Origin: an uncultured Selenomonadales bacterium
Lineage (GTDB): Bacteria > Bacillota > Negativicutes > Acidaminococcales > Acidaminococcaceae
Assembly: GCA_900315805.1 (NCBI GenBank)
Contig: ONAN01000003.1
Location: 1-64,000 of the forward strand
Length of the DNA stretch: 64,000 nucleotides
Reading direction: 5' to 3'
Shown here: piece by piece, positions 1 to 64,000 of the stretch
Position numbering within the stretch: position 1 is the first letter of the stretch
Layout of the letters: the number at the start of each line of letters is the position of its first letter
Made by a program: the position numbers and the translations under genes
The notes under the pieces: model-generated
Database searches by the model: none
Told to the model about the DNA's origin: nothing
What the model saw: the letters and a program-made list of their open reading frames with translations, nothing else

Positions 1-156
1 CACAGCCAAGACATCCCTAGCATTCAGAAGCCCAAACCAGGTTGTAACAGAGTATTTCTCAAATTCAAGAGTGTAACACATGTCTTGACAACCAAGAGAG
101 ATATTGTACGTGCGGAAAGGATTTTTCGTTGAGTGAAACGGCCGGACATGTTACAA

Positions 157-162
157 TATAAT
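157..162 (+). promoter_or_regulatory. Probable -10 box upstream of the first gene
   Basis: A TATAAT hexamer lies 51 bases before the ATG at 213. No good -35 box sits at the right spacing; TTGAGT at 129-134 is 22 bases away. The rest of 1-212 contains no gene I can support. A strong ribosome binding site, AAGGAGGG, precedes the start codon. Confidence 0.4.
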
Positions 163-212
163 ATAAGACAAAAAAATCTACCGCCCTGCGGTTCACTCAA
201 GGAGGGTTTATC

Positions 213-926
213 ATGAAGACTTGGAAGAAAGTGCTGATTTTCGGCGTCGTGTGCTATGCCGGTTATAAACTGGGCCAGAAATATCTCGAAGAAAATGATA
301 TGACCGCCCGCGATGTGCTGCACAAGGCGCAGACGAAGGCCAAGGACGCGGCCGGGAAGGCTGCGGCCAAAGCCAAGGCCATGAAGGCCGAACGGGATGC
401 CCGCAAACAGGCGGAAAAAGAGGCGCAGCCGCCGAAGTCCGTCTATCCTTTCGGCGTGGAGAAGCGCGTGGAAATCGTCAAGCTCTACGACGACCTGACG
501 GGCCTGTTCGACAACAAGCTGAATTACCCCGTGGAGAAGGAAGTCCGTTCGTACAGCGAAGAGGACGGCGTGCTCTATGTCTACGCCGACGACGCGGATT
601 ACGTGGTCAAGGATCCCTTCTTCATGACCGTCTACGTGAAGGATAAGGACAAGGCCGCCGCCAAGGCGCTGGAACTGGGCCATTACTATTCGGAAGCGGA
701 AGTGGAAGTCCGGGTCTACGGCAGTGACACGGTCTATCCGCTGAAGGATGCCGCGGCAGAAGCGCAGGCGGAAGCTGCCGACGCGGAAGCGGAAGCGGCG
801 GAAGGCACGGAAACCGTGGAGACGACGGCGGAACCTGCCGGGACGGAAAGCGCAGCCGGGGCAGAGGAACCGGCCGGGGCCGCGGAGGCCGCACCGGATG
901 CAGCGGAAACGGCGGAAACAAAATAA
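213..926 (+). CDS. Hypothetical membrane-anchored protein with Ala/Glu-rich tail
   Basis: I do not recognise this 237-residue protein. It starts with a basic residue patch and one short hydrophobic segment (about residues 6-18, rich in V, G and Y), so it may be anchored in the inner membrane. A Lys/Ala/Glu-rich stretch at about 30-75 looks helical or coiled. A compact region of ordinary composition follows at about 76-175 and may be the only folded domain. The last 60 residues are almost entirely Ala, Glu, Thr and Gly, typical of a disordered acidic tail. The start is supported by AAGGAGGG 7 bases upstream. A strong terminator directly follows, so it is probably a single-gene unit. No catalytic motif is visible. 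Confidence 0.75.
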   Translation: MKTWKKVLIFGVVCYAGYKLGQKYLEENDMTARDVLHKAQTKAKDAAGKAAAKAKAMKAERDARKQAEKEAQPPKSVYPFGVEKRVEIVKLYDDLTGLFDNKLNYPVEKEVRSYSEEDGVLYVYADDADYVVKDPFFMTVYVKDKDKAAAKALELGHYYSEAEVEVRVYGSDTVYPLKDAAAEAQAEAADAEAEAAEGTETVETTAEPAGTESAAGAEEPAGAAEAAPDAAETAETK

Positions 927-948
927 GGCAGCAATACAGGACATTCGC

Positions 949-988
949 AAAGCCATACGGCCGTGTTGGAACGGCTGTGTGGCTTTTT
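949..988 (+). terminator. Intrinsic terminator after the hypothetical gene
   Basis: A 16-bp stem (949-964 with 971-986, two G-T wobbles) with a 6-base loop is followed by a short T run. It ends only 15 bases before acpS, so acpS must be reached by read-through or by a promoter inside or upstream of the stem. Confidence 0.8.
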
Positions 989-1002
989 AAGGAGTTTGGC
1001 AT

Positions 1003-1371
1003 ATGATCATCGGAATCGGCTGTGACCTGGCGGAAACAAGGCGCATTGCCGCGGCACTGGAAAGGCCGGGCTTTGCGGAGCGGATCTTTACGAAGGAGGA
1101 ACTCGCCCTGGCGGAAGATGCCCACCGGGTGGAGCATCTGGCCGCCCGCTTTGCCGCCAAGGAAGCTTTCCTGAAGGCCCTGGGAACGGGCCTGCGGGAA
1201 GGGCGCCTGACGGAAATCGGGGTCACGAAGGACTCCCTCGGCAAACCGGAACTTACCGTGACGGGACGGTTTGCGGAGCTGGCGGCGGAGCGCGGCGTAA
1301 GGCGCTTCCACGTCACCCTGAGCCATACGAAGGATACGGCCCTGGCCGTCGTGGTACTGGAAGGAGAGTAA
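1003..1371 (+). CDS. acpS: Holo-[acyl-carrier-protein] synthase
   Basis: AcpS transfers 4'-phosphopantetheine from CoA to the active serine of acyl carrier protein and is needed for fatty acid synthesis in the cytoplasm. The 122-residue length is normal for the family. The N-terminal motif IGIGCDLAE (about residues 3-11), with its magnesium-binding Asp, and the FAAKEAFLKALG helix (about 45-56), with the second metal-binding Glu, are both present, and the C-terminal HVTLSH signature is visible. AAGGAG lies 8 bases before the ATG. The gene ends 6 bases before the NAD(P)HX repair gene, a pairing seen in many Firmicutes, so the two are probably co-transcribed. Confidence 0.95.
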   Translation: MIIGIGCDLAETRRIAAALERPGFAERIFTKEELALAEDAHRVEHLAARFAAKEAFLKALGTGLREGRLTEIGVTKDSLGKPELTVTGRFAELAAERGVRRFHVTLSHTKDTALAVVVLEGE

Positions 1372-1377
1372 AGCGTC

Positions 1378-2946
1378 ATGCGGATCGTTTTGGCGGAAGA
1401 AATGCGGAACCTGGATCAGCGGGCCGAGACGCAGTACGGGCTGCCGGGCCTGCTGCTCATGGAAAACGCCGGCCATGCCGTGGCGGAAGCGGCCTGCGGC
1501 CTGCTGGACGGCTGCCGGGATAAGAAGGTCGTGATCCTCGCCGGCAAGGGCAACAACGGCGGCGACGGGTCCGGTGCCGGACGCTGGCTCGTCAACGGCG
1601 GCGCCCGGGTCTGCCTCGTCCTGACGGGAAAACCGGAAGAGCTGACGGGCAGCGCCTCGGACGAACTGCAGTACTACCTGTCCGCCGGCGGTTCCTTCCT
1701 GGCCTGGGACCCGGAAGACGCCGGACAGACCGAAACGGTGAAACGCGCCATCGCCCATGCGGACCTCGTCATCGACGCCCTGCTCGGCACGGGCTTTGCC
1801 GGCGAACTGCGCCCGGCCTTCCGCACGCTGTGCCAGGCCGTCAACGCCTCGGACGCCCGCGTGCTGGCCGTCGACATCCCGACCGGCGTGAACGCCGACG
1901 ACGGACGCTGCGACCGCGATGCCGTCCGGGCCGACAGGACCGTGACCATGGCCCTCCCGAAACAGGGCCTGTACCTGTATCCCGGCGTCATCCACGCCGG
2001 CGAAGTGCAGACGGCGGACATCGGCATGCCGAAGCCCATGCTGTCCGAAGAGGAAGGAGACCGCTTCGTCATCACGAAGGACCTCGTGCGGGATCTGCTG
2101 CCCCTGCGTCCGAAAAACATGCATAAAGGGGCCGCCGGCCGGGTCACCCTGGCCGCCGGTTCGGAAGGATATATCGGCGCGGCGGCCCTGAGCGGTTTTG
2201 CCGCCGTCAAGGGCGGCGCCGGGCTGGTCACGCTGCTCACGCCGGCCAGCGCGCGGCCGCTGCTGGCGGTCAAACTGACGGAAGTCATGGTGAAGGGCCT
2301 GCCGCAGACGGAAGCGGGCGGGCTGTCGCCGGAAGCCGTCGACCTGCTGGTTGACGAAAGCAAGGACAGCAATGTCCTCGCCATCGGGCCGGGCCTCGGC
2401 ACGTCGGAAGAAACGCAGACGGCCGTGCGCCAGGCATTGCTGGAAACACAGCTGCCCTGCGTCATCGACGCCGATGCCCTGACGGCGCTCCAGGGGCACG
2501 CGGACCTGCTGCTGCACATGGCGGCGGAAAAGGTCCTGACGCCCCATCCGGGAGAAATGGCGCGCCTCACGGGCTTGACGGTGGCCCAGATTGAAAAGGA
2601 CCGCGTGGAAACGGCGAAGGCCTTTGCCCAGCAGTGGCAGTGCGTCCTCGTCCTGAAGGGCGTGCCGACGGTCGTGGCCGATCCGGACGGCACGGTGTAC
2701 CTGAACCCGACGGGCAATCCCGCCATGGCCACGGGCGGCTGCGGCGATGTCCTGACGGGTCTTCTGGCAGCCCTCATGGCCCAGGGCATGCCGGCCATCG
2801 ACGCGGCCGTATCCGCCGTATACCTGCACGGCCTGGCCGGGGACCTGGCCGCCGGCGGCAGCGTGGGCCTGGCGGCTTCGGAATTGTCAGCGAAACTGCC
2901 GGAAGCGCGTAAGCTCGTTCAGGGGGATTTGCGGACCGTGTTGTAA
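1378..2946 (+). CDS. nnr: Bifunctional NAD(P)HX epimerase / dehydratase
   Basis: This 522-residue enzyme repairs hydrated NADH and NADPH. The N-terminal half (about 1-215) is the YjeF_N epimerase domain, with GNNGGDG at about 60-66 and VDIPTGV at about 163-169. The C-terminal half (about 225-515) is the carbohydrate-kinase-like, ADP-dependent dehydratase domain, with HKGAAGRV, IGPGLG, DADAL, TPHPGEMARL and the GCGDVLTG motif. Both domains look complete. It closely follows acpS. The next gene has its own promoter. Confidence 0.95.
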   Translation: MRIVLAEEMRNLDQRAETQYGLPGLLLMENAGHAVAEAACGLLDGCRDKKVVILAGKGNNGGDGSGAGRWLVNGGARVCLVLTGKPEELTGSASDELQYYLSAGGSFLAWDPEDAGQTETVKRAIAHADLVIDALLGTGFAGELRPAFRTLCQAVNASDARVLAVDIPTGVNADDGRCDRDAVRADRTVTMALPKQGLYLYPGVIHAGEVQTADIGMPKPMLSEEEGDRFVITKDLVRDLLPLRPKNMHKGAAGRVTLAAGSEGYIGAAALSGFAAVKGGAGLVTLLTPASARPLLAVKLTEVMVKGLPQTEAGGLSPEAVDLLVDESKDSNVLAIGPGLGTSEETQTAVRQALLETQLPCVIDADALTALQGHADLLLHMAAEKVLTPHPGEMARLTGLTVAQIEKDRVETAKAFAQQWQCVLVLKGVPTVVADPDGTVYLNPTGNPAMATGGCGDVLTGLLAALMAQGMPAIDAAVSAVYLHGLAGDLAAGGSVGLAASELSAKLPEARKLVQGDLRTVL

Positions 2947-2992
2947 GATACATCGTATCCGCATGGAACGGGGTTGGAACCGGGGAAGATGT

Positions 2993-3022
2993 TTTACATT
3001 GGACAAAAGTTTGTGTTATAAT
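2993..3022 (+). promoter_or_regulatory. Promoter for the amidase/t6A operon
   Basis: TTTACA (2993-2998) and a perfect TATAAT (3017-3022) are separated by 18 bases, between nnr and the amidase gene. Confidence 0.65.
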
Positions 3023-3096
3023 TAAGTGTTACAATTCCAAGGGGATTGGGATTCCATCCCCTTTCAACCCTTAATCCTTTGAAGGAGGGAAGCAGC

Positions 3097-4206
3097 TTGC
3101 GCCGAAAGATTTTTGCGTTGTTTGTGCTGGCTGTCTGTCTGTTTGCGACGTTGACTGCTTCGGCGGCAGCAACCGTTACGGACGTCAATTGGGGCGTCAA
3201 TCAATACAATGTGCTGCGTTTCGTCGTGGATCTGACGGAGTCGTCCCGGTACAATATCGACGTGGACGGAAACCAACTGTATATCCGTGTGCCCGGGGCC
3301 GGGCTGGGCAGCAAGGTGGCCCGCCGGAGCACCATCAAGAGCGATCTGGCTAAAAGCATGTCCGTGCAGCGGGACAACGGACGGGTGACCATCCGGGTGC
3401 CCATGCAGAAACGCATCCGCCGCAGCGAAGTGCACAGCTTCGTGCTGCGGAAGGACCCCCGTACGGGACGGCCGCCCCGCATCGTCGTCGATGTGAATTC
3501 GAACAAGAAGAGCGTCGCCTCGAAGAGTTACGGCGCGACGTCTGTAAACCGCCGTTCGACGCCGCTCAGCACGCAGGGCAGAAGCGGTTCGACCGCGTCT
3601 GTGCCGGCCTATACGAACTACAAGGTGGGCGGCGGCCTGAGCGGGAAGACCGTGACCCTCGATCCGGGCCACGGCGGCTCCGATCCCGGTGCCATCGGCC
3701 TGAAGGGCAACAAGGAAAAGACCTCGACCCTCGCCATTTCCAATTACCTGCGCAACTACCTGGAACAGGCCGGGGCGAAGGTGACCATGACGCGCACGAC
3801 CGACGTGGACGTCTACGGACCGTACGCGTCGGGCCATGACGAACTGCAGGCGCGGTGCGATGTGGCGTCGCGCAGCAAGGCCGACATCTTTGTCAGCATC
3901 CACCACAACGCCAACAACAACCGGACCGTCGGCGGTCTGGCCACGTATTATTATCCCAAGACGAATTACGACGCACGGCTGGCCCGCTGCGTGCAGACCC
4001 GTATGGTGAACGCCACGCGGATGTACAATTACGGGACGCCGCAAGCCAACTTCTATGTCATCAAGCGGTCTTCCATGCCGGCCATCCTCTGTGAGGTCGG
4101 CTTCATCAGCAACCAGCGCGAGGAAGAGCTCATGAACACGCCCTGGTTCCAGAAGACCGTGGCCAAAGCGATCTGCGACGGCATCGCTGATTATTTCGGG
4201 AATTGA
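3097..4206 (+). CDS. N-acetylmuramoyl-L-alanine amidase with AMIN domain
   Basis: A secreted peptidoglycan amidase, probably acting in cell separation or wall turnover. I chose the TTG at 3097 because GAAGGAGGG lies just upstream and a clean signal peptide then begins at residue 1 (basic start, hydrophobic core, Ala-rich cleavage region near residue 25). An in-frame ATG at 3046 would add 17 residues and has no ribosome binding site. An AMIN domain covers about residues 28-135, a Ser/Thr-rich linker follows, and the zinc Amidase_3 domain covers about 180-365. The catalytic and metal motifs LDPGHGG, SIHHNA and CEVGFISN are present. It heads a run of six closely spaced genes ending with tsaD. 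Confidence 0.9.
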   Translation: MRRKIFALFVLAVCLFATLTASAAATVTDVNWGVNQYNVLRFVVDLTESSRYNIDVDGNQLYIRVPGAGLGSKVARRSTIKSDLAKSMSVQRDNGRVTIRVPMQKRIRRSEVHSFVLRKDPRTGRPPRIVVDVNSNKKSVASKSYGATSVNRRSTPLSTQGRSGSTASVPAYTNYKVGGGLSGKTVTLDPGHGGSDPGAIGLKGNKEKTSTLAISNYLRNYLEQAGAKVTMTRTTDVDVYGPYASGHDELQARCDVASRSKADIFVSIHHNANNNRTVGGLATYYYPKTNYDARLARCVQTRMVNATRMYNYGTPQANFYVIKRSSMPAILCEVGFISNQREEELMNTPWFQKTVAKAICDGIADYFGN

Positions 4207-4223
4207 GGACAGGAGGGGTAACG

Positions 4224-4820
4224 ATGTTTAAAAAACTGACAGTGTTACTGATGCTTGTCCTGACGGTCGTCCTGGCCGGCTGTGCCCAGACGGAGCACAA
4301 GACCGGCACGACGGGCAGCGTGACCGATGTGACCGGTTCGGGCACGTCGATCACGGAGAAACTGGACCCGAACCTGAAGCAGGTCGAACTGACGGTGTAC
4401 CGCGTCCCCAGGAACGGCGATACGCATCTGGTGCCGGAAAAGGTGAAATACGCCATCGGCAATAAAAAGATGCCCGAAGCCGTGCTGGACGCCCTCGTCA
4501 ATACGGCGCCGGCTTCCAAACAGCTGACGAACGTGTTCCCCGCAGGGACCAAGGTCCTCGGCGTGACGGTCAGTGGCGACACGGCGACGGTCAACTTCAA
4601 CGAGAACTTCGCCATGCGCGGCCAGGGGTCGTACAACGAGATGATGATGTGCAACGCCGTGGTCTGCACCCTGACGGAGATCAAGGGCATCAAGAAAGTC
4701 AAGTTCCTCGTGAACGGCAAGTCCATCGACACCATCAGCGGCCACATGGATCTGGAAGATCCGCTGGAGCGTCTGCCCGGCATGATTCAGAAGCAGGCCG
4801 GCAGCACGGATAAAAAGTAA
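4224..4820 (+). CDS. GerMN-domain lipoprotein
   Basis: A 198-residue exported lipoprotein. The ATG at 4224 is preceded by AGGAGGGG at 4211-4218; the open frame extends back to a TTG at 4203 that overlaps the amidase stop, but that start has no ribosome binding site. The signal peptide ends in a lipobox, V-L-A-G-C, at about residues 16-20. A GerMN domain (named after the GerM spore proteins, found widely outside sporulation) covers about residues 60-180. In other Firmicutes this domain occurs beside amidases, so a wall-related accessory role is a reasonable inference; the biochemical activity is not known. Confidence 0.85.
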   Translation: MFKKLTVLLMLVLTVVLAGCAQTEHKTGTTGSVTDVTGSGTSITEKLDPNLKQVELTVYRVPRNGDTHLVPEKVKYAIGNKKMPEAVLDALVNTAPASKQLTNVFPAGTKVLGVTVSGDTATVNFNENFAMRGQGSYNEMMMCNAVVCTLTEIKGIKKVKFLVNGKSIDTISGHMDLEDPLERLPGMIQKQAGSTDKK

Positions 4821-4844
4821 CTCAGGAAAAGAACAGGAGATTTT

Positions 4845-5450
4845 ATGGATACTCACTTATGCGTAAAGACCGAACCTAATGAGTCCGCACCGGATGGCGC
4901 CGGACCTGTTCCCAAGCCCGTGCCGGCACTGCCCGGCGTGGAACTGGAACGTTGTGAAGACGGCACGGCGGTCTTCTTCTGCCGCGACGCCGGGGCCACG
5001 GAGGCCCTGGGCCGTTTGTTGGGAACCTTGTCGGAAAGCGGGGACATCTTCTGCCTCGTCGGCGACCTGGGAGCCGGAAAGACCCTGCTGACCAAGGGCC
5101 TTGCATCGGCGCTGGGCGTGGAAGAGGGCGATGTCGTGAGCCCCAGTTTTTCCCTCATGAACATTTACGAGGGGAAGCTGGAGGTGCGGCATTTCGATCT
5201 GTACCGCCTCGATTCGCCCGACGAACTGGCCGATATCGGTTTTTACGAATATGCCGGCGGGGACGGTGTGACCGTCATCGAATGGGCCGATCTGTTTACG
5301 TCGGAACTGCCGCCGGATTATCTGCAGGTAAGCATTACGATTGAAAAGGACGGGCGCCGGGTGGAACTGCTTCCCTCGGGACCCCGTTACGAAGAACTCA
5401 TCAAGGAAGTGTTGCGAAGTGCTGACTCTCGCACTGGATACAGCCACTAA
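4845..5450 (+). CDS. tsaE: tRNA t6A synthesis ATPase TsaE
   Basis: TsaE is the P-loop ATPase that works with TsaB and TsaD to make threonylcarbamoyladenosine at position 37 of ANN-decoding tRNAs. The Walker A motif GDLGAGKT lies at about residues 69-76, and the family motifs SPSFSLMNIYEG and HFDLYRL follow. At 201 residues it is longer than the usual 150-160 because of an N-terminal extension of about 40 residues rich in Pro and Ala. AGGAG lies 6 bases before the ATG at 4845. The 3' end overlaps tsaB by 32 bases, so translation is probably coupled. Confidence 0.93.
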   Translation: MDTHLCVKTEPNESAPDGAGPVPKPVPALPGVELERCEDGTAVFFCRDAGATEALGRLLGTLSESGDIFCLVGDLGAGKTLLTKGLASALGVEEGDVVSPSFSLMNIYEGKLEVRHFDLYRLDSPDELADIGFYEYAGGDGVTVIEWADLFTSELPPDYLQVSITIEKDGRRVELLPSGPRYEELIKEVLRSADSRTGYSH

Positions 5451-6114
5451 GGTCTGCTCCGTCGCCCTCGTTCAGGACGGCACGGTGCTGGCCGAATATG
5501 ACATCAGCGTCGGCCTGACCCACTCGGAAGGCCTGATGCCCCAAATCGACCAGATGTTCCGGCGCACGGGACTGCCGAAAGAAAAGGTGGACCGCATCGC
5601 CGTCAGCATCGGCCCCGGTTCCTTTACGGGACTGCGCATCGGGCTGGCCGCGGCGGAAGCCATGGCCTACGCCTGGCAGTGCGGCGTGAGCGGCGTCAAC
5701 ACGCTCGAAGGGATGGCCTGGAACGTGCCGGTCGAAGGCGTTGTGCTGGCCCCCGTGCTGGACGCCCAGAAGGGCAACGTCTACACGGCGTTCTACACCT
5801 GGCAGGGCGGTGCGCTGCAGCGCCTGACGGATGTACGGATGCTGGCGGGCAGCGAACTCCTGCGTCAGGCCGCCGGACTGGGCAAACCGGTCCTGCTCCT
5901 GGGCGAATGCCTGCGCCTGGCAAAGCGGGAACCCCTGCCGCAGAACGTCACGGTGGCGGCGGAACAGATCCGCCTGCCGCACGCTGCGTCCGTCGGCCTG
6001 GCGGCGGAACAGACGGACATGCTTTCCGGCGAGGACCTGTTCCGGCTGCGTCCTTTCTACTATCGGAAATCCGAAGCGGAGGAATTATGGGAGAAAAAGC
6101 ATCCTGCCGGCTGA
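5419..6114 (+). CDS. tsaB: tRNA t6A synthesis protein TsaB
   Basis: TsaB is the inactive ASKHA-fold partner that dimerises with TsaD. I chose the GTG at 5419, inside the end of tsaE, because the protein then begins with the conserved ALDTATKVCSVAL strand and an AAGGAAG site lies about 9 bases upstream. This gives 231 residues, the usual length. The GPGSFTGLRIG motif at about residues 67-77 is diagnostic. It overlaps rimI by 28 bases. Confidence 0.93.
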   Translation: MLTLALDTATKVCSVALVQDGTVLAEYDISVGLTHSEGLMPQIDQMFRRTGLPKEKVDRIAVSIGPGSFTGLRIGLAAAEAMAYAWQCGVSGVNTLEGMAWNVPVEGVVLAPVLDAQKGNVYTAFYTWQGGALQRLTDVRMLAGSELLRQAAGLGKPVLLLGECLRLAKREPLPQNVTVAAEQIRLPHAASVGLAAEQTDMLSGEDLFRLRPFYYRKSEAEELWEKKHPAG

Positions 6115-6581
6115 TGCGGGCGTCTGACCTGGACGCCGTCATGGCACTGGACCGGCAGGCTTTTTTTGACCCCTGGAGCGAAGCCACGTGGCGCCACGAG
6201 CTGGAAACGGCCCTGGCCGCCTGGTATGTGCTGGAACTGCCGGAACAGGGGCTGGCGGGTTACGCCGGCCTGTGGAACGTGGCCGGCGAAGGTCAGGTCA
6301 TGCGCGTGGCCGTGGATCCCGCCGCGCGCTGCCGCGGCTACGGCCGGCGGCTGACGGAACAGCTGCTCGCCCGGGCCTGGGCGGAAGGCTGCACGGCCGT
6401 GACCCTCGAAGTGCGCGAATCGAACGCGCCGGCCCAGGCCGTCTACCGGCGCTGCGGGTTCCGGCCTGCCGGCGTGCGGCCCCATTACTACGCGGATAAC
6501 GGGGAAGGGGCCCTCATCATGTGGCTGTACCGGAAAGACACGGAGGGCGCGGCGGAGACAGCGCCCGCCCGGAACGTATAA
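6087..6581 (+). CDS. rimI: Ribosomal protein S18-alanine N-acetyltransferase (RimI-like)
   Basis: A GNAT-fold acetyltransferase of 164 residues. The start at 6087 follows AGCGGAGG with 5 bases of spacing and overlaps the end of tsaB. The acetyl-CoA site appears as MRVAVDPAARCRGYGRRL at about residues 72-89, a variant of the usual V-x-P-x-x-R-G-x-G-x-G/A loop. The LEVRESNAPAQAVYRRCGF segment at about 107-125 is the conserved RimI C-terminal motif. The tsaB-rimI-tsaD order is common in Firmicutes. The extra C-terminal 15 residues are Ala/Glu-rich and probably disordered. Confidence 0.9.
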   Translation: MGEKASCRLMRASDLDAVMALDRQAFFDPWSEATWRHELETALAAWYVLELPEQGLAGYAGLWNVAGEGQVMRVAVDPAARCRGYGRRLTEQLLARAWAEGCTAVTLEVRESNAPAQAVYRRCGFRPAGVRPHYYADNGEGALIMWLYRKDTEGAAETAPARNV

Positions 6582-6606
6582 CGAACGAGCAAAGAAGGAA
6601 TCATCC

Positions 6607-7623
6607 ATGCAGGACAAGGATATCTACATTTTAGGCATTGAAAGCAGCTGCGACGAAACGGCGGCGGCCGTCGTGAAGAACGGCCGGGAAACGCTGTCCA
6701 ACATCATTGCGTCGCAGATCATGGTGCACCGTAAATTCGGCGGCGTGGTGCCGGAAATCGCGTCGCGCAAACATATCGAGCACGTGCTGCCTGTCATCGA
6801 CGAAGCCCTGAAGGAGGCCAAGGTGCCCCTGGAGCGCATCGACGCCGTGGCCGTCACCTACGGCCCGGGCCTCGTCGGCGCCCTGCTCGTCGGCCTGTCG
6901 GCTGCCAAGGCCCTGGCCTGGGCGGCCGGAAAGCCCCTCATCGGCGTCAACCACCTGGAGGGACACGTGTTCGCAAACTTCCTGAACGATCCGGACCTGG
7001 AACCGCCGTTCCTGGCCCTCGTCGTGTCCGGCGGCCACACGGCCCTGCTCAAGGTGACGGGTTACAATTCCTTTGAAATGCTGGGCCAGACCCGCGACGA
7101 CGCGGCCGGCGAAGCCTTCGACAAGGTGGCCCGCGTCATGGGGATGCCCTATCCCGGCGGCCCGGAAATCGAGAAGCTGGCCTTGGAGGGCGACCCGAAG
7201 GCCATCGAGTTCCCGCGCGCCATGCTCGACAATCCGTTCGAGTTCAGCTTCAGCGGCATGAAGTCATCGGTCATCAACTACCTGCATAACCAGGAACAGG
7301 CGCACCGGCCCGTCAACAAGGCCGATGTGGCGGCTTCCTTCCAGGATGCCGTGACGGACGTCCTCGTCCAGAAGAGCGTCCTGGCCCTGAAGGAGACGGG
7401 CCTGAAGGAAATCGTCCTGGCCGGCGGCGTGTCGGCCAACAAGACCCTGCAGGACAAGCTGGCCGCCGCGGCGGAAAGCGTCGGGGCGCGCCTCGTCCAT
7501 CCGACGAAGATCCTCTGCACGGACAACGCCGTCATGATCGCCTGCCGCGGATATTATCAGTATGCGGCCGGCGGCCGCAGTCCCCTGGACCTGAACGCCG
7601 ACCCGGCCCTGAAGCTGGGCTGA
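6607..7623 (+). CDS. tsaD: tRNA N6-adenosine threonylcarbamoyltransferase TsaD
   Basis: TsaD transfers the threonylcarbamoyl group to A37 of tRNA. The 338-residue protein begins with ILGIESSCDETAAAV, has the metal-binding pair in NHLEGH at about residues 117-122, VSGGHT at about 139-144, and a C-terminal ASKHA nucleotide loop, LAGGVSANK, at about 275-283. It is full length and ends the t6A operon, followed by a terminator. Confidence 0.96.
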   Translation: MQDKDIYILGIESSCDETAAAVVKNGRETLSNIIASQIMVHRKFGGVVPEIASRKHIEHVLPVIDEALKEAKVPLERIDAVAVTYGPGLVGALLVGLSAAKALAWAAGKPLIGVNHLEGHVFANFLNDPDLEPPFLALVVSGGHTALLKVTGYNSFEMLGQTRDDAAGEAFDKVARVMGMPYPGGPEIEKLALEGDPKAIEFPRAMLDNPFEFSFSGMKSSVINYLHNQEQAHRPVNKADVAASFQDAVTDVLVQKSVLALKETGLKEIVLAGGVSANKTLQDKLAAAAESVGARLVHPTKILCTDNAVMIACRGYYQYAAGGRSPLDLNADPALKLG

Positions 7624-7637
7624 GCCGCGGAAAACTT

Positions 7638-7685
7638 GCAGGAACGTGCCCCGCGGCACTGCGCGGGCGCCGCTCCTGCTTTTTT
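7638..7685 (+). terminator. Terminator after tsaD
   Basis: GCAGGA at 7638-7643 pairs with TCCTGC at 7674-7679, with further GC-rich pairing inside, followed by six T residues. Confidence 0.75.
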
Positions 7686-7872
7686 ATGGATTATAATATA
7701 CATAAAATTACATAATTCGAAAAAACAGCGTTTTTTTCAATTTTGCCGGCAAAAAATGAGATTTTGCGGTCCGTTTTCGTTGTTTTACATCTTATTTTGT
7801 CAGTTTCAACCGTGATTTTTAACGTTCTGCGTGAAAAAATTGTAAAATGACCATAATTTGTCATTTTGACTA
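7686..7872. other. AT-rich intergenic stretch before groESL
   Basis: The gap between tsaD and groES (7624-8029) is the longest in the window. It holds the tsaD terminator, this AT-rich stretch, then the groESL promoter and CIRCE. No coding sequence is convincing here; the reverse-strand frame across 7691-7960 has no ribosome binding site and is AT-biased. A small palindrome, TTGCCGGCAA, lies within it. Confidence 0.6.
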
Positions 7873-7900
7873 TTGCATTTTTACGAACTATTGCTATAAT
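7873..7900 (+). promoter_or_regulatory. groESL promoter
   Basis: TTGCAT (7873-7878) and a perfect TATAAT (7895-7900) are 16 bases apart and lie immediately upstream of the CIRCE operator. Confidence 0.75.
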
Positions 7901-7911
7901 GATAATTGAAT

Positions 7912-7938
7912 TTAGCACTCGATACATAAAAGTGCTAA
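7912..7938 (+). promoter_or_regulatory. CIRCE operator (HrcA binding site)
   Basis: TTAGCACTC-N9-AAGTGCTAA matches the CIRCE inverted repeat except for one base (A for the usual G at the start of the right arm). It overlaps the expected transcription start of groESL, so HrcA repression with heat-shock relief is expected. hrcA is not in the window. Confidence 0.93.
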
Positions 7939-8029
7939 TAAGACAAGAAAACCAACTCATTCAGACATAGTCCGGACGCAAGGCGGCCGGCGCATCGCAC
8001 GATGCGGATCAGAAAGGAGATCATTGCAA

Positions 8030-8314
8030 ATGTTAAGACCCTTAGGCGCAAATGTTGTTGTGGAAGTTCAGGAAGCGGTGGAAAAGACCGCCAGCGGCAT
8101 CTATATCCCTGACACGGCTTCGAAGGAAAAACCGATGCAGGGCAAGGTCCTGGCCGTCGGCAAAGGCTCCCTGGTGGATGGCAAGCGCGTTCCTGTCGAC
8201 GTCAAAGCCGGCGAAACCGTCGTGTTCGCCAAATATTCCGGAACGGAAGTCAAGTACGAAGGCAAGAAGCTGCTGATCCTGAATGAACGCGATATTCTGG
8301 CAGTTGTGGAATAA
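8030..8314 (+). CDS. groES: Co-chaperonin GroES (Hsp10)
   Basis: A 94-residue co-chaperonin that caps the GroEL ring. It begins [12 protein letters not shown] and includes the mobile-loop region [18 protein letters not shown] at about residues 15-32. The ATG at 8030 is preceded by AAAGGAG at 8013-8019; a TTG two codons upstream is in frame but less well spaced. It is 19 bases from groEL. Confidence 0.97.
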
Positions 8315-8330
8315 GTAAAGGAGAGACTGA

Positions 8331-9956
<1,626 letters not shown>

Positions 9957-9999
9957 GCAGCGCCGGTCCGGAAAACCCTATACGGATTGCAGTACAGAA

Positions 10000-10029
10000 A
10001 GTCCTGCCCCTCAGGGGCGGGACTTTTTT
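10000..10029 (+). terminator. groESL terminator
   Basis: An 11-bp stem (10000-10010 with 10014-10024) closed by a TCA loop and followed by a run of T. Confidence 0.9.
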
Positions 10030-10152
10030 GCATTTTATGCAAGTTTATACGATTTAAAAGGGACATTAAACGACCCGCAGGGACAAGTGTTCAAAGTTTT
10101 CTTAAATCGGTGAAAATTTGCGAAATAACGCAACAAAATGGTTCGTCTATGC

Positions 10153-10158
10153 TATAAT
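10153..10158 (+). promoter_or_regulatory. Probable -10 box for the kduI operon
   Basis: TATAAT occurs about 97 bases before kduI. No -35 box is evident at the right spacing, which would fit an activator-dependent promoter. Between here and the gene are TGTGACAGATGTGTG and an inverted pair, GTGTA...TACAC, around 10186-10208, which could bind a regulator. Confidence 0.45.
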
Positions 10159-10254
10159 GATTGTGTATTAAATGTGACAGATGTGTGTATTGACAGGAAT
10201 GTTTACACAGGTATTACGTAAGTATTACCAAGCGGAAGGAGATTCGGACAGAGT

Positions 10255-11097
10255 ATGGATATTCGCTATTCGGCCAATCCGAACGACATGAAACGGTACA
10301 CGACGGAGGAGATCCGCAAGGAATTCCACATTTCCGGGCTGTTCCGGGATGACACGGTGCAGGCCGTGTATTCCCATGTGGACCGCATGGTCGTGTTCGG
10401 CTGCAAACCCGTGACGAAGACCGTGTCCCTCGATGACGGCATCGATGTATGGCACAGCTTCGGCACCAAATTCATTTTGGAACGCCGGGAAATCGGCATC
10501 TTCAACGTGGGCGGCGCGGGCGTCATCACCTGCGACGGCACGGCCTACAAACTGGGCCACAAGGACTGCCTCTACGTGACCATGGGTACGAAGGAAGTCA
10601 CGTTCCACAGCGACGACGCAAAGGAACCGGCCCTGTTCTACATGGTTTCGGCCCCGGCCCACAAGCCCTGCAAGACCACGCTGCTGACCATCGAACAGGC
10701 CCGCAAGGTGCCCTGCGGCAGCGCGGAAACTTCCAATGACCGTGTCATCAACCAGTTCATCCATCCCGATGTACTGGAAACGTGCCAGCTTTCCATGGGC
10801 ATGACGAGCCTTAAGACGGGCAGCGTCTGGAACACCATGCCGGCCCATACGCACGAACGCCGCATGGAAGTCTATTTCTATTTCGATATCCCGAAAGACA
10901 ATGTCGTGTTCCACTTTATGGGACAGCCGCAGGAAACGCGCCATATCGTGATGCAGAACTATGACGCCGTCATCAGTCCTTCCTGGAGCATCCACGCGGG
11001 CTGCGGCACGTCGAACTATACGTTCATCTGGGCCATGGGCGGCGAAAACAAGACCTTCACCGACATGGACGACATCAAGAACACGGACCTGCGCTGA
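10255..11097 (+). CDS. kduI: 5-dehydro-4-deoxy-D-glucuronate isomerase
   Basis: KduI isomerises the 4-deoxy-5-keto hexuronate released by pectin or glycosaminoglycan lyases to 2,5-diketo-3-deoxygluconate. The 280-residue length is normal and the whole sequence reads as KduI, from RYSANPNDMKRYTTEEIR at the start to the cupin metal motif PAHTHERRMEVYFYF at about residues 198-212 and SPSWSIHAGCGTSNYTFIWAM near 242-262. It starts an apparent operon with kduD and the tripartite transporter genes. Confidence 0.95.
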   Translation: MDIRYSANPNDMKRYTTEEIRKEFHISGLFRDDTVQAVYSHVDRMVVFGCKPVTKTVSLDDGIDVWHSFGTKFILERREIGIFNVGGAGVITCDGTAYKLGHKDCLYVTMGTKEVTFHSDDAKEPALFYMVSAPAHKPCKTTLLTIEQARKVPCGSAETSNDRVINQFIHPDVLETCQLSMGMTSLKTGSVWNTMPAHTHERRMEVYFYFDIPKDNVVFHFMGQPQETRHIVMQNYDAVISPSWSIHAGCGTSNYTFIWAMGGENKTFTDMDDIKNTDLR

Positions 11098-11140
11098 GAC
11101 AAGGGCGCGGCAGTGTGTGGAGCAAGGGAGAAGCGGTAAA

Positions 11141-11953
11141 ATGACAACAGGTATGTCTTTTGAAAACATGTTCAGTCTGAAGGGCCGTGTGGCCCTGGTG
11201 ACGGGTGCCGCTTACGGTATCGGGTTCGCCATTGCGCGGGCCTTCGCCAAGGCAGGCGCCAAGATTGCCTTCAACTGCCGGAGTCAGAAGCATCTGGACC
11301 AGGCACTGAAGGATTACACGGCGGAAGGAATCGATGCGAAAGGCTATATCGCCGACGTGACTGACGAAGAGCAGGTGAAGAAGCTCGTCGCCGACATCGA
11401 GCGGGACCTGGGCACCATCGACATCCTCGTCAACAATGCAGGCATCATCAAACGCATTCCCATGACGGAAATGAGCGTTGCGGAATTCCGCCAGGTCATC
11501 GACATCGACCTGAACGCCCCGTTCATCGTGTCGAAGGCCGTCATCCCCGGCATGATCCGCCAGGGGCACGGCAAAATCATCAACATCTGCTCCATGATGA
11601 GCGAACTGGGCCGCGAGACCGTGTCGGCCTACGCCGCCGCCAAGGGCGGTTTGAAGATGCTGACCCGCAACATCTGCGCCGAATACGGCGGGGCCAACAT
11701 CCAGTGCAACGGCATCGGGCCGGGCTATATCGCCACGCCCCAGACGGCTCCGCTGCGGGAAATCCAGCCCGACGGCAGCCGCCATCCGTTCGACAAGTTC
11801 ATCATTTCCAAGACGCCGGCAGCCCGCTGGGGCACCCCGGAAGATCTGGAAGGTCCGGCCATCTTCCTCGCTTCCGACGCGTCGAACTTCGTAAACGGCC
11901 ATATCCTGTACGTCGACGGCGGCATCCTCGCCTACATCGGCAAACAGCCCTGA
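11141..11953 (+). CDS. kduD: 2-dehydro-3-deoxy-D-gluconate 5-dehydrogenase (KduD-type SDR)
   Basis: A 270-residue short-chain dehydrogenase that reduces the product of KduI to 2-keto-3-deoxygluconate (KDG) with NAD(P)H. The nucleotide loop is TGAAYGIG at about residues 21-28, the NNAG motif is near 98-101, and the catalytic S...YAAAK tetrad is near 155-171. I chose the ATG at 11141, preceded by AAGGGAG. It follows kduI by 43 bases; the neighbour makes KduD the best assignment among the many similar SDRs. Confidence 0.9.
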   Translation: MTTGMSFENMFSLKGRVALVTGAAYGIGFAIARAFAKAGAKIAFNCRSQKHLDQALKDYTAEGIDAKGYIADVTDEEQVKKLVADIERDLGTIDILVNNAGIIKRIPMTEMSVAEFRQVIDIDLNAPFIVSKAVIPGMIRQGHGKIINICSMMSELGRETVSAYAAAKGGLKMLTRNICAEYGGANIQCNGIGPGYIATPQTAPLREIQPDGSRHPFDKFIISKTPAARWGTPEDLEGPAIFLASDASNFVNGHILYVDGGILAYIGKQP

Positions 11954-12024
11954 TTCCGGTATCTGCGGCCGGGGCGGTTCCCCGGCTGGCAATATAAATT
12001 TAACTTCTAAGGAGGAGTAAATCC

Positions 12025-13020
12025 ATGAAGAAAGGTTTAACAGTTGCAGCAGTATCCGCGTTGACCCTGTCCCTGTTACTGGCAGGCTGCGGCGGCGGTG
12101 GTGACAAGAAGGGTGCCACCAAGAAAGTCGATTACCCGACGAAGAACATCACCATGATCTGCCCGTGGGGCGCCGGCGGCGGCACGGACGCCGTGCTGCG
12201 CGCACTGTGCAAAGCAGCTGAAAAAGAGACGAAGGGCAAGACCATCACGGTTTCCAACGTCACCGGTGGCGGCGGTGCTACGGGCCATGCAGCCATCATG
12301 AAGGCAAAACCTGATGGATACACGATCGGCATGATCACGTTCGAACTGAACTCCATGCCGCCGCAGAAACTGGCTCCGTTCACCTATAAGGACTTCGACC
12401 CCGTCATCCGCGTCAACACGGACGCAGCAGCCCTGACGGTTCCGAAGGACGCTCCGTACAACAACCTGAAGGAATTCGTGGAATACGCTAAGAAGCATCC
12501 GGACGAAATCAGCATCGGCAACTCCGCTCCTGGTTCCGTTTGGCATATCGCTGCCGGCCTGATGGCCCAGAAGACCGGTATCAAGGTTAAACACGTTCCG
12601 TTCGAAGGCGCAGGCCCGGCTGTAACGGCACTGGTCGGCCATCATATCCAGGCCGTATCCGTATCCGTCGCCGAAGTTCAGTCCCAGGTCAAAGCCGGCC
12701 AGCTGAAGATCCTGGGTGTCATGGACACCAAGCGTGACCCGCTGTTCCCGGATGTTCCGACCTTCAAGGAACAGGGCGTTGACGTCGTATTCGGTACCTG
12801 GCGCGGCATCGGCCTGCCGAAGGGCGTAGATCCGGCTGTCAAGAGCCAGATCGTCGACATCTTCTCGAAAGCCATGAAGGATCAGGAATTTATCTCCTAC
12901 ACGAAGAAGGCCGGCCTGAACCTGGCTTACCAGGGCCCGGACGAATTCGCGAAATTCCTGGCTGAAAACGCGGAACTGGTCGACAAGACCATGGACTCCA
13001 TCGGCCTGAAGAAAAAATAA
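12025..13020 (+). CDS. tctC: Tripartite tricarboxylate transporter substrate-binding protein (TctC family)
   Basis: A 331-residue exported binding protein of the TctC/Bug family. The signal peptide ends in a lipobox, L-L-A-G-C, near residues 18-22, followed by a Gly-rich linker, so it is a lipoprotein. The family motifs YPTKNITMICPWGAGGGTD (about 37-55) and GGGGATGHAAIMKAKPDGYT (about 81-100) line the ligand cleft. A strong AAGGAGGAG site precedes it. It sits between kduD and tctBA, followed by a hairpin. The substrate cannot be read from the sequence; the neighbouring genes suggest a uronate-derived acid rather than citrate. Confidence 0.93.
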   Translation: MKKGLTVAAVSALTLSLLLAGCGGGGDKKGATKKVDYPTKNITMICPWGAGGGTDAVLRALCKAAEKETKGKTITVSNVTGGGGATGHAAIMKAKPDGYTIGMITFELNSMPPQKLAPFTYKDFDPVIRVNTDAAALTVPKDAPYNNLKEFVEYAKKHPDEISIGNSAPGSVWHIAAGLMAQKTGIKVKHVPFEGAGPAVTALVGHHIQAVSVSVAEVQSQVKAGQLKILGVMDTKRDPLFPDVPTFKEQGVDVVFGTWRGIGLPKGVDPAVKSQIVDIFSKAMKDQEFISYTKKAGLNLAYQGPDEFAKFLAENAELVDKTMDSIGLKKK

Positions 13021-13040
13021 TCCAAGTCTCCGTTAATCTT

Positions 13041-13076
13041 GGGACAGCCGGCCGTTCCGACTGGCTGTCCCTTTTC
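13041..13076 (+). terminator. Attenuating hairpin between tctC and tctB
   Basis: GGGACAGCC (13041-13049) pairs with GGCTGTCCC (13063-13071), followed by TTTT. It probably reduces read-through into tctBA so that more binding protein than permease is made. Confidence 0.75.
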
Positions 13077-13094
13077 TATAAGGGTGTTTTTGAA

Positions 13095-13565
13095 ATGAAG
13101 AAAGCAAATATCGTCTTTGGAATCATAGGATTATTGCTGAGCGCCTACGTGTGGATTTCCAGTGCCGATTTCCCCTATGACAAGATCATGATCCTGGGAC
13201 CGGAATTCTTCCCGCGCGTCATGGCCGTGGCCATGGCCATCGCTTCGGCCGGCCTGCTGGTGCAGACCTTCGTGAGCGGTGCCGTCGGCGACGGTAAATC
13301 CATTTCCCTGAAAAACCCCGGCATCCGCCGCGCGTTGATCGTCTTTGTTGCCGCCGTGGTTTATGCGGCACTGCTTCCCATACTCGGTTTCATCATCGAT
13401 TCGCTCCTGTTCATGATGTTCATGATGTACATGCTGCAGTTCAGGTCCTACGGAAAGATGTTCCTGAGCAGCGTCCTCACGATTGCGATCGTTATTTTCG
13501 CATTCCAGATTATGTTGCAGATTCAGCTGCCTGCCGGTATTTTGGACGGCATGCTGCCGTGGTGA
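13095..13565 (+). CDS. tctB: Tripartite tricarboxylate transporter small membrane subunit (TctB family)
   Basis: A 156-residue membrane protein with four predicted hydrophobic segments (about residues 5-22, 38-57, 77-110 and 120-142), the usual TctB architecture. It forms the membrane complex with TctA. It lies between tctC and tctA on the same strand. Confidence 0.9.
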   Translation: MKKANIVFGIIGLLLSAYVWISSADFPYDKIMILGPEFFPRVMAVAMAIASAGLLVQTFVSGAVGDGKSISLKNPGIRRALIVFVAAVVYAALLPILGFIIDSLLFMMFMMYMLQFRSYGKMFLSSVLTIAIVIFAFQIMLQIQLPAGILDGMLPW

Positions 13566-13611
13566 CAGGCGCTCTCCCATAAATTTTTGAGAATTAAGGT
13601 GGAATAATCTT

Positions 13612-15135
13612 ATGGATTTTGCAATGTATTTATCGGCTTTGCTGAACGTGCTCCAGCCATCCCATCTGGCTGTCGTGTTCGCCGGTGCGCTGGGCGGCAT
13701 CCTCGTCGGCTCCATCCCCGGCCTGACGGCGACCATGGGCGTGGCCCTGCTGGTTCCGTTCAGTTTCGGCATGGACATGGACGTGTCCATCGGCATGCTC
13801 CTTGGTCTGTATTGCGGCGCCATGTACGGCGGCTCCATCGCGTCCATCCTGATCCGTACCCCCGGTACGCCTGCGGCGGCGGCCACGCTGCTCGACGGCT
13901 ATCCCCTGGGACAGAAAGGGCAGGGCAGCCGCGCGCTGTCCATGAGCCTCTGGGCCTCCTTCATCGGCGGCCTCATCGGTTGCGGCATCATGACGTTCCT
14001 GTCGCCGCAGATTTCGAAATTCGCATTGAAGTTCAGCCCTGCTGAATATTTCGCCCTGGCCATCTTCGGTTTGTCCGTCATCGTATCCATTTCGGGCAAC
14101 TCCGTCGTCAAGGGCATCATGTCCGGCCTTTTCGGCCTGCTGCTGTGCACCATCGGGTCCGACCCCATTTCGGGATATCCCCGCTGGATCTTCGGCAACA
14201 TGCAGCTCTATGAAGGACCTCCTTTCATCCCGACCCTGATCGGCCTGTTCGCCGTTTCGGAAATTCTTTCCAACGTGGAGAATTTCGCTCCCGGCAAGAA
14301 GATCAAGGCGGAAAAGGTGACGCAGGTCCTGCCGACGGTCAAGGATATGAAGCGCTGCCTGTCCACGTACGTCAAAGGCGGCATCATCGGTTCCTTCATC
14401 GGGTCCATTCCCGGTGCCGGCGGCGATATCGCAGCCTTCGTTTCCTACGGCGAAGCCAAGCGTTCCTCCAAGACGCCGGAAAAATTCGGTACCGGCATGA
14501 TTGAAGGCGTGGCGGCCTCCGAATCGGCCAACAACGGCTGCTCCGGCGGCGCCATGATTCCGCTGCTGTCCCTGGGTGTGCCCGGCGACTCCGTCACGGC
14601 CATCCTGCTCGGCGCCTTCATCATTCACGGCCTCCAGCCCGGCCCGCTGCTGTACAAGGACCACATGGACGTCGTCTACATGGTCTTTGCCTCCCTGCTC
14701 GTGGCCAACATCGCCATGTTCATCCTGGGAGCCATCGGCGTGCGCTTCTTCTCCAAGGTCATCGCCATGGACAAGCGCCTGCTGCTGCCGATCATCTTCA
14801 TTTTGTCCATGACCGGTTCCTACTCCATGCGCAACAGCCTCTTCGACGTGTTTCTGACCCTGGCCTTCGGTGTCATCGGCTTCCTGATGCAGCGCTACGG
14901 ATTCCCCCTGGCGCCCATCCTGCTGGCCCTCATCCTCGGGCCTATGGCGGAAAGCAACCTGCGCCGGTTCCTGGTCATCGCCCAGGGCGACGCCACGCAG
15001 TTCATCGGCCATCCCATCGCCATGACGCTCTTCATTCTGGCAGCCATCTCCCTGGTCCTGGCCCTGATCAGCCAGCAGAAAACGGCTAAACGCCTGAAGG
15101 CAAACGCCGGCAGCGAAGAAGAGGACGACGACTGA
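13612..15135 (+). CDS. tctA: Tripartite tricarboxylate transporter large permease (TctA family)
   Basis: A 507-residue polytopic permease with about 11-12 membrane segments, powered by an ion gradient. The family signature GSIPGLTATMGVALLVPFS appears near residues 33-51, and a related inverted-repeat copy, GSIPGAGGDIAAFVSYGEAKR, near 265-285. The C-terminal tail is Lys/Glu/Asp-rich and cytoplasmic. It ends the kdu-tct block and is followed by a terminator. Confidence 0.94.
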   Translation: MDFAMYLSALLNVLQPSHLAVVFAGALGGILVGSIPGLTATMGVALLVPFSFGMDMDVSIGMLLGLYCGAMYGGSIASILIRTPGTPAAAATLLDGYPLGQKGQGSRALSMSLWASFIGGLIGCGIMTFLSPQISKFALKFSPAEYFALAIFGLSVIVSISGNSVVKGIMSGLFGLLLCTIGSDPISGYPRWIFGNMQLYEGPPFIPTLIGLFAVSEILSNVENFAPGKKIKAEKVTQVLPTVKDMKRCLSTYVKGGIIGSFIGSIPGAGGDIAAFVSYGEAKRSSKTPEKFGTGMIEGVAASESANNGCSGGAMIPLLSLGVPGDSVTAILLGAFIIHGLQPGPLLYKDHMDVVYMVFASLLVANIAMFILGAIGVRFFSKVIAMDKRLLLPIIFILSMTGSYSMRNSLFDVFLTLAFGVIGFLMQRYGFPLAPILLALILGPMAESNLRRFLVIAQGDATQFIGHPIAMTLFILAAISLVLALISQQKTAKRLKANAGSEEEDDD

Positions 15136-15157
15136 ACACCCTCAAAACTGCATACGT

Positions 15158-15170
15158 GTAAACCGTTTAC
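15158..15170. promoter_or_regulatory. Palindrome GTAAAC-C-GTTTAC downstream of tctA
   Basis: A 6-1-6 inverted repeat with a CG centre, resembling LacI-family operators. It touches the 5' arm of the tctA terminator and lies 135 bases before dgoK, so it may be an operator or simply part of the terminator stem region. Confidence 0.3.
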
Positions 15171-15225
15171 GGACGGGTTTTCGACGATGTATCTAACGAT
15201 ACGGCCGGAAATCCGCCCGTTTTTG
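15169..15225 (+). terminator. Terminator after tctA
   Basis: A long stem (about 15169-15182 with 15207-15220, one mismatch and two wobbles) enclosing a small inner hairpin (GTATC...GATAC) and followed by TTTTT. Confidence 0.7.
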
Positions 15226-15304
15226 TTATACGCGCCGGATTAAACTGGCGCTTCTGACCTTATTTCTGCTACAATAGGGGAGTAAGGAAAAGGAAGTGTG
15301 TACC

Positions 15305-16312
15305 ATGGTGATTGCGACAATGGACGGCGGCACGACGAATACGCGCGTCCTGTTATGGCAAAACGGGCGCCTGCTCAGCAAGGCGGCCGCACCGGTCGGT
15401 GTGCGGGTGACGGCCATGGAAGGGTCGGACCGCAAATTGAAGGAAACCATCCGCAAGCTGCTCGATGAGGCGGCCGCGGCAGCCGGCGTTTCCCGGAAGG
15501 ATATCGGCCTCATCGTTGCTTCGGGCATGCTGACGTCGAACCTGGGCCTGGTGGAAATCCCCCACGAGACAGCGCCCCTCCGGCCGGAAGAACTGGCGTC
15601 CCGCATGGTGGAACGGCGGTTTCCGGAACTGGCGGGCGATACGCCGTTCTGGTTCGTGCCCGGCGTGAAGAACATGGCGGACAAGGAACTGACGGAGGAG
15701 AACTGCCTGTCCATGGATATGATGCGCGGCGAGGAGACGGAAGCGGCAGCCCTTCTGGCCCACTATCGGCCGCAGGGGGCGACGGTCCTCGTTCTGCCCG
15801 GCTCGCACAACAAGTACATCGCCGTGACGGAGGACGGGCGCATTGCCGGATGCCTCACGTCACTCACGGGCGAACTGCTGCAGAACCTGACGGAGAACAG
15901 CATCCTGGCGAGCAGCGTAGACCGCGGGTTCGCGGACCGCTTCCTGCCGGAACCGTTCCTGCGCGGCGTCCGCTGGGGCGCCTCGACAGGCCTGGGGCAC
16001 GGCGCCTTTTTGTGCCGTATCCACGAGCAGTTTTTCCACGACAAGCCGTTGGAAGCGCAAAACTACCTGCTGGGCCTGCTTCTGGGCGATGACTGGAAGA
16101 CCCTGTCCCAGCGCCCGCTCTTTGGCAGCCTGGACAAGGCGGCCTTCCTCGTGGCGGGCCGTCCGGTGATGCAGCAGGCCTATGCGTGCCTCTTCGGACA
16201 GCAGCACTGGCGCACGGAACTGGTACCGGAAGAATTACAGGAAACACTGGCCGGCCGGGGAGCGCTGGAACTGGCGTCCCTGCGGGGCCTGATACAGGAG
16301 GAGTCCCTATGA
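15305..16312 (+). CDS. dgoK: 2-dehydro-3-deoxygalactonokinase family kinase
   Basis: A 335-residue kinase of the DgoK family, which phosphorylates 2-keto-3-deoxy sugar acids at C6. The N-terminal phosphate loop MDGGTTNTRV and the later LPGSHNKYI and GEL motifs are present. I chose the ATG at 15305, preceded by AGGAAG with 8 bases spacing; a GTG three codons upstream is in frame. Its stop overlaps the aldolase start (ATGA), so the kinase and aldolase form one translational unit. With kduID just upstream the physiological substrate may be KDG rather than the galactonate epimer, since no KdgK-type kinase is in the cluster. Confidence 0.9.
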   Translation: MVIATMDGGTTNTRVLLWQNGRLLSKAAAPVGVRVTAMEGSDRKLKETIRKLLDEAAAAAGVSRKDIGLIVASGMLTSNLGLVEIPHETAPLRPEELASRMVERRFPELAGDTPFWFVPGVKNMADKELTEENCLSMDMMRGEETEAAALLAHYRPQGATVLVLPGSHNKYIAVTEDGRIAGCLTSLTGELLQNLTENSILASSVDRGFADRFLPEPFLRGVRWGASTGLGHGAFLCRIHEQFFHDKPLEAQNYLLGLLLGDDWKTLSQRPLFGSLDKAAFLVAGRPVMQQAYACLFGQQHWRTELVPEELQETLAGRGALELASLRGLIQEESL

Positions 16313-16968
16313 TTCAGCACGAAGTACACAAACTGATGCCCGAACTGGCAGAACGAAAGATCGTCTCCATCGTCCGCGGCGTCCGCAGCAAAGACATCGT
16401 TGAAGCGGCAGAAGCCGTATACCGGGGCGGCATCCGCTTCCTCGAAGTGACCTTCGACATGGCGTCGGAGGAAAATTCCCGGGACACGCTGCGCAGCATC
16501 GCGCTGCTGCAGGAACATTTCGCAGGCCGTATGCATATCGGCGCCGGCACGGTCCTGACGCCGGAACAGGTCGAAGCGGCCGCCAAAGCCGGTGCGGAAT
16601 TCATGATTTCGCCCGACATGGACGTGGCGGTCATTCATAAGACGAAGGAACTGGGCCTGCTCTCCATGCCCGGGGCCATGACGCCGTCCGAAGTGAAGAC
16701 GGCCTGGATGGCCGGCGCGGACATCGTGAAGATTTTCCCGGCCTCCCTGCTGGGGCCGGCCTATGTCAAGGCCATCAAGGCACCTTTGTCGCAGGTGAAG
16801 CTGGCCGCCGTGGGCGGTATCAGTGTGGAGAACATCCGCACTTACCTGGATGCCGGCTATGACGGCTTCGGCATCGGCGGCAACCTGATCAATAAGGACC
16901 GGGCGGAACGCCATGCCTGGGACGAACTGACCCGCATCGCGCAGGCCTACACGGACGCCATCCGTTAA
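16309..16968 (+). CDS. KDPG/KDPGal aldolase (Eda/DgoA family)
   Basis: A 219-residue class I aldolase that splits 2-keto-3-deoxy-6-phospho sugar acids into pyruvate and glyceraldehyde 3-phosphate. Visible family features are IVRGV near residue 20, the catalytic Glu in FLEVTFDM near 44-51, GAGTVLTPEQ near 73-82, FMISPDMD near 93-100, and the Schiff-base Lys in DIVKIFPAS near 136-144. It overlaps dgoK by 4 bases. It could act on the gluconate or the galactonate epimer; sequence alone does not decide. Confidence 0.92.
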   Translation: MIQHEVHKLMPELAERKIVSIVRGVRSKDIVEAAEAVYRGGIRFLEVTFDMASEENSRDTLRSIALLQEHFAGRMHIGAGTVLTPEQVEAAAKAGAEFMISPDMDVAVIHKTKELGLLSMPGAMTPSEVKTAWMAGADIVKIFPASLLGPAYVKAIKAPLSQVKLAAVGGISVENIRTYLDAGYDGFGIGGNLINKDRAERHAWDELTRIAQAYTDAIR

Positions 16969-16993
16969 TCCGGCGCCGGACAGCCTTTGCTTG

Positions 16994-17022
16994 TTGCGAA
17001 TCCAGGGGAACTATGATATATT
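16994..17022 (+). promoter_or_regulatory. guaA promoter
   Basis: TTGCGA (16994-16999) and TATATT (17017-17022) are separated by 17 bases. Confidence 0.55.
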
Positions 17023-17059
17023 TTTCATATAATTGAAAGTAAGTTGTGGGTCCCTATGG

Positions 17060-17093
17060 GAAAGGAGGCGGCAGCTTCCGGCCGCGGGCCGGA
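17060..17093 (+). promoter_or_regulatory. guaA leader: displaced Shine-Dalgarno and hairpin
   Basis: AAAGGAGG at 17060-17067 is a perfect ribosome binding site but no start codon follows at normal distance. It is followed by a GC-only hairpin, CCGGCC-GCG-GGCCGG (17079-17093), and the likely ATG lies at 17107. The hairpin may bring the site nearer to the ATG or control access to it. Confidence 0.4.
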
Positions 17094-17106
17094 TTGCCAA
17101 AAGCGA

Positions 17107-18651
17107 ATGAGCGAACAAAAACATGAACTCGTGCTGGTCATCGATTTCGGTGCCCAGTATGCACAGCTGATTGCCCGCCGCGTCAGGGAATGCGGCGTAT
17201 ATTGCGAAATCCTGCCGTACACGGCGACGCTGGAGCGGATCAAGGCCAAGGAACCGGCGGCCATCATCCTGTCCGGCGGCCCCGCCAGTGTCTACGTGGA
17301 AAACGCACCCAAGGTGGATGCCGGCGTGTTCCAGCTGGGCGTGCCGGTACTGGGCATCTGCTACGGCCACCAGTTTACGGCCCAGACCCTGGGCGGCACC
17401 GTTTCGAGCGCCAACACGCATGAATACGGCAAAACGTCCATCGTGCTGCAGACGAACTGCAAACTGTTCCGCGGCCTGGAAGAGAACAACATCTGCTGGA
17501 TGAGCCATACGGATTTCGTGTCCAAAGTGCCGGAAGGCTTCACGCCGGTGGCCTCGACGTCGGATTGCCCCATCGCGGCCATGATCAACGAGGACAAAAA
17601 GTTCTACACCGTCCAGTTCCATCCCGAAGTGGAGCATACGCCGTTCGGCCGGAAACTGTTCCGGAACTTCCTCTTCGACATCTGCGAACTCTCCGGCGAC
17701 TGGAACATGAAGTCCTTTGTGGAACGCAAAGTGGCGGAAATCAAGGCCAAAGTCGGCGACAAGAAAGTGCTCTGCGCCCTCTCCGGCGGTGTCGATTCCT
17801 CCGTCGCGGCCGTGCTGGTACACAAGGCGGTCGGCAAACAGCTGACCTGCATCTTCGTGGATCACGGCCTGCTGCGCAAAGACGAAGGCGACCAGGTGGA
17901 GAAGGTGTTTAAGGATACCTTTGACATGAACTTCGTCCGCGTCAACGCCAAGGACCGTTTCCTGGGCAAACTGAAAGGCGTCTCGGATCCGGAGCAGAAA
18001 CGCAAGATCATCGGCGCCGAATTCATTCATGTATTTGACGAAGAATCGCGCAAACTGGGCAAGGTCGATTTCCTGGTCCAGGGCACCATCTACCCGGACG
18101 TCGTGGAAAGCGGCGGCACCGGCACGAGCGCAACCATCAAGAGTCATCATAACGTAGGCGGCCTGCCGAAGGACATGGACCTGCAGCTCATCGAACCGCT
18201 GCGCGAACTGTTCAAGGACGAAGTCCGGGCCGTCGGCACGGAACTGGGCATTCCCGACAATCTGGTATGGCGCCAGCCCTTCCCGGGACCGGGCCTGGCC
18301 ATCCGCGTCCTCGGCGAAGTCACCGAAGATAAGCTGGCCATTGTGCGGGAAGCCGACGCGATCTTCCGCGAGGAAATCGCCAATGCCGGCCTGGACCGCA
18401 AAATCTGGCAGTACTTCGCCTGCCTGCCCAACATCCGCAGCGTCGGTGTCATGGGCGACGACCGCACCTACTGCTACACCATCGCCCTGCGCGCCGTGCT
18501 GTCGACGGACGGCATGACCAGCGACTGGGCACACATCCCCTTCAGCGTACTCGACGTCATTTCCCGCCGCATCGTCAACGAGGTGAACGGCGTGAACCGC
18601 GTGGTCTACGATATCACGAGCAAACCGCCCGCGACCATCGAGTGGGAATAA
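17107..18651 (+). CDS. guaA: GMP synthase (glutamine-hydrolysing)
   Basis: GuaA aminates XMP to GMP in the last step of guanine nucleotide synthesis. The ATG at 17107 gives 514 residues, the normal length; in-frame ATGs at 17044 and 17056 would add unusual N-terminal residues. The class I glutaminase has its catalytic Cys in GICYGHQ near residue 84 and the His/Glu pair in FHPEVEHT near 178. The ATP pyrophosphatase motif SGGVDSS is near 226, and the C-terminal dimerisation domain ends with TIEWE. Co-transcription with neighbours is unlikely given its own promoter and terminator. Confidence 0.96.
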
Positions 18652-18682
18652 AGAATCCTATATATAGTTCATGGGAGGCATG

Positions 18683-18715
18683 AGGACAGTGGATTTTACA
18701 GCCACTGTCCTTTTT
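18683..18715 (+). terminator. guaA terminator
   Basis: A perfect 10-bp stem (AGGACAGTGG with CCACTGTCCT) with a 9-base loop and a T run. Confidence 0.9.
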
Positions 18716-18834
18716 GTGTTTTTCGGTCCGCCCTGTCAAGCAAAGCAGGCATTGGCCTCGCCGTGTCCCGCACATGCGGGATGAGGAACAGGTGCTTTCT
18801 CCGGTTATTCCCGACGGACTTGGCCGGCTTCCTG

Positions 18835-18863
18835 TTAACGGATACCGTCTTCCGTGGTAAAAT
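18835..18863 (+). promoter_or_regulatory. Promoter of the zinc-ribbon/Sel1 gene
   Basis: TTAACG (18835-18840) and TAAAAT (18858-18863) are separated by 17 bases. The remaining gap from the guaA terminator shows no other feature. Confidence 0.5.
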
Positions 18864-18943
18864 AAATATGATCCACCAAAATACACTGCTTCATCAGAAA
18901 TAGATAGGGAGAATTCCGTTACTACGATGCAGGAGGTATGGGC

Positions 18944-21900
18944 ATGTTTTGCATGAATTGTGGTACGAAGCTGCCGGATCAGGCAAAGTTTTGTTTTCGT
19001 TGTGGAGCCAAGGTGCCGGAGGGCATGGATGAAAAGGGCACAGCCGGCCAGCCGGCGGATTCGGCCGGAAGTGCTGCGGCGCCGGAAAATGCAGCAGCTG
19101 CTGCACCGGAAGAAACGGTTCCTGCGGCAACAGCAGCAGAAAATGACCAGGCTGCAGAACAGGAACCGGCTTTGCCGGAGGTGCCGGGCAGCCATATGGT
19201 CCTCCTTTCCAAGTATCATATTGATTTTCCGGAACCTCTGGCGCTGCGGCGGCAGTTGTGGAGGCCGTTCAACATAGAAGGGGAACGCCGGAGCCGTTTG
19301 GTTTATGACGAGATTCAGGAAAAGATCCATTCGGAGAACTACACGGATCCCGCGGAACTGGCCGGAGACCTGAGCAAGGTCATTTTTTCGCAGTGCGGCC
19401 CTTCCTTTACGGCGGCACTTGAAGTGCTCATCGATCATGGCGTCGAAGTGGTAAGCATGGATGATCTCACGGAAAAAATCACGGATAGATTCTGTGAGAC
19501 AGACCTGATAAAGGGACTCATGGAGGATAAGGCGGAAATCGCCCGCTTTTTGGAACAGCTCGGCTTGGAAAAGGAAGCCAACAAGGCCCACTGGCAGGGC
19601 GGCGGGTTTGGCATCAGCGGCGCTATTTCGGGAGCCGTCAAAGCGGGGATGCTCAATATGGCACAAGATGGCCTGAGCGCCCTGGGACGAACCATTACCG
19701 GCAATACGTATGACGGCCGGGCCAGGAAATTCATCCGCGAGCGGGTGGACAGACGCGATTATCCCTCCATTTGCAGCGATATCACAGAGAGCATCATCTC
19801 GGTCTGGCTGGTCAATGAGATCGTCCAGATTCTGGTAGAACATGGCAGACTGCCCGACTATTCCTTTACAACTAAAGAGGTGAAGAGCCGGATGGCCAAT
19901 ATCGATGCCATGTTGAAAAACGGCCGGTATACCAAGGATATGGCGATGCAGGCCTACTGTGATTGTCTGCCCCGTACGGGTTCGAGCTTTGGTGTCTACC
20001 GGGCTATGGTGGAATTGATGCCGGAAGCCATCCCGGATGTCCTGGAAGTCGCGGATAAGGAAGGGGAAGGGCTTTCCCTGGCTCTTGCGTTATGGCATGA
20101 CTGGCGGCAGCCAGGCAGCCTTACTTTTCCGGATTGGGTGTCGTGCCTGGGAATCCACGAAGGGTATGCCATTAAAGGGCCTGAGATGATGGCCATGCTC
20201 CGCTATATCTTCGAACAGTATCCTGAAGGCTTCGCGGACCGGAAGGTCCTCATCAATGGCAGCAATCTGACCATTCCCTTCTATCCTGAATTGGAGAATA
20301 TTTCGTATTACGGGTTCGGGGAGAATTTGCAGTTTGACTGTGACGCCATAGCCCCCATTGATTTTGCAGCCAAAAAAATCCGCTTTTACCATGTCCATTT
20401 TGCACCGCCTTATGCGGCCACGGAATCTGCCCAGGTCGAAAACCAGAAGGCAGAGGCACAAAAGGCCTTGGACGGGAAAGACTTGGAAAAAGCCGCGGCG
20501 GCGTATCAGGCTGGTGCGGATATGGGCGATGCAGAATGCATGTATCGCCTGGGCCTTGTCTGCCGGGAGCGGCAGCAGTCTGACGAAGCGGCTAAATGGC
20601 TGCAGGTGGCAGCGGAAATGGGAGAAGCCGATGCGGCTTGGGAATACTTCAAGATGGCCGGCCAAAAGGACGGAAGCCCGGATTATACATACCTTTTCAA
20701 AGCCGCTGATGCGGGCCACGGGAAGGCCGCTTTCAGAGCCGGCCAGCTGTATGAGGCGGGTAAGGGCCTGCCGGATGGAGTGGATTTTGACAAGGCCGCC
20801 GTGTATTATGAAAAAGCTGCCGCCCGGGGCGTAGAGGGAGCGGAAGAAGCGGTAGAGCGGGTGAAGAAGGCCGCCCAAACCCCTGCGTTCCAGACAATCC
20901 TTTTTAATGACTATCAGAAATACAAGGATGCGGACGAAGCCCGCGCCTTGGCATACCTGCGCCGCTGTGCCGCACGGGGTCATGAGGAAGCCCGCAGGAC
21001 GCTGGCCGCCTGGGACCTGAAAGGCGCAGAAAAAGCCCGGGAGGCCGGTGACGATACGGACTGGGCAGCGATATGCGCCTTGTATGAGGAGGCCGCAAGT
21101 TGCGGCAGTCCTGAGGGCTGCTACGAGCTGGCTCTCTTAAAGGAAAGCGGAAAAGGCACGGATTGCGACAAGCAAGGCGCTGCCAGCCTCTTTCTTCAGT
21201 CCGCACAGGCCGGTTACGGCCCGGCCTGTGTCCGGATGGGCCGGTCTTATGAAGAGCGGAACGATCCGGAAAGCGCGTTCCAGTGGTATCGAAAAGGTGC
21301 TGCATCTCATGATTCCCAGGCATGCCTGCATGCGGGACTTTGTTATGCGGAAGGGACCGGCTGTGAAAAGGATTTGGCACAGGCACGGAATTACCTTTCT
21401 ACAGCGTTGCAAGACGGGATAGGCGAAGCAGCGGCCCCGCTGTCGCGTGTCAACCTTGCCTGTGGCGATACCTGCCAGGCAGACGGCCGCTATGCGGAAG
21501 CCCTGAAGTACTATGAAGAAGCGGCTGCCGGCAAGAATGCGGCAGCCATGCTGAAGGCTGCGAAATTGCGGGGAAACGGGGACCTGGACGTATACGATTA
21601 TACCAAGGCCATGGCCTGGTACGATGCAGCGGCGGCACTTCAGCCGGAAACAGAGGAAACGAAGAAGGAGCGGATTTGTCTGAAGGCCGCCGGTTCTTTT
21701 GAAGAAAGCCTGGAATATATGCAGGAAAAACATGGCGGGATGCTGGAAGGAACCCATTACCATCTGGGTGACGATATTTCTGACGGACTCCTTGACAATG
21801 TCATGAAGGCATACGGCGGCAAGCTGGAGGTGGAGCCGTCTGAAATCTTCCTCGTCTGTGATGCGGCGAACGCGCTCTTCTGGGGCAAAGGGAAGAAAGG

Positions 21901-22669
21901 CTTTCTCATTACGAAAGAGGGGGACGTCTGTACTTCCCAGGGGGAAAAGGAATCGCTGGGTGCGTTCAGCGGAGTACATCTGGATGAAACCCATTCCCTC
22001 CAGAGCGACACGGGCTTTGTCTTCTGCACCTTTGCCGCAAGCGATTACGGAGAACTGGATGAATCGTTTGCAAAATGGTTGATGGAGGAAGTGATCCTTT
22101 CAGAGGATGAATATGCCGTCGCCGAGGCTTGCGGTGTCTTTGAGGACGAAGAGGAGACCGATGGCGGCGACGGGGAGGATTTGTCGGAAGAGGAGGCGGA
22201 GGATAGCGGATGCGGAGCTCCCCCTGCCTCGGCAAGCCCTGCCCCGCACCAGCCGGGAGAAGGCCCCGGCAGGGAAGAACTCCGTGCCTTTACGGAGCAG
22301 CTGGCCCGGCAGGTGGGAGACAGGCACGTCTACCTGTATTGTGCCCCGGAAATACCGCCCAAGAAATTGACGAACGCCCTGACAAGCTACGCCAAGAACA
22401 TGGATGTGGATCCGGCAGACGTGCTGGTCCTCTGCGACAACACAATCAGGGGGAGCGCCCGCGATGGATTCCTCCTGACTTGGGACGGCATCCTTTCGTC
22501 CAGCGAGGGCTGGTTTGCCCTGAAGGATATGGAGTGCCTGGAACCACCCACGAGCATTTGGACTGGGCACATTACCGCGTGGCCAGGAAACCGGACGGTT
22601 TTGGAAGTGGGAAAAGATAAGGAATTCACCTGGTTCTGTGAAGGGTTGAGCCGTCTGCTGAAGCGGTAG
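18944..22669 (+). CDS. Large zinc-ribbon and Sel1-repeat protein of unknown function
   Basis: A 1241-residue protein, unusually large for this region. Residues 3-20 form a zinc ribbon with two C-x2-C pairs (Cys 3, 6, 17, 20). An Ala/Glu/Pro-rich linker follows to about residue 85, then a segment of about 400 residues that I do not recognise. From about 490 to 900 there are many Sel1/TPR-like repeats of about 36 residues with the usual A-x2-G-x3-A spacing (for example GDAECMYRLGLVCRE, YGPACVRMGRSYEE). The C-terminal third carries two copies of a small domain, one near IFLVCDAANALFWGKGKKGF and one near VLVLCDNTIRGSARDGFLLT, joined by an acidic linker. There is no signal peptide or membrane segment, so it is probably a cytoplasmic scaffold. 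The ATG at 18944 has better ribosome-site spacing than the one at 18938. Confidence 0.85.
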   Translation: MFCMNCGTKLPDQAKFCFRCGAKVPEGMDEKGTAGQPADSAGSAAAPENAAAAAPEETVPAATAAENDQAAEQEPALPEVPGSHMVLLSKYHIDFPEPLALRRQLWRPFNIEGERRSRLVYDEIQEKIHSENYTDPAELAGDLSKVIFSQCGPSFTAALEVLIDHGVEVVSMDDLTEKITDRFCETDLIKGLMEDKAEIARFLEQLGLEKEANKAHWQGGGFGISGAISGAVKAGMLNMAQDGLSALGRTITGNTYDGRARKFIRERVDRRDYPSICSDITESIISVWLVNEIVQILVEHGRLPDYSFTTKEVKSRMANIDAMLKNGRYTKDMAMQAYCDCLPRTGSSFGVYRAMVELMPEAIPDVLEVADKEGEGLSLALALWHDWRQPGSLTFPDWVSCLGIHEGYAIKGPEMMAMLRYIFEQYPEGFADRKVLINGSNLTIPFYPELENISYYGFGENLQFDCDAIAPIDFAAKKIRFYHVHFAPPYAATESAQVENQKAEAQKALDGKDLEKAAAAYQAGADMGDAECMYRLGLVCRERQQSDEAAKWLQVAAEMGEADAAWEYFKMAGQKDGSPDYTYLFKAADAGHGKAAFRAGQLYEAGKGLPDGVDFDKAAVYYEKAAARGVEGAEEAVERVKKAAQTPAFQTILFNDYQKYKDADEARALAYLRRCAARGHEEARRTLAAWDLKGAEKAREAGDDTDWAAICALYEEAASCGSPEGCYELALLKESGKGTDCDKQGAASLFLQSAQAGYGPACVRMGRSYEERNDPESAFQWYRKGAASHDSQACLHAGLCYAEGTGCEKDLAQARNYLSTALQDGIGEAAAPLSRVNLACGDTCQADGRYAEALKYYEEAAAGKNAAAMLKAAKLRGNGDLDVYDYTKAMAWYDAAAALQPETEETKKERICLKAAGSFEESLEYMQEKHGGMLEGTHYHLGDDISDGLLDNVMKAYGGKLEVEPSEIFLVCDAANALFWGKGKKGFLITKEGDVCTSQGEKESLGAFSGVHLDETHSLQSDTGFVFCTFAASDYGELDESFAKWLMEEVILSEDEYAVAEACGVFEDEEETDGGDGEDLSEEEAEDSGCGAPPASASPAPHQPGEGPGREELRAFTEQLARQVGDRHVYLYCAPEIPPKKLTNALTSYAKNMDVDPADVLVLCDNTIRGSARDGFLLTWDGILSSSEGWFALKDMECLEPPTSIWTGHITAWPGNRTVLEVGKDKEFTWFCEGLSRLLKR

Positions 22670-22734
22670 CCTGAATTGTCCCCGGAATGATGGTCCGGGC
22701 CCGGGACGGGTCCGGTGGAACCAATACAGTAAAG

Positions 22735-22775
22735 ACACCGGCATGGAGATACAAAATCCATGCCGGTGTTCTGTT
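22735..22775 (+). terminator. Terminator after the Sel1-repeat gene
   Basis: A perfect 13-bp stem (22735-22747 with 22757-22769) followed by a T-rich stretch. Confidence 0.85.
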
Positions 22776-22827
22776 TCAAGCTGATAAGATATGGTCAGGA
22801 AGATACGGGGACGGGATATACCATAAA

Positions 22828-22850
22828 GATGTCATGTATCAATTGACATC
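22828..22850 (+). promoter_or_regulatory. Inverted repeat over the -35 box of the Rrf2 promoter
   Basis: GATGTCA-N9-TGACATC, a perfect 7-9-7 inverted repeat whose right arm covers the -35 box. Confidence 0.55.
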
Positions 22851-22871
22851 AAAAATGTAATATGATATATT
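22843..22871 (+). promoter_or_regulatory. Strong promoter of the Rrf2 gene
   Basis: A consensus TTGACA (22843-22848) and TATATT (22866-22871) with 17-base spacing, about 100 bases before the Rrf2 start. Confidence 0.85.
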
Positions 22872-22874
22872 ACA
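22856..22874 (+). promoter_or_regulatory. Palindromic operator at the Rrf2 promoter
   Basis: TGTAATAT-GAT-ATATTACA is a perfect 8-3-8 palindrome covering the -10 box. Its position suggests repression, most simply autoregulation by the Rrf2 protein encoded just downstream. Confidence 0.7.
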
Positions 22875-22968
22875 ACAAGAAATGTTTCAGAAGACAGCGG
22901 TCTGCGGATTTACGAGGCCCTGCTGAATGGGAAGACCAGCAGATAAAAGAAGTAAGAGGTGGCATGCG

Positions 22969-23406
22969 ATGCAGATATCGACGAAATTCACGATAGCCGT
23001 CCATATCCTGATGGCTGCAAAATACTTTGAAGGAAAACAGAAAATCACGAGCTCGTTTCTGGCTGGCAGCATCGGCTCCAATCCGGTCATTGTCCGGAAC
23101 ATCATGCTGCAGCTGCAGGAAGCGGGCATCATTGACGTGAAGCGCGGCCCCGGCGGCATCACCATCAACCGCCCGCTCTCCCGGATTACCTATCTGGACA
23201 TCTATAAGGCCGTGGAGACCAACAGCGGGGACGACCTGTTCCGCTTCCACGAAAACCCGAACAGGCTGTGCCCCGTCGGGCATAACATCCATGCCGCGCT
23301 GGACAAGTCCCTGGAACAGATCCAGCAAGCCTTTGAAAAGGAGCTGGCAGCCCACAACCTGGGCGATGTATATGACCATATCGAAGCGGCAGTGAAAGCG
23401 TCCTGA
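22969..23406 (+). CDS. Rrf2-family transcriptional regulator
   Basis: A 145-residue winged-helix regulator. It begins MQISTKFTIAVHILMAA, the conserved Rrf2 first helix, and has the SNPVIVRNIMLQLQEAGIIDVKRGPGG recognition helix and wing at about residues 41-67. Only one cysteine (in NRLCPVG near residue 99) is present in the region where IscR and NsrR have three, so it probably does not bind an iron-sulfur cluster and resembles the YwnA-like subgroup. AAGAGG precedes the ATG at 22969. The UvrA-like gene starts 62 bases downstream on the same strand and may be its target. Confidence 0.92.
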   Translation: MQISTKFTIAVHILMAAKYFEGKQKITSSFLAGSIGSNPVIVRNIMLQLQEAGIIDVKRGPGGITINRPLSRITYLDIYKAVETNSGDDLFRFHENPNRLCPVGHNIHAALDKSLEQIQQAFEKELAAHNLGDVYDHIEAAVKAS

Positions 23407-23468
23407 ACCTTAAGATTCACTGCGGAATGGTTTGCATTGATTCAGTGAGTGTAAGGAGAATATTGTTT

Positions 23469-25967
23469 ATGAAGACAAAGAAAAGGGTACAGCCGGCCTG
23501 CATCGAAGTGCGCGGTGCCCGGGTGCATAACCTGAAGGGAATCGACGTCGATGTACCGCTCCACACGATTACGGCCATTGCCGGCGTATCCGGGTCGGGC
23601 AAATCGTCCCTGGCCCTGGGCGTGCTCTATTCGGAAGGGTCCCGCCGCTACCTGGAGGCCCTTTCCACCTATACGCGCCGCCGTATGACCCAGGCCGAGA
23701 AGGCCCAGGTGGACGACGTGCGCTACGTGCCGGCAGCCCTGGCCTTGCACCAGCGCCCCGGCGTACCGGGCGTACGCAGCACGTTCGGCACGTCGACGGA
23801 ACTGCTGAACAGCCTGCGCCTTATGTTTTCGCGCCTGGCGCGCCACCGCTGCCCGAACGGCCACTATGTGGAACCGTCCCTGCATGTGGCGGCCATGAAG
23901 GAGATCACCTGCCCCGTGTGCGGCGCGAAGTTTTACGGGCCCGGTGCCGAAGACCTGGCTTTCAACAGCGGCGGCGCCTGCAAAACCTGCGGCGGCACGG
24001 GACTGGTCCGGACCGTCGACGAGTCGACCCTGGTGCCCGACGAAACCCTGACCATCGACGAGGGCGCTGTGCTGCCCTGGCAGACGCTCATGTGGTCCCT
24101 CATGAAGGATATCGCCCGCGAAATGGGCGTCCGGACCGATGTGCCTTTCAAAGACCTGACGCCGAAGGAACGGGATATCGTGTTCCACGGGCCGGCCGTC
24201 AAACGGCACATGATTTACCAGAACCAGACCACGGGCGCCACCGGTGAGATGGATTTCACGTACTTTAACGCCAAATACACCGTGGAGAATGCCTTGTCCC
24301 ACGTGAAGGACGAAAAGGGCATGAAACGGGTTGAAAAGTTCCTGAAGACCGATGTCTGCCCGGACTGCCACGGCACGCGCCTTTCCGAAGCGGCACGGGC
24401 GCCGCGCCTGCGGGGGATTTCCCTCGACGAGGCCTGCACCATGACGCTTTCGCAGCTCGTGGAGTGGGTGAACGGCGTGCCGGCCTCCCTGCCGGACTTT
24501 ATGCGGCCCATGGCACAGAGTATCTGCGCCTCTTTCCAGAGCGTGGCCAAACGCCTTATGGATCTGGGCCTCGGGTACATTACGCTGGACCGGGCGGCGT
24601 CGACCCTGTCCACGGGCGAACGCCAGCGCATGCAGCTGGCCCGGGCCGTGCGCAACCGCACCACGGGCGTGCTCTACGTGCTGGACGAACCGTCCATCGG
24701 GCTGCACCCGGCCAACATCGACGGCCTTTCCGGCGTGATGGACGACCTGGTGGCCGACGGCAACTCCGTCGTCCTCGTGGATCACGACACGCGCATCCTC
24801 TCTAGGGCGGACTGGATGATTGAAATGGGGCCGAAAGCCGGTGCCGAAGGCGGGCAGGTCATTGCCGCCGGCACCATAGCCGATATGGAACGGAACCCGG
24901 CGTCCGTCATCGGACCGTACCTGTCCGGCAAGGCGGCCGTCCGGATCCGGAAACCCATTGCCAAAGCCCATTTGTTCGACATTGGGCGGATTCATTTGAC
25001 GACCGGGCCGATCCACACGGTGAAACCCCTGGACGTGGTCTTTCCGAAGGGGCGCCTGTCCGTCGTGACCGGCGTGTCCGGGTCCGGCAAGACGACGCTG
25101 GTCCTGGAAAGCCTGATTCCTGCCCTGACGGCGCAGATGGCGGGCGAACCGCTGCCGCCGCACGTGCATTCCGTCGACGGCGGGGGCATCACGCAGGTGA
25201 AGCTGATTGACGCGACGCCCATCGGCATCAACGTGCGCTCCACCGTGGCGACCTATGCCGATGTGCACGACCAGCTCCGCAAGGTCTTCGCCAAAACGGA
25301 CGAAGCGAAAGCGGCCGGCTGGAAACCGGGGGCCTTTTCGTACAACACGGGCGCCCTGCGCTGTCCGACCTGCGACGGGACGGGCACTATCAGCCTCGAC
25401 GTGCAGTTCCTGCCCGATGTGGAAATCACCTGTCCCGACTGCCGCGGCACGCGCTACGCCGCGAAAGCGGGCGCCATCCGCTGGACGAACAAGGACGGTC
25501 TTTCCTACAGCCTGCCGCAGCTCATGGCCATGAGCGTCGACGAGGCCCTCAAGGCCTGCAAAGGCCTGCCCCTGGTGCTGCGCCGCCTGCAGGTCCTGCA
25601 CGATCTGGGCCTGGGCTACCTGACCCTGGGCGAAGAGACGCCGGGCCTTTCCGGCGGTGAGGCCCAGCGCCTGAAGCTGGCCAGTGAAATGGGGCGTCCG
25701 CAGGCGGACTCCCTGTTCGTCTTCGACGAACCCACCATCGGCCTGCATCCCCTCGACGTGCAGACGCTGCTGCAGGTCTTCCAGACCCTGCTGGACCAGG
25801 GTGCCACGGTCCTCGTCATCGAGCATGACCTGGACGTCATCCGCAACGCGGACTATATCGTGGACCTGGGACCGGGCGGCGGGGAAGAAGGCGGCAAGGT
25901 CGTCGCGGCCGGTACGCTGCGCGACGTGAAGGCCTGCCCGGACAGCCTGACGGGAAAGTATCTCTAA
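23469..25967 (+). CDS. UvrA2-like excinuclease ABC subunit A
   Basis: An 832-residue UvrA-family ABC ATPase with two nucleotide-binding domains. Walker A loops are GVSGSGKSS near residue 39 and GVSGSGKTT near 532. Signatures are LSTGERQRMQLAR and LSGGEAQRLKLA, and the Walker B segments LDEPSIGLHP and FDEPTIGLHP are intact. Zinc modules with CPVCG...CKTCGG and CPTCDG...CPDCRG are present. Housekeeping UvrA has about 940 residues; the short length here fits class II UvrA (UvrA2/DrrC-like), which lacks the UvrB-binding insert and is linked to tolerance of DNA-binding drugs. AAGGAG lies 9 bases before the ATG. No uvrB or uvrC is nearby. Confidence 0.9.
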   Translation: MKTKKRVQPACIEVRGARVHNLKGIDVDVPLHTITAIAGVSGSGKSSLALGVLYSEGSRRYLEALSTYTRRRMTQAEKAQVDDVRYVPAALALHQRPGVPGVRSTFGTSTELLNSLRLMFSRLARHRCPNGHYVEPSLHVAAMKEITCPVCGAKFYGPGAEDLAFNSGGACKTCGGTGLVRTVDESTLVPDETLTIDEGAVLPWQTLMWSLMKDIAREMGVRTDVPFKDLTPKERDIVFHGPAVKRHMIYQNQTTGATGEMDFTYFNAKYTVENALSHVKDEKGMKRVEKFLKTDVCPDCHGTRLSEAARAPRLRGISLDEACTMTLSQLVEWVNGVPASLPDFMRPMAQSICASFQSVAKRLMDLGLGYITLDRAASTLSTGERQRMQLARAVRNRTTGVLYVLDEPSIGLHPANIDGLSGVMDDLVADGNSVVLVDHDTRILSRADWMIEMGPKAGAEGGQVIAAGTIADMERNPASVIGPYLSGKAAVRIRKPIAKAHLFDIGRIHLTTGPIHTVKPLDVVFPKGRLSVVTGVSGSGKTTLVLESLIPALTAQMAGEPLPPHVHSVDGGGITQVKLIDATPIGINVRSTVATYADVHDQLRKVFAKTDEAKAAGWKPGAFSYNTGALRCPTCDGTGTISLDVQFLPDVEITCPDCRGTRYAAKAGAIRWTNKDGLSYSLPQLMAMSVDEALKACKGLPLVLRRLQVLHDLGLGYLTLGEETPGLSGGEAQRLKLASEMGRPQADSLFVFDEPTIGLHPLDVQTLLQVFQTLLDQGATVLVIEHDLDVIRNADYIVDLGPGGGEEGGKVVAAGTLRDVKACPDSLTGKYL

Positions 25968-26036
25968 CCATAAATAAATAGCATAGTGACTATGGCAGAT
26001 TGGAATCCTGGACAGCGGGATTGTATGCTACGATAA

Positions 26037-26070
26037 AAGCGCAGGCATGGCGTTGCCTGCGCTTATTTGT
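26037..26070 (+). terminator. Terminator after the UvrA2-like gene
   Basis: A perfect 11-bp stem (26037-26047 with 26054-26064) with a 6-base loop, followed by ATTTGTT. Confidence 0.75.
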
Positions 26071-26103
26071 TATGCATATCACAGATGGAGAAAGGATTGC
26101 ATC

Positions 26104-27099
26104 ATGCCTAAGAAACATTTTCTGCCTGCTTTGTTCCTGTCGTCCCTCCTGCTGCTTGTCTCGGCCTGCGGCAGCTCGGCGGCACCGGCCGGGCCGGCTG
26201 ACAAGGGGAGCGGCTCCGGTACGGCCGGCGGCCCCTATACGGCGGCCACGCCGATCCGCACCGTCGTGGCGGATCCGGCCTTCGGAAACTACGGCCGCCT
26301 CCTGTTCCCAGTCCAGAAAGGCTATTACAGCGGGGATACGCTGGGCAAGCTGGACCTGGTCTGGTACAACAACATCAATCCGCGCAAGACCGTGGAAATC
26401 GTGAATTACCTGCACCGCGAAGCGGCAGCAGGCCGGACGGTCTTTTACGATATCTACACGGAACAGGAAAAACGGGCCGACAGTGCCAAAAGGGACACGG
26501 GCCTCTTCTTCTTCCGCGGCCGGCCGGGCGCCAAAACGGCCATCGTCAACGCCGGCGGCGGCTTCGCCTATGTCGGGGCCATGCAGGACAGCTTCCCCGT
26601 GGCCCTCGAACTGTCCAAAAAAGGGTACAACGCCTTCGCGCTGATCTACCGGCCCGGCGCGGAAACGGCCTGCCAGGACCTGTCGCGGGCCATCGCCTTT
26701 TTGAGTGAAAACGCCGGCAGGCTGCAGATCGACATGAAAGGCTATTCCCTGTGGGGCGGCTCGGCCGGCGCCCGCATGGCGGCCTGGGTCGGCAGTTACG
26801 GCACGGCCGCTTTCGGGGAAAAGCCGTACCCGCAGCCGGCCATGATCGTGACGCAGTATACGGGCATGTCCGAAGTGACAGGCAAGGAACCGCCGACTTA
26901 CGCCAATGTGGGTACGAGTGACGGCATCGCCTGGTACCGCACCATGGAGGACCGCATCGCCCGGATCCGCGCAGCCGGGCAGGACGCGCAAATTGAGGTG
27001 TTCCCCGGCCTGCACCATGGCTTCGGCCTCGGCGAAGGCACGGCGGCCCAGGGCTGGGTGGATCACGCCACGGCCTTCTGGGAAAAGCACGCGCGCTGA
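26104..27099 (+). CDS. Alpha/beta-hydrolase esterase lipoprotein
   Basis: A 331-residue exported enzyme. The signal peptide ends in the lipobox V-S-A-C near residues 18-21, followed by a Gly/Ala/Ser linker, so it should be anchored to a membrane outside the cytoplasm. The hydrolase fold shows the nucleophile motif GGSAG near residues 218-222 and a late His in LHHGFG near 303-308. The arrangement resembles acetyl-xylan and other small-ester esterases (BD-FAE or DLH-like), with the oxyanion strand AIVNAGGGFAYVG near 146-158. The substrate is not determined. It appears to stand alone. Confidence 0.8.
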   Translation: MPKKHFLPALFLSSLLLLVSACGSSAAPAGPADKGSGSGTAGGPYTAATPIRTVVADPAFGNYGRLLFPVQKGYYSGDTLGKLDLVWYNNINPRKTVEIVNYLHREAAAGRTVFYDIYTEQEKRADSAKRDTGLFFFRGRPGAKTAIVNAGGGFAYVGAMQDSFPVALELSKKGYNAFALIYRPGAETACQDLSRAIAFLSENAGRLQIDMKGYSLWGGSAGARMAAWVGSYGTAAFGEKPYPQPAMIVTQYTGMSEVTGKEPPTYANVGTSDGIAWYRTMEDRIARIRAAGQDAQIEVFPGLHHGFGLGEGTAAQGWVDHATAFWEKHAR

Positions 27100-27109
27100 C
27101 GGCGGCAGG

Positions 27110-27138
27110 TTGCCCGCAGGGTATACCGGTGTTATGAT
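27110..27138 (+). promoter_or_regulatory. Promoter of the 3-hydroxyacyl-CoA dehydrogenase gene
   Basis: TTGCCC (27110-27115) and TATGAT (27133-27138) with 17-base spacing. Confidence 0.55.
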
Positions 27139-27150
27139 ATAGGCAGAGCC

Positions 27151-27170
27151 AGTTAAATGGTCATTTAACT
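27151..27170 (+). promoter_or_regulatory. Palindromic operator upstream of the dehydrogenase gene
   Basis: AGTTAAATG-GT-CATTTAACT is a perfect 9-2-9 palindrome between the promoter and the ribosome binding site, well placed for repression. The form resembles TetR/FadR-type fatty-acid operators, but no such regulator is encoded nearby. Confidence 0.7.
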
Positions 27171-27188
27171 TCGAAAGGAGATCTTATA

Positions 27189-28070
27189 ATGAGCATTCAG
27201 AAGATTGGTATTGCCGGCGCCGGCACCATGGGCTATTCCATGGCGGACATCTTTGCCGCCAAAGGATTCGACGTGACCTTGTGGAACCACCGGGCCCCGA
27301 CGCTGGAAAAGGCGAAAACGCATATCAGCGCCGCCTCGCGCGAAAAGATTCATTACACGACGCAGCTCGAAGACATTGCGAATGTCGACCTGATTGTGGA
27401 AAGCGTGACGGAAAACCTCCAGATCAAGACAGACTTTTACGACAAACTTTCCCGGGTGGTGGATGACCATACCATCGTGGCTACCAATACATCGGGCCTG
27501 TCCATCAACACCCTGGCGGCCCATGTGAAGCACCCGGACCGCTTCCTGGGCATGCACTGGTTCAACCCGCCGACCCTGATCCTCCTGATTGAAATCATCA
27601 AGAACGACCAGACGCGGCAGGATGTAGCGGAAACGGTGCGCGACCTGGCCGTCCGCATCGGCAAGAAACCCGTCATCGTGAACAAGGACGTTTTCGGGTT
27701 CGCGGCCAACCGCCTGCAGCTTGCCGTCCTCCGCGAAGCCCTGTCCATGGTGGAGCAGGGCGTCGTGTCGCCCGAAGGCATCGACGATGTCATGAAATAC
27801 GGCCTGGGCTTCCGCTGGGCCTGCATCGGACCGCTGGAAACGGTGGATTTCGGCGGCATCGACACGTTCTACCACATTGCCGAATACCTGGTGCCGGACC
27901 TGGCAGACAGCCATGCCGTCCCGGCCCTCCTGAAGGAGCATTACGACAAAGGCGAACTCGGCGTCAAGGCCGGCAAAGGCTTCTACGACTACTCCGACGG
28001 GAAAGATGTCGCGGCGACGAAGGCCCGCGACGAAAAACTGAAGAAGCTCTTCGATGCCCTGTACAAATGA
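27189..28070 (+). CDS. 3-hydroxyacyl-CoA dehydrogenase (3-hydroxybutyryl-CoA dehydrogenase-like)
   Basis: A 293-residue soluble NAD(P)-dependent dehydrogenase. The Rossmann loop GIAGAGTMGYSMADIFA at about residues 7-23 and the catalytic segments GMHWFNPP (about 118-125, with the active His) and NRLQLAVLREA (about 176-186, including the conserved Asn) are present. The C-terminal domain shows GLGFRWACIGPLETVDFGG and GKGFYDYS. In related fermenters this enzyme reduces acetoacetyl-CoA in butyrate formation or acts in aromatic or fatty acid degradation. No partner enzymes are adjacent. AAAGGAG precedes the ATG. Confidence 0.9.
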   Translation: MSIQKIGIAGAGTMGYSMADIFAAKGFDVTLWNHRAPTLEKAKTHISAASREKIHYTTQLEDIANVDLIVESVTENLQIKTDFYDKLSRVVDDHTIVATNTSGLSINTLAAHVKHPDRFLGMHWFNPPTLILLIEIIKNDQTRQDVAETVRDLAVRIGKKPVIVNKDVFGFAANRLQLAVLREALSMVEQGVVSPEGIDDVMKYGLGFRWACIGPLETVDFGGIDTFYHIAEYLVPDLADSHAVPALLKEHYDKGELGVKAGKGFYDYSDGKDVAATKARDEKLKKLFDALYK

Positions 28071-28093
28071 CAGGCTGCATCCGGACAAACAAG

Positions 28094-28134
28094 AACCTCC
28101 GCAGAACCACGTGTTTTGCGGAGGTTTCGTTTTT
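28094..28134 (+). terminator. Terminator after the dehydrogenase gene
   Basis: A perfect 10-bp stem (AACCTCCGCA with TGCGGAGGTT) followed by TCGTTTTT. It lies just downstream of the convergent MATE gene as well. Confidence 0.85.
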
Positions 28135-28149
28135 GCAGCCGGGGACGCT

Positions 28150-29487
28150 TCACAGGGCGAAGACCTGCTTCCGTTTGTGCCAGAGGAAGAACGCCACCAT
28201 CACCATGGCCATGAACTCGGCCACGACGATGGAATACCAGATGCCGGACATGCCCAGCAGCAGGGGCAGCACGAAGACGGACGCGGTCTCGAAGACGAAG
28301 GTCCGCAGGAACGAGATGAGCGCCGACGTGAGGCCGTCGTTCAGGGCTGTGAAGAAGCTGGACCCGTAAATGGCGAAGCCCATGAAGAGGAAGGACAGGG
28401 CGAACTTGCGGAATCCGTCCACGGACAGCTGCAGCAGCGCTTCGTCATAGCCGACGAAGATCATGGCGAGCGGCCGGGCGGACAGTTCGGCGAAGCAGGT
28501 CATGCAGACGCCCAGGACGGCGATGATGACCAGGCTTTTGCGGAACACGCTGCGCACTTCGGCGAAATCGCCGGCCCCATCGTGAAAGCCCGTGATGGGG
28601 GCCGTCCCGACGGAGTAGCCTACATAGGCTGCCGCAAAAATCATGCTGATGTACATCATGAACCCGTAGGCCGCGACACCGGCTTCGCCAATGTAGCGCA
28701 GCAGCTGGAAGTTGTACACCGTGCTGACGAAGCTCATGGTCACGCTGCCGACGAATTCCGACGACCCGTTCGTCACAGCCTTCCACACGGCCGGAAGCAC
28801 GAAGTGCGTCCGCCCCAGCCGTAAGATGCTGCTGTTCGGGCGGGCGAAATAAATCAGGGGAATGAGGCCGCCGGTTATTTCGCTGGCGGCCGTCGCCACG
28901 GCGGCACCGGCCAGCTTGTATTCCTGCGGCAGGCCGATGACGAGGACGGCGTCGAGGACGACGTTGGTCAGACCGGCGCAGGTGGTGACGAAGAGGCCCA
29001 GGTTCGGTTTGCCTGCCGTGGCGAAGAAGCTCTGGAAAAAGATCTGCAGGGCGTAAAGGGGCAGCGCGCAGAGGATGATGCGTCCGTATTGCACGCTGTC
29101 GCGCAGCAGGGCCCCGTCGGCGCCGAGGAAACGGGCGATGGGTTCCATGAGGAAAAAGCCGCACAGGGACAGGAGGATGCCCGTCACGGCGGTGGTGGCG
29201 GTGAAGAGGGAAAAACGGCGGTTGGCCCGGGCCCGCCGGCCTTCGCCGAGGGTGATGGCCACGATGGCCGATCCGCCTGTACCGAACATGATGCCCGTCG
29301 TCCCGAGCAGCATGAGGATGGGGATGACGAGGTTGACGGCGGCGAAGGCCGTCTCGCCGGCAAAATTGGACACGAAGAACCCGTCGACGATGGTGTAGAC
29401 CGAGGTGACGAGCATCATGACGATGGACGGGATGGCGAAACGGAGCAGCCGGCCGTAGGTGAAATGCTGGGAAAATTTAATATCCAA
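28150..29487 (-). CDS. MATE-family multidrug efflux transporter
   Basis: A 445-residue inner-membrane antiporter with about 12 hydrophobic segments in two related halves. The first helices (FAIPSIVMMLVTSVYTIVDGFFVSNFAGETAFAAVNLVIP) match the MATE pattern, and GTGGSAIVAITLGEGRRARANR near residues 65-86 is the conserved loop after the second helix. The likely role is Na+- or H+-driven export of cationic compounds. It follows a MarR regulator gene by 34 bases on the same strand, so the two should be co-transcribed and drug-responsive. Confidence 0.93.
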   Translation of the reverse strand: MDIKFSQHFTYGRLLRFAIPSIVMMLVTSVYTIVDGFFVSNFAGETAFAAVNLVIPILMLLGTTGIMFGTGGSAIVAITLGEGRRARANRRFSLFTATTAVTGILLSLCGFFLMEPIARFLGADGALLRDSVQYGRIILCALPLYALQIFFQSFFATAGKPNLGLFVTTCAGLTNVVLDAVLVIGLPQEYKLAGAAVATAASEITGGLIPLIYFARPNSSILRLGRTHFVLPAVWKAVTNGSSEFVGSVTMSFVSTVYNFQLLRYIGEAGVAAYGFMMYISMIFAAAYVGYSVGTAPITGFHDGAGDFAEVRSVFRKSLVIIAVLGVCMTCFAELSARPLAMIFVGYDEALLQLSVDGFRKFALSFLFMGFAIYGSSFFTALNDGLTSALISFLRTFVFETASVFVLPLLLGMSGIWYSIVVAEFMAMVMVAFFLWHKRKQVFAL

Positions 29488-29521
29488 GGGGATATCCTTT
29501 CCGGCCTGCCATAAGGCCGTA

Positions 29522-29956
29522 TCAGAGTTTCCGGACCCTGTCGCGCAGGCAGTCCCGGTATTTTTTCAGGAGCTGCAGATACTGGCGGCACTCCTCTGCG
29601 GACCACGAGGCGAGCAGGTCCTGTTCCATGTTGTACAGCCGGCCCGCCGTCTGCTGCATGTAGATGGCGCCCGCTTCCGTCAGGTAGATGTTCTTGCCCC
29701 GCCCCGTGCCGTTGCCCTTCAGGAACACGATGCCTTCGCGTTCGAGCTTGCGGACGGCGGAATTGATGGTCTGCTTGCTGATGCCCGACTGTTGGCAGAC
29801 CGAGCGGAGAGGACAGCCGTCGCCGAAATCCCGCAGGGCGTAGAGGACGGCGAGGGCGCTGTCCGACAAATGCAGGCGCAGGGCCGCCTGGTGGTACGCG
29901 GCGCCGATGTCCGCCAGCACGAAATTGAGTTGATGCAGATTGGTGGAAGAATCCAT
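29522..29956 (-). CDS. MarR-family transcriptional regulator
   Basis: A 144-residue winged-helix regulator. The recognition region CQQSGISKQTINSAVRKLEREGIVFLKG lies at about residues 56-83, followed by a basic wing with GRGKNIYLTEAG. I chose the ATG at 29956, preceded on the reverse strand by GGAGG with 5 bases spacing; a longer start at 29974 is in frame. It lies directly upstream of the MATE gene it probably controls, and its promoter contains two repeated palindromes. Confidence 0.92.
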   Translation of the reverse strand: MDSSTNLHQLNFVLADIGAAYHQAALRLHLSDSALAVLYALRDFGDGCPLRSVCQQSGISKQTINSAVRKLEREGIVFLKGNGTGRGKNIYLTEAGAIYMQQTAGRLYNMEQDLLASWSAEECRQYLQLLKKYRDCLRDRVRKL

Positions 29957-29976
29957 AGCAGCCTCCTGTAACATTA

Positions 29977-30017
29977 AGTATGATTTCGTACTATAGCATA
30001 GTATGAAATCGTACTAT
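29977..30017 (-). promoter_or_regulatory. Duplicated operator and promoter of the reverse-strand MarR-MATE unit
   Basis: Two 18-base sites, AGTATGATTTCGTACTAT (29977-29994) and AGTATGAAATCGTACTAT (30000-30017), start 23 bases apart and differ at two positions; each is nearly palindromic. The reverse-strand promoter, TTGACA (30018-30023) and TATGCT (29995-30000) with 17-base spacing, has one site between its boxes and the other just downstream. This is a textbook repressor layout. Confidence 0.8.
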
Positions 30018-30029
30018 TGTCAAAATAGT

Positions 30030-30070
30030 ATAGCATGCTATTGACTTATTTTCCGTTCGCATGCTATTAT
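30030..30070 (+). promoter_or_regulatory. Promoter and operator of the forward-strand MarR-MATE unit
   Basis: TTGACT (30041-30046) and TATTAT (30065-30070) with 18-base spacing. The perfect palindrome ATAGCATGCTAT (30030-30041) abuts the -35 box, and the element GCATGCTATT recurs at 30033-30042 and 30059-30068, overlapping both promoter boxes. Confidence 0.75.
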
Positions 30071-30109
30071 TAGACGATGTCACTTAGCATAACGGGAGGC
30101 AATGCATCC

Positions 30110-30544
30110 ATGAGAGCAAAAAATATGGCGGGTTCCCTGATCAAGCAGATCAACGAAGCGTTGGAGCGCAGGGCGAACCGCGATTTGAAACGCATAGGGA
30201 TCACCTTGTCCCAGCTGAGCGTCCTGCTGCTGCTGGAAGACGCCCCGCACGGGACCATGACGCTGAAGGAGCTGGAACGCCGGCTCTGCTGCGCCCAGTC
30301 GACGACCCACGGCCTGGTTACGCGCCTCAGTATCAAGGAACTCGTGGAGAGCCGCGAGGACCCCGACGACGGCCGCATCCGGATCATCACGCTGACGCCG
30401 CAGGGCTTTCAATGCTGTGAGGCGGCAGGGCAGCAGATCCGCGCGGTGGAAGAGGAACTGCTCTCGTCGCTGCGGCCGGAGGACCGCCCCGTGTTCGTGC
30501 GCTGCCTGAAGCAGGTGAAGGAACACCTGATTCCCAAGGACTGA
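30110..30544 (+). CDS. MarR-family transcriptional regulator
   Basis: A 144-residue regulator unlike the divergent one in sequence. The helix-turn-helix and wing span about residues 47-85, with the MarR signature KELVESREDPDDGRIRIITLTPQG near 74-97. I chose the ATG at 30110, preceded by GGGAGG; an in-frame ATG at 30077 lies before that site. A MATE exporter gene follows by 77 bases on the same strand. Confidence 0.92.
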   Translation: MRAKNMAGSLIKQINEALERRANRDLKRIGITLSQLSVLLLLEDAPHGTMTLKELERRLCCAQSTTHGLVTRLSIKELVESREDPDDGRIRIITLTPQGFQCCEAAGQQIRAVEEELLSSLRPEDRPVFVRCLKQVKEHLIPKD

Positions 30545-30621
30545 AGCGCCATTCCCGCCCCGGGCGGGAATTTTTTTGAAAAAATCAATCGCATACGATG
30601 GAATGGAAAGAGGGTGCAGCG

Positions 30622-31983
30622 ATGGGACAGAAAGGGAACAAGACGGACGGGCTGGAAATCTTCCACTCCGCCCCCGTGCCGGAGGCCGTCATCAAAAACG
30701 CCGTCCCGTCCATGGCGGCCATGCTGATGGTCCTGGTCTACAACCTGGCGGACACGTTCTTCATCGGCCAGACGCACGACGCACTGCAGATGTCCGCCGT
30801 GTCCCTCGCCACGCCGGCGTTCCTGCTCCTCATGTCCCTGGGCCAGGTCTTCGGCATCGGCGGCATGTCGGTCATTGCCCGCGCCATGGGCGAAGGGCGG
30901 CAGGATTATGCCCGCCAGGTCTGCGCCTTCTGTATGTGGGCCTGCATCGTGACGGGCGTCGTGTCGGGCGGGGCGGTCCTCTTCTTCATGGACGACCTGC
31001 TGCACTGGCTGGGAGCCAGCCCCGACACGTTCGACATGGCGCGGTCCTACCTGGCCATCGTCTTCTCCGGCTGCCCTCTCGGACTGATCTCCGTCTGCTA
31101 CGGCAACATCATCCGCGCCGAAGGGCAGGCCAACATGGCCATGGCGGGACAGGTGATCGGGAACGCGTTGAACATCATCCTGGACCCGGTCTTCATCCTG
31201 TACCTGGATATGAATGTGGCTGGTGCCGCCATCGCCACGCTCATCGGCAATTTTGTGGCGGCGGCGTACTACGTCGGATACTTCCTGTGCGGCAAATCCC
31301 TGCTGAGCATCCACCCTCGCGATGTGTCCCTGCGGAACGGGATTCCGGCCGCCGTCTTCAGCATCGGCGTGCCCGCCGCCCTGGGCTCCGTCTGCATGAG
31401 TTTTTCCCAGATTGTGGCCAACGCCCGCCTGGCCGCCTACAATGACATGGCCCTGGCCGGGTACGGCGTGGCCGCCAAAGTGAACATGGTGACGAGCGTC
31501 GTCTGCATCGGCCTGGGGCAGGGCGTGCAGCCCCTGCTGGGCTACTGCCTCGGCGCCCGCCTGAAGGACCGCTTCCGGCGCATCCTGCGCTTTTCCTTCG
31601 TGTCCGGGCTGCTGCTGAGCATCGTCCTGACGGCCCTGTGCTACGTGTTCACCGGGCCCCTGGTGCGGGTCTTCATCACGGACCCCGACGCCTTCGGGTA
31701 CGGTACCACCTTCGTGCGGATCATGCTCACGACCAGCTGCCTCTTCGGCGCCTATTACGTGCTGCTCAGCACGCTCCAGGCCGTGGATGCGGCGACGGAA
31801 GCCCTCGTCCTGAACCTGAGCCGCCAGGGGTTCATCTTTTTGCCGGCCCTCTTCCTCCTGGAACATCTTATCGGCATCACGGGCATCGTCTGGGCCCAGC
31901 CGGCGGCCGATCTGCTCTCCCTTTTGCTGGCGGCGGTGCTGGCCGCACACCGGCTGCGGAAATTGGAAATTGAGTTTCTCTGA
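30622..31983 (+). CDS. MATE-family multidrug efflux transporter
   Basis: A 453-residue exporter with about 12 membrane segments. It begins with a short polar N-terminus and helices with the MATE pattern NAVPSMAAMLMVLVYNLADTFFIG, then FGIGGMSVIARAMGEGRQDYARQ near residues 75-97. It is only distantly similar to the divergent exporter at 28150. GAGGG lies 6 bases before the ATG at 30622; an in-frame ATG at 30598 lacks a good site. It is probably controlled by the MarR gene just upstream. Confidence 0.93.
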   Translation: MGQKGNKTDGLEIFHSAPVPEAVIKNAVPSMAAMLMVLVYNLADTFFIGQTHDALQMSAVSLATPAFLLLMSLGQVFGIGGMSVIARAMGEGRQDYARQVCAFCMWACIVTGVVSGGAVLFFMDDLLHWLGASPDTFDMARSYLAIVFSGCPLGLISVCYGNIIRAEGQANMAMAGQVIGNALNIILDPVFILYLDMNVAGAAIATLIGNFVAAAYYVGYFLCGKSLLSIHPRDVSLRNGIPAAVFSIGVPAALGSVCMSFSQIVANARLAAYNDMALAGYGVAAKVNMVTSVVCIGLGQGVQPLLGYCLGARLKDRFRRILRFSFVSGLLLSIVLTALCYVFTGPLVRVFITDPDAFGYGTTFVRIMLTTSCLFGAYYVLLSTLQAVDAATEALVLNLSRQGFIFLPALFLLEHLIGITGIVWAQPAADLLSLLLAAVLAAHRLRKLEIEFL

Positions 31984-31998
31984 CTTTTCCGCTATAAT
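31970..31998 (+). promoter_or_regulatory. Promoter of the YbjN-like gene
   Basis: TTGAGT (31970-31975, within the end of the MATE gene) and a perfect TATAAT (31993-31998) with 17-base spacing. Confidence 0.7.
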
Positions 31999-32057
31999 GA
32001 GTAATGGTAATGTGTATCTACGGGCGGGCCAGATCCGTTGTTTAAGGAGGAGTTGTC

Positions 32058-32483
32058 ATGAACAAGAAAGCAGAACAGTTGCAGAAATTCTTTGAAGAGC
32101 AGAAAATCACGGGCTTTCAGGTCCACGAACTGCAGGATGACGAACATTCCGTCGTCTTCAATTCCAACCTGGTTGTCGATGGGAATCAGCTGCCCTTCGG
32201 CATCCGCATCACCGATACGGCCATCAACCAGATTCAGATCCGCGTGGCCGAAAACGTGCCCGACGACAAAATGCAGGCCGTCCTGGAACTGATTAACAAA
32301 TACAACCGCAATTTCAAGGTTTCCCGCTTCCATGTCGCCCCGAACAAGGAGCTGGTCATGGAAATCTGGCCTGTGGACAAGCCCGATGAGCTGGACGGTT
32401 CGCGCTATACCTTCTTTATCAGCATCATCCAGCAGCAGCTGGCCGGCTGCTATAAGGAAATCATGAAGACCCTCTGGGACTGA
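32058..32483 (+). CDS. YbjN-domain protein
   Basis: A 141-residue soluble protein resembling the YbjN family, whose fold is like type III secretion chaperones: an N-terminal helix, a sheet with FNSNLVVDGNQLPFGIRITDTAINQIQIRVAENVP, and a C-terminal helix ending in YKEIMKTLWD. The biochemical role of the family is unknown; in enteric bacteria YbjN affects stress responses and motility. A strong AAGGAGGAG site precedes the ATG. A flavin reductase gene follows by 57 bases and is probably co-transcribed. Confidence 0.7.
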   Translation: MNKKAEQLQKFFEEQKITGFQVHELQDDEHSVVFNSNLVVDGNQLPFGIRITDTAINQIQIRVAENVPDDKMQAVLELINKYNRNFKVSRFHVAPNKELVMEIWPVDKPDELDGSRYTFFISIIQQQLAGCYKEIMKTLWD

Positions 32484-32540
32484 GTCCCCGGATTTGTCCG
32501 GTACGATGGCCGGGTTCCGCCGGCCGGAAAGGATAGCATC

Positions 32541-33104
32541 ATGCGCAAAGATTTCGGACCCCAGACCTGGATCCTGCCCATGCCGGTCCTCGTCATCGCC
32601 ACGTACGGCGACGACGGCACGGCCGATGTCATGCCCGCCGCCTGGGGAACCATTTACGACTATGGCAAGATCCTGATTGCCCTGGCCATGGACCACAAGA
32701 CGGTCAAGAACCTGAAAAAGACGAAGGCCTTTACGGTCAGCGTGGCCACGAAGGACCAGCTGGAAGCCATCGATTACGCCGGTATCGTGTCGGGCAACAA
32801 CACGCCGGACAAGATGGAACGCACGGGCTTCACCCTGGAAAAATCCAAATTCGTGAACGCGCCCCTCATCCAGGAACTGCCGGTGACGCTGGAATGCGAA
32901 CTGCAGGAAATCACGTCGGACGATTGTGCCGTCATCGGCAAAATCGTCAACGCCTCCGCCGAGGAAAGCGTCCTCGACGAATCGGGCAAACCGGATCTTG
33001 GCAAAGTGCAGCCCGTCGTCTTCGACAGCGTCAAGAACGAATACTACGCCCTGGGCGATGTGGTGGGCAAGGCCTTCCGGACGGGCGCCGGTCGGAAAGG
33101 GTGA
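32541..33104 (+). CDS. Flavin reductase-like FMN-binding protein
   Basis: A 187-residue protein of the flavin reductase-like family (split beta-barrel). The N-terminal LPMPVLVIATYGDDGTADVMPAAWGT segment and the TVSVATKDQLEAIDYAGIVSGNN segment with the conserved G-x2-S-G run are typical of FMN-binding members that contain flavin tightly. The reaction is not known; anaerobes carry several such proteins with roles in oxidative defence or electron transfer. It is followed by a strong terminator. Confidence 0.85.
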   Translation: MRKDFGPQTWILPMPVLVIATYGDDGTADVMPAAWGTIYDYGKILIALAMDHKTVKNLKKTKAFTVSVATKDQLEAIDYAGIVSGNNTPDKMERTGFTLEKSKFVNAPLIQELPVTLECELQEITSDDCAVIGKIVNASAEESVLDESGKPDLGKVQPVVFDSVKNEYYALGDVVGKAFRTGAGRKG

Positions 33105-33160
33105 GAAGCCGCTGTTCTCCCTCTTCCGAAAACTTAAAATCAGATAAACCGTATACGGAA

Positions 33161-33197
33161 AACGCATTGGATTCTTCGGAATCCGGTGCGTTTTTTT
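33161..33197 (+). terminator. Terminator after the flavin reductase gene
   Basis: A 14-bp stem (two wobbles) closed by a TTCG tetraloop and followed by at least six T. Confidence 0.93.
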
Positions 33198-33253
33198 CAT
33201 TTTCTCAATCTGCCTGTTATTCCATTTTGGAATACGGAGTTTCGATAAAGCGT

Positions 33254-33282
33254 TTGTAAGGGTATGACAATATTGTTATAAT
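33254..33282 (+). promoter_or_regulatory. Promoter of the FecBCD-NifDK-like operon with overlapping palindrome
   Basis: TTGTAA (33254-33259) and TATAAT (33277-33282) with 17-base spacing. An 18-base near-palindrome, TATGACAATATTGTTATA (33263-33280), fills the spacer and overlaps the -10 box. A second inverted repeat, ATTCCA-TTT-TGGAAT, lies upstream at 33219-33233. This fits control by a metal-responsive repressor such as Fur, but the site is not a clear Fur-box match. Confidence 0.65.
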
Positions 33283-33364
33283 AAATTTAATGCAATATAA
33301 TCTTAATAGCATTAATATTTCATTTAAGAAATTATACGGTTGTGTAGGAAGGGAGAGAACGCAG

Positions 33365-34492
33365 ATGACGATTTGGAAAAAAGTCACGGCTGCCGTAGCC
33401 ATGGCGGGACTGGTCGCGTCCTTCGCACTGACAGGCTGTGGCGGAACGCAAAAGAAAGACACGGCAGCGGCACAGAAAACCCAGGTCATTACCGATGTCA
33501 AGGGAAATCAGGTGACCGTCCCCAAGGACTTGAAAAAACTGGCTGTGGTCCCGCTGCCCTGGGCCTCCGTCGTGTATGCCCTGGATGGCAGTTCGGAACG
33601 GATTGCGGCCATCCATCCCGGTGCCATGAGCGCCTATAAGGGCAGTTTCTTCACTAAAGTGGATCCCCATTTTGGAAAACTGGACAGCAAACTCGTCAAC
33701 CAGAACTTCACCCCCAATGTGGAGGGAATGGCCCAAGCCGGTGTACAGGCCTGCCTGGTCTGGCAGTATCAGGATAAGGACGCGGCCAAACTGAAACAGG
33801 CCGGCATCGCGCCTGTCATGATCTATAACGATACCATCGAGAATCTGAAGAAGAGTTTCCGCATCGTCGGGAAACTGTTGGGAAAAGAGGACCGGGCGGA
33901 AAAAGTGATCCAGTATTACGACCAGTCCTATAATTCCATCCTGAAACATAAGGACGAGGTCGCCAAGGCAAAGAAGCCGATGATTCTCTTCCTGCGCAAT
34001 TCCAAACTGCGCCTGCAGGGCAACGACAACTTCATGTTCGAAGCCATCAAAATCGGCGGCGGCCGGAACCCGATCGACCAGTCGGCTATGACCAACCCGA
34101 ACAGTAATAAGGAGCTGCCGATGGAAGAAATCTACAAGCTCAATCCGGATATCATCTTCCTGAGCAACTTCGATAAATTCGTCCCGGACGATCTGTATCA
34201 AAACCGCATTCCCGGCCAGGACTGGAGCACCATCAAGGCCGTGAAGGAACATCGTGTCTACAAGGTTCCCAAAGGCATTTACCGCTGGGACGCCCCGGGC
34301 GTGGAAACCCCGCTGATGATGCGTTGGATGGCCTATATGATGCAGCCGGAAATTTTCAAGGACATCGATATCCGCAAAGAAACGAAAGCGTTCTATAAGG
34401 ATTTCATTCATTACGACGCATCCGACGAAGATTTGAAGCAGATTTTCGCGGATGAGGCAAATCACAACAGTGTGTTTCCAGGTGCAAAATGA
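33365..34492 (+). CDS. ABC transporter substrate-binding lipoprotein (FecB/BtuF type)
   Basis: A 375-residue class III binding protein. The ATG at 33365 follows GGAAGGGAG; the signal peptide ends in the lipobox A-L-T-G-C near residues 19-23. The mature protein has the family layout: KKLAVVPLPWASVVYALDGSSERIAAIHP at the N-terminal lobe, a long helix linker, and the C-terminal lobe with ELPMEEIYKLNPDIIFLSN. These proteins carry ferric siderophores, haem, cobalamin or molybdate. Its stop overlaps the permease start, and the unusual downstream NifDK-like gene suggests a metal complex or tetrapyrrole ligand. Confidence 0.92.
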   Translation: MTIWKKVTAAVAMAGLVASFALTGCGGTQKKDTAAAQKTQVITDVKGNQVTVPKDLKKLAVVPLPWASVVYALDGSSERIAAIHPGAMSAYKGSFFTKVDPHFGKLDSKLVNQNFTPNVEGMAQAGVQACLVWQYQDKDAAKLKQAGIAPVMIYNDTIENLKKSFRIVGKLLGKEDRAEKVIQYYDQSYNSILKHKDEVAKAKKPMILFLRNSKLRLQGNDNFMFEAIKIGGGRNPIDQSAMTNPNSNKELPMEEIYKLNPDIIFLSNFDKFVPDDLYQNRIPGQDWSTIKAVKEHRVYKVPKGIYRWDAPGVETPLMMRWMAYMMQPEIFKDIDIRKETKAFYKDFIHYDASDEDLKQIFADEANHNSVFPGAK

Positions 34493-35529
34493 AACGGTTT
34501 GAATGGTATAAAGAACTGACATCAGGCGGCTACGGGGCAACACTGGCGGCCTTCCTCGTCCTGTTGTTCCTGGCCATGGTGATCGGTATCAGCGCGGGCC
34601 GTTACTATATCGAACCCGCTGATGTGGTGAAAATCCTTGCGGCCCCCTTTATGACACTGGAACAGACCTGGCCGGACCAGGCGGCGAGCATCATCTATTC
34701 GCTCCGCCTGCCCCGCGTGATTGCTGCCATGATGATAGGCGCCGCGCTCGCCCTTTCCGGAACGGCCTACCAGAGCGTCTTTAAGAATCCCCTGGTCGCG
34801 CCGGATATGCTGGGCGTTTCTTCCGGTGCCTGTGTCGGGGCGGCCGTCTGCATCCTCCTGGGCCTGAACCAGGCAGGAATCCAGATCGGGGCCTTCGTCG
34901 GCGGCCTGGCCGCCGTTTCCTGCGCCGTGGCGATTCCGAAAATCATCGGAAAGAATTCCATCGTCATGCTGGTCCTTTCCGGCATCATTGTCGGCGGCCT
35001 GACGAGTTCCATCCTGGGTATCATCAAATATCTGGCGGACGCGGACACCCAGCTGCCGGCCATTACCTACTGGCAGCTTGGTTCCCTGACCAATGTCGTA
35101 TGGGACAACATCTTTTACAACGGGATTCCCATCGTCCTCTGCATCGTGTTCATGCTCCTCATCCGGTGGCGGCTCAATATCCTGACCCTGAGCGAGGAAG
35201 AAGTCCACATGCTCGGGCGCAATTCGGGCTGGCTCCGCTATGCCGTCATCCTCTGCGCCACCATCCTGACGGCCTGTTCCGTCTGCATAAGTGGAACCGT
35301 CGGCTGGATCGGACTGGTGATTCCTCATTTTTCCCGCATGCTGGTCGGGCCGGATAATCAGCGGATGCTGCCGCTGTCGGTTATTCTGGGGGCGCTGTTC
35401 CTTCTGGTAATAGACACCCTGTCCCGTGCCTCCATCAGCTCGGAAATTCCGCTCAGCATCCTGACCGGACTGGTAGGGGCGCCGTTCTACTTTTATTTAT
35501 TGCTTCGGCAGAGGTTGGATTTATCATGA
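34489..35529 (+). CDS. ABC transporter permease (FecCD/BtuC family)
   Basis: A 346-residue permease with about 10 membrane segments. It shows RLPRVIAAMMIGAALALSGTAYQSVFKNPLVAPDMLGVSSGA near residues 84-125 and GTVGWIGLVIPHFSRMLVGPDNQRMLP near 268-294, the classic FecCD signatures including the coupling helix for the ATPase. It overlaps its neighbours by 4 bases (ATGA) at both ends, so all three transporter genes are translationally coupled. Confidence 0.95.
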   Translation: MKRFEWYKELTSGGYGATLAAFLVLLFLAMVIGISAGRYYIEPADVVKILAAPFMTLEQTWPDQAASIIYSLRLPRVIAAMMIGAALALSGTAYQSVFKNPLVAPDMLGVSSGACVGAAVCILLGLNQAGIQIGAFVGGLAAVSCAVAIPKIIGKNSIVMLVLSGIIVGGLTSSILGIIKYLADADTQLPAITYWQLGSLTNVVWDNIFYNGIPIVLCIVFMLLIRWRLNILTLSEEEVHMLGRNSGWLRYAVILCATILTACSVCISGTVGWIGLVIPHFSRMLVGPDNQRMLPLSVILGALFLLVIDTLSRASISSEIPLSILTGLVGAPFYFYLLLRQRLDLS

Positions 35530-36314
35530 GACTGGTTGCAAAGGACTTATCGTTCACATACGACGGGGAACATTATCTGTGGAAAGATGTATCGCTGACC
35601 GTCCATAAAGGGGAAATCTTTTCCATCATGGGTGCAAACGGCTGCGGCAAATCCACGCTGATCAAAAGCCTGATCGGCTTTCTGCATCCGGAAACAGGAT
35701 CCGTCTTTCTGGAACTGGATGACGGCACGGTGCTCAATCCGGTGGACGATGCGAAGGAATATACGAAACATATCGGCTATGCCCCGCAGATGCAGGACTC
35801 ATCGTATTCCTACACCATACGGGATTACGTGGTCATGGGAAGGGCGGTCCATTTGGGACTGTTCTCCAAACCGGGGAAAAGGGACTACGAACTGACGGAC
35901 GAAGTGCTGCAGGAAATGCATCTGTATGAAATCCGTAACCAGTCCTTCAATACCCTGTCGGGCGGCCAGCAGAGACAGGCGGTCATCGCCCGTGCCATCG
36001 TCCAGCAGCCTGACCTGGTGGTGATGGACGAACCGACGAACCATCTGGATTACGGAAATCAGTACCGCGTCATTGAAATGATTGAGAAACTGGCCGCCCG
36101 GGGCATCTCCGTCGTTTTGACGACCCATATGCCGGACCAGGCCATGTATTTCGGCAGTATCTGCGGCATCATGCTGCATCAGCACCTGTATGTCGGGCAG
36201 GAAGCGGTCATCATTACGGAAAAGACACTGCGCGAGCTCTATGGCATTGATATCAAGATGATCCGCGTTCCGGGTGTCCGGCGCAGAATCTGCGTGGCAA
36301 ACCCCGAATGCTGA
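35526..36314 (+). CDS. ABC transporter ATP-binding protein (FecE/BtuD type)
   Basis: A 262-residue ATPase. Walker A is GANGCGKST near residues 36-44, the signature LSGGQQRQAVIARAI near 144-158, and Walker B VVMDEPTNHLD near 164-174. The tail after residue 220, ending in RRRICVANPEC with two cysteines, is longer and more Cys-rich than usual. Translation is coupled to the permease gene. The NifDK-like gene begins 11 bases downstream. Confidence 0.95.
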   Translation: MRLVAKDLSFTYDGEHYLWKDVSLTVHKGEIFSIMGANGCGKSTLIKSLIGFLHPETGSVFLELDDGTVLNPVDDAKEYTKHIGYAPQMQDSSYSYTIRDYVVMGRAVHLGLFSKPGKRDYELTDEVLQEMHLYEIRNQSFNTLSGGQQRQAVIARAIVQQPDLVVMDEPTNHLDYGNQYRVIEMIEKLAARGISVVLTTHMPDQAMYFGSICGIMLHQHLYVGQEAVIITEKTLRELYGIDIKMIRVPGVRRRICVANPEC

Positions 36315-36325
36315 AAGGAAAAGAT

Positions 36326-38035
36326 ATGACGGAACAAATTAAGGAAAAATGTGGCTTGGAGCCGGGCATTACGCTGTCCAAAAGCGGGAATGTGAATGTC
36401 CTGCCGGGCATGATCCTGCAACGGGACGACCTGGCCATCGTCGTGACCGGATCGCCGGCCTGCGTCCGCGGTATTTACAAGGCCGTACAGGCTCTGCACA
36501 AACGGAATCATCTCTTCATCTGTCCCATCCTGCCGGAAGATTACGGCAGCGATGCCTGGAAAAAGAAACTGGCGGCGTCGGTCAATATGGCATTGCGGTA
36601 CGAAGGACTCGGCGGCATCATCGTGTATGCCTCGTGCCCGGATTTTTTGAACCGCATGAATACGGAAGACATTGCGCCCCTGCTCAACAACCCGGACCAT
36701 GTGCCGGTCCGTGTCCTGTTCCGCGGCGCCCTGGTGTCGCCCAGCCGTCCCCCGAAAAAATATTTGCAGGCGATTCTGGACGAACTACCGGAGACCGGCA
36801 AAAAATATGCCCGGGACTTTGTGCCGATGCCGCCGGTCCAGACCGATTTCGCCGGCGTTTCCGAATTGCTGCAGTGCTGGGATACCTATAATGTGCTGCT
36901 CGATGCGGGCGGCTGCTCGGAATGCTTCACGCTTCCCCGGGAACAGGAAGCTTCCTTCCGCCTCGTCAAGACGCGGTTTGAAACTACCGGTGCCATGGTG
37001 GCGGGGGAAAACGCGGCGGCGGAAGTCATTTTCCGGAATCTGCCGCAGGAACGGACCGTTCCGTGCTGCCTGCTGTCGTCCATTATGCCGGGGCTCCTGA
37101 AAATGAAGGCGTCCGGTGTGGAGGAGATATTGCGGCAGAAAGGGGTGCCGGTCCGCCTGTTTGAGACAGACGGACGCCGCAGCTCCCAGGAAGGCGTTGC
37201 GGCAGCGCTGCTGGTGCTGGCCGGAACAGAACACCGTCCGGCAGAGAAACCGGCCGGTACGGACACGGCAAAGCGGATCGGCGTACTGGGGGCTTTTCCC
37301 TTCGCGTGCGCCAACGCGGACAAGATACAGCATGGGTTGGAACACATCGGTTGGGACGGCTATGAAGCGGTCGTACCGGAGCAGCTTCCCCTCGAAGAGC
37401 TGCCCCGCGCCCTGTCCCGCGTGCGGATGAACTGGGTGGTTTCGGCAGCCGCCATTCCCCTTGCCGCCAAACTGGAACAGGAGCAGGGCATTCCCTATAT
37501 GGCGTCTGTACCGGTCGGCCTCCGTTCGATGCATTTTTGGCGCAACCGCATGAATTTCCTGATGCGCGGCGATCACGAAAAAGACCTGGAAGTCGAAAAA
37601 ATGGCGGTACCGCGTTCGCAGACACGGTTCCTGCTGGCCGGGGATCCGGTCCTCATGGATGGAATCCGGCAGTACTTGCGGGGACAGGCGGGGTGTCCCG
37701 ATGTGACCTGCGCCATTTACGCCCCCGTGGCGTCCCAGAAGGAATGGTACGAAAAGATGCTGCCGGAACTGGATCGGCATCTGCTGCACGGCAAAGATCA
37801 TTCCTTTACCCTGTTCTCCTCGCGTGCGGAATGGAAAACCCTGGTACAGAAGGCAGACTGCATTGTCTGCGACCCCCTGCTGCGGGATTCCGTCGCGGCA
37901 TCGGCAGAAGGGTGCGGAAAGCACTGGATACTGCTGCCCGACGGCTTGTTGTCGCGCGGCCTTGCCGACTGCGGGGAATACCGGATCTTCGGCAAGAAGG
38001 GTGCCGCCTGGCTGGAGGAACAGATAGGACAATGA
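36326..38035 (+). CDS. Nitrogenase component 1-like (NifD/K superfamily) protein
   Basis: A 569-residue protein with the three-domain pattern of nitrogenase MoFe subunits and their relatives (NifEN, BchNB, CfbD). The N-terminal third keeps three cysteines at the P-cluster-ligand positions: Cys 9, Cys 46 in TGSPACVRG (compare HGSQGCVAYF of NifK) and Cys 104 in YASCPDFL before a T-E-D-I segment. A C-x2-C pair (197 and 200) lies in LLDAGGCSEC. The later WVVSAAAIPLAAKLEQEQGIPYMASVPVG segment is typical of the C-terminal domain. There is no second subunit and no NifH-like reductase in the window. AAAGGA precedes the ATG at 36326. The immediate upstream importer suggests it processes or stores an imported metal or tetrapyrrole compound; this is inference. 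Confidence 0.82.
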   Translation: MTEQIKEKCGLEPGITLSKSGNVNVLPGMILQRDDLAIVVTGSPACVRGIYKAVQALHKRNHLFICPILPEDYGSDAWKKKLAASVNMALRYEGLGGIIVYASCPDFLNRMNTEDIAPLLNNPDHVPVRVLFRGALVSPSRPPKKYLQAILDELPETGKKYARDFVPMPPVQTDFAGVSELLQCWDTYNVLLDAGGCSECFTLPREQEASFRLVKTRFETTGAMVAGENAAAEVIFRNLPQERTVPCCLLSSIMPGLLKMKASGVEEILRQKGVPVRLFETDGRRSSQEGVAAALLVLAGTEHRPAEKPAGTDTAKRIGVLGAFPFACANADKIQHGLEHIGWDGYEAVVPEQLPLEELPRALSRVRMNWVVSAAAIPLAAKLEQEQGIPYMASVPVGLRSMHFWRNRMNFLMRGDHEKDLEVEKMAVPRSQTRFLLAGDPVLMDGIRQYLRGQAGCPDVTCAIYAPVASQKEWYEKMLPELDRHLLHGKDHSFTLFSSRAEWKTLVQKADCIVCDPLLRDSVAASAEGCGKHWILLPDGLLSRGLADCGEYRIFGKKGAAWLEEQIGQ

Positions 38036-38102
38036 TCGCAACCCGCGATATATTGTGATAAATCTCTAGGATTCATTATTTAAAATAAGGGAGGAGATTG
38101 TT

Positions 38103-39344
38103 TTGAAAAAATGGCTTTTAACGGCAGTTGCCGCTGCCGGACTGGGTATGATGTCGTCCGCGTACGCCGCCAATCCTTTTTCCGATGTGCCTGCCGGCCA
38201 CTGGGCCTATGACAGCATTGCAAAACTGGCGGCAGCCGGAGTAATCGACGGGTACGGGGATACAACGTTCAAAGGGGACCGCCTCATGACCCGCTATGAA
38301 ATGGCCCAGATTGTCGCCAAGGCGATGGCCAAAGGCGCCAATGTGGATAAGCTGGCGGCGGAATTTGCCGATGAACTGGATGCCCTGGGCGTTCGCGTGG
38401 CGGCACTGGAAAAGAAGGCCGACAACGTGAAGATCGTGGGACAGATCCGTTACAGCTACAAGCAGAACAAACGGGAAGCTCCGAATAAAAAGGACGTGAA
38501 AGACAGCGAAGCGGCACTCCGTACCCGTATCCTGTTCACGGGGAAAGTGAACAACAACTGGGACTACATCGTGCGGCTGCAGAACATCCAGCTGCTGCAC
38601 GGCAACGACGGGGCGGATTATGTCGGTGAAGACGATGTCAAACTGAACCGCGCCTACTTGTTGGGCCGGCTCGGCGGCGCCCACGTGGAAGCCGGGCGCA
38701 CGAACCTGTTCCTGGCCAACGGGAAAATGTACGATGATTCGCTGGACGGCGTTCTGTTCAGTTATGGCGACAAATACAAATTCGGCGGCTATTACGGAAA
38801 ACTGACGGAAAGCTATATCAACAACGAAGCCTCGACGGACAGCGACAAAGGGTGGGGCGCCAACGTGGATGCCACGCTGTGCCGCAACGTCAACCTCATC
38901 GGCGGCTATGACCATTTGTCCCTGACAGACGACTATCCCGCCTTCGGTGATAAAGTCAACGTCGGGCATGCCGGCTTGAAACTGCGTTTCGGGAAAGATG
39001 TGCTTCTGACCAGCGAGTGGATGCACACGAATGCCGATGACAATGAGAACGGCGCATACGCTTCGCTGGACCTGTACGGCGCATCGTATAAAAAACCGGG
39101 CTCCTTCGGGTTCGGCGCCGTGTATTATGATTTACCGGCCGGTGCCGCTTTCAAGCCTTCCAAAACGGCGGACTGGAAAGGACAGGGCCTGTGGAAGGAC
39201 GGCTTCAAAGGTTACAACGTATCCGCTTCCTACACGTTTGCGAAAAATATGATGGCCACCGTATCCTATTGGGATCTGGAGAGCCGCGTCAACAGCTCCC
39301 GGAAGAACAAGACCATGTGGAGTGAAGTGCAGCTGCGCTTCTGA
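38103..39344 (+). CDS. SLH-domain outer-membrane porin
   Basis: A 413-residue outer-membrane protein of the type found in Negativicutes. After a signal peptide (cleavage after about residue 20, A-Y-A) an SLH domain covers about residues 22-75 (NPFSDVPAGHWAYDSIAKLAAAGVIDGYGD... and MTRYEMAQIVAKAMAK), which in these bacteria ties the outer membrane to polyaminated peptidoglycan. A helix at about 76-100 leads into a beta-barrel of alternating amphipathic strands that ends with an aromatic residue, WSEVQLRF. GGGAGGAG precedes the ATG. Its place 67 bases after the NifDK-like gene suggests it opens the outer membrane to the imported ligand, though general porin duty is possible. Confidence 0.9.
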   Translation: MKKWLLTAVAAAGLGMMSSAYAANPFSDVPAGHWAYDSIAKLAAAGVIDGYGDTTFKGDRLMTRYEMAQIVAKAMAKGANVDKLAAEFADELDALGVRVAALEKKADNVKIVGQIRYSYKQNKREAPNKKDVKDSEAALRTRILFTGKVNNNWDYIVRLQNIQLLHGNDGADYVGEDDVKLNRAYLLGRLGGAHVEAGRTNLFLANGKMYDDSLDGVLFSYGDKYKFGGYYGKLTESYINNEASTDSDKGWGANVDATLCRNVNLIGGYDHLSLTDDYPAFGDKVNVGHAGLKLRFGKDVLLTSEWMHTNADDNENGAYASLDLYGASYKKPGSFGFGAVYYDLPAGAAFKPSKTADWKGQGLWKDGFKGYNVSASYTFAKNMMATVSYWDLESRVNSSRKNKTMWSEVQLRF

Positions 39345-39395
39345 TGAATCGGGCAGAAACCGCGGCAGCTGCCTGCCGGGAAAGGGGAGAGCAGG

Positions 39396-40328
39396 GTGAA
39401 TCTGAATCAAATCCATTATTTCCTTGCCATCGTGAATACGAAAAGTTTTTCCGAAGCGGCTTACGAACTGTTTATTTCACAGTCCGCCATTTCCAAACAG
39501 ATCAAATCCCTGGAAAAGGAGCTGGGCGTCACGCTGTTTGTGCGCAACTCTTCCAAACGTACCCTGACGCCGGCCGGGCAGCTGTTTTACAAATATGCGG
39601 AAGAAATGTACCGGCTGCATAAGGAAATGCTGGATTCCATGGAGTCGCTGAAGAATGACATGTCCCTTTCCCTGCGGGTCGGGAATATTCCCGGCATTCC
39701 GATGTATATGAATTTCAATATCGGCATGTATCTGGCGGAATTTCAGTCTGAATACGCAGGGCAGAACGTGAACTGCACGAGCTATGAAACCACGCAGCGG
39801 GAGATTTTGCGGGACCTGTACGGGGGTTATGCCGATTTCGGCCTGGTGCGGCTGGAACGGATTCCCAATCCAGACGACTTCGACCTGCTCCCTGTGTCCC
39901 TGGACCATATCGTGGCGGTCTGCAATAAAGAACACCCGCTGGCCCGGAAACAGCAGGCGGATCTGCAGGAAGTGTCCCGCTATCCGCTGCTGATGCTGGG
40001 CAAGGAATCGGAGCTGAGGGAACTGATTGCCGGCGTCTTCCGTTCGTTGGACCTGCCTATGCAGATACACGGCGAAAGCCTGCGTCCCAAAATCATTCAG
40101 GGTATGGTTTCCAGCGGCGGCGACGTCGCACTCCTGCCGGACCACATTGTGGACCTCCATACGTTTGGCAACATCCGTATGATTCCACTGCGGGAAACCA
40201 TCGAAAGCCGGGTGGTCCTGGCGCGCCTGAAGGAGAAGTCTCCGACCGATATGGGACAGGCGTTCTGGGAATTCTGGAAGAAGAAAATGAAACAGGCCGG
40301 GATGGGCGTGGAACCAGCTGGAGACTGA
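39396..40328 (+). CDS. LysR-family transcriptional regulator
   Basis: A 310-residue regulator with the LysR helix-turn-helix at about residues 1-60 (NLNQIHYFLAIVNTKSFSEAAYELFISQSAISKQIKSLEKELG) and a periplasmic-binding-like effector domain from about 90. The start is GTG at 39396, preceded by AGGGGAG. It lies 51 bases after the porin gene on the same strand and ends at a strong terminator, so it is probably the last gene of the transporter operon and may control it. Confidence 0.93.
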   Translation: MNLNQIHYFLAIVNTKSFSEAAYELFISQSAISKQIKSLEKELGVTLFVRNSSKRTLTPAGQLFYKYAEEMYRLHKEMLDSMESLKNDMSLSLRVGNIPGIPMYMNFNIGMYLAEFQSEYAGQNVNCTSYETTQREILRDLYGGYADFGLVRLERIPNPDDFDLLPVSLDHIVAVCNKEHPLARKQQADLQEVSRYPLLMLGKESELRELIAGVFRSLDLPMQIHGESLRPKIIQGMVSSGGDVALLPDHIVDLHTFGNIRMIPLRETIESRVVLARLKEKSPTDMGQAFWEFWKKKMKQAGMGVEPAGD

Positions 40329-40337
40329 CAAAAAACT

Positions 40338-40378
40338 GGGAAATTCCGGATGAGGCAATCCGGAATTTCCCTATTTTT
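40338..40378 (+). terminator. Terminator after the LysR gene
   Basis: A perfect 14-bp stem (40338-40351 with 40358-40371) with a 6-base loop and TATTTTTG. Confidence 0.92.
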
Positions 40379-40448
40379 GTTTGTGGCAATATGGTACTAT
40401 TAAGGCACAAGGCATCAAATAAATTTGCGTTTGAAGGAGGAATACATC

Positions 40449-40901
40449 ATGTTGGCAATCGGTACCAAGGCACCGGATTTCACGCTGCCGGACCAGAACG
40501 GGAACAGCGTCACCCTGAGCAGTTTCAGAGGCAAAAAGGTCGTGCTCTACTTTTACCCCAAGGATATGACGGCGGGCTGTACGAAGCAGGCCTGCGGGTT
40601 TGCGGAACTGTATCCCCACTTTGTGGAGAAGGATGCCGTGGTCATCGGCGTCAGCAAGGACAGCACGGCGTCGCACAAGAAATTCGAAACCAAGTACAAT
40701 CTGCCCTTCATCCTGGTGTCCGACCCGGAACTGACGGCCATCCAGGCCTACGACGTGTGGAAGGAAAAGAACATGTACGGCCGCAAGACCATGGGCGTCG
40801 TGCGCACCACGTACCTGATTGACGAGGCGGGTGTCATTGTGCAGGCCTTCGGCAAGGTGAAGGCGGCGGACAATCCGCGGCAGATGCTGGAGCTGCTGTG
40901 A
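40449..40901 (+). CDS. bcp: Thioredoxin-dependent peroxiredoxin (Bcp/PrxQ)
   Basis: A 150-residue peroxiredoxin that reduces hydrogen peroxide and organic peroxides. The active site, FYPKDMTAGCTKQACGF near residues 37-53, has the peroxidatic Cys and the resolving Cys five residues later, as in E. coli Bcp. The G-x-V-x-R-T-T-Y-L-I-D motif is present near the C-terminus. A near-perfect AAGGAGGAA site precedes the ATG at 40449. A secreted protein gene follows after 19 bases. Confidence 0.95.
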   Translation: MLAIGTKAPDFTLPDQNGNSVTLSSFRGKKVVLYFYPKDMTAGCTKQACGFAELYPHFVEKDAVVIGVSKDSTASHKKFETKYNLPFILVSDPELTAIQAYDVWKEKNMYGRKTMGVVRTTYLIDEAGVIVQAFGKVKAADNPRQMLELL

Positions 40902-40920
40902 CGGCAGGGAAAGGAACTCC

Positions 40921-42024
40921 ATGGTGAACAAGATATTGGCGGCAGGACTGGCGGCAGCGCTGCTTTTCGCCGGTCCGGGGGAAGCGGCGGAACCGGCTGC
41001 AGCCGCAGGGGGAAACGGGACGGCGGTGGCGGCCGCAGCTGCCCGTAACGACGCGCTGGCCCTGACGCGGGCGCAGAAACGGGAAACCAGGCGTTCCCTG
41101 CGGCAGTGCCTGCGCCTTCTGGGCTGGACGGATGCCGCGTCGGCAGCGTATTTCGGCGGCGGACGGAAAAACTTTTCCGCCGACGGGACGCAGCAGATCG
41201 GACGGCTGTACACGGTGCCCCTCTTCGGGGAGAGCGTGCAGGCCGGTACGCTGTATAATGAAGCAGGAACGGTCGAAACCGTGACCATGCACCTGGCCCG
41301 GCCGCAGGCCGCGCCGTACGGCGCGGTGCTGCGCGAATTGTACGGCGAACCCGATGCCGTGGACACCGTGCCGTCCGAAGGCGGCGCGACCTGGGAGGAA
41401 TGGCACAGTAAAAAAAGCCGCATCCGGCTCTATCAGGAATACGGCCTGGCAGCGCTGGAACTGACGCGGCGGACTCCTGACTCCGCGGCGGCCTGCGATG
41501 CCGCCGGCTGGCTGCCTGGCGGCGTCAAGCGCGTGGCGCCCGAAACGAAGCCCCTGCCGGCCCTGGCACGGGCCATTGCGGCACAGTACGGGATTCCGCG
41601 GGCGGAGTGGCAGCATACGCGGTACCGCTATAACTACGTCGACCTGAACGACGATGGCGTGCAGGAAATCTTCGCTGTCGTGGACGGGCCGTACACGAGC
41701 GGTACGGGCGGCAGTTCGGCCGTCTGGGGACGGCTGCGGAACGGCCGCTTTATCCTGTATCAGACCTTCACGCTCGTGCGGACGCCGGTCCTGGTGACGG
41801 ACCGGGCCGCGAACGGCCTGCCGCACGGCGGACGGGCCCTGGTCATGCGCCGCAGCGGCGGCGGGATGCCGCCGGAACTCGTCCGCTATGTGTGCCGGGA
41901 CGGGGAATATGTGGCGGAACCCGCTGCATCTGTTGCGGACGTGACGGGCATCGCCATCTTATGCGCCCCGTCCGGAGCGGGCGTAGAAGGGGAGGGAGCC
42001 TTCCCTCTCCCGCAAGGTATGTAA
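40921..42024 (+). CDS. Hypothetical exported protein
   Basis: I do not recognise this 367-residue protein. A signal peptide (about residues 1-22, ending in G-E-A-A) and an Ala-rich stretch precede a region with no obvious family. In the C-terminal half, YVDLNDDGVQEIFAVVDG (about residues 239-256) looks like a calcium-binding DxNxDG loop of the kind in FG-GAP or dockerin-type repeats. There is no catalytic motif. It starts 19 bases after bcp, so it may be co-transcribed. Confidence 0.75.
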   Translation: MVNKILAAGLAAALLFAGPGEAAEPAAAAGGNGTAVAAAAARNDALALTRAQKRETRRSLRQCLRLLGWTDAASAAYFGGGRKNFSADGTQQIGRLYTVPLFGESVQAGTLYNEAGTVETVTMHLARPQAAPYGAVLRELYGEPDAVDTVPSEGGATWEEWHSKKSRIRLYQEYGLAALELTRRTPDSAAACDAAGWLPGGVKRVAPETKPLPALARAIAAQYGIPRAEWQHTRYRYNYVDLNDDGVQEIFAVVDGPYTSGTGGSSAVWGRLRNGRFILYQTFTLVRTPVLVTDRAANGLPHGGRALVMRRSGGGMPPELVRYVCRDGEYVAEPAASVADVTGIAILCAPSGAGVEGEGAFPLPQGM

Positions 42025-42069
42025 AAAGTCCGTAAAATCCAAAGGCTTTTGTAAATTGTTTGTTATAAT
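42021..42069 (+). promoter_or_regulatory. Probable promoter of phoP-phoR with Pho-box-like repeats
   Basis: TATAAT at 42064-42069. Upstream, GTAAAA at 42021-42026 and 42032-42037 (TTTTAC on the other strand) repeat with an 11-base period, and GTAAAT occurs at 42051-42056. These resemble the TTACA units upstream of pstS, so PhoP may regulate its own operon. Confidence 0.45.
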
Positions 42070-42183
42070 GTAACTGATGACACAATTGACAACAAGGTGG
42101 AGGCCGGGCTGTCGTCCTGGCCCGGCAACAGAATGCTCCACCGCATTTCAGGATTCATTTACGGATGGGAGGACTCAGACATC

Positions 42184-42867
42184 GTGGCCTTGATTTACTG
42201 TGTGGAAGATGACGAGAACATTCGGGAACTGGTCGGCTATGCCCTGCGGGCGCAGAAGTTCGACGTCGAAACGTTTGCGGACGGGACGGCGTTCTGGTCG
42301 GCCCTGCGCGACAAGGTTCCGGCCCTGGTATTGCTCGACATCATGCTCCCCGGCGAGAGCGGAACGGAAATACTGCAGAAACTGCGCAGCCAGAATGCCT
42401 ACAAGATGCTGCCTGTCATCATGCTGACGGCCCGGAGCGGCGAATACGACATCGTCAAGGGCCTGGATACGGGGGCCGATGACTATATCACGAAGCCGTT
42501 CGGGATCCTGGAGCTGATTTCGCGCATCCGTACGGTGCTGCGGCGCAGCCAGGCCCAGCCCGAGGCGAAGACGGTGCTGTCCTACGGTCCGGTGACGCTG
42601 AACACGGAGACCTACACGGTCACTGTGAAGGGGAAACCCTGCGTACTGACGGCCAAGGAGTTCGAACTGCTGCAGTACCTGCTTTTGAACGCGGGCATCG
42701 TATTGAAACGGGAGCAGATCATGGAGGCGGTCTGGGGTTTCACCTACGCGGGGGAGACGCGGACCATCGACATGCATATCAAGACACTGCGCCAGAAGCT
42801 GGGCGAGGGCGGCCAGATCATCCGCACCGTCCGCGGCGTGGGATACCAGATCGGGGGACATCAATAA
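42184..42867 (+). CDS. phoP: Phosphate response regulator PhoP/PhoB
   Basis: A 227-residue OmpR-family response regulator. The receiver domain (about 1-120) has the acidic pocket EDD near residue 8, the phospho-accepting Asp 52 in LLDIMLPG, and the Lys in YITKPF near 103. The winged-helix output domain (about 130-225) ends with TVRGVGYQIG. I chose the GTG at 42184 because it gives the conserved start ALIYCVEDDENIRELV and follows GGGAGG; an in-frame ATG at 42097 would add an unrelated leader. It is followed by phoR, 18 bases away, and then the pst genes, which makes a phosphate role near certain. Confidence 0.93.
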   Translation: MALIYCVEDDENIRELVGYALRAQKFDVETFADGTAFWSALRDKVPALVLLDIMLPGESGTEILQKLRSQNAYKMLPVIMLTARSGEYDIVKGLDTGADDYITKPFGILELISRIRTVLRRSQAQPEAKTVLSYGPVTLNTETYTVTVKGKPCVLTAKEFELLQYLLLNAGIVLKREQIMEAVWGFTYAGETRTIDMHIKTLRQKLGEGGQIIRTVRGVGYQIGGHQ

Positions 42868-42885
42868 GCGGAAGGACGTGGGCCG

Positions 42886-44649
42886 ATGAAACGCAAGGTT
42901 TTCCTTTCCCTGCTGGCCATGGGACTGACCTGCATGGTCCTGCTGACGCTCATCTTCGGCTGGATGTTCCAGAGCTATACGCGGCGCCAGGCGGAAGAGG
43001 AACTGAACCTGACCCTGGCGACGGTGGCTACGGGCATTTCCCAGTCCCGGGACCCGCTGGTCTTCCTGAACAAGGCAGACCCGCAGGAAAACGATATCCG
43101 CGTCACGTGGATTTCCGCGTCGGGCCGGGTGCTGTACGATTCCATGGCGGACTCCGGCCGCATGGAGAGCCACGAGAACCGGCCGGAATTCCGGGATGCC
43201 CTGGAAACGGGTGAAGGGAAGGCGGAACGCGACTCGGGCACGCTGTCTGAATCCATGCTGTACAAGGCACGCCGCCTGCCGGGCGGCACGGTGCTGCGCG
43301 CGGCGGTCCGGGAACGGACCATTTACGGCCATTTGCAGGCCATTTTCCCCTACATCATACTGATTCTGCTGGTGGCAGGGTTCGTCTGCTACCATGCCTC
43401 GCGCAAACTGTCCCGCGACCTGCTGCATCCGCTGCACCAGGTGGTGCGTCTGGTCGAGCATATAGGCCAGAACGGCGCCACGGAGCAGCAGAAACTCGAA
43501 GAGGCGGAAATCATGGAGACGGACGAGGAGCTCCGGCCCCTGGTCCAGAAGATTGCGGACCTGACGCGGACCCTGTCCGGCACGCTGCATGATCTGGAAC
43601 ACCAGCGCAACATGATCCGCCTGATTATTGAAAATATGCAGGAAGGCGTCATCCTGACCGACGAGACGCGGCATATCATGGCGGCCAACCGCAGTGCCGT
43701 GCGCCTGCTGAAGGCCGACCTGGAAGACCGCGTGCGCGGTGTGCAGCTGCCGCCCCGCCTGCCGGAACTGGACTGGCACCTGGACCGGAACAAGACGGAA
43801 GTGCAGCGCCTGCAGCGCGGCAACCGCATATACCAGGTGACGACCCAGCCGATTTACACGGAAGGACGTTATTACGGCCTCCTGGTCGTGTTCGACGACA
43901 TGACGGAAATCGAGGAGCGCGAACAGCTGCGCCGCGAGTTCACGTCGAACGTGTCCCATGAGTTGAAGACGCCGCTGACCTCCATCACGGGATTTTCCGA
44001 AGTCCTCAAGGAGCACCTCTTCCAGAACGAGGACGACGCCGCGCATTTCGGCGGCCTCATCTATAAGGAAGCGAAACGGCTGCTGGCCCTGATTGACGAT
44101 ATCCTCCATCTGGGCCGTATCGAGGCCCGGGAGAACGCGGAAAAGAAGTGGGAGTCCGTGAATCTGACGGAACTGATTCAGGACGTGGTCGCGTTCCTGG
44201 AGCCGGTGCTGAAGGATAAAAAGGTGGCCGCCCGCTGCACCCTGGAAGACGTCGTGCTGGATGCGGATCCCGGCCTGATGCGGGAAATGCTCATCAACCT
44301 GGTCGACAACGCCGTCAAGTACAACCTGCCCGGCGGCCATGTCTACGTCGACCTTGCCAGACGGGAGGACGACGCCGTGCTCACCGTGCGGGACACGGGC
44401 ATCGGCATTCCCGAGGAAGACCAGGAACGGGTCTTCGAACGGTTCTACCGCGTCGACACGAGCCGTACGCGCAGCGGGAAAATCAGTGGTACGGGCCTGG
44501 GCCTGGCCATCGTCAAGCACATCGTCGACCTGCATAAGGGGACGATCAGCCTGCACAGCGTGGAAGGCCGCGGTACGGAATTCACGGTCACGCTGCCTTT
44601 GAAACAGTGGGACAAGAATACAGCGGAAGAAACATCGGAAAAGCCCTGA
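42886..44649 (+). CDS. phoR: Phosphate sensor histidine kinase PhoR
   Basis: A 587-residue membrane kinase. A first membrane segment (about 8-27), an extracytoplasmic sensor region of about 120 residues, a second membrane segment (about 150-168), a HAMP-like linker and a PAS domain (about 245-345) are followed by the catalytic core. The phosphorylated His is in SNVSHELKTPLTSITGF near residue 363, with the N box DNAVKYN, the G1 box DTGIGIP, the F box and the G2 box GTGLGLA all present. It pairs with phoP. Confidence 0.95.
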   Translation: MKRKVFLSLLAMGLTCMVLLTLIFGWMFQSYTRRQAEEELNLTLATVATGISQSRDPLVFLNKADPQENDIRVTWISASGRVLYDSMADSGRMESHENRPEFRDALETGEGKAERDSGTLSESMLYKARRLPGGTVLRAAVRERTIYGHLQAIFPYIILILLVAGFVCYHASRKLSRDLLHPLHQVVRLVEHIGQNGATEQQKLEEAEIMETDEELRPLVQKIADLTRTLSGTLHDLEHQRNMIRLIIENMQEGVILTDETRHIMAANRSAVRLLKADLEDRVRGVQLPPRLPELDWHLDRNKTEVQRLQRGNRIYQVTTQPIYTEGRYYGLLVVFDDMTEIEEREQLRREFTSNVSHELKTPLTSITGFSEVLKEHLFQNEDDAAHFGGLIYKEAKRLLALIDDILHLGRIEARENAEKKWESVNLTELIQDVVAFLEPVLKDKKVAARCTLEDVVLDADPGLMREMLINLVDNAVKYNLPGGHVYVDLARREDDAVLTVRDTGIGIPEEDQERVFERFYRVDTSRTRSGKISGTGLGLAIVKHIVDLHKGTISLHSVEGRGTEFTVTLPLKQWDKNTAEETSEKP

Positions 44650-44684
44650 AGCCGCATTGCAAGGGAATTTGAAAAGCATGCAGA

Positions 44685-44719
44685 ACAGCCTGCGACACTA
44701 TGTGTCACGGGCTGTTTTT
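44685..44719 (+). terminator. Terminator after phoR
   Basis: ACAGCC (44685-44690) pairs with GGCTGT (44710-44715), with inner GACAC...GTGTC and one mismatch, followed by TTTTT. Confidence 0.75.
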
Positions 44720-44723
44720 GATT

Positions 44724-44778
44724 TTACAATCTTTTACATTTCCTATACGGAACGCTTACAAAGCTCTGATAGGATAAT
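44724..44778 (+). promoter_or_regulatory. Pho box and promoter of pstS
   Basis: Four TTACA-like units at 44724, 44734, 44745 (imperfect, ATACG) and 44756 occur with a 10-11-base period, as expected for tandem PhoP/PhoB binding, in front of GATAAT (44773-44778). No standard -35 box is present, which fits activation by PhoP. Confidence 0.7.
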
Positions 44779-44843
44779 CGTGTCAATGATACTGCATGTA
44801 TCAAATTCTGGATTGGAAAGTTGAGCAAGGAGGAAGATTCGCA

Positions 44844-45725
44844 ATGAATGCAAAGAAAATGATGGGCGCGGCACTGGCCGCCATGATGTTGTTGGGTGTT
44901 GCAGGCTGCGGCAGTTCTGACAAGAAGGCAGCCGACAACAAACCTGCTGCAGCCAGCGGCAGTATCACCGGTTCCGGCTCTTCCGCGCTGCTGCCCCTGA
45001 TGAAGGACGCAGCCGCCAAATACAAAGTAAAGAATAAGGACGTCACCATCACCCTGAACGCCGGCGGTTCCGGCACGGGCCTGAAACAGGTTTCCGACGG
45101 CTCCGTCGATATGGGCAACTCCGACGTACCGGCTGAAAGCAAGCTGCCGAAAGAAAAGGCTGCCAAGCTGAAAGACCATAAGATCTGCGTCATGACCGTC
45201 GTTCCCATCATCAACAAGGACGTCAAGGTCAAGAGCCTGACCAAGCAGCAGCTGGCCGACATCTTCACCGCCAAGGTCACGAACTGGAAACAGGTCGGCG
45301 GCCCGGACAAACCGATCATCCTGGTAACCCGTCCTAAGACTTCCGGCACGCGTGCCCTGTTCAAGAAATACGCCCTCAACGGTGCAGAAGAAGCAGACAA
45401 CAAGTCCCTGGAAACGGATAACTCCGGCGTACTGCTGAAGAGCGTCGCTTCCAACTCCGGCGCCATCGGCTATGTAGCACTGCCGTACGTCATCAAGGAC
45501 ACCACCGTGGACAAGCTGTCCATCGACGGCGTGGCTCCTACCCTGGAAAACACCTACAGCGGCAAATATCCGGTCTGGGGCTTTGAACATGTCTACACCG
45601 CACAGAACGAAAAACCGGCCGTCAAAGCCTTCCTGGATTACGTTGTCGGCGAAGAATACGGCAAACGTATCGAAGAACTGGGCTACGGCGTAAGCTCCAA
45701 GATGCAGACCAAAGAAGTTCACTAA
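44844..45725 (+). CDS. pstS: Phosphate ABC transporter substrate-binding protein PstS
   Basis: A 293-residue lipoprotein (lipobox G-V-A-G-C near residues 18-22) that binds inorganic phosphate. The mature N-terminus SGSITGSGSSALLPLM and the phosphate-binding TSGTRALFKK loop near residues 168-177 are diagnostic. AAGGAGG precedes the ATG at 44844. A hairpin terminator lies between this gene and pstC. Confidence 0.95.
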   Translation: MNAKKMMGAALAAMMLLGVAGCGSSDKKAADNKPAAASGSITGSGSSALLPLMKDAAAKYKVKNKDVTITLNAGGSGTGLKQVSDGSVDMGNSDVPAESKLPKEKAAKLKDHKICVMTVVPIINKDVKVKSLTKQQLADIFTAKVTNWKQVGGPDKPIILVTRPKTSGTRALFKKYALNGAEEADNKSLETDNSGVLLKSVASNSGAIGYVALPYVIKDTTVDKLSIDGVAPTLENTYSGKYPVWGFEHVYTAQNEKPAVKAFLDYVVGEEYGKRIEELGYGVSSKMQTKEVH

Positions 45726-45747
45726 TACGCAGCAGAGTCCGAAGAAA

Positions 45748-45775
45748 AGAGGTTCTCCCGGGAACCTCTTTTTTT
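45748..45775 (+). terminator. Attenuating terminator between pstS and pstC
   Basis: AGAGGTTC (45748-45755) pairs with GAACCTCT (45762-45769), followed by seven T. pstC starts 22 bases later with no clear promoter, so partial read-through is expected. Confidence 0.85.
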
Positions 45776-45796
45776 ATCAAAAGGAGAATGTGATTT

Positions 45797-46720
45797 ATGA
45801 ACCAGCTTCAAAAAGCGATCGCAAAGGCACACCGCAATGACCGGACGGCGAAAATCCTCATTACGGCCTGCGGCGTCTGCATGGCGCTGGTGCCTATCCT
45901 GATCGGCCTGTTCCTGTTCTACCGGGGCACCGATACGTTCACGCTGTTCCATCATTCGCTGACGGAATTCCTCTTTTCCGGCGAATGGAACCCCGGTGAC
46001 ACGGCGGAAGGCGGCGGCAAGGTCGGGGCAGCCATGTTCATCACGGGCTCCCTGGCGGTCTGCCTGCTTTCCCTGATCCTGACCCTTCCGTTCAGTATGG
46101 CGGCGGCCATCTTCATGACGGAGATTGCCACGCCGAAGGCACGGCGCCTGCTGCAGCCGGCCATCGAGCTGTTCACGGGCATTCCGTCCGTTGTCTACGG
46201 CTTCGTCGGCCTGACAGTGCTGATCCCGTTCCTGAAATCGATCTTTCCCATGCCCTTCAGCTTCTCGCTGCTGGCAGCCGGCATCGTACTGGCCATCATG
46301 ATCTTCCCGACCATCACGACTATGTCCGCCGATGCCCTGGCGGCAGTCCCCAAATCCTGGCGTGAAGCCTCGTACGGCCTGGGTGCCACGCGTTGGGAAA
46401 CGATTGCCCACGTCGTCATTCCGGCCGCCAAAGGCGGTATCGCGACGGGCATCATCCTGGGCCTGGCCCGTGCCATGGGCGAAGCCCTGGCCGTCGCCAT
46501 GGTCATCGGCCAGATGAAGGTCTTCCCGAAATCGCTCTTCCTGCCGGCAAGCACCCTGACGACAGCCATTTCCGCCGATATGGGCGGCGCCATGGAAGGC
46601 GGCGAATACAACGCCGGGCTGTGGACGATGGCCCTGCTCCTGTTCCTGTTGTCCTTCGCCTTCATCTTCCTCATCCACTACATCAATGATCTGTCTACGC
46701 TGAAAGGGGAGAAAAAGTAA
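45797..46720 (+). CDS. pstC: Phosphate ABC transporter permease PstC
   Basis: A 307-residue permease with six membrane segments and the binding-protein-dependent transport signature EASYGLGATRWETIAHVVIPAAKGGIATGIILGLARAMGEA near residues 190-230, which includes the ATPase-coupling loop. The IPSVVYGFVGL segment near 130-140 is typical of PstC. Its stop and the pstA start overlap by one base. Confidence 0.96.
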   Translation: MNQLQKAIAKAHRNDRTAKILITACGVCMALVPILIGLFLFYRGTDTFTLFHHSLTEFLFSGEWNPGDTAEGGGKVGAAMFITGSLAVCLLSLILTLPFSMAAAIFMTEIATPKARRLLQPAIELFTGIPSVVYGFVGLTVLIPFLKSIFPMPFSFSLLAAGIVLAIMIFPTITTMSADALAAVPKSWREASYGLGATRWETIAHVVIPAAKGGIATGIILGLARAMGEALAVAMVIGQMKVFPKSLFLPASTLTTAISADMGGAMEGGEYNAGLWTMALLLFLLSFAFIFLIHYINDLSTLKGEKK

Positions 46721-47601
46721 TGAACGATTCCCATTTTGCAGCAAAAAAGCGGCTCGACAGCATCATGACGGCGCTCTTCCGCTTCGGCGCCTATTTCGCC
46801 GTCGTCCTGCTGATCGCCTTCGTCGGCTATGTCATGGGCGAAGGCTGCCGCTACCTGACGGGGGATATGCTCTCCTTCTCGGAAAAAGGCCTGGGCAACC
46901 AGTTCTTCAACACGCTGTACCTGGTCTTCCTGTCCCTGATCTTCAGTGCCATCGGCGGCATTCCGGCCGGCGTCTACCTGGCGGAATACGCACACAAAGG
47001 GCACCTGGTCAAATGGGTCCGCATGGCCGTTGAAACCTTGTCCTCCCTGCCGTCCATCGTCGTCGGCCTCTTCGGTTACCTGGTCTTCATCGTCATGACC
47101 CATTCCGAATGGAACATGCTGGCCGGCGCGCTGACTGTCTCCATCCTCATGCTGCCCCTTTTGACATCGGTCACGGAAGATGCCCTGCGCACCCTGCCGG
47201 AAAGTTACCGCCTGAGCAGCTATGGCCTGGGCGCCTCGAAATGGCAGACCGTGCTGCACGTGCTGCTGCCTGCCGCGTTCCCGCGCATCATGACAGGCCT
47301 CATCATGGCGGCCGGCCGTGGCTTCGGCGAAGCCGCAGCCCTTATGTTTACGGCCGGTATGTCGACGGACATCCACTGGGACGACTGGGACCTGAGTTCC
47401 CCGTCCTGCCCGCTGAACCCGCTGCGTCCTTCCGAAACGCTGACCCTGCATATCTGGGCCCTGCGCACGGAAGCACTGGAGGCGAACGCGAACGAACAGG
47501 CGGCCGCCTGCTCCGCCATCCTGATGATACTCGTCGTATCATTCAGCCTGATCGCCCGTTATATGAGTTACCGCATCGATAAGAAAATGGGAGGCAATTG
47601 A
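46720..47601 (+). CDS. pstA: Phosphate ABC transporter permease PstA
   Basis: A 293-residue permease, partner of PstC. It has the motifs [18 protein letters not shown] near residues 106-123 and [43 protein letters not shown] near 166-208. The start codon overlaps the pstC stop (TAATG). Confidence 0.96.
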
Positions 47602-47606
47602 TCATT

Positions 47607-48449
47607 ATGGCCCTTACTACAACTACCTACGGGTATACCAAGGAACACAGCGGTGAAGCCCGGCCGGTTTCCGCCGATGCCGCCGCTGCGGACTCCGGTT
47701 CCCTTACGTTTGAAATCAAACACATGGACCTGTTCTACGGCGACCATCACGCCCTGAAGGATGTCTCCATGGATGTCCGCACCCACGAAATCACGGCTCT
47801 CATCGGGCCGTCGGGCTGCGGCAAGTCGACGTTCCTGAAATCCCTGAACCGCATGAACGACCTGGTGGAAAACTGCCGCATAACCGGCGATATCCGCTTC
47901 GAAGGCAAGGATATCTTCCGGGAAGTGGACCTGTTGGCCCTGCGCACGCGCGTAGGCATGGTCTTCCAGCAGCCGACGCCGTTCCCGAAGAGCATTTTTG
48001 AAAACGTGGCCTACGGGCCCCGCCTGCAGGGCATTTCCAACAAAGGCCAGCTCTCCGAAATCGTGGAACAGAGCCTGCGCCAGGCGGCCTGCTGGGACGA
48101 AATGAAGGACCGCCTCAACCAGAGCGCCCTCGGCCTGTCCGGCGGCCAGCAGCAGCGTCTGTGCATCGCCCGCACGCTGGCAGCCCGTCCGTCCGTCATC
48201 CTGATGGACGAACCGACGTCCGCCCTGGACCCCATTTCCACGCAGAAAATCGAAGATCTGGCGCTGGAACTGAAGGAGAAATATACAATCATCATCGTTA
48301 CGCACAATATGCAGCAGGCCAAACGTATTTCCGACAAGACGGCGTTCTTCCTGCTGGGTGAATTGATTGAGTTCGACGATACCGTCAAGATGTTCACCGA
48401 TCCGTCGAATCCGAAGACGGAAGAATATATCACAGGCCGGTTCGGCTGA
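47607..48449 (+). CDS. pstB: Phosphate ABC transporter ATP-binding protein PstB
   Basis: The ATPase of the phosphate importer. Walker A is [19 protein letters not shown] near residue 62, the signature [16 protein letters not shown] near 173, and Walker [13 protein letters not shown] near 193. With the ATG at 47607 it has 280 residues; a TTG at 47598 that overlaps the pstA stop is also possible. About 25 residues precede the usual PstB N-terminus. phoU follows 13 bases after the stop. Confidence 0.95.
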
Positions 48450-48462
48450 GGAGGAACATTCC

Positions 48463-49110
48463 ATGTTAGAGAATTACGAAAAAGCCATGGGCGAGCTGCA
48501 TGACCGCATGTCCGTTTTGAGCATGAAGCTGGAAAAAGCCATGGAAGATACCTGGTACGCCCTGGAAAACAAGGACCTGGCGCTGGCGGACAAGGTGTAC
48601 CGCGGCGACCAGGACATCAACGACCTGGTGCGCGAATGCATGCAGAAGGACCTGTCCATCAGCATGCTCCATGACCCGGTGGCCCGGGACTGGCGCTACC
48701 TGATGGCGACCATGAAGATCCTTTCCGATATGGAGCGCATCGGCGACCACTGCGCCGATATCTGCCATTACCTGATCCGCATGGAGAACCGGCACCACAA
48801 TCTGCCCCTGCTGCCCGGCCTGAAGGAAATGTACGGCGTCATGTCGTCCATGGTCAGCGACGTGCTGACCTTCTACAACAACCAGGAGAAAACCGACGTG
48901 GAGCTCATGAAGGACAAGGACGACATCGTCGACCTGGCCTTCGACAACCTGATGGAGGAAATCAGCAAGCAGATTGCCGAACATCCCGAATACGCCCGCG
49001 ACTACATGTCCTATGTGTTGATTGTGAAGTATGTGGAGCGCATGGCCGACCACGCCAGCAACATCGCGGACTGCATCATCTACCGCGACACGAGCCGCAT
49101 CATCGTCTGA
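48463..49110 (+). CDS. phoU: Phosphate signalling protein PhoU
   Basis: A 215-residue helical protein with two PhoU repeats, each carrying a metal-binding E/D-x3-D motif: ERIGDHCADI near residues 87-96 and ERMADHASNIADCI near 190-203. PhoU damps PhoR signalling when phosphate is plentiful and restrains PstSCAB. GAGGAG precedes the ATG at 48463. It ends the pst operon. Confidence 0.95.
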   Translation: MLENYEKAMGELHDRMSVLSMKLEKAMEDTWYALENKDLALADKVYRGDQDINDLVRECMQKDLSISMLHDPVARDWRYLMATMKILSDMERIGDHCADICHYLIRMENRHHNLPLLPGLKEMYGVMSSMVSDVLTFYNNQEKTDVELMKDKDDIVDLAFDNLMEEISKQIAEHPEYARDYMSYVLIVKYVERMADHASNIADCIIYRDTSRIIV

Positions 49111-49183
49111 CGGGCCGTATACGTCCGGCGTTTTTGACACGCTGTCCCCGGGCTCACAGAGCCTGATCTGTTTCCATTGCAAA

Positions 49184-49212
49184 TTGTGTTTTGCGTTGCT
49201 TTCCGTTATAAT
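49184..49212 (+). promoter_or_regulatory. Promoter of the Hrb-like gene
   Basis: TTGTGT (49184-49189) and a perfect TATAAT (49207-49212) with 17-base spacing. Transcription should begin at about 49219, right at the base of the folded leader. Confidence 0.7.
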
Positions 49213-49284
49213 GAAGAAGAACGGAACTCCCCGCGCGGGGAGCGGCAAGGCCTTTGCCGCGGTTCCGTCCTTCTTTCTTTTTTT
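49213..49284 (+). ncRNA. Structured 5' leader (three-way junction) upstream of the Hrb-like gene
   Basis: Outer stem ACGGAAC (49221-49227) with GTTCCGT (49262-49268), extendable outward by about 8 pairs with one mismatch; inner hairpin TCCCC-GCGC-GGGGA (49228-49241); second inner hairpin GCGGCAA-GGCCT-TTGCCGC (49242-49260). Almost no base at the junction is unpaired. A T-rich run (49278-49284) follows, so it may act as a terminator or attenuator. It does not match the FMN riboswitch pattern. Confidence 0.6.
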
Positions 49285-49312
49285 ATTTCATTGCAATGAC
49301 GGGAGGAACAAA

Positions 49313-49954
49313 ATGGATACAAGCGCCCTGTTCAAGATTTCCTACGGCCTGTTCGTGCTGACGGCGAAGGGAAAGGACGGCCGGGAAAGCGGCTGCATCA
49401 TCAATACGGCCATGCAGGTGACGAGCAATCCGCTCCAGGTCTGCTTTACGGTCAACAAGGCCAACTATACCCATGATTTGGTGCTGGAAAGCGGCAGCTT
49501 CACGCTGTCCGTGCTGTCGGAAAAGGCATCCTTCGACACCTTTAAACGCTTCGGGTTCCAGTCGGGCCGCGACGTGGACAAGTTTGCCGGGTTCGAAGAC
49601 AGTTTCCGGCGCGGCGCCAACGGCCTGCCGTATATCACGGCCGGCACGAACGCCTGGATTTCCGGCGAAGTGGTGCAGCACTACGATGTGGGAACCCACC
49701 ACCTGTTCGTGGCCAGGGTGACGGATATGGCCGTCCTCGATGACAAGACGCCGTCCGCCACCTACACGTACTATCAGGAACACATCAAGCCGAAACCGCA
49801 GTCTGCGCCCAAGCCCGGTGCCAAAACGAAGACCGTCTGGCGCTGCCGCATCTGCGGGTATATTTACGAAGGGGAAACGCTGACCCCGGATTTCGTCTGC
49901 CCCATCTGCAAGCACGGCGCTTCCGATTTCGAGAAGGTCGAAGTGGAAGCCTGA
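49313..49954 (+). CDS. Flavin reductase-rubredoxin fusion (Hrb-like)
   Basis: A 213-residue two-domain redox protein. Residues about 1-150 form an FMN-binding flavin reductase domain (SYGLFVLTAKGKDGRESGCIINTAMQVTSNP...), and residues about 168-210 form a rubredoxin domain with two C-x2-C pairs (CRICGYIYEG and CPICKHGASDFEKV). The same fusion is the high-molecular-weight rubredoxin (Hrb) of Moorella, which passes electrons to flavodiiron proteins that remove nitric oxide and oxygen. That role is likely here by family. GGGAGGAAC precedes the ATG at 49313. Confidence 0.92.
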   Translation: MDTSALFKISYGLFVLTAKGKDGRESGCIINTAMQVTSNPLQVCFTVNKANYTHDLVLESGSFTLSVLSEKASFDTFKRFGFQSGRDVDKFAGFEDSFRRGANGLPYITAGTNAWISGEVVQHYDVGTHHLFVARVTDMAVLDDKTPSATYTYYQEHIKPKPQSAPKPGAKTKTVWRCRICGYIYEGETLTPDFVCPICKHGASDFEKVEVEA

Positions 49955-49977
49955 CGGGCAAACAAAAAAAGATGTAG

Positions 49978-50030
49978 AAAAGGTCCGCCTTTCCGGCCCC
50001 TGGGAACAGGGGAGGAGAGGCGGACCTTTT
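49978..50030. terminator. Bidirectional terminator between convergent genes
   Basis: A 13-bp stem (AAAAGGTCCGCCT with AGGCGGACCTTTT) enclosing CCCCTG...CAGGGG. Both arms carry A/T tracts, so it serves the Hrb-like gene on the forward strand and the receptor gene on the reverse strand. Confidence 0.88.
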
Positions 50031-50045
50031 GGGTTCCGCAAAGGA

Positions 50046-52067
50046 TCAGTAGGTGTATTCGAAGCCGAAGAGGGCGGTGCGGCCCCAGGCCGGTACGCCG
50101 CCGATTTCGCGGCTGCCGAGGGTTTCATAGGATTCGTTCAGCAGGTTGCGCAGTTTCACGTAGCTGCTCCAATGCTTGTTGAACTTGTAGTTCACGTTGG
50201 CATCGAGGACATAGTAATTGCCGGAGAAATAGTTGTCGTCGCGGCCGAGTCCTGCCGTGAAGAGCAGGCTGTTCGTCCAGCGGCTGTCCTTGTATTTCGC
50301 CATGGCCTTGAACTGGTGCGGTGCCACTTCGTCCGTGTAGAAGCGGTCGATGCCGTCGCCGTAGTCCGTGTCGAGGTGCGTGTAGGCGTACGATGCGTTC
50401 AGGCTGTATTTGGGGCTGAAGCGGTGGTCGATGGCCAGCTGCAGGCCCTGCTTGTTCTGGCTTTCGAAGTTCTTCGTCGTCAGACTGCCGTCGCTCTTGT
50501 CATAGTACCAGTTGATGGGATTGTTGATGTGGGACACGAAGCCCGACAGGCTCAGGTTCGTGTTTTCCGAGAACTTGTAACGCAGGCCGCCGTTCCAGTT
50601 GAACCCTTCTTCCGGATCCAGGTCCGGGTTGCCCTTGATGCCGTGGATGCCCTTGTCACCGTTGCGGAGGGTTGCGGAGTCGTTGTTGTAATACATCTCG
50701 TCCAGGGTCGGCGTGTCGTAAATGCGCTCCACGGACCCGAAGAGGGTCAGCTTGTCGTCCGGGCGGTATTCCAGGGAGCCGCTGTACACGTATTCGTTAT
50801 CGAACTGCGTGTTGTGGTTCAGCAGCGATGTGCCGGTCATGGTGAGCTTGCCGAAACGGCGCTGCGTCGTCACGTAGGCCGACAGGTTGGAGACGCCTTT
50901 GTCATAGTTTTTGCCGAAATTTTCCCCCTCGAACATGTAGGCGAACTTGTTGGTCTCGTTTTCCACGGTCGTGTGACGCCACGTGGCGCCGGCCGTCACC
51001 AGGGTGTCCTTCTGGACCTGCCAGCTGTCCTGCCAGTCGATGCCGTTGGTCTTGGTCTTCCAGCGGCTGTAGGAAGGCAGGGTGTCCTGGTCTTCGTATC
51101 CTTCCGGATAATAGGTGTCGCCCTGGTTATACAGGTGGTACAGGGAAACCGTGCCTTTCAGGGCCTGGTTGTCCTTGTAATGGTAGGTGAGGGACAGGTT
51201 GTTGGCAAGTTTTTCATAGGCGTACTTGTGGTCGTTGTCGTCCCACCAGCCCCGCGACAGCCACAGGCCGCGGTCGTTGCTGAAGTGGCCGTAGGTCAGG
51301 GTCAGGGCCTGGGACGGCGTGAACTGCCGGTCGAAGCGGTAGTACATTTCGCGGCGGTTGACGGAGGAGTTGGGCATGGTCTCCTTGTCGCCGTCGACGG
51401 ATTTGTAATGCAGGGCGTCGATGTTGTCGCGGCCGCCCGTGCCGAACCAGCTCCAGCCGTCGGCACTGCCTTCGAGGGTGGCTTCCCAGTGCCAGGCCTT
51501 GTAGGGTCCGCGGGCTCCTTCGAACTGGAACTTGTGCTCCTTGCCTTTCTTCGTGACGATGTTGATGGCACCGCCGGGGGCGTCGTAATTCATGTATTTC
51601 CCCGTGCTGTAGCCGTGGATGATTTCGATGCGCTCGATGGCGTTGACGGGAACCGCCATATCCAGGTCATAGGTGGCCCGGCCGTTGGGCAGGCCGCTTT
51701 CCAGATTCTGGCGCCGGCCGTCGACGAAGAAGGCCACGCGGTCATCGCCGTTGATGCGGACGACCTGCTGCGACGTATTGGCAGAACCGGCCGTCACTGT
51801 CACGCCCGGGGCGTAGTCCAGGGCTTCGGCCACGCTGCCGAAATGGTTGTCGTGGATATCTTCGGCCGTGATCACGGTCAGGGCGGCCGAAACGGGCGTG
51901 CCGTCGGCCAGGGTGGCATCCGTGAAGGCGGACACCTTGTCCGCCCGGGCTGCCTTGTCTGCCCGGGCAGCGTCCTTGCCCGGCGCGGCGAGGACCGTGC
52001 CCGTCAGGGACAGCAGGACCAGGGCCGTCAGGACTGCCGCCGTGTGTTTTTGCGTTCTCGTATGCAT
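50046..52067 (-). CDS. TonB-dependent outer-membrane receptor
   Basis: A 673-residue receptor. The signal peptide ends near residue 27 (V-L-A-A). A plug domain covers about residues 55-165 (VITAEDIHDNHFGSVAEALDYAPGVTVTAG, RINGDDRVAFFVDGR, IERIEIIHGYSTGKYMNYDAPGGAINIVTKKG), and a 22-stranded barrel follows, ending in the aromatic tail TALFGFEYTY. Such receptors import iron chelates, cobalamin, haem or sugars with energy from TonB-ExbBD, none of which is in the window. A short Ala/Arg/Asp/Lys repeat sits just after the signal peptide. AGGGAGAG is the ribosome site. Confidence 0.94.
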   Translation of the reverse strand: MHTRTQKHTAAVLTALVLLSLTGTVLAAPGKDAARADKAARADKVSAFTDATLADGTPVSAALTVITAEDIHDNHFGSVAEALDYAPGVTVTAGSANTSQQVVRINGDDRVAFFVDGRRQNLESGLPNGRATYDLDMAVPVNAIERIEIIHGYSTGKYMNYDAPGGAINIVTKKGKEHKFQFEGARGPYKAWHWEATLEGSADGWSWFGTGGRDNIDALHYKSVDGDKETMPNSSVNRREMYYRFDRQFTPSQALTLTYGHFSNDRGLWLSRGWWDDNDHKYAYEKLANNLSLTYHYKDNQALKGTVSLYHLYNQGDTYYPEGYEDQDTLPSYSRWKTKTNGIDWQDSWQVQKDTLVTAGATWRHTTVENETNKFAYMFEGENFGKNYDKGVSNLSAYVTTQRRFGKLTMTGTSLLNHNTQFDNEYVYSGSLEYRPDDKLTLFGSVERIYDTPTLDEMYYNNDSATLRNGDKGIHGIKGNPDLDPEEGFNWNGGLRYKFSENTNLSLSGFVSHINNPINWYYDKSDGSLTTKNFESQNKQGLQLAIDHRFSPKYSLNASYAYTHLDTDYGDGIDRFYTDEVAPHQFKAMAKYKDSRWTNSLLFTAGLGRDDNYFSGNYYVLDANVNYKFNKHWSSYVKLRNLLNESYETLGSREIGGVPAWGRTALFGFEYTY

Positions 52068-52330
52068 GGTACATCTCTCCCTATCAGCTGTATCGTTAGT
52101 ACATTGGTTTCCGATGATGGTGTTCCATATCTTCCTCTATTATACATGGCGGCAAGGCGAATTTCCATCCGAAAAGGGCGGCAGTGCCGGAAATTAGGCA
52201 TGGACATATTCTGTAAAGTGTTATAAAATTTTAATATCTATGGGCCCCGGCAGTTACAGAAAGAAAAGGGGCCCTAGGAGCATACGTCCGGAACAAGCGG
52301 GCAATCAAAGAAGAAAAGGGAGAGGTTTGT
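52068..52330. other. Divergent intergenic region between the receptor and NhaC genes
   Basis: It holds a possible reverse-strand -10 box (TATAAT read at 52140-52145), an AT-rich stretch around 52210-52240 with TATAAA at 52222-52227 on the forward strand, and an inverted repeat of GGGCCCC (52242-52248) with GGGGCCC (52268-52274). No coding sequence is apparent. Confidence 0.45.
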
Positions 52331-53941
52331 ATGTTGCAAAAAGGGGAGCCGAGAGTCCTGACGGCTGTTTCCCTCGCGGCGGTGGTGCTGGTCCTGGCCG
52401 GTCTCGCTGTGGCTGTCGTTCATTTCCACATGCCGGTCAAGGAGACCTATTGGGCGCTGACGCCGCCCGTCATCGCCATTGCGTTGGCACTGATCACGAA
52501 AGAAGTTTACAGTTCCCTGTTCCTGGGAATTTTAACGGGTGCTTTCCTGAACGCGGGGTTCGACCTGGTCGGCACCCTGAATCAGGTGTTCACGGGGGGC
52601 CTCATCAAGGTGCTCGCCGATAAGTGGAACGTGGGCATCCTCATTTTCCTCGTCATCCTGGGCATGATGGTCCAGCTCATGAACCGCGCCGGCGGGTCGG
52701 CGGCGTTCGGCCGCTGGGCCTCGAACCATATTACGACGCGCAAAGGGGCGCAGCTCTCCACCATGGTGCTGGGCTGCCTCATCTTCATCGACGACTATTT
52801 CAACTGCCTGACCGTCGGCAGTGTCATGCGTCCCGTTACGGACAAGCACATGGTCAGCCGTGCCAAGCTGGCCTACCTGATTGACTCCACGGCGGCGCCT
52901 ATCTGCATCATCGCCCCCATTTCCTCGTGGGCGGCGGCCGTTTCGGGTTTTGTCAAGGGGGAGAACGGCATCAACCTGTTCGTCCAGGCCATTCCGTTCA
53001 ACTTCTACGCCCTCCTGACGATCGTCATGATGATCCTTCTCATCACGCTCAACGTCGACTACGGCCCCATGGCCCTGCATGAACGGAACGCCATGAAGGG
53101 CGACCTGTTTACGACGGGCATCACGAAAGAGGCGCGGGAAGACGCGGAGAAGACCGAAGAAACGCGCGGCAAAGTCATCGATATGCTGCTGCCCATCGTG
53201 GCGCTCATTATCTGCTGCGTCATCGGCATGATCTACACGGGCGGTTTCTTCGAAGGCACGAGCTTCGTCGAATCCTTCGCCAACAGCGATGCCTCCGTCG
53301 GCCTGGTCCTGGGTTCCTTCGTGGCCCTGCTGATTACGGTCGTATTCTACCTGGTCCGTCAGGTCCTGCCCTTTGCTTCGTGCATGGAATGCCTGCCGGA
53401 AGGGTTTAAACAGATGGTTCCGGCCATGCTGATCCTGTCCTTCGCCTGGTCCCTGAAGGCCATGACGGACAGCCTCGGCGCCGCGAAGTTCGTCGCCGGC
53501 GTCGTCGCCAATTCGGCCGGCAGCCTCATGAACTTCCTGCCCTGCATCATCTTCCTCATCGCCATCGGGCTGGCCTTCGCCACGGGTACCTCGTGGGGCA
53601 CCTTCGGCATCCTCATCCCCATCGTCGTGAGCTGCTTCCAGGGCACGGACCACACCATGATGATCATTTCCATTTCGGCCTGCATGGCCGGCGCCGTCTG
53701 CGGCGACCATTGCTCGCCCATTTCCGATACGACGATCATGTCGTCGGCCGGGGCCCAGTGCATCCACCTGAACCACGTGATGACGCAGCTGCCGTACGCT
53801 CTGACGGTGGCCGCCGTATCCTTCTTCGCGTTCCTCGTGGCAGGCTTTTCCAAGAGTGCCCCCATTTCCCTTTGCTTCGGCATCGTCCTGCTGTGCCTCG
53901 TGCTGATGGCCATGCTGCGGCGCCAGCGCAGGATGATTTAA
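52331..53941 (+). CDS. NhaC-family Na+/H+ antiporter
   Basis: A 536-residue transporter with about 12-13 membrane segments. Family signatures are FIDDYFNCLTVGSVMRPVTD near residues 154-173, DSTAAPICIIAPISSWAAAVSGF near 186-208, and GTSWGTFGILIPI and CGDHCSPISDTTIMSSAGA in the second half. NhaC-type carriers exchange sodium and protons or, in MleN-type members, dicarboxylates. GGGAGAGG precedes the ATG. The next gene is 37 bases away and may be co-transcribed. Confidence 0.92.
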   Translation: MLQKGEPRVLTAVSLAAVVLVLAGLAVAVVHFHMPVKETYWALTPPVIAIALALITKEVYSSLFLGILTGAFLNAGFDLVGTLNQVFTGGLIKVLADKWNVGILIFLVILGMMVQLMNRAGGSAAFGRWASNHITTRKGAQLSTMVLGCLIFIDDYFNCLTVGSVMRPVTDKHMVSRAKLAYLIDSTAAPICIIAPISSWAAAVSGFVKGENGINLFVQAIPFNFYALLTIVMMILLITLNVDYGPMALHERNAMKGDLFTTGITKEAREDAEKTEETRGKVIDMLLPIVALIICCVIGMIYTGGFFEGTSFVESFANSDASVGLVLGSFVALLITVVFYLVRQVLPFASCMECLPEGFKQMVPAMLILSFAWSLKAMTDSLGAAKFVAGVVANSAGSLMNFLPCIIFLIAIGLAFATGTSWGTFGILIPIVVSCFQGTDHTMMIISISACMAGAVCGDHCSPISDTTIMSSAGAQCIHLNHVMTQLPYALTVAAVSFFAFLVAGFSKSAPISLCFGIVLLCLVLMAMLRRQRRMI

Positions 53942-53978
53942 ACGCGCATGATGTAGTGTACACAAAGGAGACAAAATT

Positions 53979-55577
53979 ATGCTGAAAGACGGAAAGATCT
54001 GGGTTGCGAACACAGAAAAAGGGGAGAACGTCTCCCTGCTTCCGAAAATGGCGAACCGCCACGGTCTCGTGGCCGGCGCCACCGGTACGGGCAAGACCGT
54101 CACCCTGAAGGTGCTGGCCGAATCGTTCAGCGCCATGGGCGTGCCGGTCTTCATGGCCGACGTCAAGGGCGACATTTCGGGTATGATGTGCCCCGGCACG
54201 GACAGCCCGGATATGCAGAAACGCATCCAGAAGTTCGGCTGTGACAAGGCAGGCTTCACGTACAGCGGCTGCCCCGTCACCATCTGGGACATCTTCGGCG
54301 AGACGGGCATCCCCCTGCGGACGACCGTTTCCGAAATCGGCCCCATGCTGCTGGCCCGCATCCTGGGCCTGAACCCGCTGCAGAGCGACATCCTTTCCAT
54401 CGTCTTCAAGATTGCCGATGACAACAAGCTGCTCCTCATCGACACGAAAGACCTGAAAGCCATGCTGAAATACGTGTCGGACCACCGCGCGGATTTCGAA
54501 GGGGACTACGGCAAGATGAGCACCCAGTCCCTGGCCGCCATCACGCGTGCCGTCGTGGCCCTCGAACTGGCCGGCGGCGAGCAGTTCCTCGGCGAACCGG
54601 CCCTCAGCATCACGGACTGGCTGACCCAGGACAACGGCAAAGGCATGATCAACATCCTGGACAGCCGCAAGCTGATCCAGAACGGCACCATGTATTCCAC
54701 GTTCCTGCTCTGGATGATTTCCGAACTGTTCGAAACGCTGCCGGAAGTCGGCGATATGCCGAAACCGAAGATGGTCTTCTTCTTCGACGAAGCCCATCTG
54801 CTCTTCGACAACGCATCCAAGGCCCTGCTCGACAAGATTGAGCAGGTCGTCAAGCTGATCCGCTCCAAAGGCGTCGGCATCTATTTCTGCACGCAGAACC
54901 CGGCGGATATTCCCGACGGCGTCCTGGCCCAGCTGGGCAACAAAATCCAGCACGGCCTGCGCGCTTACACGCCGGCAGACCAGAAAGCCGTACGGGCGGC
55001 AGCGGATTCCTTCCGCCGCAACCCGGACTTCGATACGGAAAAGACCATCCTGGCCCTCGGCACGGGCAAAGCCGTCGTTTCCTTCCTCGGCGAGGACGGC
55101 GTGCCGGGCATCGCCCAGTCCGTCTCCATCCTGCCGCCGCAGTGCAGCATGGCCGCGGCGCCGGACACGCTCCGGGACCAGGCCGTCAAAGGCAGCCTCA
55201 TGTACAGCAAGTACGCGACCTATTTCGACCGCGATTCGGCGTACGAAGTCCTGAACCGCAAGGGGCAGGAAGAAGAAGCCGCCCAGGCGCAGGCCGAAGC
55301 GGATGCACAGCGTGCGAAGGAAGAAGAGGCAGCGGCGAAACAGGCCGCCAAGGAAGAGGAAAAGCGCCTGAAGGAAGAAGCCCGCGAAGCCGAGCGGGAA
55401 CAGCGCGCCAAGAACCGCGCCATCAAGAGCGTCGGCAACTCGATCCTCGGCACGGTGGGTCGCCAGGTAGGCCGCGAAGTGGGCGGCAAGGCCCTGGGCA
55501 GTTTCGGCAGGACCCTCGGCGGCAACGTCGGCGCCAGCATCGTCCGCGGTATTTTCGGCACCTTCTTCAAGGGCTGA
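53979..55577 (+). CDS. HerA-like ATPase of the DUF853 (YjgR) family
   Basis: A 532-residue P-loop ATPase. Walker A is GATGTGKT near residues 33-40 and Walker B is MVFFFDEAHLLFDN near 263-276, with IYFCTQNPADIPD near 300-312. The C-terminal part (about 430-480) is a Glu/Ala/Lys/Arg-rich coiled coil with many charged residues, followed by a short Gly-rich tail. Relatives (E. coli YjgR) have no settled function; the HerA family pumps DNA or remodels it. AAGGAG precedes the ATG. No nuclease partner (NurA-like) is next to it. Confidence 0.9.
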   Translation: MLKDGKIWVANTEKGENVSLLPKMANRHGLVAGATGTGKTVTLKVLAESFSAMGVPVFMADVKGDISGMMCPGTDSPDMQKRIQKFGCDKAGFTYSGCPVTIWDIFGETGIPLRTTVSEIGPMLLARILGLNPLQSDILSIVFKIADDNKLLLIDTKDLKAMLKYVSDHRADFEGDYGKMSTQSLAAITRAVVALELAGGEQFLGEPALSITDWLTQDNGKGMINILDSRKLIQNGTMYSTFLLWMISELFETLPEVGDMPKPKMVFFFDEAHLLFDNASKALLDKIEQVVKLIRSKGVGIYFCTQNPADIPDGVLAQLGNKIQHGLRAYTPADQKAVRAAADSFRRNPDFDTEKTILALGTGKAVVSFLGEDGVPGIAQSVSILPPQCSMAAAPDTLRDQAVKGSLMYSKYATYFDRDSAYEVLNRKGQEEEAAQAQAEADAQRAKEEEAAAKQAAKEEEKRLKEEAREAEREQRAKNRAIKSVGNSILGTVGRQVGREVGGKALGSFGRTLGGNVGASIVRGIFGTFFKG

Positions 55578-55612
55578 CGGCAGCGCCGTAAAAACACAGG
55601 AAAGAATACGAA

Positions 55613-55657
55613 AGACGGTTCCCGTCCGGATCCAACCGGACGGAAACCGTCTTTTTT
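55613..55657 (+). terminator. Terminator after the DUF853 gene
   Basis: A stem of about 17 bp with one mismatch (AGACGGTT...CCGTCCGG with CCGGACGG...AACCGTCT), a 6-base loop and TTTTTT. It lies between convergent genes. Confidence 0.9.
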
Positions 55658-55674
55658 CATGCCCGTTGCAGGGC

Positions 55675-57138
55675 TCAGCGTTTGAACTTCTTTTTCTGTT
55701 CCGTCATTACACCGTGCTCGTCGGTCCATTCTTCCACCAGGGGATTCTCGTCCAGGGCAGGCGGCACCGTGCCGACGAAGTGTCCCACAATCAGGACGAG
55801 GGCGCTCACGGCGACACCGAGGAAGACCGGCTTGATGCCCGTGCCGACCAGTACGGAACCAATGGCGGCCAGGGAACTGAGGATCACGGAGGCCAGGACC
55901 CATTTCCCGTTGACGAAGCGGGGCGCGAAAATGGCCAGGGTCAGCGGCAGGAAGACACCGGCGCCGCGCAGGGCCATGGACAGGAAGTTCCAGAACAGGA
56001 TTTCCGAATCCTGGTGGGCGATGGCGAAGGCACAGCCGATGAACATGATGACGATGACGATGCAGCGCGTCAGCTTCAGCTGCGTCTTTCCGTCCGTGAT
56101 ATGGCAGAGCGGGGCGACGAGGTCTTTGGCGACCATGGTGCTGATGCCCAGGCCCAGGCCGCCGATGGAGCCGATCAGGGACAGGACGATGCCACCCATG
56201 GCCAGGGAGCCGATCAGGACGGGCTGTTCCGTCAGCAGGAAGGCCGGCAGGACCAGCATGGCCGGGACTTCGGGATGGGTGACGTGCATGTACATGCCGA
56301 TGAGGGCGCAGGGCAGGCCGACGGGAATGGTGACGAGGGCTCCGGCGAAGGAGCCGTACATGGCCGTTTTCGGGCTGTCGGCCGAGAAGAGGCACTGGAT
56401 GTAGGTCTGCGTGCAGAGGACGCCGAAGATGAGGGACAGCAGGTTCGACAGGGCGGCGCTCACGCCGCGGCCGAACAGGCTGTACCACGGGAAGGACGGC
56501 AGGGCGGCGACGAACTGCGGGTCGTCGCGCATGGTGAAGAAGATTGAGCCGCCGGCCAGGACCATGGTCACCCAGATGATGACCATTTTCAGCATACCGC
56601 CGACGCCGGCGCTCTTCATGCCGCCGAAGAAGATGTAGGCGCACACGAGCAGGATCAGGAGCACTGCCGATACGGCGGCCGGCGTCCCGAAGATGGAGGA
56701 AATCATCTTCATGCCCGGCAGGATGCTCGAAATGGTGCTGAAAAAGATGCCCAGGGATGCGACGATGGTCGCCACGGCACCAACGTTTTTGCCGTAATGC
56801 AGGGACAGGTACTGGGGTATCGTTTCCAGGCTGGTGGCCCGCAGGGGCTGCGCATAAAACAGGCCCATGATGATGAAGGCGATGCCGGAACCGAGGGTGA
56901 ACCACCAGGCCGACAGGCCGACGGACGAAGCCAGCTGCGCCGTGCCGATGGTGGCGCCGCCGCCGACCATGGTACCGGCCAGGCTGCCGGCGATCATGGG
57001 AGTGCCGGCCGTCCGGCCTCCCAGGGTATACCCTTCGGCCGAATCCACGGCCCGGGCCGCGTAAATGCCGCCGCCGATGACCAGGAAGATCGTGGCCAGC
57101 ATCAAAAGGAGCTGCGGCATGGTAATGACTAACTGCAT
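55675..57138 (-). CDS. Sodium:solute symporter family transporter
   Basis: A 487-residue inner-membrane symporter with about 13 membrane segments. The N-terminal GYTLGGRTAGTPMIAGSLAGTMVGGGATIGTAQLASSVGLSAWWFTLG segment is the sodium:solute symporter pattern, with a conserved Gly-rich loop after the first helices. The substrate cannot be inferred; family members carry proline, pantothenate, sugars or monocarboxylates. GGAGGC precedes the ATG on the reverse strand. Confidence 0.92.
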   Translation of the reverse strand: MQLVITMPQLLLMLATIFLVIGGGIYAARAVDSAEGYTLGGRTAGTPMIAGSLAGTMVGGGATIGTAQLASSVGLSAWWFTLGSGIAFIIMGLFYAQPLRATSLETIPQYLSLHYGKNVGAVATIVASLGIFFSTISSILPGMKMISSIFGTPAAVSAVLLILLVCAYIFFGGMKSAGVGGMLKMVIIWVTMVLAGGSIFFTMRDDPQFVAALPSFPWYSLFGRGVSAALSNLLSLIFGVLCTQTYIQCLFSADSPKTAMYGSFAGALVTIPVGLPCALIGMYMHVTHPEVPAMLVLPAFLLTEQPVLIGSLAMGGIVLSLIGSIGGLGLGISTMVAKDLVAPLCHITDGKTQLKLTRCIVIVIMFIGCAFAIAHQDSEILFWNFLSMALRGAGVFLPLTLAIFAPRFVNGKWVLASVILSSLAAIGSVLVGTGIKPVFLGVAVSALVLIVGHFVGTVPPALDENPLVEEWTDEHGVMTEQKKKFKR

Positions 57139-57342
57139 AAGTGCCTCCTGAAATATGATTTAAACATTTTATTCCCTATTATATCAAATTTTGCGTCGTG
57201 TGGCGGATAAATTGAATGTTTTCTGTAAAGGTGCGTTCCCAGTTGCATTCTTCAGTTCGGATATGGTAAAATTATGTTGTAAAAATTATGTAAAGTTTAT
57301 GTAAAGAAAAAGTAAATAATACCAAAAATAGTCTGAAAATTA

Positions 57343-57379
57343 TATAAATTGTGCAAACAATTTATAAATTTAGTACAAT
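57343..57379 (+). promoter_or_regulatory. Palindromic operator and promoter region of the Afu-like operon
   Basis: The arms TATAAATTGT (57343-57352) and ACAATTTATA (57357-57366) form a perfect inverted repeat around GCAA. TACAAT (57374-57379) downstream is a likely -10 box. The gap 57139-57406 is strongly AT-rich and also has repeated GTAAA motifs at about 57269-57314; it shows no gene. Confidence 0.6.
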
Positions 57380-57406
57380 TAATTTTTCAAAGAAAGAGGC
57401 GATCTT

Positions 57407-58453
57407 ATGAAATGGAAAACAGTGTTGGCTGTGGCTTTGACGGGTCTGTCCCTGCTGGCGGCCGGTTGCGGCGGCGGCGGTGACAAGAAGCAGTCTGGCG
57501 CAACGGGCGGGCAGTCCCTGAAAGGGAAAAAGCTGGTCATGTATGTATCCTTCCATGAGGATACGGCGAAAGAGCTGTCCGAGCTTTTCAAAAAGAAGAC
57601 CGGTGCCGATGTAAGCTTCATTCGTCTGCCGACTGGCGAGGCCCTGGCACGTATCAAGGCGGAAAAGGATGCCCCGAAGGCCGATATCTGGCTGGGCGGT
57701 ACGGCTGATGCACATGCCAAAGCTGCTGCGGATGGCTTGCTGGAAGCTTACAAGTCTCCGAATGCAAAAATGATTCTTCCGGAATATCAGGACAAAGATG
57801 GTTTCTGGTATGGTACGTATCTGGAAGTAATGGCAATTGGCTACAATGAGAAGCGTTTCAAAGAGGAGTTCGCCCCTAAGGGCGTGAAAGCCCCGGAAAC
57901 TTTGCAGGATCTGCTCAAACCGGAATTCAAGGGCGAAATCATCATGCCGGATCCGAGAAAATCCGGTACGGGCAACACGTTCATCAGCTCCATTCTGCAG
58001 CAGATGGGTGAAGAAAAAGGCTGGGCCTACCTGAAGGCATTGAAACCCCAGGTTGCGCAGTTCACGCCTTCCGGTTTCACTCCTGGCCAGAAGACCGGCG
58101 CCGGCGAATACCTCATTTGCCTGAACTTCATCTCTGACCAGACGCTGGTAAGCAATAAGGGACAGAAAATCCACAGCACCATTTACGACAATGCAGGTTG
58201 GACTACCTGCCCTGTCGGCAAAATCAAAAACAAGGCTAATGATGAGGTAGCGAAGGCTTTCATCGATTTCGTACTGACTAAGGAAGCGGGCGACATCCTT
58301 GTCCGCACTACGAACGGCGTAGCCTGCAACCCGGATGTGGCTCCCCCGAAGGGTATGAAGCCGTTGAAGGAGCTGCCGCTGTTCAAAGGGTACGATCTGG
58401 TCAAAGCCGGTGCAGATAAACAGAAGAACTGCGATACGTTCTTCGGTAAATAA
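57407..58453 (+). CDS. ABC transporter substrate-binding lipoprotein (AfuA/FutA-like)
   Basis: A 348-residue binding protein of the family that includes ferric-ion (FbpA, FutA) and sugar-phosphate (AfuA) binders. The lipobox L-A-A-G-C is near residues 17-21. The mature protein begins KGKKLVMYVSFHEDTAKELSELFKKKTG and has the typical DPRKSGTGNTFISSILQQMG ligand loop near residues 184-203. The tyrosine pair that binds iron in FbpA-type proteins is not evident near YLICLNFISDQ. Downstream transketolase and pentose-phosphate epimerase genes point to a sugar phosphate as ligand. Confidence 0.9.
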   Translation: MKWKTVLAVALTGLSLLAAGCGGGGDKKQSGATGGQSLKGKKLVMYVSFHEDTAKELSELFKKKTGADVSFIRLPTGEALARIKAEKDAPKADIWLGGTADAHAKAAADGLLEAYKSPNAKMILPEYQDKDGFWYGTYLEVMAIGYNEKRFKEEFAPKGVKAPETLQDLLKPEFKGEIIMPDPRKSGTGNTFISSILQQMGEEKGWAYLKALKPQVAQFTPSGFTPGQKTGAGEYLICLNFISDQTLVSNKGQKIHSTIYDNAGWTTCPVGKIKNKANDEVAKAFIDFVLTKEAGDILVRTTNGVACNPDVAPPKGMKPLKELPLFKGYDLVKAGADKQKNCDTFFGK

Positions 58454-58501
58454 GTTCAGCCGTTCCGATTCTGACGGTCCGGCAGCAAAGTATCTGCATT
58501 C

Positions 58502-58533
58502 AAATGCCTCCGCTTCCGGGCGGAGGCATTTTT
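58502..58533 (+). terminator. Attenuating hairpin between binding protein and permease genes
   Basis: A perfect 12-bp stem (58502-58513 with 58520-58531) with a 6-base loop and a short T run. The permease starts 69 bases later. Confidence 0.85.
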
Positions 58534-58601
58534 CTGGATGAAAATGAATAATGACTGGTTTCATATGATTCTGACTAAGTTTTGAGGAGTAACGATTCAT
58601 C

Positions 58602-60263
58602 ATGATTGAAAAAGATAACGGCCACGAACATACTGGCATTGGCGCCGAGATGAAGGTGCTGCTGCGGGAGCCGCCGCTCCTGATCAGTATTGCAGCCGTA
58701 TTCCTTCTCTTTGCCATATTCATCATCTATCCTTTCGTTAAGATTTTACTGGTGCCTTCTGCATCAGACTGGGTGCGTGCGTTAACAGGCAGAGAATATC
58801 TGCTGGTTTTTGGGCACACGCTGTTTTCTTCCTTAATTGCGACGACGACGGCAATCATTTTCGGCTTCATTTTTGCGTATGGCATCAATTATACCCATAT
58901 GCCGTGCAAACGATTCTTTCAGGTCGTCGCTCTTCTGCCGACCATGGCTCCGTCGGTTGTCTCCGGCTTGGCGTTCATCATGCTTTTCGGACGTCGCGGG
59001 TTTGTAACGTGGAATCTGATGCATCTCCATGTTGATTTGTACGGGCCTTTCGGCTTGTGGGCCGCGCAGACCATCGCATTTTTCCCGCTTGCCTATATTA
59101 CGATTTCCGGCGTTTTGAAAAGTATCAGCCCGAATCTGGAACTTGCCGCGCAAAACCTGGGCGCCCGGGGCTGGTACCTTTTCCGTACCGTGACGCTGCG
59201 ACTGGCCACACCGGGTATTGCCAGTGCGTTTCTGCTGGTTGCCATCAACTCACTGGCCGATTTCGGCAATCCTCAGCTGGTCGGCGGTAATTACCATGTC
59301 CTTGCCACAGAAGCATACGCACAGGTGACAGGTGCATGGGACATGCCGATGGGCGCGACTTTGTCCGTCTTTCTGGTTGTGCCGACATTAATTGTCTTTT
59401 TTGTGCAGCGATATTATCTGGAAAAGAATTCCTATGTCACGGTCACGGGCAAACCGGTTTCCGGTTTGATCCGCGTGACGGCGGGCCCGATGGCCACGCG
59501 CCTCTTGTGGCTGTTCTGCATGTTCATCAGCCTGATTATCCTGATGATTATCGGTGTCGTCATCCTGTTTGCCTTTACCGTTGCTTTTGGCGCTGACTAT
59601 ACATTTACGCTGCAATATTTCAAGGAAGGTGTCATTCAGTCCAAGGTCATGCTGCATTCGTGGGTAGCCTCCATGTCCACGGCCGCTATCACGACCGTTC
59701 TTGGTATCGCCCTGGCATTCCTCACAATCCGGAAGAGGTTCCCTGGCCGGACCGTGATGGATTTTCTGGCCATGCTTCCTGTCTCCCTCCCTGGTACGTT
59801 CATCGGTCTCGCATTGATCCTCGCATTCAATGACGGGCCTCTGGAACTGACCGGTACGCTGGGAATCATCATTCTGGGCATGTCGCTGCGGCAGCTGCCG
59901 GTCGGATATCGGCAAGCTGTAGCCGGCTTGAAACAGATTGAGGGGTCCTTGGAACAGGCCTCTACGAACCTTGGAGCGAACAGTTTCACGACGTTCCGCC
60001 GGATCGTGCTGCCCATGCTCAAGAATTCCTTGTCTGTCAGTTTCGTATATGCATTCATGCGGTCTATGAATACGTTGTCGACCGTCATTTTCCTGGTTTC
60101 TCCGGAATGGAACCTGGCGTCAATCAATATCATGAGCCTTGCCAACCAGGGATTCCTGCCCACGGCTAGTGCCACGGCAGTAGGTATTATGCTGGTCATT
60201 TACGTGACATTCGGAATTGTGAAATTGATTCTCAGAGATAAAATCAACATTTTTGACCTTTGA
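58602..60263 (+). CDS. ABC transporter permease, two fused permease domains (AfuB-like)
   Basis: A 553-residue permease with about 12 membrane segments in two homologous halves. Each half has the ATPase-coupling loop: ELAAQNLGARGWYLFRTVTLRLATPGIASAFLL near residues 181-213 and LEQASTNLGANSFTTFRRIVLPMLKNSLSVSFVYAF near 449-484. Fused permeases of this type are standard for FbpB/AfuB systems. Base composition is lower in GC than the preceding 20 kb, as in the rest of this operon. Confidence 0.94.
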   Translation: MIEKDNGHEHTGIGAEMKVLLREPPLLISIAAVFLLFAIFIIYPFVKILLVPSASDWVRALTGREYLLVFGHTLFSSLIATTTAIIFGFIFAYGINYTHMPCKRFFQVVALLPTMAPSVVSGLAFIMLFGRRGFVTWNLMHLHVDLYGPFGLWAAQTIAFFPLAYITISGVLKSISPNLELAAQNLGARGWYLFRTVTLRLATPGIASAFLLVAINSLADFGNPQLVGGNYHVLATEAYAQVTGAWDMPMGATLSVFLVVPTLIVFFVQRYYLEKNSYVTVTGKPVSGLIRVTAGPMATRLLWLFCMFISLIILMIIGVVILFAFTVAFGADYTFTLQYFKEGVIQSKVMLHSWVASMSTAAITTVLGIALAFLTIRKRFPGRTVMDFLAMLPVSLPGTFIGLALILAFNDGPLELTGTLGIIILGMSLRQLPVGYRQAVAGLKQIEGSLEQASTNLGANSFTTFRRIVLPMLKNSLSVSFVYAFMRSMNTLSTVIFLVSPEWNLASINIMSLANQGFLPTASATAVGIMLVIYVTFGIVKLILRDKINIFDL

Positions 60264-60281
60264 TGGAAAGCAGGGAAGATT

Positions 60282-61331
60282 ATGGCAGATTATGTATTGC
60301 AATTAAAGAATATCAACAAATATTTCGGCAATAACCATGTCATTAAAAATGTGAGCATGAATTTCAAGAAAGGGGATTTCGTCACCTTTTTGGGACCTTC
60401 CGGGTGCGGCAAAACGACGATTTTGCGTATGATTGCCGGATTTTATGAACCGGACGACGGGGAAATTCTGTTAAACGACCGGAACATCGAGAGGGTACCA
60501 CCGTATGACCGGAATGCCGCCATGGTGTTTCAGGAATACGCCCTTTTTCCCCATATGAACGTTTACGAAAACGTTTCTTACGGGCTGCAAGTCAAACATT
60601 TAGCGAAAGCAGAGATTGATAAAAAAGTAAAAAAGGCATTGGAACTGATGCAGCTGCAAGGGATGGAAAAGCGGTATCCCAACCAGATGTCCGGTGGACA
60701 GCAGCAGCGTGTCGCTGTTGCGAGAGCGCTTGTCATGGATCCGGAAATCCTGCTGTTGGATGAACCGCTGTCTAACCTCGACGCCAAGCTGCGTGAGAGC
60801 GTGCGCGTTGAACTGCGCGATATTCAGCGCCAGATGGGTTTGTCCACAATCTATGTCACACATGATCAGTCGGAGGCGTTGTCCATGTCCGACTGCATCG
60901 TCGTGCTGAAGGACGGCGTGGTGCATCAGGTAGGGACGCCTCAGGAGATCTATTTTGAACCGAAGACGGCATTTGTCGCAGACTTTATTGGGACGACGAA
61001 CCTATTGAAGGTAAACGGGACCGGCGGCCATCAAGTAAAATACCAGGACGTCACCATCAGGACCGACAAAGATGTCCGGCCCGGAGAAACCTATTCCGTC
61101 AGTATCCGTCCGGAATGCATCGGATTGTCCGAAACGCCGGTGCAGGGAAAGGTCAATGTGAAGGCGACTATCTTCAACAAAATGTTCCTCGGGGAGAAGG
61201 TGCGTTATTTCGTCCATGACGGGGCGGGAAAGGAATGGATTGTCGATGTGTTCGATCCTGGTAAGAAACTGATGCACGGAGAGGTTTATGTCAACTTCCC
61301 GGACGAAAAGGCTTGGCTGATTAAGGAATAA
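60282..61331 (+). CDS. ABC transporter ATP-binding protein (AfuC-like)
   Basis: A 349-residue ATPase of the FbpC/PotA/AfuC group. Walker A is GPSGCGKTT near residues 38-46, the signature MSGGQQQRVAVARAL near 135-149, and Walker B ILLLDEPLSNLD near 155-166. The C-terminal part (about 240-349) is a TOBE regulatory domain that could sense substrate. It starts 18 bases after the permease gene. Confidence 0.95.
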   Translation: MADYVLQLKNINKYFGNNHVIKNVSMNFKKGDFVTFLGPSGCGKTTILRMIAGFYEPDDGEILLNDRNIERVPPYDRNAAMVFQEYALFPHMNVYENVSYGLQVKHLAKAEIDKKVKKALELMQLQGMEKRYPNQMSGGQQQRVAVARALVMDPEILLLDEPLSNLDAKLRESVRVELRDIQRQMGLSTIYVTHDQSEALSMSDCIVVLKDGVVHQVGTPQEIYFEPKTAFVADFIGTTNLLKVNGTGGHQVKYQDVTIRTDKDVRPGETYSVSIRPECIGLSETPVQGKVNVKATIFNKMFLGEKVRYFVHDGAGKEWIVDVFDPGKKLMHGEVYVNFPDEKAWLIKE

Positions 61332-61345
61332 GGGAGAGACATGTC

Positions 61346-62197
61346 ATGGTTTTCATGTCTGAAAAAAATCCCGAAATCCGCAGTATGGAACGGATGGCCA
61401 ACCACATCCGCCAGGTCGTCCTCGACATGATTTACTATGCCAAAAGTGGTCATATCGGGGGTGACTTCAGCGAAATGGAACTGCTGACTGCGCTCTACTT
61501 TAAATTTCTTCATTTTCGGCCCGCTGACACGGAGAACCCTGACCGGGACCGGTTTGTACTCAGCAAAGGCCATTGCGTGGAAGCGCTATATGCCATCCTG
61601 GCGGAAAAAGGGTGTTTTCCGAAACAGGATTTGAAGAGCTGCGGGAGCATCGGGACGCCGTTTATCGGTCATCCCAACAGGGTGATTCCCGGCGTGGAAA
61701 TGAACACCGGTTCCCTGGGACATGGGTTGTCTCTAGGGTGCGGAATGGCTCTGGCTGCCCGGATGGATCAACGTCCTTACCATACGTATGTCTTGATGGG
61801 AGACGGGGAATTAGACGAAGGGTCCGTCTGGGAAGCCGCCATGTTTGCCGCGCATAACAGGCTCGACAATCTGACGGCTATCGTTGATTGCAATGGGCTG
61901 CAGATCAGCGGCCCGACAGAAAAAGTGTTGTCTCCCGGAAACCTGCCTGTGCGCTGGAATGCTATCGGCTGGCATGTGGTGGAACTGGTACATGGAAATG
62001 ATATGTGCGCTGTCTGTGCAGCCTTCGAAGAAGCCCTTGAAGAAAACGGAAAACCAACCGTCATCCTGGCCCATACGATGAAGGGAGCAGGCTGTCCCTC
62101 CATTGAAAACAGAGTGGAGTGGCATCACCGGGTTCCGTCACAACAGGAATATGAGCTGATGAAGGCTGAGTTGGAAGAAGGTGCGTCGCGGTTATGA
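61346..62197 (+). CDS. Transketolase, N-terminal (thiamine-diphosphate) subunit
   Basis: A 283-residue subunit corresponding to the first half of transketolase. It has HIGGDFSEMELLTALYF near residues 35-51, SKGHCVEALYA, TGSLGHGLSLGCGMA, and the thiamine-diphosphate/Mg motif GDGELDEGSVWEA near 152-164. Transketolase moves two-carbon units between ketose and aldose phosphates. Splitting into two genes is common in anaerobes. The gene for the second half overlaps it by 4 bases. GGGAGAG precedes the ATG; a later in-frame ATG is also possible. Confidence 0.94.
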   Translation: MVFMSEKNPEIRSMERMANHIRQVVLDMIYYAKSGHIGGDFSEMELLTALYFKFLHFRPADTENPDRDRFVLSKGHCVEALYAILAEKGCFPKQDLKSCGSIGTPFIGHPNRVIPGVEMNTGSLGHGLSLGCGMALAARMDQRPYHTYVLMGDGELDEGSVWEAAMFAAHNRLDNLTAIVDCNGLQISGPTEKVLSPGNLPVRWNAIGWHVVELVHGNDMCAVCAAFEEALEENGKPTVILAHTMKGAGCPSIENRVEWHHRVPSQQEYELMKAELEEGASRL

Positions 62198-63129
62198 TTT
62201 CGAACAAACAAGTGATTTGCGACGTGCTTCTTCAGGCGGCAGCCGCGGATAAGGATATTGTGGTGCTGTGCAGTGACTCCCGTGGCAGCGGTTCTATGAC
62301 TGAATTTGCGGAACGCTTCCCCGCACAATTTGTGGAAGCGGGAATCGCCGAACAGGATTTGGTGGGAATCAGCGCCGGTCTGGCGAGCTGCGGCAAGAAG
62401 GTTTTTGCGGTCTCGCCGGCAAGTTTCCTAACGTCCCGCAGTATGGAACAAATCAAGGTGGATGTCGCCTATTCCCATGTGAATGTCAAACTAATCGGGG
62501 TTTCCGGCGGTATCAGCTACGGGGCTCTCGGCATGACGCACCATTCCGTCAACGATATTGCCGTCATTGGTTCACTTCCGGGCATGCGCGTTTTCCTGCC
62601 CGCCGACCCGGGACAGACGCGGTGCCTGATGGAGGCGCTGTTGCAAGATAACGATCCAGCCTATATCCGGGTGGGGCGTAATCCCGTTCCGGCCCTTTAC
62701 GGAGGAGGAAATGTCCCCTTCACACTCCATAAGGCGACTGTCCTGCAGGAGGGGAATGACCTTGCAATCATTGCCTGCGGGGAACTTGCGAACGCTGCCC
62801 TTATAGCGGGACGGAGGTTGAAAGGGCAAGGTGTGTCTGCCCGTGTGCTGGATATGTATTGCGTGAAACCTATTGACGAAGAGGCGGTACGGAAGGCCGC
62901 AAGGGAGTGCAGGGCCATCATCACCTTGGAAGAACATGTGGCTTGGGGAGGACTTGGTTCCTGCGTCGCGGCGATTGTGTGTGCCAGTCATCCTTGTCCT
63001 GTGTACAGCCTTTATCTGCCTGACAGTCCGGTTATTTCCGGTTCCCAGAGTCAGGTTCTCGACTATTACGGCCTGAATGTGGAAGGTGTCCTGCAGGCTG
63101 CCAGCACATTGTTAAAAAAGGTCCGGTGA
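62194..63129 (+). CDS. Transketolase, C-terminal subunit
   Basis: A 311-residue subunit with the pyrimidine-binding domain (IVVLCSDSRGSGSMTEFAERFPAQFVEAGIAEQDLVGISAGLASCGKKVFAVSPASFL) and the C-terminal domain with VLDMYCVKPIDEEAVRKAARECRAIITLEEHVAWGGLGS. The catalytic Glu in EAGIAEQD is present. Its ATG overlaps the first-half gene, and its stop overlaps the epimerase start (GTGA). Confidence 0.94.
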   Translation: MISNKQVICDVLLQAAAADKDIVVLCSDSRGSGSMTEFAERFPAQFVEAGIAEQDLVGISAGLASCGKKVFAVSPASFLTSRSMEQIKVDVAYSHVNVKLIGVSGGISYGALGMTHHSVNDIAVIGSLPGMRVFLPADPGQTRCLMEALLQDNDPAYIRVGRNPVPALYGGGNVPFTLHKATVLQEGNDLAIIACGELANAALIAGRRLKGQGVSARVLDMYCVKPIDEEAVRKAARECRAIITLEEHVAWGGLGSCVAAIVCASHPCPVYSLYLPDSPVISGSQSQVLDYYGLNVEGVLQAASTLLKKVR

Positions 63130-63836
63130 TACCTTTGTTGGAAGAATTGAAACGAAAAACATACGAAGCCAATCTGGAGCTGGTGCGCAAAAACCTGGTC
63201 ATCTATACCTGGGGAAACGCCAGCGGCATAGATCGTGACAAAGGCCTCATGGTCATCAAACCGTCCGGCGTGGATTACGCTGCCATGACCTGGCAGGATA
63301 TGGTCGTCGTCGACGCGGATACCGGCCGGGTCGTGGAAGGATTCCTGCGTCCCTCGTCGGATACACCGACCCATCTGGAATTGTACAAAGCGTTTCCGGA
63401 AATAGGGGGTGTAGTGCATACCCATTCGGTCTACGCAACGGTTTTCGCCCAGGCGGGGAAGGATATTCCGGCTCTGGGCACTACTCATGCTGACTATTTC
63501 CACGGTGCCATCCCTTGCACCCGGAGCCTGACAAAGGCCGAAGTGGCAGAGGCATACGAACGGAATACGGGAATGGTCATTCGGGAGACTGTGTCTGCCT
63601 TAAACCAGCCGGTGCTGGCCGTTCCGGGTATCATCGTCAAAAATCATGGACCGTTCACGTGGGGGAAGGATCCGGAAGAAGCGGCGTACCATGCCACGGT
63701 TTTGGAGAAAGTGGCAGAAATGGCCTTCAAGACGCTGCTCCTAAATCCGGAGAGCTGCCTGCCGCCTTTCATTCTTGAAAAGCACTATCAGAGAAAACAT
63801 GGAAAACATGCTTATTACGGGCAGACAAAACAATAA
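63126..63836 (+). CDS. L-ribulose-5-phosphate 4-epimerase family protein (AraD/UlaF/SgbE)
   Basis: A 236-residue class II aldolase-fold enzyme. Zinc-binding motifs are HTHSVYATVFAQ near residues 97-108 and the THADYFHGAIP segment near 119-129, with NHGPFTWG near 176-183. This matches L-ribulose-5-phosphate 4-epimerase, which makes D-xylulose 5-phosphate, a transketolase substrate. The start is GTG at 63126, coupled to the upstream gene; a TTG three codons on is an alternative. Aldolase activity cannot be excluded. Confidence 0.9.
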   Translation: MIPLLEELKRKTYEANLELVRKNLVIYTWGNASGIDRDKGLMVIKPSGVDYAAMTWQDMVVVDADTGRVVEGFLRPSSDTPTHLELYKAFPEIGGVVHTHSVYATVFAQAGKDIPALGTTHADYFHGAIPCTRSLTKAEVAEAYERNTGMVIRETVSALNQPVLAVPGIIVKNHGPFTWGKDPEEAAYHATVLEKVAEMAFKTLLLNPESCLPPFILEKHYQRKHGKHAYYGQTKQ

Positions 63837-63864
63837 TCTGGCTGCATCCTTTACGATTCTCTAC

Positions 63865-63892
63865 ATCCTCCTGAACCTCAGGGGGATTTTTT
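63865..63892 (+). terminator. Terminator of the Afu-transketolase operon
   Basis: A 10-bp stem (ATCCTCCTGA with TCAGGGGGAT, one wobble) with an ACC loop and TTTTTT. Confidence 0.88.
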
Positions 63893-63936
63893 ACTTTAAC
63901 ATTTGTAGTATCTGTTCATATGTTTTCCCAACGTGT

Positions 63937-63942
63937 TATAAT
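63937..63942 (+). promoter_or_regulatory. Probable -10 box for the gene at the window edge
   Basis: A perfect TATAAT. TTCATA at 63915-63920 with 16-base spacing is the nearest -35 candidate. Confidence 0.5.
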
Positions 63943-63991
63943 GTAAAGTGAATTTCGGGCAGGTTCCGCTGCCTTTGCAAGGGGATACACC

Positions 63992-64000
63992 ATGAACAAG
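63992..64000 (+). CDS. Start of a further gene, cut by the window edge
   Basis: ATG-AAC-AAG (Met-Asn-Lys) is preceded by AAGGGG with 7 bases spacing and by the promoter at 63937. Only three codons are visible, so no function can be given. Confidence 0.55.

Follow-up and report, generated by a model that had tools for sequence, protein, structure and literature searches.

What does the compact RNA structure do that is predicted between phoU and a gene for an Hrb-like flavin reductase-rubredoxin in an uncultured Selenomonadales bacterium? The initial annotation had read it as a cis-acting switch or attenuator of a nitric-oxide/oxygen defence gene. Its surroundings were analysed in a window of 64,000 nt (the whole stretch of DNA studied; contig ONAN01000003.1, positions 1 to 64,000), to which all coordinates refer. 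The element is best explained as an intrinsic terminator with which the promoter of hrb overlaps, a reading given about an even chance of being right.

Genomic setting and fold of the element

The hrb gene (49313-49954, plus strand; 213 aa) encodes a Flavin_Reduct domain (PF01613, 2e-34) at residues 8-159 and a rubredoxin-like domain (PF21349, 9e-12) at residues 176-207, the domain order of Hrb, in agreement with the earlier assignment of an Hrb-like gene behind the structure. Upstream on the same strand are the pst ABC genes and phoU (48457-49110; PF01895, 8e-32), the last gene of the pst-phoU cluster; two weak terminator-like hairpins follow phoU directly (49111-49127 and 49149-49165, plus strand, within 49111-49165), and positions 49104-49150 are no more stable than shuffled sequences. 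A TonB-dependent receptor gene lies downstream of hrb in convergent orientation. Hrb has been described as a partner of FprA in Moorella thermoacetica (Silaghi-Dumitrescu 2003, as cited in PMC12288474); a single protein of the present genome, a 408-aa open frame on another contig of which the ODP part alone was scored, exceeded the cut-off for the flavodiiron ODP domain and is compatible with such a partnership, without showing it.

The three-way junction occupies 49213-49276 of the plus strand and is present as first described, with two inner hairpins, a 7-bp outer stem, and a T run. The predicted structure of 49213-49284 is (((((((.((((((((((((....)))))(((((((.....))))))).))))))).)))))))........ 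with a minimum free energy of -36.3 kcal/mol; shuffles of the same dinucleotide make-up average -24.0 kcal/mol (sd 2.8), giving z -4.37, and 0 of 200 were as stable. The outer stem (49221-49227/49262-49268, ACGGAAC/GTTCCGT) encloses hairpin 1 (49228-49241) and hairpin 2 (49242-49260), all plus strand; beyond one A.C mismatch, a lower stem (49213-49219/49270-49276, GAAGAAG/CTTCTTT) adds 7 bp. The full stem abuts the U-tract CTTTTTTT (49277-49284, plus strand), which is followed by the ribosome site and then by hrb at 49313.

Across both strands of the window, 221 of 21,310 sampled 72-nt windows fold at least as well, the sampling being every 6 nt, so that these windows overlap heavily. After correction for GC content the fold is about 3.7 sd out. 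Owing to a G.U pair in place of the A.C mismatch, the minus strand folds a little better (-39.6), and it is through this strand (-4.5) that the locus ranks fifth in the GC-corrected list of the window. Pairing alone therefore cannot tell which strand is relevant; on the minus strand the stem is trailed by ATTATAAC, with no U run. Several others of the strongest structures in the window are plain terminator hairpins, for instance that separating hrb from the TonB receptor gene. Also among the strongest composition-corrected folds is a long AT-rich, near-perfect inverted repeat at 29977-30048 (AGTATGATTTCGTACTATAGCATAGTATGAAATCGTACTA), with a second palindrome after it. The junction sequence is present in a single copy in the genome, which rules out a dispersed repeat.

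Likely promoter overlap and the predicted transcripts

A likely sigma-70-type promoter of hrb lies at 49184-49212 (plus strand), with -35 TTGTGT (49184-49189), a 17-nt spacer, and -10 TATAAT (49207-49212). Of the 'strong promoter' proposed earlier, the -10 box stands, being perfect; the -35 box is weak (3/6 consensus matches), and the pair was not listed by a promoter scan requiring 4/6 in the -35. From the usual spacing to the -10 box, transcription is predicted to start at about 49219-49220, which places the lower-stem 5' arm GAAGAAG (49213-49219, plus strand) downstream of the -10 box but ahead of this start. With a start near 49219 this arm is therefore outside the gene's own RNA, save possibly for its last base. 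The extension of the outer stem to about 15 bp, as first proposed, is seen in the fold, with 7 further pairs beyond the mismatch, but would fall outside the transcript of hrb itself, in which only the 7-bp stem and the two hairpins would be present, without the lower stem.

The two RNAs differ in what follows the stem. With a U-tract looked for within about 2 nt, the full stem is trailed by CTTTTTTT and the 7-bp stem by only CCTTCTTT; the T-score of the U-tract is 3.28 from the full stem versus 1.37 from the 7-bp stem, and the shortened leader folds at -28.4 kcal/mol versus -36.3 for the full stem. Taken together, these two differences make it most likely that read-through from upstream terminates and that local RNA escapes at least partly. 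In RNA reading through from pst-phoU, the entire stem (14 bp with one mismatch and two inner hairpins) would stand flush against CUUUUUUU and should terminate, insulating hrb from phosphate-regulated transcription. RNA from the TATAAT box would begin at about 49219, within the 5' arm and lacking the lower stem, and the base of its hairpin would be trailed by CCUUCUUU rather than by a clean U run; it is expected to read through, at least partly, with the junction then serving as a stable 5' cap. Against this stand the weak hairpins after phoU, beside which another terminator may be redundant; the U run, which lies close enough to the shortened stem that the gene's own transcript may terminate too; and the weak -35, with which the start site could lie elsewhere.

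If the promoter does start inside the 5' arm of the terminator, the layout would be a compact way of insulating a newly placed gene from the upstream operon while its own transcript is kept, and a simple test case for such arrangements; otherwise the short intergenic region simply contains a terminator of the routine sort. The predicted start at the base of the outer stem would also suit a junction that merely shields hrb mRNA from decay, with the U-rich segment as a spacer; that passive role seems rather improbable, as it leaves unexplained why the untranscribed GAAGAAG arm pairs almost perfectly and why the U run is flush with it.

Resemblance to attenuators, terminators, and ribosome-site occlusion

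Regulated attenuation, in which most hrb transcripts would end at the U run as a leader RNA of about 65 nt, with a protein or ligand (such as a redox or NO signal) raising read-through, is possible, if unlikely. The order of promoter, structure, U run, ribosome site, and gene speaks for it, as do the -28.4 kcal/mol retained by the short leader and the constraint in two species described below. No antiterminator exclusive with the junction was found in the 94-nt leader that hrb's own transcript would carry, however, and these first 94 nt fold into the unchanged junction; once 60 nt of coding sequence are added to the leader, the predicted fold allows the outer stem to pair with coding sequence instead. 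Rfam gave no match at the gathering threshold or at E values up to 5, which rejects an FMN riboswitch or any other Rfam family, as the initial annotation had expected. The switch that it proposed is unsupported: no antiterminator could be found, nor a ligand pocket or a conserved core.

With leader attenuators and transcriptional riboswitches the element shares a terminator-like hairpin between promoter and start codon; it differs from them in having no antiterminator, conserved aptamer core, or Rfam match, and in its narrow distribution. With Rho-independent terminators it shares a stable GC-rich stem (z -4.4) directly before CTTTTTTT and a strong T-score with the full stem, but it is branched, with two inner hairpins instead of a single one, and is overlapped by promoter-like sequence. 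No close precedent turned up in searches of the literature on promoter-terminator overlap and three-way-junction leaders. To a specialist the element would look like a common type of terminator or leader hairpin, of mild interest for its overlap with a promoter, the switch reading being unproven.

The Shine-Dalgarno sequence GGGAGG (approximately 49303-49308, plus strand) is predicted to be covered by a CCUUCUUUC tract, a pairing predicted in both species that carry the element. Its opening cost of 6.95 kcal/mol is the third highest among 21 sites in the window and not exceptional; occlusion of the ribosome site as the main function was rejected, the cost being within the range of other genes. 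In long RNA the predicted pairing of the site is strong, with opening costs of 10.2 and 8.7 kcal/mol. Occlusion of the ribosome site in long read-through mRNAs is the type represented by the phage T4 lysozyme gene e. The present site resembles it in being predicted more tightly paired in the long than in the short RNA, and differs in that the short RNA is predicted to cover the site too, with a value unexceptional in the window. A TCATTGCAATGA palindrome near 49290 was rejected as an operator, being destroyed in the congener.

Distribution and probable sequence constraint

A covariance model of the element (R1) found it in only 2 of 380 Negativicutes genomes, here and in one congener (G004, contig ONEW01000017.1), where it occupies the same site between phoU and hrb, folds at -31.5 kcal/mol, and likewise has TATAAT immediately 5' of the stem. 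The leader is identical at 68 of 71 positions (96%) and the promoter segment 49184-49213 at 29 of 30, compared with 62 of 72 and 72 of 85 in the intergenic flanks; at their third codon positions phoU and hrb are 81% identical. Promoter and leader together (97/101) are more conserved than the flanks (134/157; p 0.006) and the third codon positions (348/434; p 3e-5), and are probably under constraint between the two species, in keeping with a terminator and an overlapping promoter. All three leader substitutions fall in hairpin 1, where one gives a G.U pair, one breaks the innermost pair, and one lies in the loop; this distribution gives no sign of a conserved ligand core and further weakens regulated attenuation. 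None is compensatory, which counts against the terminator-promoter reading, though two sequences offer no proof of the fold either way. The lack of conservation or covariation among relatives, named at the outset as evidence against a switch, was thus found in part.

That the element is only the terminator of pst-phoU, with a coincidental TATAAT and with hrb depending on read-through or a different promoter, is likewise doubtful. The full stem is canonical, phoU is on the same strand, and the -35 is weak; yet the segment from -35 to -10 is nearly invariant, the ribosome site would be strongly paired in the long RNA, and in a third congener (G009), whose phoU is 92% identical, hrb is absent, another gene stands right after phoU, and the element is lacking there. 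An inherited phoU terminator was rejected on this last ground. Highly improbable is a lineage-specific attenuator combining both ideas, where terminator formation depends on which start site is used, a promoter within the 5' arm frees local transcripts while upstream ones stop, and a redox or NO signal tunes read-through.

Alignment of regions upstream of hrb-like genes had been suggested initially; among 79 further homologues of hrb from public genomes, mostly titled Lachnospiraceae or other Clostridia, no comparable structure before a U run was found, which rejects a leader common to hrb genes and is a further point against regulated attenuation. A high-identity match to hrb (92%) was found in only 1 of 13 congeners searched, and the next-best homologues (L034-L113; about 55-70%) come chiefly from genomes with Lachnospiraceae or other Clostridia in their titles, a pattern suggestive of horizontal transfer of hrb into the lineage.

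Beyond the two copies, the matches of R1 across the 380 genomes were all weak, scoring about 30 bits or less, and a wider RNA family was rejected. Nearly all of these (L120, L121, L122, L124, L125, and L126) form a plain hairpin, in most cases trailed by T-rich sequence, in line with a terminator; L123 is a poorly folding stretch within reading frames. At L120, in another Negativicutes genome (reverse strand, about 1501-1552), a promoter-like TATAAT, a long hairpin, and TTTATTTTTTT precede the ribosome site of a gene, a layout that resembles the promoter-terminator-gene order here without sequence kinship.
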